DNA from: Mucidula mucida
Taxonomy: Eukaryota > Basidiomycota > Agaricomycetes > Agaricales > Physalacriaceae
DNA length: 64,000 bases
Direction: 5' to 3'
NCBI GenBank assembly: GCA_015501055.1
Contig: JADNYV010000031.1
Span: 242,927-306,926, forward strand
In this document: positions 1 to 64,000 of the stretch, one piece after another
Layout: each line of letters opens with the position of its first letter
Position numbering within the stretch: the stretch's first letter is position 1
Program-made: the position numbers and the translations under genes
Notes under the pieces: generated by a model
Database searches by the model: none
What the model was told of the DNA's origin: nothing
Seen by the model: only the letters and a program-made list of their open reading frames with translations

Positions 1-2831
1 TGTTCTTGACGTGCGCGTTTTCTTGCTTCTCGATCAGCGCGGAGCCTGTTCCCCGCGTCAGTAGACTCCCTGACTGCCTTCCTGATACGTTCTTCGAGTC
101 CTGCTTGCTTCTCTCTTTGACTCCTGCGGGGTATTCGGACATCTGGATCGGGATCGGAAACATTGCCGCCGTCTTCTCCTAGATTGTCTTCGTCTTCCTC
201 GCCATCGCTGCTGTCATCATCTTCGTCTTCATCATCACTCTCTTCAATCAGTACGGGCATCTTGTCCTCGTCATCATCATCATCATCGGCATTGACTATG
301 CGTCCGGGCTGTAGTGGCGTTGCGTGTTTCTGGTGCGACTCGATAAACTCGACGTGGTATGACGTGACTACACGATGTGTCTGTTGATGGTAGCAGATGT
401 AAGCTTTTGAGTTGGACGAATACCCAATTAGCTGACACTCGAGTGAACGGTCATAGATCTTGGGGTTGTGCTTGTTCTGGATCAGAACGAATGCCTTGCA
501 CCCTATCTCGCGGAGATGCGCCAGGTTTGGTTTGACGCCGTACCATGCTTCATATGGAGTCATTTTGTTCTGGTACGTCGTCGGACGTCTCTGCGCCACA
601 TAACCCGCGGTCTCCACAAAATAGTCCCATAGATATGCCGGTGCTTTGCACTCTGCCATCATTGCTCTTCCCAGTTCGAATACTGTGCGGTGACGGCGTT
701 CAGCAATACCGTTGTGCGCGGAAGTGTATGGTGCGGTGACTTGCAGTTTTGTGCCGGTTTTTGCTAACCAGTCGCGCATTTGGTCGCTTTTTAGTTCGCC
801 TCCGTCGGTTCTGTATATGCCGACCTCTTCATTGCACTCGAGCTTCCTCTCCTTCTCCCATCTTTGAAGTTCAGAGAACGCCTGGTCTTTCGTTCGCAAC
901 GGTATGCACCACGTCATGTCTGTATATTCATCGACTAGTTCCATTGAATAACGATTGTGTCGCTTGGATTCTACCGCCTCCGGCCCCGTAAGATCAACAC
1001 ATACGACTCCCAGCTTTCGCTTTGACCGCTCATTCTCCCTTGTTTTGGCCACGGGCGTGCGTGTCTGCTTTCCAAGAATGCAAGATTCGCATGAGGGTGG
1101 GTTTTCGGAGAAGTCGACTGGCATACCTTTTGCCATAGCGCGTTGGGCCATCTTCTTGATTGTGGAGATGCCGATATGGCCGAGGCGTCCATGCCAGGTG
1201 CGAAGGTTAGCCGTGTTTGTGTTGGCATTGGCTGCGGCGGCAATGGGATTGGAAGTGGGTGCTGTCTTGGTGACAGTGTGCTTGACACGGGGAAGTATTG
1301 CGCCGTTTAGAGTGTACAGCTTCTTGCTGTGGCGAGTTCCCGTCGCGACGACTGCTTTGCTGGTCTTGCTCCTAATACAGAATCCAGCATCGTCGAAGTC
1401 GGCGGTATAGCCGTTGTCGCAGATCTTGCCAATGGACATGAGTCGGATTGTCGCCTGAGGAACGTATAAGACATCGCGGAGGATGAGAGTGGCGCCTTTC
1501 GCCTGGCGGATGTGGATGTCTCCGATGCCCCTTGCCTCGATGTAGTTTCCTCCGACGCCCCAGATTTTCTGTGGTGGGATGGCATGTAGAGTGTGAAAAT
1601 CTTCGCGTACTGGCGAGACGTGTACCGTCGCTCCTGAGTCCCCGGCAAAAGGTCCACAGTCTGCAATATTGAGTACGGTGTACTGATTCGTCTGAAGGGC
1701 GACGGGTGTACTAGCATCGTCGACGGTGTAGCCCGGTTTCAGATGGTGCTTCCAATCAATGGACACTCTGGCGACGTCGGCGAGCATAGAAAACTCGGAC
1801 GACTCAGAGCCACGACGTGCGTGTTGGGCGGCGTATATCTCCTCGAGCTCGGAGTTTGGTGTCACAAACGCGGTGGCGGCTGTTTGCTCCTCCTCGACCA
1901 TGGTAAAGTAGACGGTTTTACCGGCGGAGTCTTTGAACGCGAACCGTGGCTTGTTTGGATCTGGCGGTTTGGGAGTTGACGTAGTTGTGTTGGCAGAGGA
2001 GGAAGGAGAGGGGGAGGGGGAGTTCTTCTCGCGTCGCGCAGCCCTCTTCTTCAACACCTCATCACGTTTGCCTTCCATGGCCCCGCCTCTTCCCCAGCAT
2101 TCATCCGTTCTGTGACGACCTCCACATGTCTCACATAGACCGTTCTGCCCATGAGTGTGGCCCTTGCCTTTGCTGTGCGACTTCTGTGTCAGCGCCGCAT
2201 TCGCTTTCTCCTCTTCCGCCTCCTTCTTTAGCTCGTCCTTCAGACGCAGGGTCTCCTTCTCGAGTGACGCGACGATATCGGCGGCAGTGGACTTGTCGTT
2301 GTCTTCGTGCTTCTCGCGGACGTGTTTGAGATCCGAACACAGGGCGCGAAGTAGGACGACGCGCGCCAGCGTTTCCGCATCAAGAGTGCCGATCTCGAAG
2401 ATCTGCTTGCAGATGTCACGGACTCTATTCGCGGTGGTGACCATGTCTTCGTCGCGGTAGATGTTGGCGGATAGGGCGTCGTCTAAGAGGGAGGGCTGAG
2501 TTGACGATTTCTGTCTGTGGCGTTTTTCGAGCTCCTTCCAGATCTCGTTCGCGGTTGTGCACTTGCAGTTGTCGCGCAGGTAGTCTCTCTCCGAGGCAGC
2601 AATGTTCATGCGAATCATCGCTTGCGCAATACTGTCATTCTTGGTCCAGATCGCGAGATTGGCTGCATCGGACGCGTCGGGCTTCGATACGTCGCCGGTG
2701 ACATACTCTTTGCTGCCGGCGATGAGGAACGCGTCGAGGGCGCTTTCGTTCCATCGGACGTAGTTCTTCTTGTTGAGGTCGAGGGCTTCTAGACCCGTTA
2801 TCGTTTTAGCTTTGATAGCCTCGAGTGGCAT
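1..2831 (-). CDS. copia Gag-Pol polyprotein, partial (gag, protease, integrase)
   Basis: Starts at the ATG whose complement is at 2829-2831 (MPLEAIKAKT) and stays open to the window edge. Residues about 1-220 are a UBN2/Gag-like helical region (typical words: YVRWNESALDAFL, NEIWKELEKRH). A zinc knuckle, CETCGGRHRTDEC, sits near residue 231 with C-x2-C-x3-H-x4-C spacing. The protease motif DSGATVHVS is near residue 397. The pre-integrase HHCC region (WHGRLGHIG ... CESCILGK) starts near 542. The integrase core shows VDLTGP (about 612), YRTDGGE (about 671) and GIAERRHR (about 707), giving the D, D and E of the catalytic triad. The last residues before the edge form an acidic linker. The product would make the virus-like particle and integrate the cDNA. 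The intact frame contrasts with most other repeats here. Confidence 0.93.
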   Translation of the reverse strand, partial: MPLEAIKAKTITGLEALDLNKKNYVRWNESALDAFLIAGSKEYVTGDVSKPDASDAANLAIWTKNDSIAQAMIRMNIAASERDYLRDNCKCTTANEIWKELEKRHRQKSSTQPSLLDDALSANIYRDEDMVTTANRVRDICKQIFEIGTLDAETLARVVLLRALCSDLKHVREKHEDNDKSTAADIVASLEKETLRLKDELKKEAEEEKANAALTQKSHSKGKGHTHGQNGLCETCGGRHRTDECWGRGGAMEGKRDEVLKKRAARREKNSPSPSPSSSANTTTSTPKPPDPNKPRFAFKDSAGKTVYFTMVEEEQTAATAFVTPNSELEEIYAAQHARRGSESSEFSMLADVARVSIDWKHHLKPGYTVDDASTPVALQTNQYTVLNIADCGPFAGDSGATVHVSPVREDFHTLHAIPPQKIWGVGGNYIEARGIGDIHIRQAKGATLILRDVLYVPQATIRLMSIGKICDNGYTADFDDAGFCIRSKTSKAVVATGTRHSKKLYTLNGAILPRVKHTVTKTAPTSNPIAAAANANTNTANLRTWHGRLGHIGISTIKKMAQRAMAKGMPVDFSENPPSCESCILGKQTRTPVAKTRENERSKRKLGVVCVDLTGPEAVESKRHNRYSMELVDEYTDMTWCIPLRTKDQAFSELQRWEKERKLECNEEVGIYRTDGGELKSDQMRDWLAKTGTKLQVTAPYTSAHNGIAERRHRTVFELGRAMMAECKAPAYLWDYFVETAGYVAQRRPTTYQNKMTPYEAWYGVKPNLAHLREIGCKAFVLIQNKHNPKIYDRSLECQLIGYSSNSKAYICYHQQTHRVVTSYHVEFIESHQKHATPLQPGRIVNADDDDDDEDKMPVLIEESDDEDEDDDSSDGEEDEDNLGEDGGNVSDPDPDVRIPRRSQREKQAGLEERIRKAVRESTDAGNRLRADREARKRARQE

Positions 2832-2950
2832 GGTGGTGATAGAGAGGGATGTGAAAGAAGAAATAAGGTTTCTGGTGTCCGGCGCGCTCTGCGTGCACTG
2901 GGACGGCTAGTTCCTAACTGTAGAGTCGCTTCGTAGAGTCGATCCTTCAG

Positions 2951-2968
2951 CAGTATAAGCCCATAACC
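2951..2968 (-). promoter_or_regulatory. candidate primer-binding site of the copia element
   Basis: Directly downstream of the LTR end, the minus strand reads GGTTATGGGCTTATACTG. The first ten bases resemble the complement of the anticodon stem-loop of initiator tRNA-Met (expected GGTTATGAGC). The one difference would still allow a G:U pair. Priming from an internal tRNA fragment is known for Drosophila copia. The match is short, so this is inference. Confidence 0.4.
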
Positions 2969-3148
2969 TGTTAGGAACTAGGCAGGGTGTAAGTATCAAT
3001 GTATTCTCAGTACGTCGTAGCTGTACTATACCTAGGCAGGGTGTAAGTATCAATGTATTCTACAATGTATAGTCAGCCTAGGTCCAATGTGATTCGCAGC
3101 GAGTGGCTTACCTCAGTACGTCGTAGCTGTACTGAGGAAAGCCCAACA
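2969..3148 (-). repeat. copia 5' LTR, 180 bp, with internal direct repeats
   Basis: Bounded by TG...CA (plus strand TGTTAGGAAC ... GCCCAACA) and abutting the candidate primer site. It contains two perfect 30-bp direct repeats at 2978-3007 and 3032-3061, and a 20-bp direct repeat at 3008-3027 and 3114-3133. The second copy of the 20-mer lies in a perfect 9-bp inverted repeat, CCTCAGTAC/GTACTGAGG, at 3111-3137. The partner LTR lies outside the window, so the ends rest on the TG/CA boundary only. Confidence 0.6.
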
Positions 3149-6100
3149 CGCGCATGTTCCTTTCATCTCGTCGCGTCGATATCTCCGCTATCTCCGTTCC
3201 TCCGAAATCTCCGTGTTGCTCTTCACCACGACATCGACCATCTCGTCGCTTCTCTATTCTGACCTCGTTTGACCTTTAGACCTTACCCTTCAAATACTTG
3301 ACCTTCGACGGTATTCAACGGTTCGACTTACTTGACTTTTTCAATAATAATCTGAATCTCTTGTAGGACATCTTTGAGATAGAACAGTTCCGCCTAGCCA
3401 ATGGTATGTTTGCTTCGATCTTACTGCTTTCGATCTTTCTTCTGACCACCACGGTCAGATTTTCTTATCTTGTAGACGACCCACAGCGACTTTCTGGATA
3501 TCTCAGATAGGATCCTTTGCATCTTCTGCGTCGTCTTTTGGCTGTCTCTCTCCGCGTCTTCGCCCGTCGCCGTTATTGTCGCGACCGACTCTGGGATGTC
3601 AAATCTTGAAACTTGTTATGTGGACCGTTCCCGGTACACCACGATGTCTGCATATCATCTATTTGGAGCCAGATACTACACGTTCTTTTACCAAGACTGT
3701 CCAATATGCCTTCTTCAATAGCGGTAAGTATTTCTTCCATTTTCACAGTCGGACAAACAGGTGTTGATTTGCCATCTTAGACCTGGCTTCTTGACTGAAC
3801 TGACCCGTCTTCAAACTCTTGGACTCATTCTCAGGCCCATCGTGCTGTCGACACTGCGGACGCGACTACCGGACACTTATCGGGACTGTTGCAGTTATCC
3901 GACGATCTCAATACCATACAAACACCTCACTATCATCTTGTGTCGTTGACTCGCTTCTTTCTAGCTGTCGACATTCAACGGCGATGCAGTACGCCTTCTC
4001 TCCTCTGTTATTTCCGCAGTGTGCTCACCGTTGCACTAGCCTTCGGTGTGCAGACTGTACTTTGACGAGGACGCTTCCAGACAATGTTCTCAGTCATGCT
4101 GGCCCGCATCGCTGAGCGCTACTCACAGGCGCTTCCTGCTCCGACTCGGTATGTTTTCGTTGGTGTCCAAAGAAGTCTTACTTACTACCTGCCTTAGTTG
4201 TCCACCGGAGGTATGCTCTCTTTTTTCTGGACTATTACCTGCGGGATTCAACTGTTCGACTTGGTGAGTTGTACCACAATTGATAGGTATGTTTTGTTTC
4301 TATGACCACCATCCCACTTCGTTGATCTATTTTCGCCGACTAGTTCTCTGCCGTCGACCAGGATCTCTGAGTCTGTACTCTTGTAAGTTGTGTCTCTCCA
4401 ATTGTTTCTAACGACCTTGCTGACCCTATCCGGCTTCCAGTTCAACGTTGACGTTGTCGGGGCTAACAACGCACTCGGACTACTTCCAGAAGACTTGCCG
4501 ATTGATATTGTAGAGGTTAATGGATCCTCAAGGTGCGTTATCGTTGGCGGTACAAATCATCTCACTTACTATGGGTTGACAGGCATCGTATTACCCTTGT
4601 TTTACGCCGCGGCAACACTTGGGAACAACTACGCTTGTCGTACAAGACACGTTCGAATATCTGGCAAGTCAAAGCGGAGAATATACCATTGGGGTGGACG
4701 ATGTCTAACGGCGCAGTGATAGCTCCTCCTTTAAGCAGCGTACGCGGAGCTGCCGTTGATATTGACCGTCTACTTCTTTAGGTTCTCGGACAACTTTGAA
4801 CGACTTCCTTTGGACTGGTCCTCAAGGGCCCGCTTGCCTCTCTGGTATGTTCTCATTTGTCATGTCGTAACCTTGCACTTACTTTCGCGCGTAGGCTCAT
4901 TGCTGCCAGCAATTTCTGGTGTGTTTTCTTGCTTGTGTCAAGCAATCGCGACTGATCATCACCACAGACGCTGCACTCATATCCGACAAAGGCAAGTATA
5001 CAAGACCCTTTGTGGGTATGTCTATTGTTCTTACTGGCAGAGTGTTCATTTGACTAATCGTTTTGTTTCCTCTAGACGTCCACGTCGACCACTTCAAGAC
5101 TTCCCAGCCATCTTGATCTTTGGACTGTGGCGGTCTTTACTTTGGCTACGTGCCGGGTGAACGTCGACGATCAACGCGAAGCTATGGACTGTCATTTGGC
5201 GTAGCGCCGGTGATATTCTTCAACGGACTTGACCACTTGCGTGTTTCCGATTGACTACGTGTAGGGCAACGATGGCGCCACGAAGCTTGTGCCGGTAATG
5301 TGGGAAGGTGTCGAACTTGACGGGTAAGTCAACGCTTTCAACGTCGTGTCGATGCTGAACCTGTAGTCATTCAGGTCATTTCATTGAACCCTGTTCAGCC
5401 GGTGTCTGGTCGCTGATCTTCCCGATGAGTGAGTTTGGTTCTTTCAAAGCAGTACTCAATGCATACGACCGGATTGAGTGGTGGGTCATAAATCCTGCTT
5501 CGATGAACTCTGACGGCCCTAGTTTCTTCTTGTCCTTGTCTTGACTAGCTTGCTCACGATTGTTTCTCAGAGTTTCGTGTTCCACGATGAGGAAATCAAT
5601 GGCATTCGCAACGTCTTGGGACAATGATCAAGCTGGGGCTGTTCGATAGCCCCGCTCTCTTCATTGGTGGGTTATCGTTGATCTACCCGAATATTAACTC
5701 ACCTTGGTTTGTCTTAGCTATCCCGTTCAACTTGTGAATGGATAACGACTGTATTCGCGCCTTGACAAGGAACCGCCCCGCCCTGAATTGGTACTCGAGA
5801 TGTTCCCGACCGTCGATCTCTGCACACTTGCGGAGACACAACACCTCGCTCAATTCTGACTGTACGGGGCATTCACTGTGGGTCAATCGTCCTCTAGCCA
5901 TTTCTGCCTCACCGTCGCTCATCTAGACGCCTTTTAGCAATGATACAGATCGGCGAAACGACTCGGGAGGTGCTGGGGAGAACAGTCGTGGCCCGTGAGT
6001 GTTCGACTCAACTTGGTAAGTATGGATGGTGCATGTACACGGTATGTCGTGTTGCACAGATGACTGTACTCGCGTGCTGTCACCTTCCCTCCGTCGCGCG

Positions 6101-6376
6101 TTTGACATGCTGGGTCCCTGGCATTGCATTGTACAGTCTTCTGGCTTCTTTCGCGGTAAGCCCCATTGCGTTACATATACTTCTCGGTCGCATCTCCCTC
6201 ATGCTCGGGCTATCTCTAAGGTCAGGACTTGGGGGAAAGACTGCACCAAGGAAGCTTGAGCCGTACGGAGATTCAAGGTGTACTGGACAGGAATGTTGCT
6301 AATACCTCGGGGTGACGGAAAAGGGTGGAGTTCAACGTACTAACTGAGGAGGGTTCCTCAAGTTGGGCAATACGAC
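3149..6376 (+). repeat. XZ repeat copy 1: unrecognised, intron-rich, dispersed
   Basis: Related sequences occur on the minus strand at 38776-40560, 47080-49740 and 56425-57711. Good 5' and 3' splice signals recur on the plus strand roughly every 100-200 bp (for example GTAAGT near 5322 and TTCTTCCATTTT before the acceptor near 3770). The copies share these intron-like blocks. However, no single reading frame stays open across copies: one-base length differences shift the frame between 3500 and 3620 relative to the copies near 49300 and 14600. It is homologous to the Y repeat (12740-17663). I recognise no protein family. It may be an old duplicated multi-exon gene or a spliced non-coding transcript. 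Confidence 0.6.
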
Positions 6377-6602
6377 ATGCTGGAGCTTGATGGGATAAAA
6401 TGGGTTTTGCCTGAAGGGCATGATAAGCTTAATCGAAGCACGATTGGTACAGTTCAGCCTTTGTTGGGACAGCTCTTTATCGACTGTCCACCACTTTGTT
6501 CTCCTCGTCACGGTCCGCCGCCACATGGAAAGTCCGAAGGAGCTGCGCGTATTTTTGGAGAGGACGATGGCCAGGGAGGCAATCGGTGGGTCTTTACAGT
6601 GA
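6377..6602 (+). pseudogene. F-box/LRR-type protein, C-terminal exon relic
   Basis: From 6420 the frame (MISLIEARLVQFSLCWDSSL...) closely matches an intact 74-residue version on the minus strand at 38551-38775, and matches the last exon of the complete F-box gene at 43035-44502 at DNA level. Here the start of the exon differs by a one-base insertion (GGGATAAAATGG against GGGATAAATGG at the other copy), which breaks the frame. No F-box domain is present upstream, so this is only a tail. It lies immediately upstream of a PLAC8 gene in the same orientation, whereas the other loci have the two in convergent orientation. Confidence 0.6.
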
Positions 6603-6692
6603 ACGTTGCTTAGTGGTTTCGAGCGTAGGAATGTACACACGGAATAAATACTTTTTAATGATTACATGGAGTACAACGCGCTCTTCTTACTA

Positions 6693-7252
6693 ATGCCCTC
6701 ACCCCAGTTCTCCACTGGCATAAAGTCCTCGCAACCCACCGCGTCCCCTCCAATGCGTATATCCTCCGAGTCTGGGTGGGCACACGACCTCTGTAGCTGC
6801 GGCGACCACACCGGGACTTGTACGTTCCGTTCGCTTCCCTCGTTCCTATTTTCCAACTTACTTTAAAAAGGTCTAACCGCGACGCTCTGCCCATGCATCG
6901 TATTTGGCCGCAACAGCGATCGCCTGGAGCACCTCCGCAAAACCGGCCGGCCCCATCCTGATCCCTACGACGGAGGATGCTGCTCGGACGCGTGCGTTGT
7001 CTACGCGTCGTGTATACCGTGTTGTGGGTGTTGGAAGATGCATGTGAGTGTAGTATTTCGTTCATGCCTTTGTTGACGATACTCAATGATCGCTAGTCGG
7101 AGCTACGCGGAGAAGTTCGTGGGCGCTACACAATTGAGAAGAGCGATAAATGGTATCAACGGTTAGCCCCGATGATGTGTTGTGCGCTGGGATTGGTACA
7201 GGAGAGTCGGCAGATCCAGTGCGAGGAGGAGAGAATTGGGGTTGTGGTATGA
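6693..7252 (+). CDS. PLAC8 family cysteine-rich protein (copy 1)
   Basis: Three exons: 6693-6819, 6871-7043 and 7097-7252, with 51- and 53-bp GT-AG introns. They join in frame to about 151 residues. The PLAC8 pattern is clear: SGWAHDLCSCGDHTGTC, then LCPCIVFGRNSDRLEHL, a cysteine cluster (GGCCSDACVVYASCIPCCGC), RGRYTIEKSD and a closing MMCCALGLVQESRQIQ. PLAC8 proteins are small, membrane-associated, cysteine-rich proteins linked to cell size or metal handling in other eukaryotes; the role here is unknown. The start at 6693 is chosen because it is shared with the copies at 37832 and 17851. An in-frame ATG at 6666 would add nine residues. The gene sits inside a 653-bp segment (6673-7325) that is inverted relative to the other copies. 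Confidence 0.85.
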
Positions 7253-7325
7253 CATGTGGCAGAGTCGTATTTATTTTTATTATTATTATAGAGGTTGTAT
7301 TTTGCAGCGATTCGGTTTGTATGAC

Positions 7326-10015
7326 GATGTGATGCGATGGGAGAGAAGAACATACGTCGTGGGGTTTGAGCGACGGCAGCTCTGATTTCTGATATACGAT
7401 GTCAACATCCAGAGTAAAAGAAAAAGAAGAAGATACAAACCTCGACAGGTGCCTGTACTACTTGTCCGTCCACGAGATGAAGAACGACAAAAGCCTGATT
7501 AGCCGCGAAGTTTGTTGCCATGATGCAATGAATATCGACAACTCGAAACGTTCGCAACATTATATATCGTGGCGCGCGTGCTCTAGCGGTCAAGACCCCG
7601 TTGGCGGTGAGTTACAATACCGGGTCGGTGGGCAACCCGCGTTTCAACTGGGGGAGTCCAAATGAGGACAGAGGCGATGTCTGGGACGCTTCGCGAGCCC
7701 AAGGGCTGAGACAATATTCGTTCAATTCCCGATTTCCGGCAGATTTCCGGAGACTCCGAGTGGGCACTCCACAGGAAAAGGTCATTCCGGTGACCGACCG
7801 AGAAAAAGGCAAGTCACCGGGATACCTACTCCCGAACACGAATAACACAAGCATCCACCACCGACCGCAAGAGATCAGAAGAAAAGCACTGTCGGCACGG
7901 TGAAATTGAGAACGGGAAATGTTGAGCCGATTCATGCATGACATGGAATACCGTCCCACCTCCGATGATGGTTTTGGGCGCTCAACCTGACGTGGCGCGC
8001 CTCCCGAAACGACCAGGACACTTGGTTCGGAGTGCGGTTTTCTGTGTTCTAAAATGGGATTCAGATATGCGATAAACAGGAGCAAAAAAAGTGCACTCAC
8101 TTATCAAGGAGGACTTGGTAGTAGTAAATGCATTAGCCTTGTAGATCGCGGTGTTATAAGCTCCCATTGTCCCAGAGACACACAGGGCTGAGAAGAATTT
8201 CTAGCATCACTCACAATCAAGGAATATGATAGAAGGATATGTCGAGAAATCCAGAGATAATTATGCCTTGAGGTTGGTTAAAGGATTGCTCAACGTTACA
8301 GCAAAAAGGGAGTCTAAAATACATTTATGAGTGGGGATACGTGCGATCTACGGATACATTGAAAGTAAGCAAACCAGAAAAAAGCTATAACAGAAACAAG
8401 CTCATCAAACAACAACACCACCCACAGCGCGGTCCCCCATCCCGCTCTTAACGTGTTCCGCATAATCAATGTTATACGCCTCCCCGCCTTGCCCCAGCGC
8501 CGCCTTGTCGCCGAAAAAGTACGTCGAATTGCTTTTGCTAGCCGCAATCGCCTTGAGCTGGTCCAGCCTCCGCAGCTCCACAAGCGTCAACAATGCGCGC
8601 TGCCGATCTTCCGCCTTGACGTTGGCCTTGTCCACCGGTATGCTTTTCGCAATCTCCTCAACCTGCGCTGCGAGGGCCGATGCCTCCATCAGCGCTTGTT
8701 GCTGGCGAGCCTCCGCTTCACGGAAAACTGTTTTATAGCTCGCATCGGCTTCGTTCGCTTTGGCTTGCAAATGGCCCTCGCTCTCTAGGATGACGCGCTG
8801 CTTATTGCCCTCGGCGACGTTGATCTGGGCTTGGGTGTCGAGAAGCTGCTTTCGGCGGTTGCGCTCGGCTTCCATCTGGAGTTCTAGTTGACGCTGGAGG
8901 GACATGTAAGAATCTAGGCAAAATCTTGTAAGTGTTCGCGTACCTCGACCTCTCGATTGGCCGGTTGGAATGATTGAACTTCGAAACGTGTTCCCTCGAC
9001 ACCCCAGTTCTACACAATTGAATGAGTAGGTGAATAAAGAAAGAAAGAAATGAACGTACAGCCAAAGACGATCCGATAACTTGATTCAATTTACTGTTAA
9101 TGCCGTTTCTGTCGCCGATAATCTGGGTAATAATGAGTGGGGATCTCCGTCAGTCGACCAAAGACATACTTGATCATAGCTGAAGGTTCCAAGAACTGCG
9201 CGCATAGCCGAGGTTCCAAAGTTCTGAATGTTTCTTTCTAGGTCGGTCACCTTGAAGCAAGCCTTGTAGCCATCGATGATGCGGTAGAACAGTGAGCCTG
9301 TAACGGTTATAGGGACCTGTAGAGGGTTTAGGTGACGCTGATAAACTCTAGAATTGACGGACATTGTCGAGAGTATATCCCGAGAGCTGGAGAGCCGTAA
9401 GAAATCAGGGACCGCAGGAAATGAAGAGGACGGACATGGGGTATGTTTATTGAACATTCACGCAAGTCGACTTTTTGTATGCTGTGGAACGGCGGGAGGA
9501 ACAAGCAAATGCCGGGGTTGAGTCGCACTGGATTACGACCGAAGCTGTTGAAATATCAGAATTCCGCTTAGCGCAGAAGATGGAACGACGCGCCTTAGTC
9601 TCCATCCTTCTTGGCCTTGCTCGATGATAGTGAAAAAGCTGCGCCTCCCTATGAGTGTGAGGCTCGGTCGGGCGCGTGACAGTACTCGAAGAGCTGGACG
9701 AGTATTCATCTTGGTGGAATGGTGGTAGTGGGAAGCGTCCTTATAAGTGCTCTTGGCAGAGAAGAATGCTCTGTCAACAGTACGCGGCCATGCCTTGTCC
9801 GCTCGACAGTACGCGGCCATGCCTTGTCCGCCGAGCCGCGTCATAGCCTACGATCCGGGAGTGTTTGGGCGCTCAATCGTGCTTCTTGCTGTTGATTAAC
9901 GCGGGACGCAATGAGCTGAACACCATGCAAAGCGGAGTGTGCCGTACCGGTCGTCGATTTGGTTGATCCAGGTGGGCGCCTTGTATGTTCATCTTAGAAC
10001 ACTGGCGGCGGACAA
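7326..10015 (+). repeat. segmental duplication, copy 1 (direct, pairs with 17872-20529)
   Basis: About 2.7 kb that is nearly identical to 17872-20529 in the same orientation, with scattered substitutions and a few small indels. It contains the stomatin-like gene and its flanks. The left limit coincides with the end of the inverted PLAC8 segment; the right limit is where copy 2 continues towards the deaminase gene and copy 1 switches to another repeat. The stretch 7326-8404 has no convincing gene: the two overlapping open frames near 7600-8100 are not preserved in the other copy. Confidence 0.9.
8405..9709 (-). pseudogene. mitochondrial stomatin-like protein (SPFH family), copy 1
   Basis: Reading down from 9709: MNTRPALRVLSRARPSL is an Arg-rich leader typical of a mitochondrial presequence, followed by FTIIEQGQEGWRLR. 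Then come FGRNPVRLNPGI, LFLPPFHSIQKVDLRE, a short exon LSGYTLDN, VPITVTGSLFYRIIDGYKA (exon 9170-9316), IIGDRNGINSKLNQVIGSSL (9060-9122), NWGVEGTRFEVQSFQPANRE (8944-9009), and a coiled-coil C-terminal exon from 8893 (RQLELQMEAERNRRKQLL ...) to the stop at 8405. Introns are 47-50 bp. This order matches stomatin-like protein 2, a membrane scaffold of the inner mitochondrial membrane. One extra base near 9548, just before FGRNP, breaks the frame, so I call it a pseudogene. A single sequencing error could equally explain that. Confidence 0.75.
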
Positions 10016-10520
10016 ATGGGAGCAGGACTTGAAGCAAGAGGATATGCTCGGCGCATGCTCTCCACTCCTTCGCTGGAATGCGCGTGCTGGCTATAGCTGC
10101 ATGGTGAGGATGGTTGTGTTGGCGAGGATGGTCGTGTCTTCTGATGGACGTCTCCTCCTCTGGGGTGTAAAAGTACAGAGCGCGGGTTCGTGGGAGTGGA
10201 CTCGGGTACTTCGTGCTTGCTCAAATCGATTTCTATTGGTTCTCTACTGCTTTCTCTGTATACCCTCTGTCCATTCCACCGTAAACCCTGGGACATTTTG
10301 CCCATAGTTTCCCCTGCCATCCCGGCACGTACTTTCAAAAAAGAAGTCCCACCCTTTCGAGTGGGACTGGGTTATATGTATGCCCAATTAAGGAATCGAA
10401 CTCGCGACCACGGACACATCCTCTTCGTGCCCTCACTAACTACTCTAACAACTTGCATAGTTAGATTTGCAATCAACGCAGAAAGGCTTTTGAACAACGT
10501 ACTAAGTTGAGTGCGGCTTC
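10016..10520 (-). repeat. V repeat copy 1 (pairs with 40868-41345, inverted)
   Basis: Matches 40868-41345 in opposite orientation. On the minus strand both copies can be read as GMAGET(M/I)GK(M/I)SQGLRWNGQ, then SSREPIEIDL, then a region rich in His, Pro and Arg. That shared frame hints at an old coding piece, but no family is recognised. The plus strand near 10330-10360 has a perfect GTCCCAC/GTGGGAC stem. Confidence 0.5.
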
Positions 10521-10559
10521 TGACCGCGAAACATAACAAGACGTCAAAGCGATCCACGC

Positions 10560-12740
10560 GACAGAAACATCCAAAAGTCATTTACGCTGTGTGCATGGAC
10601 ATCAGCGCCGGTCGCCTCGCCCCTGGCAAAATATTCGAGAAAACGACCTAAATTTCTCCATCAGACTAACACCAACTTTGAAGGACGACAACTTACCGTG
10701 TTCGCGCCAGTGAGAAGACGGCATGCAATTGAAGCCTTCATAGAGATTCAACGCCTGCGCGTGTGATGGCCTCGCCGGCCAGGCAAAAATCTGGAGAAAT
10801 CCTTTAGACTCAATTTGGCTTAGATTACCATCTTTGAGCCACGGACAAGTGTCGACGAGTGAGGAGACAACCTCGTCAATATCGCTGAGTATCCCAGATT
10901 GTTCATCGGATGCGCGTATGACGGTCAGCCATCAATTCCAGAAGCGTAGCCTGTCATTGTCAGTCAGCGAGTGAATTACAAGTTGAAGAACAATCAAACT
11001 CACAACTTGTTCAACGGCGATCCATTCGCCCGATGCAGATAATGCGCGTATTGGTAGGCACAACGTCTACAATCCAATTGAGACGCGAAATCATTGTCAT
11101 TGTGGAAACAGTATATCCAGTGTGAGTGGCCTCGCCGGCCAGGCAAAATTCTCAAGAAAATGACCTGCAATCTTTGAACACCACACACAAGACCTCGTAC
11201 AAAGCAACCGACTTACGGTGGTCATGTTGAGCGTGAGACAACGACATCACAGATAGCGCGATGCCGATCAGCCTGAAGTCGAGGATTAGGCTGCCGTGTC
11301 AAAGAGGATGAACTTGACGGATTTGCCGGGAGCTTTCCATCGCGGTAGGCGGACATGTCTCTGGACAACGGTGAACGAGAGCGCGAGCTAGACGTAGCGC
11401 TTCTGGCCTAGCTTCAAATTCAAGAAAACTGTCTTGAAGTCGGTTAGATATCTAAGTCAAAGAGAACGACATACTGTAAAGATATTCAACCCCAGCGTCA
11501 CGGTACCGGTGTGCGAACTTGGTGTGAAGTGGCCTCGCCGGCCAGGCAAAATTTTCAGGAGAATTGGCTATAATCTCGTCAGAATCAAGTTCGAAACGCG
11601 ATAGAAAAGGAACGACGTACTCTGACTCGATAGCAAGAACAAGCGCCATGATGGGTCAACACTCCAAAATCTTACAGGAGAAATATGGCCTTGAGAATGG
11701 AAGGTCAAGGTGATCCGGCACCTGGCGAGCAGAAAGTGGGGCGACGTCAACGCGAATTCAGACTAAAATGGTCGTCAACATCAACGTAAGGTGAAGATCA
11801 CCCGAACAACTTACCTAGAACATATCCTCAAGAGACAACAAGCTTGGCCTCAATGACTGCGTAATGACACGCGTGGTGTGGCTTCGCCGGGCAGGCATCT
11901 AGCCTGCGCAGAACAGTGCTATGACTTAGGTCTAAAACCGAGTCAGAACACCGTCAAAGAAAAGGAAATAAACAACTTACAGCATAGTTTGACACGTCTT
12001 GGAATCGCCTGGCTGGTGGAGCATCAACATGGCGTAGACAGGACTAAATCAACGGTCAGAAAACGCTGCTATAACAACAATAGTTAATGAACTTACATCA
12101 AGATGAAGGGTGGCGTGAAGAGCAGCTTTTCGCTGCTCTCGAAACCGGGACTCCATAGCTGAGCGTCGTAGTCGCCTCGCCGGCGCGGCGTCATCCGTAG
12201 GGAGGTCCAGACTACGTCTGGTGTAGTCCGTGTTGTAATCTACCGAAGAATTCGTTAGTGGATGCGCAAATGTGAGGTGACCAAGTAACATACCATGAGA
12301 GCCACGGACACGGCTACGGAGAACGTTGAAGCAAGAAAAGACGTCTAGAAAAAGTCGAATGAGCATCTGGAAGACGAGGCAAAAATGGGAAACGACGTAC
12401 CAGGCCGTGAGGGTAAGAGGGAGAGAACTCTCGGCATTGCCCGAGTACCTCTTTTAGGCATCAACATCGACCATGGGAGCACCGGAGACGCACGTCCTGG
12501 ACAATGGCCAGTCGGAACGGTATTGGGAGTGGCGGCGACATGCAGAGCACCTTTGTCGACACCTGTGAACACGAATATTTAGCCATGGATGCGGACTGCG
12601 ACAACGAGCCATGGACTTACCAGGAAGATTAACATCATGCTAATAGTTGTTGTAGAGGCCAGGCAGAGAGAGGTGAGGGTGAAGGGTAGAGTTGGGAATG
12701 AGAGTGAGTAGTTTTCTGAAAGGCTTGGTGGTTATAGGGA
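10560..12740 (-). repeat. W repeat copy 1: tandem degenerate modules with a palindromic core
   Basis: At least six copies of a motif resembling GGCCTCGCCGGCCAGGCAAA lie near 10611, 10765, 11126, 11529, 11879 and 12171, separated by 155-400 bp. On the minus strand each core sits a few bases downstream of a plausible splice acceptor, with a GTAAGT donor about 50 bp upstream (for example donor near 11212 and acceptor near 11163). The array therefore reads like repeated exon-intron units. Short open pieces such as ILPGRRGHSHWIYCFHNDN occur, but no continuous protein was assembled and no family recognised. It lies head-to-head with the Y repeat, and related pieces recur at 54241-56424. Confidence 0.5.
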
Positions 12741-15700
12741 GACAGAAAACCTAATATGCAGGGTCCATTCTGCGACGCTAACCACAACTTGGACAAATAC
12801 TGTCTCCGATCTTGCCGAAGTCTTGCCCCATCTTTACTGTCGGTTATACCTTTTTGCTTACCCCGGAGACTGAAAGATAGATGTTCGATGCCAGCGGAAA
12901 TTGAGTCATGCAGAGTACACTTGAAATGGTTCGTGTCCGAAAGTCTGAATGAGTTGAGTTAAGATTTAGATGTTGATGGCAAGTCGGCTTAAGATCTAAA
13001 AATTGAGCATAGAAATGGGAACATGATATGAGTACGGCATGAGTGTCGACGAGTGCGAGAGTCAAGCGGCAAAGTGGCTGTGCGGTAAGTACGTCCGTTC
13101 GAGTCCGCCAAAGTCCGCCACAGTACTCATTTCTATGCATTCTGACACTGTCATTGCTATCCTCCAGGTCAACCATCTGAACTGTCACTTCGCTGTGGGA
13201 TGTCATCACATTCACAGTACGGCGCGGGCGGCGCCAGAACCCAATTCAATTGCTCCCTGATACTCCGTCGCGTCCTTCCACTCGTTGGGTCGCACAGGCA
13301 GATCCAATTTGACTATAATCACCTTCTAATCTATTTCGAGACTGCCAAGACATCGAATAGCTCAAGCAAATCCGCATCCGGAGAGCGTGCCCAAGTTTGT
13401 ATCCTCGTTTCTCCCTCTGTAGTCCCCATGTTGTTGCTACTCTTTTGCACAATCAAAGGCACTGTATACACATCTGATATACGCATCGGAAACCCAAGAA
13501 AATCGAGACGGAAAAGTCAAAAGTTGAAGTCGCGACTTGGGATTTTTGGATTGAGCTCGGCACGTGCCAATGACGCATACGTGCTTGTCTTCGTACTACG
13601 ATGATCTCTTTGCGCTCTTCGACGCAGGACGCGTCCAGCGGCGTTTCTCCGCCGCTAATTGATCACTGGGTGCCTTAATACTTCTGACTCGCGTCTCTGC
13701 TGTCTCTTCCTCGCTGCAAAACCCACGCAATGCTGGCGTCTAGCGGAATCTACGCACAATTCGTATCCAACGCGTTCTTTGGGCAATCTTCCACGGACAA
13801 ACACGCAGGAAACTCAGGAACTGGACCTCAGGGACACTGGCGGCTATTAGATGTGGCTAGGCGCTGCGTTTCAGATGGGTTCTTTGGAGTTGGAATTGTT
13901 CTGGATGGTGTATTTTGGGATTCTATCGGCTGGGCGGGTGGGATATGACTTGTAAAAGGCTTGGAGGGTGTCATATGGGTGACCTCCACGGGTCCCGGGA
14001 ATTGTTTAAAAGGAGGGCGATGTTAGTGAGTTATTTATCATTCCCACTCCCGCCACATTCGCCTTCATTCACTCCTCTTCGGGAATCTTTCCTTTACTCT
14101 TCCCATCCTTGCATATCCTTGACCTCTACTCATATATAACGAGTTCTTCGTTTGTTTTCCTTTATATTCGATTGAGCTCTCATTCACGGCGACTCAAGGC
14201 AAGTCTATGTTTTTTCTGTTATAATCCCGATACTAACACTTTCCTAGGCAGGGACTACACTACTTCGAGTCCTCGTTTATCCTGCTATTGGTTAGTCTCA
14301 CCTATTTCGTCGCTTTTCTAGTCTGACCTTGTTTTCACGTTCAGAGCTATCCTCCGCGATTACTTGACTTTCACGGTCCGCAAGGATTCAACGTATTTGA
14401 CTACCTTTGATATTGACTCAACTTTTTTTGTAGATTATCGATCATTCTTGAACGAGATCGGTTCTGAATAGCTAATGGTATGTTCAATCTGTCTGACTAT
14501 TTTCGATCTTCCTTCTTACCACCATGGTCAGATTTTGTTGTCTAATGAACCGACCCGCAGCGACTCTCTGGACATCGCGGATATGCTTATTGGCATCCTC
14601 TTCAACGTCTCATGGTCGTCTTTCGCCGCCTCTTTGCCCGCCGCCGTCATCGTCGTAACCGACTCCATAATGACAAACTCGCAATCTTGTCGACCTCAAT
14701 GTGGAGCGTTCCCGGCACATTATTGCCTCCAACAAGTACACGTACAGACATCGAAGCAACGTATTCAACTGGACCTGGGCTTCACAGATGTCTCTTCAGA
14801 TAGTGGTACGTATTTTCCAATTTTTTAGTCAAACCACCGAATGACAAACTCTTCTCTTAGACGATCTTCCTGCCTCAATTGACATGCACCGCCGCCTCTG
14901 ATCTCGGCGCTCTCCTCATTTGGCACAAACGTCCGACTACTCGCGTGACTCCCGACAAAATGATTGCTGAATTTTGACTTTGAGCTCAACTCCCACACAA
15001 TCTTTCGACGTGTCGATCCGTGCACAGACTATGATGCCTGGCTTGTTGTCGATATGGCGTTGAGCCCGTGGACGCAACATCTAGCACTGAGCATGATTTT
15101 GCGCGCAGGGGACTGAGGACTCGTCGGGAAGAAATCTTGCAATGCCAAAGACACCTCTTTGGGACTGCGTCAGGAGCATTGTGTCAACGACGCCGCTCTC
15201 ATTGGGCAAGTGGATCCTTAGCAAACCATTTTCGCATATGTTGACTTTTATTCTCAGACGATTTCTGGACTCTACGTGTGCGTGTATGGTTTGTATAGAC
15301 ATCGTTCTACGTCGACTACAGTCCTACTTTGGACGTCCCGTCACCGCGCACATCGTGTTTCGCCGGGATATACCTTGGCTCTGCAAACGCGGCACTAGCT
15401 TTCAAAGTCGCTAACGACCATCACAAAGTATTGGTGTCGCTGACACGTCCCTTCGTACACGGTATGTGATCTTAGATTTATGAAGTTTTTTGCCCATTAA
15501 CGCGATACTTTCCAGACTTCTATGGCTGTCTCAAGGATCGACTTGACTCTGTCGCGACCTCGGCTCCTGGCCTCCACCGCCGCCTCAACCCCGCGCGTTT
15601 CGCTTGCCTATCCGCGTCGACACGCACACCCGCCAGTTGGCCCAGCGTCACTCCGACATGGAAAGTCGCTCTATCGGTGTTCTGCTTCGACTATCACGGC

Positions 15701-17663
15701 TCTTGTCGAGTATACTGGGCTATCGGTTGTTGCCCAGGTCCTGTTTCTTGTATGGTAAGTTTACCACTATAGGTCGTCGGGGCATGAACTCATCTTTTAC
15801 TGTAGACGATTCCACAGACCACGAGCAGTCGTCTATATACCCCACAATATCTAGGGTGGGTCCACCAGACATCACATGAATCCTGGAGTAACAATCGGCG
15901 ATATCGACTGCTGGGATTGTCCAATGTCTTGGAGGATGTGATTCCTCGAATGCTCTTCACGAGTTGTACTTAGGCCACGTCGCGCCGTTCTTTGATACCT
16001 GGTAAGATTTTTTTTCAATTTGGACATTATCTTCTTGCGCTTACCTACGACCTGTTAGGCCACCGTGTAAGCCACAAACGAGGACACGTGTGAACGACTG
16101 TTATGTCGCCGTTATGGTCCTGAAGGTAGCACTGAACGACGCCTAGATGCGGGAGGTCGTAATTATGATCTGACCGTGTAGGTGAACGCCGACCTTATCG
16201 AAGAGGTGTTGACGGTGTCACTGTGGATAGGTCAGTGATTCATCTTCATGTCTAAACGATGATACTGACTGATTTTAAAGGACCTTGTTTGTGCTCGACT
16301 AAGAAGGGAGTTGCGAGCAAGGGTGCGAGCCAGCGGCGACGGCCGCTGCTCCCTTCTTATGATAACCTTGTCATACTTGTAAACGTTGTACTGTAGTTAT
16401 GTATGGTAGATACTTGTGTGGTACTTCCTCTTGGCCGATTCCAATAAACTCGTTGTGTGAGTCAAAGTCACTCACCAATTCACCGTGCTGGACTAACAAA
16501 TCAAACATAGATTTATTTCGCGCGCCTATTCAAAGACCCGATTTGTTGGAAATCGATTCCGGCAATTGTTTCGACAAGTGCCTGTCTGCGGGGTACACTT
16601 GTTCGTGAGACGGATATAGAAGACAACGACGGTGCCCTGGGATCAGACTTGGACTGCCTCAAGACATCAGCTCTTACTCGGTTTCAGCACCCATACTGGA
16701 CTGTCTTGGGTATGTGCTTCTTTACTTTCTTAACCGTTCATGTCACTGATCCGCGACTGTAGGCGGAACACTTACTACTCTTTGACACGACTGGGCCCTC
16801 TCCTTCATTGATGTCTTATCTGGACCATATTATGTCTCGATGTTATCAATCTTGTTGCCGTCCTGACTGGAGCCTGAGGTCTTCTAGATGTGTACCCGCC
16901 TCCTTCAAGCGAACCTCGTCATCCTGGGATCACTTGCTGCCTTGTTCGACGGCAGTCGTTCGTACTTTGGTAAGTCGATGGCGTACCTTCTTTTCTTTCC
17001 ACTAACACGTTCACAGTCGTACTCGTACCTTGGTCAAGAACCGTTTCCGTGAGGCTATAAGACAGAAGTAGCTCGCGCCTGTGGAGTCTTTCACATGCGA
17101 GAAGGTATGTGTTAGTCCTCTCATTCGATGGTCGGACTTGGCTGACTCTCGATGTCTAGTGTACGTGGAACTGGATTGCTCTCGATTATGAACGCCGCGC
17201 TGACTGATATCGCTCCGCGTACGTGCCAGTCAATTTCATCCCAGCACATCGACTGAACCTTTCGCAGATTCGATAACTGTCCGCATTTCTGATCGGTTCA
17301 ACAAACTCTTGTCAACGACTCGGTTATCAGCGGTACGTTCCTTGACATTTGTTCTATTGATTTGGTGCTACTGATACTTGTCGTAGATAAGAGCTCAATT
17401 CATCCCCCGCGTTCTCTCGTTGTGTCGGTATACTAGAACATAGAATCACCCTCAATTCTGAACGCCGCGCTGATTGATGTCGGTTGGCGTACGTGCCAGT
17501 CAATTCCTTGCCAGCACGCGTCAACTGAACCTTTTCGCAGATTCAATAAGCGTCCATATTCTCTAATCGTTTTAATAGACTCTTGTCAACGACACGGTTA
17601 TCAGTGTTACGTTCCTTCATTTGGCGCTGCTGACCTGTGGCGTACATTCATCCCCCGGGTTTA
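12740..17663 (+). repeat. Y repeat copy 1 (inverted partner at 49741-54240)
   Basis: The part from about 13480 to 17160 is nearly identical to the minus strand of 49741-53400; the part upstream is clearly but more loosely related. Many GT-AG intron-like blocks can be seen on the plus strand (for example donor near 14478 with acceptor near 14531, and donor near 14807 with acceptor near 14863). It is a diverged paralogue of XZ. Differences between the two Y copies are mostly C-to-T at CpG. Near the end, 17189-17410 is repeated about 270 bp later at 17459-17655. No protein family is recognised. Confidence 0.6.
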
Positions 17664-17851
17664 CGTCGCGGTTAGACCTATTAAAAGTAAGTTGAAAAGG
17701 GGAAGGGGAGGGAAGGGAACGTACAAGTCCCGGTGTGATCGCCGCAACTACAGAGGTCGTGTGCCCACCCAGACTCGGAGGATATACGCATTGGAGGGGA
17801 CGCGGTGGGTTGCGAGGACTTTATGCCAGTGGAGAACTGGGGTGAGGGCAT
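17664..17851 (-). pseudogene. PLAC8 family, first exon only (truncated copy)
   Basis: The minus strand from ATG 17851 reads MPSPQFSTGIKSSQPTASPP and on to SGWAHDLCSCGDHTGT, as in the copy at 6693. The first exon ends at 17725 with a GT donor, an intron of about 47 bp follows, and only the first dozen bases of exon 2 remain before the sequence changes to the end of the Y repeat at 17663. It lies directly left of segmental duplication copy 2, in the orientation also seen at 37832. Confidence 0.75.
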
Positions 17852-17871
17852 TAGTAAGAAGAGCGCGTTGT

Positions 17872-20529
17872 GATGTGATGCGATGGGAGAGAAGAACATA
17901 CGTCGTGGGGTTTGAGCGACGGCAGCTCTGATTTCTGATATACGATGTTAACATCCAGAGTAAAAGAAAAAGAAGAAGATACAAACCTCGACAGGTGCCT
18001 GTACTACTTGTCCGTCCACGAGATGAAGAACGACAAAAGCCTGATTAGCCGCGAAGTTTGTTGCCATGATGCGATGAATATTCACAACTCAAAACGGTCG
18101 CAACATTATATATCGTGGCGCGCGTGCTCTAGCGGTCAAGACCCCGTTGGCGGTGAGTTACAATACCGGGTCGGTGGGCAACCCGCGTTTCAACTGGGGG
18201 AGTCCAAATGTGGACAGCAGAGGCGATGTCTGGGACGCTCGCGCTTCAACGCTTCGCGAGGCCAAGGGCTGAGACGATATTCGTTCACTTCCCGATTTCC
18301 GGCAGATTTCCGGAGACTCCGAGTGGGCACTCCACAGGAAAAGGTCATTCCGGTGACCGACCGAGAAAAAGGCAAGTCACCGGGATACCTACTCCCGAAC
18401 ACGAATAACACAAGCATCCACCACCGACCGCAAGAGATCAGAAGAAAAGCACTGTCGGCACGGTGAAATTGAGAACGGGAAATGTTGAGCCGATTCATGC
18501 ATGACATGGAATACCGTCCCACCTCCGATGATGGTTTTGGGCGCTCAACCTGACGTGGCGCGCCTCCCGAAACGACCAGGACACTTGGTTCGGAGTGCGG
18601 TTTTCTGTGTTCTAAAATGGGATTCAGATATGCGATAAGCAGGAGCAAAAAAAGTGCACTCACTTATCAAGGAGGACTTGGTAGTAGTAAATGCATTAGC
18701 CTTGTAGATCGCGGTGTTATAAGCTCCTATTGTCCCAGAGACACACAGGGCTGAGAAGAATTTCTAGCATCACTCACAATCAAGGAATATGATAGAAGGA
18801 TATGTCGAGAAATCCAGAGATAATTATGCCTTGAGGTTGGTTAAAGGATTGCTCAACGTTACAGCAAAAAGGGAGTCTAAAATACATTTATGAGTGGGGA
18901 TACGTGCGATCTACGGATACATTGAAAGTAAGCAAACCAGAAAAAAGCTATAACAGAAACAAGCTCATCAAGCAACAACACCACCCACAGCGCGGTCCCC
19001 CATCCCGCTCTTAACGTGTTCCGCATAATCAATGTTATACGCCTCCCCGCCCTGACCCAGCGCCGCCTTGTCGCCGAAAAAGTACGTCGAATTGCTTTTG
19101 CTAGCCGCAATCGCCTTGAGCTGGTCCAGCCTCCGCAGCTCCACAAGCGTCAACAACGCGCGCTGCCGATCTTCCGCCTTGACGTTGGCCTTGTCCACCG
19201 CTATGCTCTTCGCAATCTCCTCAACCTGCGCTGCGAGGGCCGATGCCTCCATCAGCGCTTGTTGCTGGCGAGCCTCCGCTTCACGGAAAACTGTTTTATA
19301 GCTCGCATCGGCTTCGTTCGCTTTGGCTTGCAAATGGCCCTCGCTCTCTAGGATGACGCGCTGCTTATTGCCCTCGGCGACGTTGATCTGGGCTTGGGTG
19401 TCGAGAAGCTGCTTTCGGCGGTTGCGCTCGGCTTCCATCTGGAGTTCTAGTTGACGCTGGAGGGACATGTAAGAATCTAGGCAAAATCTTGTAAGTGTTC
19501 GCGTACCTCGACCTCTCGATTGGCCGGTTGGAATGATTGAACTTCGAAACGTGTTCCCTCGACACCCCAGTTCTACACAATTGAATGAGTAGGTGAATAA
19601 AGAAAGAAAGAAATGAACGTACAGCCAAAGACGATCCGATAACTTGATTCAATTTACTGTTAATGCCGTTTCTGTCGCCGATAATCTGGGTAATAATGAG
19701 TGGGGATCTCCGTCAGTCGACCAAAGACATACTTGATCATAGCTGAAGGTTCCAAGAACTGCGCGCATAGCCGAGGTTCCAAAGTTCTGAATGTTTCTTT
19801 CTAGGTCGGTCACCTTGAAGCAAGCCTTGTAGCCATCGATGATGCGGTAGAACAGTGAGCCTGTAACGGTTATAGGGACCTGTAGAGGGTTTAGGTGACG
19901 CTGATAAACTCTAGAATTGACGGACATTGTCGAGAGTGTATCCCGAGAGCTGGAGAGCCGTAAGAAATCAGGGACCGCAGGAAATGAAGAGGACGGACAT
20001 GGGGTATGTTTATTGAACATTCACGCAAGTCGACTTTTTGTATGCTGTGGAACGGCGGGAGGAACAAGCGAATGCCGGGGTTGAGTCGCACTGGATTTCG
20101 ACCGAAGCTATTGAAATATCAGAATTCCGCTTAGCGCAAAGATGAAGAAAGCACCTAAGCCTCCATCCTTCTTGACCTTGCTCGATGATAGTGAAAAAGG
20201 TGCGCCTCCCTATGGGTGTGAGGCTCGGTCGGGCGCGCGACAGTACTCGAAGAGCTGGACGAGTATTCATCTTGGTGGAATGGTGGTAGTGAGAAGCGTC
20301 CTTAAAAGAGATCTTGGCAGAGAAGAGTGCTCTGCCGACAGTACGCGGCCATGCCTTGTCTGCCGAGCCGCGTCATAGCCTACGATCCGGGAGTGTTCGG
20401 GCGCTCAATCGTGCTTCTTGCTGCGGGACGCAATGTGCTAAACACCATGCAAAGCGGACTGCGCCGTACCGGTCGTCGATTTGGCTGATCCGCCTTGTAT
20501 GTTCATCTAGTACCATTGGCGGCGGACAA
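17872..20529 (+). repeat. segmental duplication, copy 2 (direct, pairs with 7326-10015)
   Basis: Same content and orientation as 7326-10015. Only this copy continues to the right into the deaminase-like gene, which suggests it is closer to the ancestral locus. The interval 17872-18967 has no convincing gene; its two overlapping minus and plus frames differ in length from those in the other copy because of small indels. Confidence 0.9.
18968..20270 (-). pseudogene. mitochondrial stomatin-like protein (SPFH family), copy 2
   Basis: Same exon order as the copy at 8405-9709, from the leader MNTRPALRVLSRARPSL at 20270 down to the coiled-coil C-terminal exon ending at 18968. The visible protein changes are few (for example KSIPVDK in copy 1 and KSIAVDK here; final V to A). 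Besides the extra base before FGRNP seen in copy 1, this copy has a short deletion after GWRLR and CAG changed to TAG just before the same exon. The 5' part is therefore more damaged, while the SPFH core and C-terminus are preserved. It sits head-to-head with the deaminase gene starting at 20782. Confidence 0.75.
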
Positions 20530-20781
20530 GGGCAATGGATGGCTTGGGCTCTGAGCGTCGTTGGCAGTGGTGATGAAATGAAGAGTGCATGGGTCGACGA
20601 TGAGGATGAAATGATCGCGATCGACAGACTCCATCATTACAGCGACCACGCGACAACGACGACGAGCCAATCATGCATAACAAGCCGCAGTTTTACCTCT
20701 CGCAGTGTATACAGGCGGCGTCCAAGGCGCGTTATATATTGTCCTTTTCCACCGTTCATTCTAACTGTTTCGCAGTCGCCC

Positions 20782-20965
20782 ATGTCCTTCACTCTTGGCT
20801 CCATCATCGTCAAAGGCGGCAAGATAATATCTACGGGGTATAACCATCAGCGCACCCACTACGACGAGCTCACCATCGACACCGCATTTGGGCGACCCGT
20901 CTCCATGCACGCCGAGATGCACGCCATCTTCAACTTGACTGGCGGCAGGGCTCCTCCCTTTAGGC
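20782..20965 (+). pseudogene. cytidine/deoxycytidylate deaminase-like gene, 5' part (split by transposon)
   Basis: From ATG 20782 the frame reads MSFTLGSIIVKGGKIISTGY and reaches the zinc-binding HAE motif at about residues 43-45 (VSMHAEMHAIFNLTGG). The frame is then cut by the transposon at 20966. The second half of the zinc site lies beyond the transposon, at 26693-27093. The family deaminates cytosine in nucleosides, nucleotides or RNA; the exact substrate cannot be told. The open frame extends upstream to 20314 but 20782 is the natural start, just after a CGCAG that could be a splice acceptor. Confidence 0.8.
20957..20965. repeat. 9-bp target site duplication, left copy
   Basis: CCTTTAGGC directly abuts the left terminal inverted repeat; the identical nine bases directly abut the right one at 26684-26692. 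Confidence 0.93.
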
Positions 20966-21116
20966 TAGCCAGGTAACCTAGCCTACAAAGTATGAGCAAG
21001 ACTCGATACAGTAGGCTAGGTAAACCGGCAGCAATAAAAAGCGTGAACATCTTTTGGCCATGTTTGGCACAGTCGGATCAGTCGGTCCGTAAGCTATTAT
21101 ACCATATGCGGATGGC
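20966..21116. repeat. left terminal inverted repeat, 151 bp
   Basis: Begins TAGCCAGGTAACC and is identical to the reverse complement of 26533-26683. It contains a perfect 11-bp inverted pair, ACCTAGCCTAC at 20976-20986 and GTAGGCTAGGT at 21011-21021, with a 24-bp gap. That is a plausible transposase-binding site. The first candidate start codon of the neighbouring gene (21106) lies inside it. Confidence 0.95.
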
Positions 21117-24100
21117 GAAATCCGATGCCTTTCTTCTGACAAGCAAGACGTCAATCCGTACGGGTACCCCTTCTTCCTCGCGCCCATCTGGGTTCGGAAT
21201 GCTCAATAAATCATATTCTACACCAAATCTGCGGCGTCTTGCGCCGGAATCGGTTGGGCAACACATCTTCTCCTTCTCTGGCAGGACTCCAAGGGGACGG
21301 CAGCCCAAATCCGTTCTATACACTGCGGACACGCCGTCGCGCGTCGGCAGGGATGGGATCGTTCATCCCGGATTGAATCGTTCACCATCTCCCATGCAGA
21401 TTGATGCTCCCGGCGCGTCGTTTGATCCCTCCCCATCGCCCATCACTGATGTAGCAGATGCACATCCATCTCCATCACCAAATACAACGAGCCTCCAAGC
21501 CGACGTGGATATGGATCAGACTGGTCTTGAGAGTGTAATGCCTGAGCCAGACCCTCCCTTCCCACCCTCTTCCTCCAGTATACCAAAACTATCATCCCTC
21601 TCGACTGTTCGCGATGGACGAAAGTTCCCTTACGCCGTCTCAACCCCAGGTGTACAGTCAAAGGCGCAGCTAGCGCTGGATGCACTCAAAGAGATCGATA
21701 TCGCACCTGGCGAGTTTTTCTACACCATCATGGACCGCCGAAACGCGCAATTCGATAAGACGCAGAACGGTTTCTACCGTCCCGACGGCGTGTATCTGAT
21801 ATACATCCTCACACTGATGTGGTGGTGGGCTAAGAAGAGGGTCCAGACATGGATGTCTCCGTTTGCGCAGGAGTATGCTTGCGGACAGATCAAGGAAGAG
21901 TTCGAGGCTAAGATGGAGAGCATGCGTATCAACGTCTCGGACGTGACTGCCGACTTTCTTTCCTCCTGGGATGTTAACTCCATCTTTGGATCTCGGCCGG
22001 ACGATACAGGCGAGGAGGTGTCGATAACTGGAGGGGAGGCTATGCCATGGTGGTACGCGATGTTGACTGCCGCGACCACGGGCTCGTACTCGTCGGTAAA
22101 CAAGGAGCATTATGCAGCTTTGGTCAGTGACCAAATCACGTACCGTCTATGTCTCTTACCTTTGACAACAGGCTCGGAATATATTGACGGCTCAAGCATT
22201 TCACGTCCGTTCGAATACGTGCTCCATGTATCAATTCATGTTTACCGTCTTTGCTTGGGCTACTGGCAGCTCAAAGAGAATGATCGAAGCTCTCAATCAC
22301 TCCGCTCTTTCCATGTCTTTTCCTACTGCTCTGAATACCATCTCCGCTCTTGCTACCCGCGCCGTTCAGCTAGGGAAAGCCTTTTCATTTGGACCTCACA
22401 TGTTCACATACGACAACGTCAACTTCAGCTCCTCCATCTTCGTTGAACAGGTTCCGGGGTCAATGCCGAAAGTCCAATCAGGCACTTTTCCTGTATTGTA
22501 CGAGCTCTGGGGCGTCCGACAAGCCTCAGATCTCCTACTACAGCCGATGTTGGACCGCCTCAAGAACGCTACTGATCTCACCTTCGCCGAGATACAGCCT
22601 CAGCGAGAAAATCAACGTTGCTATATGGCCCAATGCCATGTCACGATCGTAAAGACTCTGCTCCGATACGTCTCTGGCTTTACGGAGACCGATGAATACA
22701 CCTCTCACCCCAAGCTCCAACATATCCCTCGGCGCCCACTTCCCTTCCATTCCGTCAAGCGCTTCTACCCTCTCAAGGCATCGACCATCGAGGAAGCATC
22801 GATCGACGGAAACCTCTTGTTTCACGACGAAGTGTATATCAATCAGCTTGAACGCGATCCCGATGATCTTTCCGAGATGGCTATTCCCATTTTCCCAGAT
22901 CAGCTCACCTGTGCGCGGATTCGCGGCGCCCAGGCAGAGCGTGAAGGCGATATATCGGCATGGGAGACGCGCATGATCTTTCAGCTTGGGATTGGGCTAT
23001 TTCATCTAATCATGAATCTGGCTTGGTGTCTTCTTCACAAACATCGGTTCAGCCACTCACAGCATGGTTCTCTGGCGCACTACTTCCTTGTTTTGAACAA
23101 GAAGCGTCTGGCAGGGGAGAAGCCGGACTACCATACTCTTATGGCTGCACTGGGGCAGATTCGGGACGGTCTACTGATGGATGCCTGGCGCCAGAAGTGT
23201 GGATACGCGTCGCTGGCAGAGTTTTCCGCATCGAAGCCTACACCCGAGGCCCTGCTGAAGATTGCAGTAGAGATCCTGAATGAATTCGCGACACCGATCC
23301 CAGAACCACTGGATCCGAATGACGCGACTGAGACGAACCCCGCGAACGATGTGATCAATCAAAACACGCGTCTCCTCCTACGTGATCTGCTGTATCTCTG
23401 CGAGCTCACAACAGCTGTGTCGAGCGGTGATTTTGGACGTATTGAAGACATTCTACCGAACATCGCCGCCATTTTCCGTGGTGGTGGTTCTAACAACTAC
23501 TGCACGGAGATTCTCCATCTACTTCACAACTTCAAGCGTGTGTGGACATCCGAGTTTGCGTAAGTCCTGTAGCCAATAGATTTCTTGTCTCGAGACTTAT
23601 GTTTGCAGAGATATAATGCGCGATAACTTCCTGATGACGGTGTCTGGCCTACCAGGACATTTTATGCCGATCGACTTGAACACTGAGCATCTCATTGGAT
23701 ACCTGAAGCAGTTGTTCTCGTCTAAAGGCCTTTACGGCTCATGGGACCGACTCGGCGAAGTCTCCGCAGCTATTGTCGAGCTACAGGCTGTGAAAAAGCA
23801 TTTCGGGGCTATGATGGATACATCGTATAAGAGCACTACAAAAACACCTGCAGACGTCTCATCCCTTGTTTGGAAGATCGCGGATACTGTCCGGGAGTTG
23901 GAGGTACAGAAGGTCCTGGACAGTCGGGCGGGAAATTCAAGAGCCAAGGCTGCGCCAGACCTCCTTGCTGTTGGGCTGGCTAAGCTCGCGTCTTCGACAC
24001 TCCGGACTTTCAACAAGAAGATGCGAGCATTCGTCAATGGTACTGGCTTCGATGTGGCAGAGGAGGAGGTCAATGAGCTTGAAGCAGCTCAATTCTCCTT

Positions 24101-24128
24101 CGATAGTGATATTAGCAATGATGATTGA
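21106..24128 (+). CDS. DUF6589-type protein, candidate transposase of the TIR element
   Basis: Three exons: 21106-22122, 22172-23559 and 23609-24128, with 49-bp introns that keep phase; 974 residues. Residues 1 to about 200 are low-complexity and rich in Ser and Pro. The conserved part has MFTYDNVNFSSS (D420), FPDQLTCARIRG (D582), GIGLFHLIMNLAW and FRGGGSNNYCTEILHLLHNF, and ends in MPIDLNTEHLIGYLK (E828). This order (YDN, DQ, then a C-terminal E) is typical of DUF6589 proteins of mushroom genomes as I remember them. Their function is not established. A DDE-like nuclease role is my inference from the conserved acids and the TIR context. The frame is also open from ATG 20992, but that would place translation through most of the TIR, so 21106 or 21112 is preferred. 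Confidence 0.85.
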
Positions 24129-24170
24129 ACATAATTAGATGTAAGTATCGTATACTGGACTCTGGAGTAA

Positions 24171-26435
24171 TTAACGATGTCGTGAAGGCGAATTTGTAAC
24201 ATCCCGTAGCGGCCGAATACGAAAGGTAAGACGGGGTACTTCCTCAATCTCGCTAGCCTTTGTACGCTTTGCCTTTGATGCAGGAGCGGCATAACTGCGC
24301 GGCCGCTTGAGCGAAATGGGGTTGACTGTGTTGAATTGAATAAGAAAGGAGTGTAATGGTCTAGCCCATGAGCGCTCCCAATCAGCTGTCTGCCCAAGAT
24401 GCAACGATAGCATGGATGGTGATGCGAGAGCATCCGAGTCCGGACGCAGTTGAACAACGGACTTCATGTCCTGATCTGAAAGAATGAGATATTCCGGGTA
24501 GACTGCACGCAGATCATCGTTGAGATACTCCTTGCGGCGCCATGCTTTGAGAAGCGGTGCAAGCTTCTCCTGAGAGGCAGTGGGACGGTACTGATTGCGA
24601 GTAATAACAGTGGACAACTCCACTGCCTCGACAGGTGCAGGATCGAGTGGACCGGGAAGGAAATCCTGGAGACGGAAGCCGTCGTGATGACGGTCACAGC
24701 AGAATGTACCATTGTACTTCAAGGCTGCAACAAAGAGGTCAGAATGCTATAAAGAACATGAAAGGAGGAATGTACCATCATCAGATGTATCATGAAAATA
24801 GTCACGTAGAAAGCGCCGAATACAAAAGCCAATGGCGAGGAGTTGAATCAATCTGATTGGTGCAAATCCGGCGCGCTCTTGCTTTGTAGACTTCTCGGTA
24901 AGTTTGGCACGGGGACGATCAGGATCATCTCCAAACTCATTCATGAAGTCCCCTAAACAGATTTCGTCTGCGTCGGCTGCCCATGCCTCATAGAAAGTGA
25001 TATATATCCCAATCTTGTCAATGATGCGAACGGCTCGGCCACCGCACTGTGCGCTGTAGGGTATATCTGCAGGTACATCGTTATTGACCACAATGGCAAC
25101 ATCACGAAAATCAACGCCCTGGGTAGCATTGTGTCAAGGAGAGTTATTCTAGATGAGAGTAGACTCACCGTTGACTCGCCAGACGTCGAAAATAGGATAC
25201 GACAAGCACCCTCTGGATCTGTGAAAGCCTTATGGGTGCGACGAAGATATCTCTTTGACATTTTGCTGTGATAGTGTCGAATGATCCCTTTCTTGCGGAG
25301 ATTTGCAGGAAGGAATTCTGTCAAAGCTTTTGCAAGCGCCCGGGTCTGACCTTTTGTACGACAAAAGACAAGAACTCGAGGCTGCGTGATAGGATCTATA
25401 TCACGAAGAAGACATCGGTAGTTGTTAACATCGTCGATTGATCCCTTGACCTGATGCATTGCATAGATCGTGTTCGGGCGGTTGACCGTGATGCGATGGG
25501 TTTGATGATCCGCAGCCAGGATACCAAGATTCTGGATGCTGGCTTCTACATGAGGAGGACAGGTTGCCGTCATGCCAAGCCAGGGGACGGAAGACGGGAA
25601 CAGAGCCTTGATCTCGCTGAGCCTGCCCCAGGTTGGTCGAAAGGCGGGAAGACCATATCGACTGATACCCGCGTAGTGCGCAGTGTGTACCTCATCAACA
25701 AAGAAGTATCGCACATATTTTCGAAAAGCTGGGTTACGAAGATATTGACCCATCCTTGGGAGATGTCCCTGCGGATTGGTAAAGCATTGCTCAGTTGTTA
25801 CAATGAGATGGCGCGCTCTTCCTGGAGATCGCGTCGAAAAGTTGAAGACGTTCTCCTTTAGGACATTCTGAGTTACATGTTACAGTAGAAATACTTCAAG
25901 TAGACTTACAGCCCAATACTCTGCATCGCGCGGTGTATCGTCATTGATGCAAACTGTAGGGATCCCATATTTATCATTGAAGACTTGTGCCTGTAATCAC
26001 ATCAATCAGAAGGTCGAGGACCGGGACACCATAGAACACAAGTACCTGTGTGATTTGCAGTCGCTGTAGGGGAGATATCGTAATGGCGATGGAGAATACA
26101 CGTTCCATGAGAAGAAGAAGCACCATCATGAGTGTCTTTCCCGATCCTGTTCCAGCAATAGCAAGCACGTCGCCCTTACGGGCATAGATAGCAAGTGCGA
26201 CCTCGAGTTGATTCTGCCGTGGAATCTCCATATGTAACGTTCTTTCCCAGACTAGGAGGCAGAAGCGCAAAGCAACTGTCTTTGGGTCTGGATCAAGGGT
26301 GTGAATGAAGTCCCACGGAACAAGGTCCCTCGGAAGGACGCGCATCCGGTCACATAAAGAGACCAAAGACGCGTCCAGTATAACTTGTGTAGCTGCCACC
26401 TGGGACGCGTCCAGCACCGCCAAAGGTGAAGACAT
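24171..26435 (-). CDS. RecQ-like superfamily 2 DNA helicase of the TIR element
   Basis: Five exons on the minus strand: 26435-26046, 25990-25910, 25867-25169, 25118-24776 and 24724-24171. Introns are 42-55 bp and the phase is kept throughout; 688 residues. Motifs in order: a Q-like element (IPRQNQLEVALAI, about 71-83), Walker A AGTGSGKT (94-101), DEVH (215-218), LGMTAT (about 254-259), VLVFCRTKG, motif V as ILFSTSGESTVGVDF, and motif VI QCGGRAVR (414-421). The C-terminal region has a possible Cys/His site (FCCDRHHDGF) and a basic tail. RecQ helicases unwind DNA 3' to 5'; here it could process transposition intermediates. The start lies about 100 bp inside the right TIR, so that TIR probably carries the promoter. 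Confidence 0.9.
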
Positions 26436-26532
26436 AATTAGTTTATAGTATGATTACGTTTGAGACATGAAAAGAGTGTGGGGAGGGTTACCAGTGTCGA
26501 AATAAAATCTTGCAGGAGGAGGCGTAATTTTT

Positions 26533-26683
26533 GCCATCCGCATATGGTATAATAGCTTACGGACCGACTGATCCGACTGTGCCAAACATGGCCAAAAGAT
26601 GTTCACGCTTTTTATTGCTGCCGGTTTACCTAGCCTACTGTATCGAGTCTTGCTCATACTTTGTAGGCTAGGTTACCTGGCTA
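26533..26683. repeat. right terminal inverted repeat, 151 bp
   Basis: Reverse complement of 20966-21116 with no differences. It ends CCTGGCTA and is followed at once by the second target-site copy. It faces the helicase start at 26435, so each gene of the element is preceded by the same 151 bp. Confidence 0.95.
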
Positions 26684-26692
26684 CCTTTAGGC
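26684..26692. repeat. 9-bp target site duplication, right copy
   Basis: CCTTTAGGC, identical to 20957-20965. Confidence 0.93.
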
Positions 26693-27093
26693 AGCAGGTT
26701 CAACCGGATCCAGCACAACCGCAAAAACGAAAACGAACGCAAGGACAGCAGCGTCTTTTATGGACGTGATAAGAAGATTATTGGCGCTGATTTGTACGTC
26801 GTGAGGACGAAGAAAAGGGGATTGGGCTGCGCGAAGCCTTGCTGGAGATGGTGAGTTGTCCTCTGCTCATCGATGACTCGAGTTGAACGTGTTTTAGCAT
26901 CGATTGGTGTGAATGGGCTGGTATCAAGCGTATATTCTACTGGAGTGAGCTGGAGGGCGCGTTTTGCTGCATCAAAGTTGCTGAAGCGAGGACCAGCTTG
27001 TATGAGACGCAAGCTGATAATCGTTTATTTACAAAAATGGTGAGCTTTGTTTGTCTTTCTCAATCTCAAGCTCATTTACAAAAGTTAGTGTAA
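26693..27093 (+). pseudogene. cytidine/deoxycytidylate deaminase-like gene, 3' part (split by transposon)
   Basis: Reads YGRDKKIIGADLYVVRTKK, then GCAKPCWRC with the PCxxC zinc motif. The motif is split by a 47-bp intron (26851-26897) inside the last Cys codon, and DWCEWAGIKRIFYWSELEG follows. The frame ends at 27091-27093. It completes the zinc site begun before the transposon (HAE in 20782-20965). Removing the transposon and one target copy does not give one continuous frame: the left frame would stop near 26766. Either an intron lay here or the gene had a further small indel. Confidence 0.8.
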
Positions 27094-27473
27094 CAGCTAG
27101 CTGCCAATTATATATGGCGTTGTGATTATCCCCGCCGCGGACATAATTCTTGACAGTGAATACAGAGGTTCCGGAAATTCTTGTCCGCGCAGCCAAACAC
27201 GCCAAACAAATCGAACAATTCGGAAAAGTCAGTAAAATGAGATACACCGCCAAACGGCGAAACACTTGGGGTTGGTTGTGGATTTGTCTGTGATGCGATT
27301 ACTGAAATGCCAATGCCCGTTTCCGTATTGTCAGTCACAATTGCATTCCGTGAATCCAAGTGAGATGCCATGCGTACGCTAAAGCTTCCGTGTCCTTTGT
27401 AAGCCTACTCAGAGCCTTCGACAATAAATCAATCTCATAGTACACTGTGTGTCTCGAAGTGTTGGGCAGCATA
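27094..27473. other. no gene seen between deaminase relic and pogo element
   Basis: About 380 bp of AT-richer sequence. Two short minus frames overlap but neither resembles a known family. Confidence 0.5.
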
Positions 27474-30400
27474 CAGTCATCCACCACTCAACAGGACAAC
27501 ACCACTCAACAGGACAAGTGCCCCGGAACCACTCCACAGGCTCCGATTGCCCTCGGACCTTAGCTCTAACATTACTCGATGATGTAGTATGCCTTTAGAT
27601 GACTTCCGAAGCGATTGAATGCAGTATAATTCGTTGACTCTATCATTGTCAGATAGCTTGATGCTGAATATGTGCTTGCACATTTTTTGAGCAGCTCACT
27701 CTCTAAGTCTCACTCAAAATATTATGGTATATCACAGATATGCCCGAATGTACACTCTCCAAGCCAGTAAGTGAGTGTACGCTGTTTACAGCCCATATCT
27801 TGGAGACGCGCTTGAAATCACTGTCACATTCCAAAAGGAGATCAATGACACATGTACACGTTTGTCATAGCAATCAGTTGCTCTTTGCGTCGCTTCACAC
27901 AACGCGGTTTATCAGACGTGCAATGGTCGGTTGAGCTCACTCGGACTCACAGAAAAAAAGGGAACATAGTGCTATAAAGGAGAAATGGATGCTTTGGGCT
28001 GTGGAGCAATACCGCAACGGCAAGAGAGTGCTAAGGAAAATGCAGCTCTCACTCCAAAGAGTGCACAAGCGGTCTGCTCGGATATCGAGGAGCAATGTTG
28101 GCAAGCAGATCATGTTTGCATCAAATTACACCGCAGTACTATGCTTCAGAGATACCAAGGACGGCTGAGCAAGGCAGAACATGCAAACAAAGAGAAGGGC
28201 TGGCTAAATACGAAGGAGCAGGACAAAGTTGTGGACTACTGCATCAAACTGGCCAACCGCGGCTTTCTCTCACTCTCCAGCGTATTAAGGAGATTGGGGA
28301 AAAGATTGCACGAGGCCGTCACGGCAACGCCTTCCCAGACGAGGGACTGGGAAAGAATTGGGCGGGCCGCTTCCGCGAGAAGCACTCAAGCCGTCTCTCC
28401 AGTTATTGGACTCATGGACTTGATCACTCGAGGGCTAGTGCAGTCAATCCAACAACCAAGGAAGCCTACTTCAAGCTCCTGGCCGATGTCATACGCGGAG
28501 ATGGAACCAAAGAGGATAAGATAGCCAATGAGCTGAAATATGGTGCCGACAAAACTGGCATGCAACAAGGAGTTGGAGGTTGAGAACGGGTTGTTGGACC
28601 TAAGGGCAAGTCTGTTCAGCATCAACAGCAGGGCGGTGACCGCAAAAACATTACCGTTTTGTGTACCATTTGCGCAGACGGGACATCACTTCCACCGGCA
28701 GTAATTTTCAAAGGGGAGTACTTTCAGACATCATGGGCCCAAGAGAACCCTTTAAACGCCTCGTAAGTGATGTCCTTCTTTATAATTGTGGGTTCTGAAT
28801 CTTACCATAATAGAATTGGACATTCGAAGAAAGGATACATTGACGGCGAGATTGGTATTCTCTGGATCAAGCAGTTTGATCAGCAAATAAAGGCGAAGGC
28901 TTGTGGGCAACGGCGCTTACTAATAGTTGACGGGCACAGCTCTCACTATACGCTTGAGTTCCTGGACTATGCAAAAGTGCATTGCATTGAGGTGCTTTGC
29001 TATCCATCCCACTCCACCCATGTGTACCAGGGGCTCAATGTCGTTATCTTCGCCGTTGTGAAACAGTGTTTTTGCAAGGAGCGGACTGCCTATGAGCGGC
29101 GTACGGGAAGGAAAGTTGTTAAGGCTGTCTTTCTGTCAGTTTATGGCGCTGCTCATGTCAAAGCCTTTACCCGGGAGAACATACTCTCCGCCTTTCGAAA
29201 GACTGAAGTGGTTCGTTTCAACCCCAACATCATTACCGCTGAGCAGATGGCACCCGCACTTGCATCATCATCACAAAGTGCCCTTCCGGTTGCCCTGTCC
29301 ACTCCCAAGCGTGTCGCCTCCCATCTCCTTCTAGATCTGAAAACCCACACACATCAGAATCTGTTATCTGCACTAACAGATGTCACAAACTCACCGTCAA
29401 CGGGTACCCCAGTGGCTCAAAACCTGCTCGACACTTTTGCGCGGTTGTCATCATCATTGACGTACACATTCCTTACTCCTGAACATATCACCTCCGACAT
29501 AATCCCTCCACAATACGATTCAACTCCCATTTCACCAATCAGAATGAAACACCGATTTGAGGAACTCCTAAATACTGAACCAAAAACTTGGCATGAGCGC
29601 AATCTTCACAATGCCCTGGTTGACTCACAGGAAAATGAGTGAGGTCTCAAGCGGCAGGTTGTCTGCCTTCAGACGGGCATGATCATGGTGAATGCATATG
29701 TTGGGCAGAGTCAAACCCAGCTTCATGAAGACGAGGAGCATAAAAAGAAGAAGGCAAAGGGCTCTGGGCAACTAAATGTGGATGGAATGCCCAAGCTTTT
29801 CACAGGACCAGAGTTTATAACAGCTGCTAAAAAGCATCATGATGAGAAGAATGCATGGGAGAAGGAAAAAGAACAACGTGCAGAGGAAGGGACCAAGTTC
29901 ACGACTGAACTGGCTGCATGGAAGACGAAAGAGGCAGCTTGCGTAGACCGCAATAACCTGAAGCATGCGGATCACAAAACGGTGGTGGCTGCATGGAAGA
30001 CAGAGTCGGAGCGTGCGAAGAGGGAGAAGAGGTGTCCGGGATGGCTCAAAACAAAGTTGGGTGAGTTGGAAAAGGGGTTGTCAAGGCCAAAGAAATCGGT
30101 GGCAGTCCCTTCATTGAGCACATTGCGCACCTCTCATCCGGATGAGGGTGGCGACGACAACAATGACATGATGGATGTGGAAGAAGATGATGAACACAAG
30201 TTTGACTCTGATGGACCCAAGGACGAGTAGATCCGATATGCCGAGGTGTCTCCATAAGGCAAATCAGTGTGATGTAATGTTGTCCTGTTGAATGGAGTGC
30301 TTCCGATAAGCGGCTGTTGACTAGACTCACTGTTTACACAGATCCACTTGCTCTCAAAGCCCTCCAATTGTATGCAGAAATCATTATATTAAATAGTTAA

Positions 30401-30495
30401 TTCACATATATGACACAGATTTATCTATTTTAGACAATTATATCTCTTCCGGGCACAATCTTGATTTGGCTGTCCTATTGAGTGGTGGATGACTG
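27474..30495 (+). mobile_element. pogo/Fot-like (Tc1/mariner) DNA transposon, inactivated
   Basis: Ends are 25-bp inverted repeats beginning CAGTCATCCACCACTCAA, with one mismatch, flanked by TA on both sides (27472-27473 and 30496-30497); TA duplication is diagnostic of Tc1/mariner. The left end also carries a second, subterminal copy of the motif CCACTCAACAGGACAA. The single transposase gene is on the plus strand and is broken. Confidence 0.9.
27985..30230 (+). pseudogene. pogo-like transposase (DDE_1), multiply disrupted
   Basis: The N-terminal psq-like helix-turn-helix (LSKAEHANKEKGWLNTKEQD) starts near 28160. The frame shifts near 28265 into the CENP-B-like part (GLGKNWAGRFREKHSSRLSS). 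The catalytic core shows YGADKTGMQQGVGG (first D at 28548-28550), then a TGA at 28581-28583 where related proteins have Arg. An intron follows GTAAGT near 28764. The core resumes with LLIVDGHSSHYTLEF (second D at 28929-28931). The third catalytic Asp is replaced by Asn (QGLNVVIF, codon 29037-29039), exactly 35 residues after the second. A further TGA at 29640-29642 precedes a basic, lysine-rich tail that runs to 30230. Both stops and the Asp-to-Asn change are C-to-T or G-to-A transitions. Confidence 0.9.
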
Positions 30496-30597
30496 TAAAC
30501 ATATCTAATTTTAGGTAAGGACAGTATATACTTGAAAATGAACTTGAAGAGCATGAGTATTTAAGCAACAATATCAGGAACCTGCGAAGATACATCT

Positions 30598-32300
30598 TAA
30601 CCTGGGGCAGTGTGAATTCCTCCCAGCATCATTGTAGTATCACCCGTAACTGCCGCGGGAGTAGCAGGTGTTGTCACGGGAGCTGCGGACGGAGTAGACT
30701 GCAAAGAGTTGGCCGGAACCATGTCATCAATAGTATCATCTCCTCCAACCGTTGTGGTGCTGCATGCTGAGAATAGATGATCATTGTTGTTGTCGTCAAC
30801 ATTCATTGCATTGTCCGCCATATACTTTTTGCAATCATTAGAGATGATGTCTGTGCGCCACCTGTCCATTAGTCAGAATGGATGTAGTAAAAGTACACAA
30901 ATCACAACTTACTGAACCCACCCGCTCGCTGTTCTATCACTTCTGTGATCGCGCACAAGCTCACGGATAGCCTTGTTCAGGTGCTTCCAAAATCTGGTAT
31001 CACCACCTTTTGGGTTAGCTTTACACACTATCAAAAGATCAGATCAAGCAACACTGTACAGTGCCAATACCTACCTGTAAGGCAACAAGAGCAAGAGTCT
31101 TAGTCTTGATTGTAGTTGGCTTGGGTGCAAGATGAAAGTTATCGACAAGTATCCGTGCCATATCATCTAGTGTCTTGTGCACTACAATGAGTTTAAAGAC
31201 CTGTCATGGTGGATTAGAAACAGGATTTGTCATTATGCACTGACAGATCACTCACACTTTTGTGGTAAAGACTCTTGACACTGTTCAACTTGTCAACAAG
31301 GAATGATTTAACAATAGCCTTAATGGTTGTGTCCGTGTTGAACTTTGTAATATGATACATAGCACGGTGGGTCAAAATGTGATCTAGTAAGGAGTTGATA
31401 ATTGGCTTTCCGTAGCTTGCATGAAAGCGAAGCATCTGGTGATGCAGAAGCTGTACAAAACAGGTCTATAATGAATACGGGTCAGTAAACAGTGTGAAGT
31501 TACAAGTCAGCCAGACTTACTTCTTGTGCTGCAGTGGGTTTTCATTCTGTGCACACAAGCTTATGGATGGCGTCAACTGTTGTTATAAGCTGTTCAACTC
31601 CATTCTAAAGGGTGTTGACACTTTGAAGTGCGGCCAGAGTCATTATAAGATAATTAGTAGCTTAAGCAGCTGGCTGCATCTAATAAATAAAATCAGTGAG
31701 ACTTGTAGATTGAGACTCAACAGCAAACATACCTGGACAAACTCCTGTGCCTTTCGGAGCATGTCGTTGTTGAGGCTCAGTTTGGCCGCGGTTGTGGTTA
31801 CCTGCTGCAGGATTTGCAACCCCAAAGCTGGCGGGTTGGGCTGTGAAAAAACATAGCTATCTCCATTCTGTCCATACCCTTGGAGGTTAACTTGACTGAC
31901 AAGAGATTTGGACAGGCTGGAATTGAGACCAGTACGGCAAAAGTTGCCTCCGCCACCTTGATGCAGCTGGAACACAGACCGCGCAATGTTTTTTTCAAAA
32001 AGAGGGTGAATCTGGTGGATTATGTGGTGAGAGACAACCTAGAGGGCGACGGTTTGCCTGTAAGTAAGGCATATATCAAGTTTTGTTGCCGGGAAACATG
32101 GTTGAAAGTAGCAAACCAAAAAATTGCAAGTCGGCGATGTTTGATCACACCTCACATTAGAAATTGTGGCACTCTCTGACCACCATGCCGGACCGAGTGA
32201 CACAGAAGGCTGTCGCGCAGCAAAAAACTGCTCTATGAGAGTTTTACTATTTATTTTGATTATCCATACTAACACACTCACTAGCTTACTTGACGAGAGA
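30598..32300 (-). pseudogene. unrecognised multi-exon remnant of an old transposon
   Basis: Minus-strand pieces with intron-like gaps include LHHQMLRFHASYGKPIINSL (about 31435), LNNDMLRKAQEFVQ followed by a GTATGT donor near 31735, and a Thr/Ala-rich piece ending at 30597. They do not join into one frame. I recognise no family. The AT-rich composition and location next to the remnant at 33040-36620 suggest the same dead element. Confidence 0.35.
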
Positions 32301-32346
32301 GACAGTTGGTTGAACAGTCAGGTGCGAGACTCTCAGGCATGCAATA

Positions 32347-33036
32347 GTGAAGCTTTGTGTCAGTGTATTGTCCTTTGGTGATGTAAGTGCTAAAGACTTT
32401 ATAGACCCTATGATTCAGAAGTTAGCATTGCAACAAAGCAAGAATCCGCATAGGGCGCGCACACCAAGCCTGTATGCAACCCCAGAAAAATCAATAGGCC
32501 TTCATACCCTTCTTTGTTGTATTGCACACTTGGAACAGGGCCATTGTGACGCGCAAAGCACTGTCAATGCACAATCTATTAAAATCTTATGTCTTCAGAG
32601 ACATGTTTCTATGCTAGAAAGCCAGCTCCAAGTGCTTAGGAATATTAACAAATTGAATGCACGGGAGGAGGTGGTAGTTGATGAAGAAGAAGATGAACAC
32701 GAGGCTCATGTCAATGGCGATGATGATGCTGATCTTTCTAATGGACCTGTTGACCTTTTGTCTGAGATGAGCTATTATCTTGATGAGAACAAGAAATCAC
32801 AACTGGTTATTTATTACAACAAAGCATACTACAAGGCAAGACTATGGGAGACAGGTTTGGATGTACTACTGTCAGATGTTGAGGGAAAAGAAAACGAGGT
32901 CAAGGATGATGACGGAAGTGGCCCATACATTCCATCCCTCAAGTCGCAAATCAAACGCGGCATCATAGCTGGACATTCAGTACCTGGAAGGCCACCATGT
33001 ATTAGTCCAGAGGAGTGGGAGGCAGGAGAACAGTAA
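32347..33036 (+). CDS. unrecognised 229-residue open frame in old transposon
   Basis: One exon, open for 229 codons in a region where other frames are broken. The N-terminal half is helical (LCLQRHVSMLESQLQVLRNI looks like a coiled coil). The middle is strongly acidic (VVVDEEEDEHEAHVNGDDDA) and the C-terminus is basic then proline-rich (SVPGRPPCISPEEWEAGEQ). It faces the end of the minus-strand remnant that starts near 36620. It could be the second gene of that element. No function is proposed. Confidence 0.45.
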   Translation: MKLCVSVLSFGDVSAKDFIDPMIQKLALQQSKNPHRARTPSLYATPEKSIGLHTLLCCIAHLEQGHCDAQSTVNAQSIKILCLQRHVSMLESQLQVLRNINKLNAREEVVVDEEEDEHEAHVNGDDDADLSNGPVDLLSEMSYYLDENKKSQLVIYYNKAYYKARLWETGLDVLLSDVEGKENEVKDDDGSGPYIPSLKSQIKRGIIAGHSVPGRPPCISPEEWEAGEQ

Positions 33037-33039
33037 ATA

Positions 33040-36000
33040 CCCTTAGGCTATCAACTGTTTAATGACCATGTGTATTCTCTTCTGCCTACATCAGCCTGTG
33101 AGGATTCAATGCTGAGACCAGTATCAAAGAAGCCGGAGTACAAGTGCACGTCAGGATCCAAATGTTGAGAATTGTTAACGGAAGCTTGTAAACTTGCCGG
33201 AGGTGGCCGTGAAACACCGTTCGTTCATCTTGTAGGCTGTGAAATGGTACTGGTCTGGCCAGTGAAAGGATTACCAGTGTTGCTATATCCCCGTATAATT
33301 GCTTGGTGATTTTCAATGGCGCGTCTGAATATCTTGTCCGTGAAATAGAGATAATGGTTCAGTGATGAGGGGATGAACTGTGAAATAAGTTTGGCACTCC
33401 GAAGCTGAGCTAAGTTCAACAAGATGTCAACAGGACAAATATTGTGACGAATCTCATTCCTGAGACGCAAAACCTTCTTGCGTTCCTAATATGTCTTGCG
33501 GGTTCGAGTAATTGGATATTGGTGTGCAGCACAATCATGAATAACGCTGACAGCTGCCAGACAACACTGTTAAGTTATTAATAGGATAACAACTTGGAAT
33601 GAGAGCAGCAATACTCACCCTCAAGGAGATGAACACTGGCCCGCCCGCTTGCACTATCAAGGCAGGAAACCAATATGGCAAGATTTTGTCTGTCCTAACC
33701 TCGAAAGGTTGTACAAGAACATCAACAATTGTGTGGTGTTTGAGATTCTTGTGTATCTCAACAACCTTTCCAACAAGAGTTTCATTGTTAATGTCAAAGA
33801 TCCCAAACATCTCGTATCGCAGAATGTCACCATTTGCCAAGGTAACCATAGAGCACTTTTGCGTCAAAGTATCAGGACTGATGACCTGTTCTGCCTTCTC
33901 AGAATTAATGGAGAAGGTGTGCGTGTCCTTCCAGGGTACCACTGGTGTCAAAGCAAGAGGCTGGTACGTGTCTGTGTATGAAATCAGTAGAGCTACAATG
34001 CTGAGTATATGAGTGTTTATTACCATGTCTTAACAAGCTCCGACATTACTATAAACTTGAGAAGAATCTTGTCCTGAATGAGATTCCGTATAAAGTTCCC
34101 CGCTTGGCGCCATTGGTTGAGTACCATGTTAAAAATGTAGCCGCCATTGATTAAGTGTCGAATGGCATGGAGATGTGAGAACATCATTGAGATATTGAGA
34201 CTTGGTGCATGTCAATTGGAATGGATACTCCTCATGCGGATCACAAAGTTGAAAGACTCGACACCCTTGGTGGCAGACAATAGAGCAGGTCCAAATCACC
34301 AAATATGTTCTATAATATGGATGATTACATAAAACTTTGGCTTATTAAACCGTGCCATGTTTTACAGCACTGTTTGTGCTAGAAAGTTATTGACAGCAGT
34401 TGATAAGTCGCTCTAAATCATTGTAAGTGACTACACATGCCCTATAGCCAATGCAGAACTAACCAGATATTGTGTTTTGTTATTAATGACCAGTCGGAAT
34501 GCAAGTGTGCACAACTGGTGTAATGCCAGCCATACTTTGTAGGCGGGGTCTGGTATCATGTCGTAGAGAACCTGAGGAATAATCTGTATAACGGCATAAA
34601 AGTCTCGTCCGGTCAGGGAGCCTGCATACTGTACAAGTGTATGTCCACGGGGCTTGTCAATACCAAGACCATCAATGTTGACACTGTTAATGTGTGTCTT
34701 GAGAATATTCTTGTTTTCAGTGTTCTGTTGTGAGACAGCATCTCTCCAGAAGTATTTAACGAATCCCAAGAGAATGACATGCAAGATCTCAATGGGAGAG
34801 TCAGTTGTAGGATCAAACTCTGAGAATCAAAGATCAGCCCAAGTCTTACTTGAATCATCAATGTGTACTTGCCTTCAAGACGGAGACACGAGCTCCACAG
34901 ATCATCAGGAAATGTTGCGTGAAGATCCTTTAGAACCTTAATCAAGTGTGCCGTTCCTTGGATGGAAGGATCACTTTTCTGTGCATCTTTAATGGTGGCG
35001 CACATCTGTAAGAGTATGTTGGCAAAATGCTGGAAGTACCAGTTGTGTATACCTGTTGCGGTTGCAATCTTGTCAGCGCCAGTAGAAGCACCACATAGAA
35101 TTTTGTGTAGTTGACTTTTGAGGGCCTCAATAGTACTAGCTTTTGAACGTGGAGTCCCAATCTATCAAAGACAATGAATACAAGATGTATAATAGAATCA
35201 AACATATGCACATTTACAAAGTCTGTGAGGTGCTGTTTCTCGCCACAATCGTTGTTGGCATCTAGCCGTGTCTTGGCAACTTGATAGACCCGACAAAAAC
35301 ATTTTCCTGTCATGCCGATATAACTAGAGAATTCACTTTGCATTGGGTTGTTGCCGTTCATTCCAAGAATTCAGGGATAGAAAAGGACCATCTCCTTTAA
35401 AACACAGTCATATGCTTTGATTCCATTGTTTTTGTATACCTCACTAGGTCATTAATAGGTGAATACTCACAGCCGTGAATAAAGTTCATGTACAGAAGCA
35501 TTTTAACAACGGCATTAAACATTTTGAGAGGCGGAGCAACATTTGAGGTAGCCAGAAAATGAATGTTGGTTAGCAGATGGACAAGTTTTGGGGAAAGCCC
35601 AGCAAGCGTAAAGAGAATGGAGTTGTGTTTGTTCCACTTTTTTGAGACGTTTTCCAATGTGTTGTTACAGTAGACCCACAACGGTACTGATATCATTATA
35701 CATCCATTAGCTTTCTCTTGTATGGGATTTGGGGCAGCTATACTGCATGGTTTAAACTGAAGGGACTCGCTATTTCCCCAATCTCCAGACCAAGCAATTA
35801 ATTCAATTCTTGACGGATCTGGGAGACTGTGAAAGTGATGTAATTTCTAAAACTCATGGAAGGATGACATGAACGAGGTCAAAGGAATCTCTTTGCAGGC
35901 CTGGCCATGGCTGAGATCAATGACCAGAGTTGGTAGGGAGGATGAGGATGCAGTCGCTGCACCTTCGCCCACATCTAACCATCTTGCATAAATCATTGTG

Positions 36001-36620
36001 AAGGCAAGACTGGTCCATAATATCCATCATTCCCAAAAAGCACAAGTGTCGGCTCATTCACAAAGTAATTGTGCTTGTTATGCCGCACCATGGGAGCCGC
36101 AAAGAACTATTGACTTTGTCCTTCCAGAAGATGTCTCTGAGTTTGTCTCTGAGCCCGGATCGTCCATTGTCGTGTCCATATATTAATCTGCATAGGAGAA
36201 TTGACCGGATGACACAGGATCTGGATCAGCATCATAAATGGGTTGAGAAAACCAGGGGAGGTTAAAATCATTGTAGAGAAAATCAGGATTGTCGGAGGCG
36301 GTTACTGGCCCAGGTATAGTGATGGAGGTGCTGGCGGATGTCACATCGTCAATAATATCAAAGTCCTCATTAATGATTTGCGAGGGGCTGCTGGCAACGC
36401 AAATGGGACTCAAGCCACTATCTGTGGCTCTCGAGATTCTGCGGATATGGCCAATATAGTTGTCAGATTCTTTGTGTCGAATGGCTGCACTCTTCGTCAT
36501 CCAGGCTGTTCCGCAACCAATAATGCAGAGGTATTCTGTCCGGTGTGTTAATAAGCTATAGAGTTCGGACCGACAGGCCATGGTATTGGAAATTGTGGCA
36601 GTAAATACAAGAGCATGCAT
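33040..36620 (-). pseudogene. large Agaricomycete transposon protein, heavily decayed
   Basis: Reading down from 36620: a possible zinc-finger start (TEYLCIIGCGTAW...AIRHKE); a broken stretch; VSKKWNKHNSILFTLAGLSP near 35640; NNPMQSEFSSYIGMTGKCFC near 35350; LLGFVKYFWRDAVSQQNTE and AGSLTGRDF near 34770-34630; a broken stretch (FGPALLSATKGVESFNF); LLISYTDTYQPLALTPVVPW near 33970; and a tail near 33480 (RLRNEIRHNICPVDILLNL). This succession of phrases matches a large uncharacterised protein that recurs in mushroom genomes next to transposons. I cannot name its superfamily with confidence. Stops and frameshifts occur about every 100-150 codons. Confidence 0.6.
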
Positions 36621-37630
36621 ATGGGAATTACAGTGTCAAAACGGATGTTGGAAAATTTGTGTCGCGGTTAGTGGAAAAGAAGTAACTGTGCCGCAGGCAG
36701 ATGAGTGATGATGCCCTTACTTATGTGAAGTGTTTTACCATTTGGCAATGTAAATTCCTTCTACATCTCAAATCGGCTTTGGACGTGTTGCTACATGAGC
36801 TATAGGACCTCGGTGTTGAGCATGATTGTCTCTCGCTCTAATTTCACTGCTAGATTTTACTGCTAGCATCTGATTCAACCTCCTCCGTCTAGGCTCGCTC
36901 TTTGGCATCAAGGCCTAATGTACTGGTTCCCAACAATAAGTAGGCAGGATTAGATGGACTTGAAGTGTTCATATTATCTCTTAAAGGTCGCTGGATAGGA
37001 GAGCACTGGTTCTAGAATGTTTTAGGTGCGTAGCCAGTGCACCATACTGCCCCGTTTAATCATGATCTTCCAGGACGTTGTCTGGCAGTGGGACAACCTC
37101 CTCAAGATTCCGTGTATTATTGACCACCTCGTGTCAACTGCCTTCTGCCGTCCCTCTGCAAGGAGCCTTGACCAGGAGCATTGCTACAGTCCAACTCTAA
37201 CCCCACCTCCCAGCAACTTTTCCATCATCCACACTCTGTCGCCATTGTTCTAAAAATTCCCCCGTGTTACAAATTGGATGGACACAGTGTCTGAGGCCCT
37301 GCCAATGTGTGCCCTTGGCCGCATGATGCCTGCCCGTGCGCAATGATTTACCATGAGGGCTATAATTGCTCATATATGGTGTGTCCTCAATCTTAGGTTC
37401 TCTCATGAGATATCCAAGTGGCTTTGAGGCATAGGGGGACCGATGTAGAAGCACACAACTAGTCCATACTGAGTTTGCCTTGTCCTTGCTGCCAACTTTT
37501 TGCACCAGCCTTATACCTTGTTCTGCCCCTCCACACTGTATCCAACTGGTTCATATACCAGTATGGCACTCTAGTTTACATCCTTACTAGTTCCCGAGTA
37601 GTGCTTTTGTCGCCCACAAGTGAATGCTAT
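36621..37630. other. no gene seen; flank of old transposon
   Basis: About 1 kb without a convincing coding region. The sequence changes abruptly near 37630 into the reverse complement of the motif AAGAACGACAAAAG found at 7480 and 18030. That point probably marks the edge of the old element or a recombination joint. Confidence 0.4.
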
Positions 37631-37831
37631 TATACTTTTGTCGTTCTTCACCTGGTGGACGGACAAGTAGTACAGCCATCACCTGAAGAGGTTTGTATCT
37701 TCTTCTTCTTCTTTTCCTAGTGTTTAACGTTAATATCGTATATCAGAAATCAGAGCTACCGCCGCTCAAACCCCACGACGTATGTTTCTTCTCCCATCAC
37801 ATCACATCATCACAACGCGCTCTTCTTACTA

Positions 37832-38400
37832 ATGCCCTCACCCCAGATCTCCACCGGCGTAAAGTCCTCGCAACCCACCGCGTCCCCTCCAATGCGTATA
37901 TCCTCCGAGTCTGGGTGGGCACACGACCTCGGTAGCTGCGGCGACCAGACTGGGACGTGTACGTTCCCTTCCCTTCCCTCCTTCCCCTTACTCTTTTCAA
38001 CTTACTTACTTTTCAAAGGTCTAACCGCGACGTTCTGCCCATGCATCGTCTTTGGCCGCAACAGCGATCGCCTCGAGCACCTCCGCAAAACCGGCCGGCC
38101 CCATCCTGATCCTAACGGCGACGGATGTTGCTCGGACGCATGCGTCGTCTACGCCGGGTGTATACCGTTTTGTGGGTGTTGGAAGCTGCACGTGAGTTGT
38201 ACCGTTCACGCCAGTGTTTTTTTTTTTTGTTGATGATACGCTAGTCGGAGCTACGCGGAGAAGTTCGTGGGCGCTACACAATTGAGAAGAGCGATAAATG
38301 GTATCAACGGTTAGCCCCGATGATGTGTTGTGCGCTGGGATTGGTACAGGAGAGTCGGCAGATCCAGTGCGAGGAGGAGAGAATTGGGGTTGTGGTATGA
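37832..38400 (+). CDS. PLAC8 family cysteine-rich protein (copy 2)
   Basis: Exons 37832-37958, 38019-38191 and 38245-38400 correspond one to one with the copy at 6693-7252 and join in frame. The conserved PLAC8 parts are the same (LCPCIVFG is FCPCIVFG here; GGCCSDACVVYASCIP is DGCCSDACVVYAGCIP). The intron at 38192-38244 has gained a long T run. The F-box C-terminal relic follows in the opposite orientation, so the two are convergent, as they are at 43035-44726. Confidence 0.85.
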
Positions 38401-38550
38401 CATGTGGCAGAGTCGTATTTATTTTTATTATTATTATAGAGGTTCTGAATTGTATTTTGCAGCGATTCGGTTTGTATGACACTCCATGTAAGCATTGAAA
38501 AGTATTTATTCTGTGTGTACATTCCTACGCTCGAAACCACTAAGCAACGT

Positions 38551-38775
38551 TCACTGTAAAGACCCACCGATTGCCTCCCTGGCCATCGTCCTCTCCAAAA
38601 ATACGCGCAGCTCGTGCGGACTTTCCATGTGGCGGCGGACCGTGACGAGGAGAACAAAGTGGTGGACAGTCGATAAAGAGCTGTCCCAACAAAGGCTGAA
38701 CTGTACCAATCGTGCTTCGATTAAGCTTATCATGCCCTTCAGGCCAAACCCATTTATCCCATCAAGCTCCAGCAT
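38551..38775 (-). pseudogene. F-box/LRR-type protein, C-terminal exon (open, 74 residues)
   Basis: The frame MLELDGINGFGLKGMISLIE through ESPHELRVFLERTMAREAIG is uninterrupted and is the best-preserved version of this exon in the window. A perfect branch-point-like TACTAAC precedes it at about 38812 on the minus strand. No F-box domain is attached, since the sequence upstream is the XZ repeat. It is either a relic or the last exon of an unrecognised chimeric gene. Confidence 0.5.
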
Positions 38776-40560
38776 GTCATATTGCCCAACTTGAGGAACC
38801 CTCCTCAGTTAGTACGTTGAACTCCACCCTTTTCCGTCACCCCGAGGTATTAGCAACATTCCTGTCCAGTACACCTTGAATCTCGGTACGGCTCAAGCTT
38901 CCTTGGTGCAGTCTTTCCCCCAAGTCCTGACCTTAGAGATAGCCCGAGCATGAGGGAGATGCGACCGAGAAGTATATGTAAAGCGATGGGGCTTACCGCG
39001 AGAGAAGCCAGAAGCCTGTACGATGCAATGCCAGGGACCCAGCATATCAAACGCGCGACGGAGAGAAGGTGACAGCACACGAGTACAGTCATCTGTGCAA
39101 CACGACATACCGTGTACATGCACCATCCATACTTACCAAGTTGAGTCGAACACTCACAGGCCACGACTGTTCTCCCCAGCACCTCCCGAGTCGTTTCGCC
39201 CGTCTGTATCATTGCTGAAAGGCGTCTAGATGAGCGACGGTGAGGCAGAAATGGCTAGAGGACGATTGACTCACAGTGAATGCCCCGTACCGTCAGATTG
39301 AGCGAGGTGTTGTGTCTCCCGCAAGTGTGCAGAGATCGACGGTCGGGAACATCTCGAGTACCAATTCAGGGCGGGGCGGTTCCTTGTCAGGCGCGAATAC
39401 AGTCGTTATCCATTCACAAGTTGAACGGGATAGCTAAGACAAACCAAGGTGAGTTAATTTTGGGTAGATCAATGATAACCCACCAATGAAGAGAGCGGGG
39501 CTATCGAACAGCCCCAGCTTGATCATCATCCCAAGGCATCGCGAATGCCATTGATTTCCTCATCGTGGGACACGAAATTAACAATTGTGAGCAAGCTAAT
39601 CAAGACAAGGACAAGAAGAAACTAGGCCGTCAAAGTTCATCGAAGCAGGATTTATGTCAATCCGGTGTATACATTGAGTATTGCTTTGAAAGAACCAAAC
39701 TCACTCAACGGGAACGTCAGCGACCAGACACCGGCTGAACAGGGTTCAATGAAATGACCTGAATGACTACAGGTTCAGCATCGACACGACGTTGAAAGTC
39801 GTTGACCTACCCGTTAAGTTCAACACTCCCCACATTACCGGCACAAAGCTTCGTGGCGCCATCGTCACCCTGCACGTAGTCAATCGGAAATACGAAAGTG
39901 GTCAAGTCCGTTGAGAAATATCACCGGCGCTAAGCCAGTTGACAGTCCGTAGCCTCGCGTTGATCGTCGACCTTCACCCGGCACATAGCCAAAGTAAAGA
40001 CCGCCACAGACTCCAAAGAGCGAGATACTGGGAAGTCTTAAAGTAGTTGACGTAGACGTCTAGAGGAAACAAAACGGTTAGTCAAACGAACACTCTGCCA
40101 GTGAGAACCATAGACATACCCTCGAAGGGTCTTATATACTTGCCTTTGTCGGATATGAGTGCAGCGTCTGTGGTGATGATCAGTCGCGATTGCTTGACAC
40201 AAGCAAGAAAACACAGCAGAAATTGCTGGCAGCAATGGGCCTATGGGCGAAAGTAAGTGCAAGGTTACGACATGACAAATGAGAACATACCAGAGAGGCA
40301 AGCGGGCTCTTGAGGACCAGTCCAAAGGAAGTCGTTCAAAGTCGTCCGAGAACCCAAGAAGTAGAGGGTCAATATCAACGGCAGCTCCGCGTACGCTGCT
40401 TGTAAAGGAGGCGCTATCGCCACGCCGTTGGACATCATCCACCCCAATGGAACATAGCCGGAGAGACTGTTACGCGCGCACGCGTTGAATACTCGGATAC
40501 AGTCCATTGCTTTGATTCCGGTGCCGTGTCGTGAACTCGGTAGGTTGTTCCCACCCAAGT
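38776..40560 (-). repeat. XZ repeat copy 2
   Basis: Reverse-complement match to 4660-6370. The parts nearest the F-box tail are the most similar. It shares the open stretch LPLDWSSRARLPLWYVLICH (near 40330) with copy 1 (near 4820). The repeat stops abruptly near 40560. Confidence 0.65.
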
Positions 40561-40867
40561 CAGTTGATCTGATTTTGACGAGATCCCAGTGAAATCCTTG
40601 CCCTAGCCGTTCTCATCATCGAGTGACTTTTGAACATTCCTGTCCGGGGCGCGTGGATAGGCGTGGATCGACTTTGACAGGTTCAGAAGCCGTGCTGACT
40701 TCGTATCCCCGATTCGTGACGGCTTGATCTGTGATACGCGATAAATCGAGGAAATAGTACGTTCTCCTTGTGTTTGAGTTTAGGTTCTAACTGTGTTCTA
40801 CAGATACATTGTCTGTCAAGTGCGCTGTGTAAGATGAGAAGCTTCAGTACTACCGATGACTAGTTAT
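40561..40867. other. no feature seen
   Basis: About 300 bp of unique sequence between XZ copy 2 and V copy 2, without convincing coding potential. Confidence 0.4.
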
Positions 40868-41345
40868 TTACATGTCGTTCTTGACTTGCCTTGTGCCACT
40901 CCTGGCGGGTGGGGGTTCTTTCTTGAAAGTACACTTGGGATGGCAGGGGAAACTATAGGCAAAATTTCCCAGGGTTTACGGTGGAATGGACAGAAGGTAT
41001 ATAGAGAACGGGGCCTACAAAGCAGTAGAGAACCAATAGAAATCGATTTGAAGTACGTAACTGGGGAGGTACTCCCACGAGCCCGCGCTCTGTACTTCGA
41101 CACCACGGAGGAGGAGACGTCCATCAGAAGACACGACCGTCTTCGCCAGCACGACCATCCTCGCCAGCACAACCATCCTCGCCAGCACAACCATCCTCGC
41201 CAGCACAACCATCCTCGCCAGCACGCCCTCTCCTCGCCATGCAGCCATAGCCAGCACGCGCATTCCAGCGAAGGAGTGGAGAGCATGCGCCGAGGGTTGG
41301 AGGGCGCCAGTTTTCGATTAATGGGAGCGGGACCGCACATCCCTA
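40868..41345 (+). repeat. V repeat copy 2, with 18-bp minisatellite
   Basis: Inverted partner of 10016-10340. Inside, 41132-41221 is five tandem 18-bp units (consensus CACAACCATCCTCGCCAG). These keep the frame and would encode repeats of HNHPRQ within an open frame of about 220 codons (40856-41518). The partner at 10100-10140 has only about two units. Protein identity unknown. Confidence 0.65.
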
Positions 41346-41394
41346 TTCATGTCCTTGCCAAAGGTAGCCCTCTATTCGTAGCTCACGGCCACCT

Positions 41395-42055
41395 CACTGA
41401 TCCTCGATCCACAGCGCATCATCAAGGTAGAGTTTGTCGTTTCCCTGTACCTGTCGCGTGCATTAATCCAATATCCAGGAGACCGAGCGGCTCGTCGCTG
41501 ATCCCGCCCCCGGCATAACCGCCTCGCCGCACGGAGGACAATCTGCGCTACTTTGATGTCACGATCCAAGGACCTGACGGGAGCCCGTTCGCTTGTGCGT
41601 CGTCACTGCAGGCTCGTAGTCAAACTGGGCTAATCCGAGGATATTCCGCCTAGAGTTGTTCCTTCCCAAAGAGTACCCGATGGCGCCGCCCAAGGTCCGC
41701 TTTTTACCAAGATCTACCACCCGAATATCGGTGTGTTTCTGTGGTCACTGCCGTCTTTGCGCGTCCTCATAAAGACACAGATAAACTTGGCCGGATTTGT
41801 CTTGATATCTTGAAAGGTCTTTCCCACTCCCTTTTGGCAATCCCCATCACCATTACACTTATGCTACCTGCTATCAACAGATAAATGGTCGCCCGCCCTT
41901 CAAATCCGAACGGTTCTGTTGTCTATACAAGCTTTACTGAGCGCCCCCAACCCAGATGACCCGCTTGCCACGATGTCGCCAAGCACTACAAGGAGAACGA
42001 GCAGGACGCGCAGAGAGTCAGTAAGGAGTGGACACAGCTGTATGCTTCGGGCTAG
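41395..42055 (+). pseudogene. ubiquitin-conjugating enzyme E2, UBC13-like, pseudogene
   Basis: Pieces in order: PQRIIK ending at 41426; ETERLVADPAPGITASPH from 41479; [56 protein letters not shown] with the catalytic Cys present; [20 protein letters not shown]; and a tail [16 protein letters not shown] with stop at 42053-42055. Introns are short GT-AG. The frame is broken three times: an extra G near 41534, a missing base in the T run at 41701, and a missing base near 41970. The start codon was not found. Intact UBC13-type enzymes make Lys63-linked ubiquitin chains; this copy cannot. Confidence 0.85.
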
Positions 42056-43034
42056 ATGTTCTTGTACTATTCTGTGTAACCCTATCATCTCATTTTATCC
42101 ATTTCAGTTCGCGCAGGTGGTCTCAGCCGGTCGTCGATTTCGTGGCGGAATCGCTTTCCCGATTAGGAACATGTCGGCTCTTGTCTTGTCCATCGACTAC
42201 GATTTTGACTTTCAATCGCGGAGTCATTCCCGCCATCCAAAAGCGACTTTTTTTTTTGCTTTCACTTTCTAGCATCTTACATTCCTTTACTGATATAGTC
42301 TCATACAGGGTTTCAACAAATGTTCGTCCACCCTTTGATCCTGTGTAGATTTCTTTCTTTCCCTCAATAAATGACTGACAATCTACCTGCTCCATTTCTT
42401 CTGCATTAACTGGTCATATCCAGTCCTGGTGTGCACTTTATTGTTCCTTACTCGCGCTTTACTATCCCAGGCTTTCACACTTGTCCACATGGCAACACTG
42501 CAAAGGCGCACTCCACGCCGTGAAGACAACAGCAGTTCTCTTTGCCAGGCCAACACATGTGTTGCAACGCTTGATTCAATGGCGTAGTCGTAGCCGCTTT
42601 CTCTAGCGCTCGCATTCCCTGGGTGCTATTCTATCTATCGTACCTTCTTCAACTTGAAATGCGGATGATCTAGATTTGGCGTCATCCAAGAAGCGCACTT
42701 GCGAAACACATCTGTTATTCGAGAAGCATGGCGGGCGACGACTCCGCATCCGAAGGCTTATGATCTCTCATTTTCATAACCTTGAAGTAATCTCGCGGCC
42801 CTGTGGGTTAATCGCCAGCTCGTGGTTGAAGTATAAGGCGGTCATTGCCCAAATAGGAAGGCCGCTCCTTGCCTCTTGCCATCACGACCTTCATTTCTTA
42901 TTCATTGTCGTCATCATCCCCAGATTCCGTACCGCTGGTCGCCACTATTCCAAAATGCGCCGTGTGCTGCTTTCGATCGCGTTTCGCGGACCCAATTTTT
43001 GGTCATCCAATAAAACGTAGCAGAGAATAGCGAT
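42056..43034. other. no gene seen
   Basis: Nearly 1 kb without a supported gene. Contains short frames only and the 5' flank of the F-box gene. Confidence 0.5.
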
Positions 43035-44502
43035 ATGGAAACCACATCTCATATCCTCCCAGTCATGCTGCTCGAATTACCTCTCGAACTGTTGATGAAG
43101 ATAGACGGTTTTGTGAGTAATGTCGACTTTCTCTCTTGTAACTTGTGCTGATCGTTGGTTAGGCGCGCCAGAATGACCGTCTCAATCTTCGACTGACGTG
43201 CACAGTCCTAAATAATGTGGCCGTGGAACAAGTGTTCTTTTCTTTGTCGCTGAACACGTCCTCCGGCCTCGTATGGGAATTCTCGCGCTATAACACCACA
43301 AACATAGCGCGCTACGTCAGGTACCTCAACATCGTCACTGACGCCAAGCCCGACAACGGAAACGGTGCCTTCGATGCAGCCGAATTCGCGCAGGCAATAC
43401 GGCCTTTTGTCTTCGTCATTGGTATATCGTATGTCGCTATCCTATATTTGGCCCACACAATCGTGTTCATCATAAAATATAACTCAGATGGACGTGTCTT
43501 CTCGTCGATAACACATCTTTCCTCCGACCCATCGCCGAGACGCTCGCCTCTCTGCCACGCGTTAGATCTCTGAAGCTTCGTATCGGCAATATAGAGATCC
43601 CGCCTCTGCCATTCCGCGACCTCGTACAGTTCGATGCCACCTTCACGGGCTCGGCGTCCGGCGTACGCTTCATGCAAAGCAACTTCCCCTCCATCTGCGC
43701 CAACTCCCCGCATCTCCAAACCCTCGTCCTCTCCAATCCCATCACATCCCTTCGGCCCTTCGAAGACCATACGCTTCTGCGTCCTCTATGTCAGACAGGC
43801 ATCCGGGAGCTGTATCTACGTCAATGTAGCGCACCACTCTCGTGCTTCGTGGATTCCCCTGCGGTCCTTCGCTCGCTTTCGTTTGTGTCACTGCATGATA
43901 TGCCGCATATGGACGAGCTCTGGACGTTGCTCCGGCGTGAGGAGATCTATCTATCGAAGATGGACGTTGACAGGGTATCTGGCGATTTAATCGATTATGT
44001 TCTGGCATACGAAGGCCTGGAGGTGTTGAAGCTCCGCTGTGAGAACGATAATCCGGTCGACGACGCGCTGGGGCGGAGGTTCTGGCGCGAGGTCGTTGGG
44101 AAGCACCGGGAGACGTTGAGGGAGTTAGAGGTCACTCCGAGGTTTGAAGGTGTCTGGTGTTTTGAGGCGACTCTGGAGAATCAGGTCTTCCGGTGTACGC
44201 ATCTCGAAACGCTGCGCGTGAGCTTCAACTTTAGGTCTATCAGTGACGACTTGGTGAGTTGGGTATTTCTTGTATGGCATAACCTAATCGATGCACGATA
44301 GATGTATCTTATGAGTTCAGTCCAGCCTTCGCTAGGACAGCTCTTTATCGACTCTCCACCACTTTGTTCTCCTCGTCACGGTCCGCCGCCACATGGAAAG
44401 TCCGAAGGAGCCGCGCGTATTTTTATGGAGAGGACAGTGGCTAGGGTGAACTTGTTTCGTATCAAAGGGAATCGGCGGGTCCTTAGAGTGCACGTTGCTT
44501 AG
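43035..44502 (+). CDS. F-box protein with LRR-like C-terminal part
   Basis: Exons 43035-43112, 43163-43428, 43488-44253 and 44302-44502, joining in phase to about 436 residues. The N-terminus ILPVMLLELPLELLMKIDGF, followed by LNLRLTCTVLNNVAVEQVFF, is the F-box pattern. The middle has leucine-rich phrases (LPRVRSLKLRIGNIEIPPLP, HLQTLVLSNPITSLRP, GLEVLKLRCEN). Such proteins recruit substrates to SCF ubiquitin ligases and are highly expanded in mushrooms. The last exon is read in a different frame from the copy at 38551-38775, because about 50 bp at its start are missing here. The C-terminus is therefore probably not native. A PLAC8 relic lies just downstream in convergent orientation. Confidence 0.75.
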
Positions 44503-44633
44503 TGCCCTTGATTCAAGTAGGAATTATGACATGAAGTGTTATACAAACTACAAAGTACAATTCAGAGGACCTGTATAATGATAAAAGTCCAAATACGACC
44601 GTAACTCTGCCCCAAGGGAACATGGTCCAATGA

Positions 44634-44726
44634 TCACACTACAACCCCAATTCTCTCCTCCTCGCACTGGATCTGCCGGCTCTCCTGTACCAACCTCAAC
44701 GCGCAACACAGCACCGGGGCTTCGTA
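44634..44726 (-). pseudogene. PLAC8 family, last exon relic
   Basis: On the minus strand the frame reads VLCCALRLVQESRQIQCEEE, then RIGVVV and a stop, matching the third exon of the copies at 6693 and 37832. Upstream exons are absent. Confidence 0.75.
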
Positions 44727-44736
44727 TATAGCACAC

Positions 44737-45532
44737 AATGTTTTCGGGCAAGAAAATGAATGAATTCTTCGTGCCTCTAGGGATCGTGCGAGTACCCGAC
44801 TAGTATGCTAAGAATTACAAATGCTGTAGGGAAGGGAGGGATGGTCAAAACAAGAGTGCCGACGAGTGAAGCAGATGGAGCAATTCACCGACGATGTAAG
44901 AGGAGAGAAGGATGAGACTCGATCGACGGTGATTGCTACTTCTGGAACACAAACCCTAATCTTGGCTCATGCTCGTACCTCGCACTAGCTGAGATCGTAA
45001 ATTTTGCAACGATCCCAGCCAGGGCCCCGGCCGGAGGTTCGGAGCTGCCTCGAATCGTGAATTGGTGCGCTCATGATGGCAACACGTGGTTTTGCGCTAT
45101 TCATGCGCAGAACTTGGCCTTGAATGGCAACAACGATTCACGAAGCTGGACGATACTTACATGCGACCGCCTCATTACTGTGTTTCTTTTGATACCGATC
45201 GTAATTCATATTCCATCGTGTTCGCCGACTGCATGTGTCCATCGATTGCAAAAATTTGTCCAGAATTGGAAGTGAACGTTTGAACGACCGTTCGATAACC
45301 GGCAGTACAAGTTTAGAATGGCCCCCAAAGTTTCAATGGCAAGCAGTTGCACACTCCGCTGGTCCACCGCAGCGCCGCGTCGTACGTAAGTGGGACCACC
45401 TCTTCTTAATACCACCAGCCATGTCCTGGTTCCGCACGCTCTTCCAACTATTCAACAAGAGCGACAAAGGACCTGCCATCATGCAAACCAACTACGACAT
45501 CCCAGGCGTCGTGTCCCCTACGAATACACAAC
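44737..45532. other. no gene seen; probable promoter region of the next gene
   Basis: About 800 bp with short overlapping frames only. An open frame from 45235 to 45645 overlaps the next gene in another frame and is not supported by family resemblance. Confidence 0.4.
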
Positions 45533-46778
45533 ATGGAGCCCGAACAGTGGCTTGGAAGGATTACTTACGCAGGATACGCCTCGGTGCGCCGACTTACCGA
45601 CCTGGAAAGCTGCAATATTGTTTCTGTGTCGCACTATCGAGATAAACATGTTGGGCATGAACGCATCGTTGTACGCTTGTTCTCAGAGAATGACGAACGG
45701 TACATACGATTGGACCGATACAAAACCGACGACGACAACGAACCGGTATCGTACGGTCTTTTCATCCCATGAAATACTCAGCCATTGACAATGATTTAGG
45801 CGCCAGGTCAGCCGCTGCACAGCCCGGTTCTGAAACTGGTAATCACGACACCATCAAATAGTCGACAGTCTCGACCGTGCCCTCGACCACCCTCCTATGA
45901 GCTGGTGCAGACATTCTTTCCCACAGAACCGCTACGCGTCATCGACGTTGCTGCGTTGGCCTCTGCCATTACTCGTATTGGTCACGATTACAGTCTTTTC
46001 TGCCACATGTGCTTGTGGTGGGCCGCCCTCTTCTTCGCGACTGCCCGCCAAATGGCTGGTGATCCTCGTCTTCGCAAGGGTCCTGCCTTTGAAGAACGTG
46101 GAACGGCTTTGGGTGTCCGCTTTGTCGACGACGCATGCAGACTCTTTGGCTCCAACGGCCTTGACATTGAGTCAATGGTCAACATCACCACCAACAGCAT
46201 GGAGAAGGCTGGCGTCGATCCCGACAACATTCAGAAATTTATTCAAGCCCTCAAGGATGACTATCAAAAGATGAGTAATGACGAACAGCAGAATTTTAGG
46301 ACAAACCCTGTCGACAGAGCGTACCAGGCCACCCTCAGTTTGTCGAGAATCGCTCGGACAGACATCGAAAGCTTGTGGAGGCTGCAGAAGAGCGTCGAGA
46401 TCAACTGCAGGTAGCGCATGCTCGAGCTCAGGCAGCGGAAGGTCTTGCTCAGGCAGCGGAAGGTCAAGCTCAGGCGGAGGCGAACCTTAGGGTGGCAGCG
46501 GAAGGTCAAGCTCGGGCAGCGGAAGGTCGAGCTCAGGCGGAGGCGAACCTTAGGGTGGCAGCGGAAGGTCGAGCTCAGGCGGAGGCGAACCTTAGGGCGG
46601 CAGCGGAAGGTCGAGCTCAGGCAGCGGAAGGTCGAGCTCAGGCGGAGGCGGAGCGTATGCTGGAAGTGGAAGCTAAGCTCAGGGCCATCGAGGTACGCTG
46701 TCTCAAGCACTGCTCTTCCGTACTCAGCAACATTACTAGCTTCGACTTGCGGCACTGAGTGCTGGTACCGCCACGTAA
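45533..46778 (+). CDS. uncharacterised basidiomycete protein with heptad-repeat coiled coil
   Basis: Starts MEPEQWLGRITYAGYASVRR. Exon 1 is 45533-45745, exon 2 45800-45838 (13 codons, APGQPLHSPVLKL), exon 3 45911-46692 and exon 4 46740-46778, with introns of 47-72 bp. After the introns comes PLRVIDVAALASAITRIG, then YSLFCHMCLWWAALFF and GIDVESMVNI-like text. I have seen this domain in many mushroom genomes but it has no assigned function. Near 46336 the frame must shift by one base to enter FVENRSDRHRKLVEAAEERR. That frame then holds eleven exact 7-residue repeats, a short link and the last exon LRLAALSAGTAT. Either the shift is a real mutation or a sequence error. A long coiled coil for self-association is inferred. 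Confidence 0.7.
46432..46662 (+). repeat. eleven in-frame 21-bp repeats encoding heptads
   Basis: Units alternate between GCAGCGGAAGGTCGAGCTC-type (AAEGRAQ) and GCGGAGGCGAACCTTAGGG-type (AEANLRV) 21-mers, with exact spacing over 231 bp. Seven residues per unit is the coiled-coil period. The near-identity of units implies recent expansion by slippage or unequal exchange. Confidence 0.9.
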
Positions 46779-47079
46779 CCACCTTCATTTCCTTTGTTTA
46801 CAAGTCGCTACTACGTATGATCCCATCTCCCTTGTACTACTATCTTTTTTTCTATCATTGCTGGTCTTGTTCAAACCCAAGTGCTGCGTTCCTTCACGGA
46901 GAAAGCAAGGGTATCAGCTCTTATCCTGAAGGGGAGTAGACAACATAGAGCAAACGACGAGTTTATTTACTAGAGAGACCACGGTTTTACAAGTACTTCA
47001 GAGTACTACACGTTATGTCAATGTACGAGTACCACAGTACTAAGTATGAGTAACAAAGAGGCCCCCAACGATTCTCTTC
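46779..47079. other. no feature seen
   Basis: About 300 bp between the heptad-repeat gene and the next repeat copy; possibly a 3' untranslated region. Confidence 0.4.
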
Positions 47080-49740
47080 TTGGCCCCACCCGCGGTAAAC
47101 GGACAACGCCTGTTAGTAATAGTCAGCACGCGAGTACAGTCATCTGTGCGACACGACATACCGTGTACATGCACCATCCATCCTTACCAAGTTGAGTTGA
47201 ACACTTGGCACGGGCCACGACTGTTCTCCCCAGCACCTCCCGAGTCGTTTCGCCGATCTGTATCATTGCCGAAAGGCGTCTAGATGAGCGACGGCGAGTG
47301 CAGAAATGGCTAGAGGACAATTGACTCAAAGTGCATGCCCCGTACAGTCAGAATTGAGCGAGGTGTTGTGTCTCCGCAAGTGTGCAGAGATCGACGGTCG
47401 GGAACATCTCGAGTACCAATTCAGGGCGGGGCGGTTCCTTGTTGAGACGCGAATACAGTCGTTATCCATTCACATGTTGAACGGGATAGCTAAGACAAAC
47501 CAAGGTGAGTTAATATTCGGGTAGATCAACGATAACCCACCAATGAAGAGAGCGGGGCTATCAAACAGCCCCAGCTTGATCATCATCCCAAGGCGTTCCA
47601 GTGGTAATCCTCATCACCGGAGACGAAGCTCTGCGGGAAGAAACTACTTACTGGTGGCCGTTAGAGATCATCGAGGGCCAACTGACAAGGCAAGATTTAT
47701 ACTTCACTTCTCCACGACTACATCCACTTGTGGTCGATGAACATCACTGAAACAATCAAACTCGGTCAATGGTTGTATCAACGGCAGTATAAAGTAAGAC
47801 TTACCCGTCGAGTTGAATACCCCCCCATTGCCAGCATCAAGCCAAGTGATGCTCCATCGTTGCCCAGCACGCAAGTCGAAATTGGTCAACACTATTGAAG
47901 CGTATCACCAGCGCGTAGCCAAATGACAGTCCCTAGCCTCGCACTCCTCGTCGACATTCACCCGGCACTTGATCTTCGGCGGTGTTTACTTTGACTGAGA
48001 CACCCCGAGAAAAGTCTTGAAGTAGTCAACGTCGACGTCTTGGGGGCAACAAAACGGTGAGTCAAACCAATACTCTGCTAGTGAGAACGAAAAACATACC
48101 CACGAACTGTCTTGTCTACTTGTCTTCGGTGTCGGAAATGAGTATAGAGTCTGTGGTGACGATCAGTTGCACATTGCTAAGGCGCCAGAAAGGCAGACAT
48201 TGCTGGCAGCACAGTGGGCCTATCTGCGAGAGTACAAGACTGTGATATGCCAAAGAACCGCCCTCAGTCAAGCGGGCTGTCCAAAGGAAGTCGTTTAGAG
48301 TCGTCCGAGAACGCAAGAGGTACAAGGTCAACATCAACTGGGGCTCCGTGCACGCTGCCCGCAAAGGTAAAGCAATCGCCGCATCGTTGACCGTTGACCA
48401 CCCCAATGGTAAATTCTCCATGTCGACTAGCCAGAAATGCGAAGGCGTCTTGGAGCACGAGCGCAGTCGTTATCGAGTGTTACCGCGGCAGAGAACTAGA
48501 GGGCGAAAACAAATCAACAAAGAGGGACAATGGTGGTAGAATGGCAACCCACCTATACACTGAAAACAGTGGTCTAACTTGCCAAGTCGAAAAGTTGAAT
48601 CCGGTGATAGATAGTCCAGAGGTGCCGCGAAACAAGTGATTGCTGGAGGGCGTGTGTTGTCGCGTTAACGACGCAAGATGATAGTAGGGTGTTTGTATGA
48701 CATCGAGTGTCGGATGACAGCATCAGTCCCGATAAGCGTCCGGTGCTGCTTGCGGTGCCGGTAGCACCCAAGGAGAAGTCTGGTCAACATAGAACCTGAT
48801 TGATATCGATTATCCATGCACAAGCGAGGTAGAGAAACTATCTTAGAGTAAAAGTCAACATATGCTAAACCGGTCAGACAAGATGAACTTACCGAGTGAG
48901 AACAAGAACAACCGTAGGCTCAAGACCTTACAGACACCCTCGCAGTAAAAGAAGTCCTCGAACCGTCGCAGGATCGCGGCGCAGTGGTATCCCGGTGTGC
49001 CCAAACAAATCCTGTACTCCCGAAGGCGGATTTATATCTGGTCGTCGTGTCCACGAGGTCGCCGCTGTATTGACGGCACGACAGGGCTGAGAATCCGTCA
49101 TAGCACCAGTAACATGGGTCAGTTGAGTCAAGAAGACGGGTCTAAGACGGGACATCAACACCTCTTCGTCTGACTACAAAAATGGAAGAAATGCTTACCG
49201 CCATTGAAGACGGCATCTGGGACCGTAAGAATGCGTGATATCTGCCTCCAAATAGATGCTATACAGACATCGTGATGTACCGGGAACGGTCCTCATCGAG
49301 ATTAATGAATTTGAAGATTTGACTTCCCAGAGTGGGTCAGGACGATAACGGCGGCGGGCGAAGGTGCGGAGAGAGACAGCCAAGAGGACGTCGAAGAAGA
49401 TGCGAAGGAGCCTCTCCAAGATATCCAGAAAGTCGCCGTGGGTCGTCTACAATATAAGAAAATCTGACTGTGGTGGTAAGAAGAAAGCTCGAAAGCAGTA
49501 AGATCGAAGCAAACATAGCGAAACTGTTCTATCTCAAAGATGTCCTATAAGAGAATCAGATAATTATGGAAGAAAGTCAAGTAAGTCGAACCCGGCATAC
49601 CGTCGAAGGTCAAGTATTCCTGGAGTAAGGTCTGAAGGTTCAACAAGGTCAGGATAGAAAAGTGACGAATGGTTGAAACTTACCGATGGAAGGACTCATA
49701 AACACTCGACGAAGTCCATTCCGAGCCTAAGGGAAGTGTT
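47080..49740 (-). repeat. XZ repeat copy 3
   Basis: Reverse-complement match to 3250-6130 in several blocks. The Z part (47108-47580) is the best conserved. The X part includes the exon-like stretch with MERLLRIFFDVLLAVSLRTF (about 49419 downwards). It follows directly behind Y copy 2 on the same strand, with the joint near 49740. Confidence 0.65.
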
Positions 49741-52700
49741 AGTTTCACGAATACAATCCAGTTCCACGTACACTAGACACCAAGAATCAGCCAAGTCCGA
49801 CCATCGAATGAGAGAACTAACACATACCTTCTCGCATGTGAAAGACTCCACAGGCGCGAGCTACTTCTGTCTTATAGCCTCACGGAAACGGTTCTTGACC
49901 AAGGTACGAGTACGACTGTGAACGTGTTAGTGGAAAGAAAAGAAGGTACACCATCGACTTACCAAAGTACGAACGACGGCCATCGAACAAGGCAGCAAGT
50001 GATCCCAGGATGACGAGGTTCGCTTGAAGGAGGCGGGTACACATCTAGAAGACCTCAGGCTCCAGTCAGGACGGCAACAAGATTGATAACATCGAGACAT
50101 AATATGGTCCAGATAAGACATCAATGAAGGAGAGGGCCCAGTCGTGTTAAAGAGTAGTAAGTGTTCCGCCTACAGTCGCGAATCAGTGATATGAACAGTT
50201 AAGAAAGTAAAGAAGCACATACCCAAGACAGTCCAGTATGGGTGCTGAAACCGAGTAAGAGCTGATGTCTTGAGGCAGTCCAAGTCTGATCCCAGGGCAC
50301 CGTCGTTGTCTTCTATATCCGTCTCACGAATAAGTGTACCCCGCAGACAGGCACTTGTCGAAACAGTTGCCAGAATCGATTTCCAACAAATCGGGTCTTT
50401 GAATAGGCGCGCAAAATAAATCTATGTTTGATTTGTTAGTCCAGCACGGTGAATTGGTGAGTGACTTCGACTCACAAAACGAGTTTATTGGAATCGGCCA
50501 AGAGGAAGTACCACACAAGTACCTACCATACATAACTACAGTACAGGACAACGTTTACAAGTACGACAAGGTTATCATAAGAAGGGAGCAGCGGCCGTCG
50601 CCGCTGGCTCGCACCCTTGCTCGCAACTCCCTTCTTACTCGAGCACGAACAAGGTCCTTTGAAATCAGTCAGTGTCATCATTTAGACATGAAGATGAATC
50701 ACTGACCTATCCATAGTAACACCATCAACACCTCTTCGATAAGGTCGGCATTCACCTACACGGCCAGATCATAATTACGACCTCCCGCATCTAGGCGTCG
50801 TTCAGTGCTACCTTCAGGACCATAACGGCGACATAACAGTCGTTCACACGTGTCCTCGTTTGTGGCTTACACGGTGGCCTAACAGGTCGTAGGTAAGCGC
50901 AAGAAGATAATGTCCAAATTGAAAAAAAAATCTTACCAGGTATCAAAGAACGGCGCGACGTGGCCTAAGTACAACTCGTGAAGAGCATTCGAGGAATCAC
51001 ATCCTCCAAGACATTGAACAATCCCAGCAGTCGATATCGCCGATTGTTACTCCAGGATTCATGTGATGTCTGGTGGACCCACCCTAGGTATTGTGGGGTA
51101 TATAGACGACTGCTCGTGGTCTGTGTAATCGTCTACAGTAAAAGATGAGTTCATGCCCCGACGACCTATAGTGGTAAACTTACCATACAAGAAACAGGAC
51201 CTGGGCAACAACCAATAGTCCAGTATACACGACAAGAGCCGTGATAGTCGAAGCAGAACACCGATAGAGCGACTTTCCATGTTGAAGTGACGCTGGGCCA
51301 ACTGGCGGGTGTGCGTGTCGACGCGGATAGGCAAGCAAAACACGCGAGGTTGAGGCGGCGGTGGAGACCAGGAGCCGAGGTCGCGACAGAGTCAAGTCGA
51401 TCCTTGAGACAGCCATAGAAGTCTGGAAGGTATCGCGTTAACGGGCAAAAAACTTCATAAATCTAAGATCGCATACCGTGTACGAAGGGACGTGTCAGCG
51501 ACACCAATACTTTATGATGGTCGTTAGCGACTTTGAAAGCTAGTGCCGCGTTTGCAGAGCCAAGGTATATCCCGGCGAAACACGATGTGCGCGGTGACGG
51601 GACGTCCAAAGTAGGACTGTAGTTGACGTAGAACGATGTCTATACGAACCATACACGCACACGTAGAGTCCAGAGATCGTCTGAGAATAAAAGTCAACAT
51701 ATGTGAAAATGGTTTGCTAAGGATCCACTTGCCCAATGAGAGCGGCGTCGTTGACACAATGCTCCTGACGCAGTCCCAAAGATAGGTGTCTTTGGAATTG
51801 CAAGAGTTCTTCCCGACGAGTCCTCAGTCCCCGGCGCGCGAAATCATGCTCAGTGCTAGACGTTGCGTCCACGGGCTCAACGTCATATCGACAACAAGCC
51901 AGGCATCATAGTCTGTGCACGGATTGACACGTCGGAAGATCGTGTGGGAGTTGAGTTCAAAGTCAAAATTCAGCAATCATTTTGTCGGGAGTCACGCGAG
52001 TAGTCGGACGTTTGTGCCAAATGAGGAGAGCGCCGAGATCAGAGGCGGCGGTGCATGTCAATTGAGGCAGGAAGATCGTCTAAGAGAAGAGTTTGTCATT
52101 CGGTGGTTTGACTGAAAAATTGGAAAATACGTACCACTACCTGAAGAGACATCTGTGAAGCCCAGGTCCAGTTGAATACGTCGCTTCGATGTCCGTACGT
52201 GTACTAGTCGGAGGCAATAATGTGCCGGGAACGCTCCACATTGAGGTCAACAAGATTGCGAGTTTGTCATTATGGAGTCGGTTACGACGATGACGGCGGC
52301 GGGCAAAGAGGCGGCAAAAGACAACCATGAGACGTAGAAGAGGATGCCAATAAGCATATCCGCGATGTCCAGAGAGTCGCTGCGGGTCGGTTCATTAGAC
52401 AACAAAATCTGACCATGGTGGTAAGAAGGAAGATCGAAAATAGTCAGACAGATTAAACATACCATTAGCTATTCAGAACCAATCTCGTTCAAGAATGATT
52501 GATAATCTATGAGAAAGTTGAGTCAATATCAAAGGTAGTCAAATACGTTGAATCCTTGCGGACCGTGAAAGTCAAGTAATCGCGGAGGATAGCTCTGAAC
52601 GTGAAAACAAGGTCAGACTAGGAAAGCGACGAAATAGGTGAGACTAACCAATAGCAGGATAACGAGGACTCGAAGTAGTGTAGTTCCTGCCTAGGAAAGT

Positions 52701-54240
52701 GTTAGTATTGGGAGTACACCAGAAAAAACATAGACTTGCCTTGAGTCGTGAATGAGAGCTCAAAAGGAAACCAAACGAGGAACTCGTTGAATATGACTAG
52801 ATGTCAAGGAGATGCAAGGATGGGAAGAGTAAAGGAAAGGTTCCCGAAGCGGAGCGAATGAAGGCGAATGTGGCGGGAGTGGGAATGATAAATAACTCAC
52901 TAACATTGCCCTCCTTTTAAACGATTCACGGGACCCGTGGAGGTCACCCATATGACACCCTCCAAGCCTTTTACGAGTCATATCCCACCCGCCCAGCCGA
53001 TAGAATCCCAAAATACACTATCCAGAACAATTCCGACTCCAAAGAACCCGTCCGAAACGCAGCGCCTAGCCACATCTAATAGCCGCCAGTGTCCCTGAGG
53101 TCCAGTTGCTGAGTTTCCTGCGCGTTTGTCCGTGGAAGTTTGGCCAAAGCACGCGTCGGATACGAAGTGGGCGTAGATTCCGCTAGACGCCAGCATTGCG
53201 TGGGTTTTGCAGCGAGGAAGAGACAGCAGAGACGCGAGTCAGAAGTATTAAGGCACCCAGTGATCGATTAGCGGCGGAGAAACGCCGCTGGACGCGTCCT
53301 GCGTCGAAGAGCGCAAAGAGATCATCGTAGTACGAAGACAAGCACATATGCGTCATTGGCACGTGCCGAGCTCAATCCGAAAATCCCAAGTCGCGACTTC
53401 AACTTTTGACTTTTCAGTTTGGACTTTCTTGGGATTTTGACATATATATCAGAGGTATCTACAGTGCCTCTGATTGTGCAAGGAAGGTTCATGAACAAGG
53501 GGTCAACAGAGGGAGAAATGACGAGATGAACTTGGGCGCGCCTCCGGATGGAAAATCACTTCAACTATCCAATCTCTTGGCAGTTTAGAAATAGATTTTA
53601 AGATAAAATGAGCCATATGAGATGTTTACGTGCGACCCAAAAAGTGGGAGGACGGAACAGTGCATCAGGGAGCAATTGAATTCGGTTCTGGCGCCGCACG
53701 CGATACTGTAATTGCTATGACATATCAATACAAGCCTACAGCCAAGATGAGACCTAAGACATGGCAGTAAGGAGCATTAACAGAGTGCATAGAAATGAGT
53801 ACTGTGGCGGACTTGAATGGACATACTATATGCACAGCCACTTGACCGCTCAACTCTTTACACTCATGTTGACAGCCGTATCTCATTCACAGTCTGAGCT
53901 GCATTTTCTTCAACATCAAGATCTCAACTCAACTCACTCAACAGACTTTTGGATACGGACAAGTTTGCGGTAGTACCAGTGTGCCTCAATTTCATGCCAA
54001 CATTAAATTTCCGTCTCTTAGATACTCTCAAAGCAGAATGTGATATGTTATTCATACTTTTCTGTGTATTCGCTTCCAAACCAGCAGCAGAATTGATTCC
54101 TAATTTTGCCACGGGTTTGGAAGGGGATACACAAAAAAGTATAACCAGCAATAAACGTGGGGCGAGACTTCAGCAAGATCGGATACTCTATTTGTCAGAG
54201 TTGATATTAGCACCGCAGAATGGGGCCCTGAATATTAGGT
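49741..54240 (-). repeat. Y repeat copy 2
   Basis: Inverted partner of 12740-17160. From 49741 to about 53400 the match is near-perfect; from there to 54240 it is looser, although the order of blocks is kept. An exon-like block can be read in the same frame in both (MSYLDHIMSRCYQSCCRPDW at 50121 and 16811). In another block the frame beginning MVC(S/L)ICLTIFDLPSYHHGQ is closed in this copy by a C-to-T stop after QSC. Confidence 0.7.
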
Positions 54241-56424
54241 TTTCTTCTCCCTTTAACCACGACACTTCTAGGAAGCACTCACTTTTGTTCCCACTCTACC
54301 CTTTACCTGTATCCTTGCTCTGTCTGTCCCATACAGCAGCTGCATTCAATATGTTCTATGCCTAGTATGTTCATTGCTCGTCATTTCAGTCATAGCTAAA
54401 TCTTTGTGTTCACAGGTGTTCAGGAAGGTGTCCTACAAGTTGCCACCAATCTCGAGACTGTCTTGACTGCCCGTTGTCAAGGACGCGCGTTGCTGGTGCT
54501 CCCATGGTCAACATTGATGCCTCAAAGAGGTTCTTGGCAAAGACCAAGAGTCCTCTCGCTCTTACCTTTACGGCCTGGTATGTTGTTTCCCATCTTTGCC
54601 TTGTCTTCCATGTACTCAATCAACTTGTTTAGATGTCTCTTGCTCTCTGGACTGTCCCAACGCGCTTGAACATGTTTGTGTTTATGGTGTATTGAACCTT
54701 TATTTCAGCGTCTGATTTGCTTACTCATAGACAACTCCTAGCTATCAATGTGGGTTACAATGACCCAAGCATGTATGTTCAACAAGACAATGCCACGTCC
54801 GTGAGGCAACCACGGCACTTTGTTCTGTGTTCCCCGGTCTCAAGAGCAGGTTGCTGCTTTTGAGTCATAGAACTTCTCTTCCTCAGACATGTCCCCACAA
54901 TATTGACGCCCCGCTGGCAAGGCAATTACAACGCTTCTACCTGGAATCTCACTGTGAGGCCGACATGTCATTAAATTTGTGGGACGAGGCAATTCAGTCA
55001 TTGGCAGGATTCAAACTTGCAACTCTGCCCATCTTAGAGCGCAAACTCGTAACTAGCTATATATTGCTTGCAGGACAATGTACCTGTAGAGTCCGGTTAC
55101 AACCTGAATGCAAACATGTGTTGGAATATCAAGTGCATCGCTGCACTCAATACCGGTACTCCCGATCCCGGCGCACTCCACCGGTACTATCACCACCGAC
55201 TTGCCACCATTCCCGCCGTAGATTAGTCATCCCTCCGATACTACATACATGTAGAGTATGAAAGACCTGTAGGTAGTCAGTAGAGGCACCCCATCCAAAG
55301 TCACTTGATGGTGAGAACAGCTAACACCGGTGCGTGTGGCCTCACCGGTGGGCATATCATCGAAATCAGGCGCAACTGACTTGGGACGGGAATGACTTAC
55401 CGAGTTCACGCCACGGCACCATTGTTATCAGATTTGAAGCAGTGGACTGTATCCGGATACAATCCTTGCACAATCAATAGACGAACAGTGTGAATTTGAT
55501 TCGTTGATAGCTTTTGAAGTTGGACTGAATATGGATTAGGGACAGTGGGGTAATTGATCAACATACTGGCGGCTCACAATTGAGAAATAAGTGGCGGCAC
55601 ACGACCACATGATGTCGCAATGGCGTGATGTGGCCTCGCCGGCCAGGCAAATTTTCTGAAAAAATGTCAAGTCAGAACGGCGTACATCATTGGACTCACC
55701 TTGGTGCGTACAACCACGCGGTATTTATCAAGCAATCATTAGAGGACGTAGTGCAACCAGTGCGGCCTCGCCGGCCGGGCAAAATGCTGGAGAAATTTGA
55801 CTGAAATCCCTTGTCAGAACCAAGTCCTAAATGCGAGTAAACGGCTTACATTGGTTCAGCTGCCAGAACGACGTAGTCCACCGTCAGCGCCATTGAGTCT
55901 AAAGATCCAGGCGCTCCGGATAGAAACATCCAAGGGTTCGGTCACTCGAAGGACAACTGCGAAAGTGGCCTTGCTGGCCAGGCAAATTTTTTGAGAATTG
56001 CGACTGCAATCACGATCAGAATTGTGTTTGAAAGACAATTGAGACAGCACAATTGCGTCAATTGAGAGCGGAAGATCTACGCGCCCGGACATGAGTTACA
56101 AAACAGTCAAAAAACAGCAGTGAGGATGGCCGGCCAGGCAAAAATTCTATGAAAATTGGCTATAGTTTCCGTCAGCATTAAGTTCAAAATGTGACGGAAA
56201 AGGAAATGACTTACTGTGCCTTGGTAGCAAGACAAGCCCCGTAATTGGAACCACGGTGCAGTTGATACTCTTAAATCACAAACGATAAATACAACCTTGG
56301 GGATGGAAGGCTATGTCGGTGGTGAACAGTGGTGGGGCGACGTCAACGCCGATTTAGGCTGAAATGGTCGTCAATATCAATACGAGTTCAAGATCACCCG
56401 AACAACTTACATCATCCAGACAGC
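54241..56424 (+). repeat. W repeat copy 2, rearranged
   Basis: Two parts. 54241-55260 resembles the reverse complement of about 11900-12740 (both read FTGV(Q/D)(E/K)G). 55261-56424 resembles 10560-11820 in direct orientation. The palindromic core recurs near 55335, 55629, 55761, 55965 and 56124. So one half of W is inverted relative to the other when the two loci are compared. Confidence 0.5.
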
Positions 56425-57711
56425 TCTTTATCGACGTTTTGGGGGCAACAAAACGGTGAGTCAAACGAATACTCTGCCAGTGAGAACAAAAAACATACCC
56501 ACAAACTGTCTTGTCTACTTGTCTTTGGTGTTGGAAATGAGTATAGAGTCTGTGGTGACGATCAGTTGCAAATCATCAAGATGCCAGAAAGGAAACACAC
56601 CAGGAATTTGGTGGTAGCAGTGGGCTATCTGCGACAAGGCTATGATATGCCAAATAAGAACACACCAATATCAAAGAACCGCCCTCAGTCCAGCGGGCTC
56701 AAAAGCAGTCCAAAGGAAGTTGTTCAAAGTCATCTGAGAACACGCGGTCAACATCAACGGCGGCTCCGTGTACGCGGCTAAAGCTATCGCCGCGTTGTTG
56801 ACCATTGACCAACCCAATCATAGATTCTTCGTGTTGACTAGCCAGAAATGTGAAGGCGTTTTGGAGCACAAGCGCAGTTGTTTCTGAGTGTTGCCATGAT
56901 GAAGACGCAATGCCTGTAGGAATGCTAAGACACATAGTAAGTAAAATGGTTTGTACCGCCAATGAAAACGCACTTGTGGATCCTTAAGTATCAATGGGCA
57001 AGTCTTTTAGAAGTTGTCCAAGTGTGTCGTTAGGCACAATGGCGTCAACAATGAAGCAGACACCCGCCTGACAAGCTGGTCAACAAGCTGGTCAAGAAGA
57101 GTCGGAGAGACGCGACTAACAAGAGTACAGGACTGTCAAGAACAGGCGCAGAGACGCGACTAACAAGAGTGCAGAGACAGTTGCCAACGGCAGAGAACTA
57201 GAGGGTGAAAACAAATCAACAAAGAGGGACAATGGTGGTAGAATGGAAACCCACCTATACACTGAAAACAGTGGTCTAACTTGCCAAGTCAAAAAGTTGA
57301 ATCCAGTGATAGATAGTCCAGAGGTGCCGCAAAACGAGTGATTGCTGGAGGGCGTGTGTTGTCGCGTTAACGACGCAAGATGATAGTAGGGTGTTTGTAT
57401 GACATTGAGTGTTGGATGACAGCATCAGTCACAATAAGCGTCCGGTGATGCTTGCGGTGCCGGTAGCACCCAAGGAGAAGTCTGGTCAACATAGAACCTA
57501 ATTTATATCGATTATCCATGCACAAGCGAGGTAGAGAAACTATCGTCAACATATGCTAAACCGGTCGGACAAGATGAACTTACCGAGTGAGAACAAGAAC
57601 AACCGTAGGCTCAAGACCTTACAGACACCCTTGCAGTAAGACTCAAATTGTTGCAGAATTGCGGTGCAGTGGCATCCCGGTGTGCCCAAACAAATGCTGT
57701 ACTCCCAAAGG
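56425..57711 (-). repeat. XZ repeat copy 4, truncated by the gypsy LTR
   Basis: Matches 48010-49020 (copy 3) on the same strand, starting with ACAAAACGGTGAGTC-type sequence. It stops at 57711 exactly where the LTR begins, in the middle of a block (CTGTACTCCCAAAGG) that continues uninterrupted in copy 3 near 49020. Two 20-bp direct repeats (AGAGACGCGACTAACAAGAG) lie near 57110 and 57152. Confidence 0.65.
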
Positions 57712-58239
57712 TGTTAGCGACTGACTAAGCCACGAGACTCAACCAGGTACCACAGTAAGAACTAAGGAAGAAAGTGTTCGCGTTCGTAAGACTAGGCTAG
57801 GCCATGTGTATAAACGAGATCGGAACTAAAGTACAATGATACTACACTACTGCTTATATACTAGTAAGTCTGTGTTTGAGACTCCTTGTCCATACGCGTT
57901 CCCACTAGGGATGCTCCACGCCCTTGACCCAGTGTTGTATGCTACTAGTCCGTGAAACCATTAAATACGAGTGGTAACTGCATGTAAGTAATAATACTGA
58001 AACGTCCATGTGTGCTACGAGTGTCGGCGGTGTGTATACAATAGGGAGTCCATGAGGTATCAGCATGTATGATGTCATCCATGTGTTGAACGTGTGTCCG
58101 ACATGAGTACGGCTTCGGTAATGAAAAGGAGTATGATCGGTGACGAAACAGATGATGAAACAGTCCGTTGGTTGATAAGACAAGCCCCCCGATAAGATAT
58201 GATAAGATTAAAAATGTGAAAATATGGCGATTCATAACA
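57712..58239 (-). repeat. 3' LTR of gypsy element, 528 bp
   Basis: In element sense it begins TGTTATGAATCGCC and ends CGCTAACA, so TG...CA. A TATA box (complement of 57854-57860) lies 32 nt upstream of the predicted transcript start at 57828. The second LTR starts at 63665 and matches from its first base. Confidence 0.9.
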
Positions 58240-58252
58240 TCACCCCCTCTTT
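58240..58252 (-). promoter_or_regulatory. polypurine tract
   Basis: The element-sense strand reads AAAGAGGGGGTGA directly before the 3' LTR, the position where plus-strand DNA synthesis starts. It overlaps the integrase stop codon. Confidence 0.75.
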
Positions 58253-59960
58253 AAGGCGCAAGTTCCATTCTGCGCCAGAGTCGCTCCATGAGGGCCGCAG
58301 AGGGTAGTGTGACGTCAAGGGGTTCAGTGTCAGGCAGTGGCATGGGTCGGAACAGATGTGATGGAAATTGCGACATGGGGACTTCAATGCGAGCAAGCGC
58401 GGATGGCTTCGGCTTGTTCGGATATTGTTGGTGGAAATTGCTGATAGCTTCGTCGGCATTTTTGAGATTGCATGCCGGTTCCCATGTCTGCTCGTGTGTG
58501 CCGTAACCCTTCCAGTGAACCTTGTATTGAAAACCCCCGCGGTACTTCCGGGAATTCACCACTTTCTCAACCTCCCATTCCGGTTCGGCTCCTTCCAGCA
58601 CAGGTGGTGGACGCGTGTCTCGGGGTTGCGTCGGAAATTGCGGCTCGTGGTAAGGCGTCAACAGGGCCTCATTGAACACGGGATGAATGCTTTTCCACGT
58701 GTGAGGAATCTGGAGCTTGTAAGAGCTCGTCCCGACTTTCTTGATCACTTTGAACGGCCCGAATCGTTTGTCATTGAGCTTCTTCATTGTTCGATCCGTG
58801 CTGAGATTCGTCCCTTCCAGCCATACTTTGTCGCCTTCCTTGTACTCCACTGCCTCTGTCCGTTTCCTGTCATAAAACCGTTTCATATCCTCTTTGGCCA
58901 TCTTCAATGCCGACCCCACTTCGTCCCATGTTTTCCTCATGCCGTCGGCAAACTCCTGTGCAGTCTCATTTCTCGATGCCGTTTTCGGGGCGGTGCCTTT
59001 GTAGGGATGTCTGCCCATGTCTGCAAAGAACGGAGTGACTTTAGTTGCCGAGTGTACCCGATCATTGTAAACAACTTCGGCAGAGGGTAGCCATTCGTGC
59101 CAGTCGTTCTGATGGTAGTTGACAAATAACCGTAAGAAATGTTCTATCTCTTGGTTCAGCCGTTCCGTCTGCCCATTTGCCTGTGGATGATACGCCGTTG
59201 TAAAGTTTCCTTGTATGCCCAACAACCGGTACAACTCCTTCATAAAACACGAGTGGTATTGTGGACCGCGATCATGTATCACCTGGCGTGGCATCCCATG
59301 TATGGGGAAAATGCGATCTCGGTAGATGCGGGCCATGCCTTCTGACGTCAGAGTGGTGTGTGTTGGTATGATGCGTAATTGCTTTGTAAAATGGTCCACA
59401 AACGTGCTGATGGTGTTGTATCCTCCCGATTCCGGCAGCTCTCCAATCATGTCCGTCCCTACTATTTCCCATGGCTCGCTTGGCACATCAATAGGATGAA
59501 GAGGTGCAGCCGGCTTCGTGCGATGTGACTTGGTGACCTGGCATTTTTGACACCCTTCTATGTATTCCCGGACGTCTCGGCTGATTCCTGGCCACCAATA
59601 GGTGCGTGTGATCAGCTCGAGGGTCTTGTATCGTCCAGGATGCCCTGCAAGCTGTGCATCATGGTGCATTCCAATAACTCTTCCCCGCAATTCCTTGTCC
59701 TTCGGTATGTAAATACGATCCTTCCACATAATAAGTCCATTTTCCTTCTCTTCCCATCCTTTTTCTTTGTTTTCTAATGCTTTTTGTACGTATCTGTCTT
59801 TGTTTCCTTTTCTTTGTTTGATTTTGTTAAGTAATTCGTCCTCCGGTGTATCTACTGTATGTAAAGAAAATTGAATTTGTGAAATAAAAAACTCCGGCTT
59901 GAGCAAAACAACGTTTTCGTTATCTTTTTCCCCCTTCTCAAGGCCTGTCATCCTTGACAA
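58251..59960 (-). CDS. gypsy integrase with C-terminal chromodomain
   Basis: Intact 569-codon frame. The zinc-binding N-terminal HHCC part ([20 protein letters not shown] ... CQKCQ) is followed by the catalytic core with [20 protein letters not shown] and [11 protein letters not shown], supplying D, D and E. A GPF/Y-like module ([18 protein letters not shown]) comes next. The chromodomain is [20 protein letters not shown], then [18 protein letters not shown]. Chromodomains guide such elements to methylated heterochromatin. The frame is separated from the RNase H part by one missing base near 59970 (KTMGKADALS region), so the true polyprotein is interrupted there. Confidence 0.93.
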
Positions 59961-61983
59961 GGCATCAGCTTTCCCATCGTCTTGCCCGGCTTGTGAATCA
60001 TCTGTATGTCATATTCCGCTAACTCCGTAACCCATCTCGCCTGCCTCCGATTCAACTTCTGTGGCTTCCGGAAGTACTGGAGGTTTTGATGATCGGTAAA
60101 CACCTCCACCGTCTCCTTGCTCCTAGAAGATACTGCCTCCAGTCATCAATTGAGTCCATATGGCCATCATTTCTTTGTCGTAGATCTCGTATTGTGTCAC
60201 TTCATTTAACGCACAGATCGGAAAGCCACTGGTCTCCATTTCCTTCAACAAACTGGGAAGAACGCCCCGTTGGCATAGTTCGAGGAGTCGCCTCAACTCG
60301 AAACTTGCCGTTGTCGCGTGGTACGATCAGAACGGGTTCTTCCGTCATCCTCCGTTTCAACTCCTCAAACGCCTCATGCTGCTCCTCTCCCCAAACCCAT
60401 TCGCCCTTCCCGGTTAGGATGTCAACGGCTTCGCTACTCCCGCAAATCCCGAATGAAACGTCGGTAGAAGTTGCAGAAGCCCAGAATGACTGTACTTCCT
60501 TCTTCTTCGTCGGCTCCTTCCATTCCTTCACTACGGCCACTTTTGCCGGATCCATCTTCACTTCTCCTCCTCCAACAATAACTCCCAAGTAATCTACAGT
60601 ATGTGCCTCAAAACTACATTTCTCGGGTTTTAAATACAACTTATTTACTCGCAATATCTCTAGTACTCGTCGTACAATATGCCTATGTTCTTCCAATGTG
60701 TTGTAAAAATAAGTATGTCGTCTAAGTAAACTATAACATGTCCTTCATCGATCAACTCCTTCAGAATGTGATTCATGAACGATTGGAACGTTGCCGGCGA
60801 GTTTGTAAGTCCGAAGAACATGACTGAGGGCTCGAACAGGCCTCGGTTTGTTCTAAACGCCGCTTTCCACTCATCACCTTCTTTGATCCGGATGTTATTG
60901 TAACCCCATCGGACATCCATCTTTGTGAAAACCTTTGCTCCCTTCACTTGTCGATAAGCTCCTGAATCAACGGCAAGGGTATTGGTTCTTGATTGTCATG
61001 TCATTCAACTTCCGATAATCCTGCACTGGCCGAAGGCTTCCGTCCTTCTTCTTGACAAAGAAGAATGGTGACGCCATGGGTGAGATTGATGGCCGTATGC
61101 GTCCCGTGCGTATGTTTTCCTCCAAGAACTCGTCTAATGCCTTCTGCTCGGATGGACTAAGGGGATAGACCTTGCAGTCAACCGGTTTGGAACCAGGCGT
61201 AAGTTCTATCGCGTGATCCCAGGGTCTTCGCTCCGGTAACTTGTCAAAGTCCGCCTTGCTGAATACATCGGAAAATTCCTCGATGTAAGGTGCAGCAGCG
61301 GATGAAGGCTGTTGTGATCTCAGCTTTTCACCGCTTTTGCGATAGTTGTCCCAGTCCATCCAGAACAAACGCTCTCCCTCTTCCAACTTCTCTTCTATGT
61401 CTTCTCCTTCATCTTCCGGGAGTTGTACTCGGGTAGATAGCCGCAGGGTCTGGGCATCGATCAAAGGTCAATGTGGATTCCGTCCAGTTGATCGTGGGGT
61501 TGTGATATCGTAGCCAATCTAGCCCCAAAAAGATACTTGTTTTGCCGAGATTGGTGACGGCCAACTCAATCTTTTCGGCGTGATCTCCGATCTTCATCCG
61601 GACCTCCACAAAACCTTCGATTGCTCCTCCCTCGTTTAGGGTTCCATCCGCATTGTAACAGGGAGCTTGACCGGTAACTCCTTGATCGGGAGTCCGTTCT
61701 TCTCGACGAATTCTTTATTGACACAAGAACCCGTTGCTCCACTGTCAAGAAGGGCACTCGTTTCCCATTCAGAGCCTGTGTGTACGCTCTCTATGGTTAC
61801 TCGGAGTTTCATGTCCTGCCCCTTTGTTCCCCGGATGTACTTCCTCGACTTTTTCAACTCCGTCACAACTTCCACCGCAGCTTCCTTTGTCAACGCTCTG
61901 ATCGCCATCACCTTCTCCTCCGTCGCTTCTCTCTCTCTCCGCTCCGGCATCCATGCTCTCAAAATTCCCACTGCTCTCGACAC
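59961..61983 (-). pseudogene. gypsy protease, reverse transcriptase and RNase H, frameshifted
   Basis: Protease LLDSGATGSCVNKEFVEKN is near 61740. A linker includes KTSIFLGLDWLRYHNPTINW. Reverse transcriptase starts in [20 protein letters not shown] near 61080, continues after two lost bases (near 60990 and 60950) with [19 protein letters not shown] and [11 protein letters not shown] (catalytic YLDD near 60720), and after another lost base near 60700 with LYLKPEKCSFEAHTVDYLGV. RNase H is patchy ([20 protein letters not shown] near 60100). The breaks are nearly all single-base losses, some in short runs. They may be real decay or uncorrected long-read errors. Confidence 0.88.
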
Positions 61984-62156
61984 GTCATCCTCTCTTAGCC
62001 GTTGTGCGATCCACTCGGGCGTATTTGGCTCAAATCTTTCTTTCGCAGGTTTTGTGGTAAGTCGTCGATGATATTTTAGATGTTTCAGTACCCGTACTGT
62101 AAATAATTCTGCATCTGACGACCCTTTCCTTGATGACTGCTCCGGCAGGACTGCGT

Positions 62157-63160
62157 CTACTGCGGGAGCTTCGCAAAACCCAACTCTTCGGCCAGCTTCT
62201 TCTTCTCCTCGTCATTCATTTCGGTCCATAACCCCGAATTGTCTGGGGTCGACCCTTCTTTGGACAGAACCTGCTGACATGGCCGTGTTCGCCACAGCTG
62301 AACAAAGTCCTCTTCGACGTGCGTTGTCGATGTCCATCGGCCTGCCGGCTCCTCCATAGGTAACACCGGTGGCATCTCGTCGTGTGATTGGCGTTGGGGT
62401 GGGTTTGTAGGATTGGCTCTCGATGTAGCCGCCTGCGGAGCTTGGGCGGGACTGCATGCCGGACCTCTTGCTCGCCGCCCGCCTTCTCCATAGCTGATCA
62501 TCTGAAGGATCTGTGCCTTCCAATCCTTGTACTTCTCTGGCAACCCGTCTCGGCTACCATAGATCTGATCATGATCTTCTCGTTGACATTGGTCTCGAGA
62601 AGTCGACAACAATGCGTCATCCTTGAATATCCTGCCTGAGTGAGCAGGACCTCGAACTTCTGGAAGAATCTTGAGCGGTGTCTTGCCCCTGGCGCAACCG
62701 CTCGATCTGGTCTTGCGCGTCTCGCGCGAGGTTGGAATCCACAAATCGCTCCTTCAAGTCTTCCTTGAACTCCGTCCAAGAGACTGTCCATTCCTCTTCT
62801 TCCTCATCGAAGTTCTGGTCCGAGTAGTTCTGGACCCATGCATCTACGTGATCTCCTCGGATGTAGGAGAGAACAACATCGATCCTTTCGGAGTCAGATG
62901 TGAGGTTGTTCTTCTTGTCACGGATGTATGTGAACATCGATCGCCACCAGCTCTTGTACTTGGACTTGTCCCCGTCATAGTCGTAAGGCTTGTTGACAAG
63001 GGATCGGCCTTTGATTTCGACATCGGCATGATGAGCGGGTGTGTGAGGAGCGGTTTCGGGTGCTTGTTGGACATGATGAATCGGGGTGATAGGATCGGAG
63101 AGTGAAAGGGTGAAAGTGGGATATGGAGATGCGGATTTGATGAAACGGGTGAGGGAATAG
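62157..63160 (-). pseudogene. gypsy gag with zinc knuckle, frameshifted
   Basis: A recognisable capsid-like stretch runs from SLVNKPYDYDGDKSKYKSWW (near 63000) through DVVLSYIRGDHVDAWVQNYS and WTEFKEDLKERFVDSNLARD. Then the frame changes several times (QKFEVLLTQAGYS; GLPEKYKDWKAQILQM). The zinc knuckle FSCGEHGHVSRFCPKKGRP near 62300 has lost its first Cys codon. No ATG was found at the head of the capsid frame; an ATG at 63074 is in another frame. Confidence 0.8.
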
Positions 63161-63650
63161 AGGTTTGGATGAATAAGGAGGAGTCGCCTAGATCTGAGAT
63201 AGAATCCAGGACTTGGTAGGGTGGGGAATGATGGTGTGTATCGTAAGGTAAGTAAGTAGTAGTATCGTAACTGTCTACGCTATTTTACCGACTACTGACT
63301 ACGTATCTACGGAGCCCAAGAGCTCGTCACAAGTTCGCAATTGCCCAGCCGACGTCCCTCTGGTGTGAGGTAAGCCGAAGTTTTCCTGGGAACGGGGGTT
63401 GACCCGTAAACAGCGCCCACTGAAGTGCAACTGCCAAAAGTTCGTTCTGTGAGAGCGGCTACTTCCAGCACCCGAGGCAGTTATCTCTAACTGTTAGCCG
63501 GCGCTACTGGGACCAATACACATGTATGCGGACGTGCGCTGGAATTAGGAATCCGTGATCTGTAAACAGGGAAAGGGAATAGGGAATGTGTGATGATCAA
63601 ACAGCGAAGTGCTGATCGACGATCAGGGATGTGTGGTAGGTGGTAGAAAG

Positions 63651-63662
63651 TAGTTCCGATCT
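63651..63662 (-). promoter_or_regulatory. self-primer binding site of gypsy element
   Basis: Two bases after the 5' LTR the element sense reads AGATCGGAACTA. This is the exact complement of TAGTTCCGATCT inside the LTR (complement of 63770-63781), which lies 32 nt below the TATA box and should be the 5' end of the RNA. Tf1-type elements prime this way. No tRNA 3' end complement is seen here. Confidence 0.75.
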
Positions 63663-63664
63663 TC

Positions 63665-64000
63665 TGTTAGCGACTGACTAAGCCACAGACTCAACCAGGT
63701 ACCACAGTAAGAACTAAGAAAGAAAGTCGTTTGCGTTCGTAAGACTAGGCTAGGCCAGGTGTATAAACGAGATCGGAACTAAAGTACAATGATACTACAC
63801 TACTGCTTATATACTAGTAAGTCTGTGTTTGAGACTCCTTGTCCATACGCGTTTCCCACTAGGGATGCTCCACGCCCTTGACCCAGTGTTGTATGCTACT
63901 AGTCCGTGAAACCATTAAATACGAGTGGTAACTGCATGTAAGTAATAATACTGAAACGACCATGTGTGCTACGAGTGTCGGCGGTGTGTATACAATAGGG
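63665..64000 (-). repeat. 5' LTR of gypsy element, cut by window end
   Basis: Matches 57712-58050 from the first base with a few substitutions and one-base indels (for example GCCATGTG against GCCAGGTG). A TATA box lies at the complement of 63807-63813. Confidence 0.92.

What the first reader, a model, noticed from the sequence alone, without database searches (positions are those of the whole stretch)
20966..26683. TIR transposon built from a DUF6589-type gene and a RecQ-like helicase
Seen: perfect 151-bp inverted ends, perfect 9-bp target duplication, two intact convergent spliced genes and nothing else. Known: RecQ-type helicases recur in fungal subtelomeres and mobile DNA, and DUF6589 proteins are abundant in mushrooms without an assigned role. 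Inference: the pair is a self-contained mobile element in which DUF6589 is the transposase and the helicase is an accessory. This would give a function to a large orphan family.
Basis: partly seen in the sequence, partly recalled or inferred. Interest (0 to 1): 0.92.

Follow-up and report, generated by a model that had tools for sequence, protein, structure and literature searches.

The report
AcademH-type transposon with DUF6589 transposase
A jumping gene in a mushroom genome that carries its own cutting enzyme and a DNA-unwinding helper; it belongs to an already described kind of mobile element, but it shows what the large unexplained protein family DUF6589 most likely does.

Summary
Window 20966-26683 has 155-bp inverted ends (one mismatch; first 151 bp perfect), a 9-bp duplication CCTTTAGGC, and two convergent spliced genes: DUF6589 and a RecQ-like SF2 helicase.

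It is a mobile element. Four other long copies are 99.4-99.9% identical; three of them have their own 9-bp duplications. Short copies share the ends. Sites without the element and with a single 9-mer were found for 4 of 6 insertions tested, not for the window's.

DUF6589 is most likely the transposase. Of 11 diverged DUF6589 loci, 4 have TAG-type ends plus exact 9-bp duplications, against 0 of 840 controls; 9 have a helicase nearby, two of them weak. Two models have DDE transposases and RAG1 as best structural matches, and D, D, E are conserved.

The kind is known: AcademH, helicase-bearing transposons with 9-10-bp duplications (passages). Its founding paper and sequences were not held, so sequence membership is untested. 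The link DUF6589 = AcademH transposase was not found in the held library. Interest is moderate.

The parts
20957..20965 (.). left target-site duplication CCTTTAGGC
   Evidence: identical to 26684-26692
20966..21120 (+). left terminal inverted repeat, starts TAGCCAGGTAACC
   Evidence: 155 nt, 1 mismatch to right arm; recurs genome-wide
20992..24128 (+). DUF6589 gene, predicted DDE transposase; exons 20992(or 21199/21394)-22122, 22172-23559, 23609-24128
   Evidence: GT-AG introns and open frame; Pfam PF20231 E 2.4e-95; AlphaFold/VIA matches to DDE transposases
22412..22414 (+). codon of predicted first catalytic Asp (YDNVN)
   Evidence: conserved 74 of 76 in its column of A1; position
22898..22900 (+). 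codon of predicted second catalytic Asp (PDQLT)
   Evidence: conserved 70 of 72; position
23003..23005 (+). [quoted passage not shown]
   Evidence: 77 of 77; signature as described in PMC9587614 passage; equivalence is my inference
23685..23687 (+). codon of predicted catalytic Glu (NTEHL)
   Evidence: conserved 56 of 58; position
24171..26435 (-). RecQ-like SF2 helicase gene, 688 aa; exons 26435-26046, 25990-25910, 25867-25169, 25118-24776, 24724-24171
   Evidence: Pfam DEAD and Helicase_C; nearest solved chains Bloom helicase E 5e-10 over residues 68-422
26529..26683 (-). right terminal inverted repeat
26684..26692 (.). right target-site duplication CCTTTAGGC

Best explanation
This is an apparently complete, recently active DNA transposon of the AcademH type. 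The DUF6589 protein is its DDE transposase (RNase H-like core, large helical insertion before the catalytic Glu). It would recognise the TAG-starting inverted ends, cut the element out, and join it to target DNA with a 9-base stagger, whose repair gives the 9-bp duplications. The same protein would also mobilise the short copies that share the ends. The RecQ-like helicase is an accessory encoded by the element, probably unwinding or remodelling DNA at the transposon ends or at the gapped insertion product. Shown here: ends, duplications, dispersed copies, sites without the element, recurrent gene pairing. Predicted: fold and catalytic residues. Inferred: catalysis by DUF6589, cut-and-paste rather than copy-out, and any role of the helicase.
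Confidence: 0.87

Rival explanations
1. DUF6589 elements are a separate, undescribed DDE superfamily that resembles AcademH in helicase and duplication length only.
For: No Academ reference sequence could be compared. Pfam shows DUF6589 without any other transposase family. No paper with the word DUF6589 was found in the held library.
Against: Helicase, 9-bp duplications, TIRs, fungal host and element size all fit published descriptions of AcademH or Academ (passages).
Confidence: 0.08
2. It is a Mutator-like element (MULE): long TIRs and 9-bp duplications, with a diverged MULE transposase.
For: 9-bp duplications and long TIRs are MULE-like (recalled); the IS256 transposase ISCth4 is among the structural matches (its kinship to Mutator is recalled).
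Against: No MULE Pfam match listed for the window protein or for 8 relatives (HMMER filters hide most matches above about 0.1); recurrent helicase gene.
Confidence: 0.04
3. DUF6589 and helicase are passengers, and another transposase, such as hAT, moves the TAGCCAGG-ended elements.
For: One TAGCCAGG-ended copy (C300) contains a hAT-like ORF (called hAT from recalled motifs, not scanned against Pfam).
Against: That ORF lies in an insert nested in an 880-bp short copy, with its own 8-bp duplication ACATGTTC. Diverged DUF6589 elements with different end sequences also have 9-bp duplications.
Confidence: 0.02
4. It is KolobokH, the other fungal DNA transposon with a RecQ helicase.
For: KolobokH encodes a RecQ helicase and is known only from fungi (passage of PMC9587614).
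Against: Kolobok duplications are TTAA (recalled), not 9 bp; [quoted passage not shown]
Confidence: 0.005

Closest known systems
AcademH DNA transposons (Kojima 2020, Mob DNA 11:15; paper not held, known here from passages in PMC10045372 and PMC10799480)
   Same: DNA transposon with an SF2 helicase and 9-bp duplications (AcademH 9 or 10); reported from Basidiomycota among others.
   Different: Transposase sequence could not be compared with an AcademH reference; no difference seen in what could be compared.
AcademX / other Academ
   Same: Same superfamily if AcademH holds; curated bivalve Academ elements have a mean length of 5565 bp (passage), here 5718 bp.
   Different: AcademX makes 3- or 4-bp duplications and carries a nuclease instead of a helicase (passage).
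KolobokH
   Same: Fungal DNA transposon with RecQ helicase (passage).
   Different: TTAA duplications (recalled); [quoted passage not shown]
hAT (Hermes) and P element transposases
   Different: No hAT or P Pfam match; 9-bp instead of 8-bp duplications (8 bp for hAT: passage; for P recalled); the C/D of the signature is Gly here (G399, H402).

Membership tests
AcademH | encodes a DDD/E transposase | tested here: met
   predicted fold with DDE transposases as top structural matches and conserved D, D, E; prediction only, activity not tested
AcademH | transposase sequence similar to Academ reference transposases | not testable with these tools
   reference paper and sequences not held
AcademH | encodes an SF2 / RecQ-family helicase | tested here: met
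   window; helicase stretches at 9 of 11 diverged loci, two weak
AcademH | 9- or 10-bp target-site duplications | tested here: met
   9 bp in the window and, perfect, at 14 of 21 other loci
AcademH | terminal inverted repeats | tested here: met
   155 bp, 1 mismatch
AcademX | 3- or 4-bp duplications and a nuclease gene | tested here: not met
   9-bp duplication; no nuclease family in either protein, ResIII being part of the helicase match
KolobokH | TTAA target-site duplication (recalled) | tested here: not met
   CCTTTAGGC and other 9-mers
MULE/Mutator | MULE transposase domain (PF10551; accession passage) | tested here: not met
   no such match listed for the window protein or 8 relatives
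hAT | 8-bp duplications and hAT transposase domain | tested here: not met
   9-bp duplications; no hAT Pfam match listed
P element | P-type transposase domain | tested here: not met
   no P-type Pfam match listed; structural resemblance only

The most novel reading that the evidence does not exclude
DUF6589 defines a DDE transposase superfamily of its own, not Academ: TAG-ended transposons with 9-bp duplications whose Hermes/P-like transposase, with GxxH in place of C/DxxH, works with an element-encoded RecQ-like helicase.
Probability: 0.09. Interest if true: 0.7.

Novelty: new member of a known kind. Interest (0 to 1): 0.42.

Why it matters
PF20231 is labelled 'family of unknown function'. 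All 110 relatives listed carried it; I could assign 88 of them to a named fungus, and the names shown were hypothetical, uncharacterized or DUF6589 protein. Reading DUF6589 as the transposase of AcademH-type elements would let annotators treat these genes as transposons, and would make a little studied kind of element testable: here is a copy with both genes open, defined ends, short non-autonomous copies as ready substrates, and a partner helicase whose need can be asked directly. The Pfam model starts after the first catalytic Asp (compare), which may be why the family was not recognised (my inference).

Tried and rejected
A hAT-like ORF inside one TAGCCAGG-ended copy (C300) first looked like a rival mobiliser; its insert is nested in an 880-bp short copy with its own 8-bp duplication.

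Contig C788 looked like a 16.2-kb circle with one element; its flanks do not form a duplication, so I read it as two copies collapsed by the assembly with about 10.5 kb of other DNA between.

The IMG/VR scan with the DUF6589 profile found 94 pattern matches and no confirmed relative. PDB sequence search with the DUF6589 profile found nothing at E <= 10. Foldseek against PDB gave no match at E <= 0.001; Mutator-type eukaryotic transposases did not appear in the VIA lists, which says nothing against them.

Termini with a duplication were not found for C689 (which has a 178-bp perfect inverted repeat, but no duplication), C118 (fetched from the contig start, so its left end may be missing), C104, C73, C849 and C652, and only weakly for C440. 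The window site and C616b gave no clean site without the element.

Literature (held library only): DUF6589 (none), PF20231 (one unrelated paper), RecQ/transposon/Agaricomycetes (none, listing), KDZ transposons (listing, passages), AcademH, Academ terms (listings). Every paper cited was seen as passages only, not whole.

Full report
What is there. The window holds an element of 5718 bp (20966-26683) with inverted ends of 155 bp (one mismatch at position 152), flanked by the identical 9-mer CCTTTAGGC. Inside are two tail-to-tail genes with short introns that I placed at GT-AG sites. One encodes a DUF6589 protein (up to 1012 aa), the other a 688-aa RecQ-like SF2 helicase. The helicase matches solved Bloom helicase over residues 68-422 (E 5e-10). 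Pfam shows DEAD, Helicase_C and ResIII in it. The zinc-binding domain PF16124 that is precomputed for all five distant RecQ relatives in the listing (P0153-P0157) is absent from the 42 nearer ones (P0111-P0152).

It moves. The left end was searched in the same genome (59.9 Mb, 1047 contigs), which listed 40 matches; counts are lower bounds. Besides the window these fall at 23 loci: 21 were examined, C788 separately in the same call, and the relic at C427:125912. Of the 21, 14 have a perfect 9-bp duplication, two match at 8 of 9, and in five no terminus pair was found by the exact pattern. The 14 sequences all differ. One of the 8-of-9 loci (C394) has nearly the same duplication as C377 and is probably the same insertion in a second haplotype. 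Three of the 14 are long copies (C616 twice, C495), ten are short copies of 880 or 1037-1048 bp, and one (C300) is an 880-bp copy with a nested insert that has an 8-bp duplication of its own. The two short copies compared (C1 and C191) match the window element at their ends only. The five long copies, including the window's and C788 read across its contig ends, are 99.4-99.9% identical. C788 shows no duplication. In the window copy both genes are open from the first ATG. C616a and C616b have an open helicase; C788 has an open DUF6589 but a broken helicase; C495 is broken in both. C616b also keeps an 878-aa DUF6589 frame from the later ATG, so it would count as open in both genes if that is the true start.

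Sites without the element. The joined flanks of six insertions were searched. Four gave a full 500-base match elsewhere in the assembly with a single copy of the 9-mer: C738 (site in C505, 97%), C205 (C814, 99%), C616a (C391, 100%) and C495 (C194, 99%). C616b gave only diverged relatives (86% or less), and the window site gave only itself. Whether these are second haplotypes or duplicated loci is not known; the C616a flanks have several relatives. They show the state before insertion or after precise excision.

The DUF6589 family as a whole behaves as a transposon family. A Pfam search of the genome found 30 matching stretches. I fetched the 11 DUF6589 loci outside the window's own subfamily (L015-L025). 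Four (C738, C205, C230, C427) have TAG...CTA ends matching at 12 or more of 15 bases together with an exact 9-bp duplication; one (C440) has the duplication with weak ends (7 of 15); six have none found. In 840 first-order Markov sequences made from these and three further loci, 10 had any such pair and none reached 12 of 15, so the C440 case may be chance. Helicase stretches were found near DUF6589 in 9 of the 11, none in C849 and C652; the C104 and C440 hits are weak, and E-values there are for a small set of ORFs. Of the seven of these loci whose helicase piece was scanned against Pfam, four passed a helicase cut-off (C738, C689, C73, C427), two were below it (C205, C440) and one short piece (C104) had no match. 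The genes are tail to tail in seven of the nine and head to head in C738 and C104 (coordinates). C205, C230 and C118 are one subfamily, and C689 and C73 look alike, so these are not 11 independent cases; C205 and C230 do have different duplications. Three further relics chosen because of their helicase (L043, L044, L046) also pair the two genes; two of them have 9-bp duplications, with ends matching at 11 and 12 of 15.

Other species. DUF6589 relatives with a species name are fungi, mostly of genera I know as Agaricomycetes (110 proteins, 88 assigned by me). Of 41 helicase relatives that I could assign to a named fungus, 25 come from species that also have a listed DUF6589 protein, and 11 of these 25 have the same longest-contig length as that DUF6589 protein, in 11 of 18 species (table typed, both capped listings). 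Two are consecutive by locus tag (PM082_009383 and 009384).

What it is called. AcademH is described as making 9- or 10-bp duplications, and AcademX 3- or 4-bp ones (PMC10045372, passages). PMC10799480 (passages) reports AcademH as low-copy elements in Basidiomycota, Ascomycota and Mucoromycota and ties DEAD and Helicase_C domains to AcademH, KolobokH and Helitron. PMC6416283 (passage) says fungal Academ copies carry a DEAD/RecQ-family helicase and are often annotated as host genes. The founding paper (Kojima 2020) was not held, so I could not compare sequences. The element meets each AcademH feature that I could test. I file it as AcademH-type with about 87% confidence and regard the transposition itself as practically certain.

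Mechanism. Shown: ends, duplications, multiple recent insertions, sites without the element, paired genes. Predicted: DDE fold and catalytic residues. Inferred: DUF6589 cuts at the TAG ends and integrates with a 9-base stagger; the helicase helps by unwinding at ends or gaps. PMC10045372 (passage) suggests that the difference in duplication length between the Academ lineages is related to the helicase or nuclease; no experiment here bears on that.

Noticed in passing
window 20293-20965 and 26693 onward: The element sits inside an ORF with a cytidine/deoxycytidylate deaminase zinc-binding region (PF00383, E 2.7e-6), which it seems to interrupt.
   Followed up: partly
window 28767-29642 (+): ORF with a DDE_1 transposase domain (E 1.2e-13), a second, unrelated DNA transposon relic about 2 kb from the element.
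   Followed up: no
window 58251-59960 (-): ORF with integrase zinc-binding, Tf2-1-like SH3 and chromo domains: part of a Ty3/Gypsy-type chromovirus retrotransposon (name recalled; domains).
   Followed up: no
G000:C788 (L009, L045, L010): A 16,208-bp contig whose two ends abut inside one element copy, so it looks circular; the flanks do not form a duplication, so probably two copies collapsed in assembly.
   Followed up: partly
L015:3983-8989 (C738): A DUF6589/helicase element with head-to-head genes, both apparently without the N-terminal part (no Walker A pattern found), inverted ends only 86% alike, yet with a site without the element elsewhere in the assembly.
   Followed up: partly
window 20992-21120 and 26529-26657: The inverted repeat itself is an open frame starting MSKTRYSRLG on both sides; on the helicase side it runs into a stop before the helicase ATG.
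   Followed up: no
Pfam PF20231: The Pfam DUF6589 model leaves out the first predicted catalytic Asp, which lies before its start.
   Followed up: partly
G000:C616:125403-140694: Two nearly identical long copies (99.93%) lie about 4 kb apart in opposite orientation with different duplications, which may reflect local hopping.
   Followed up: no
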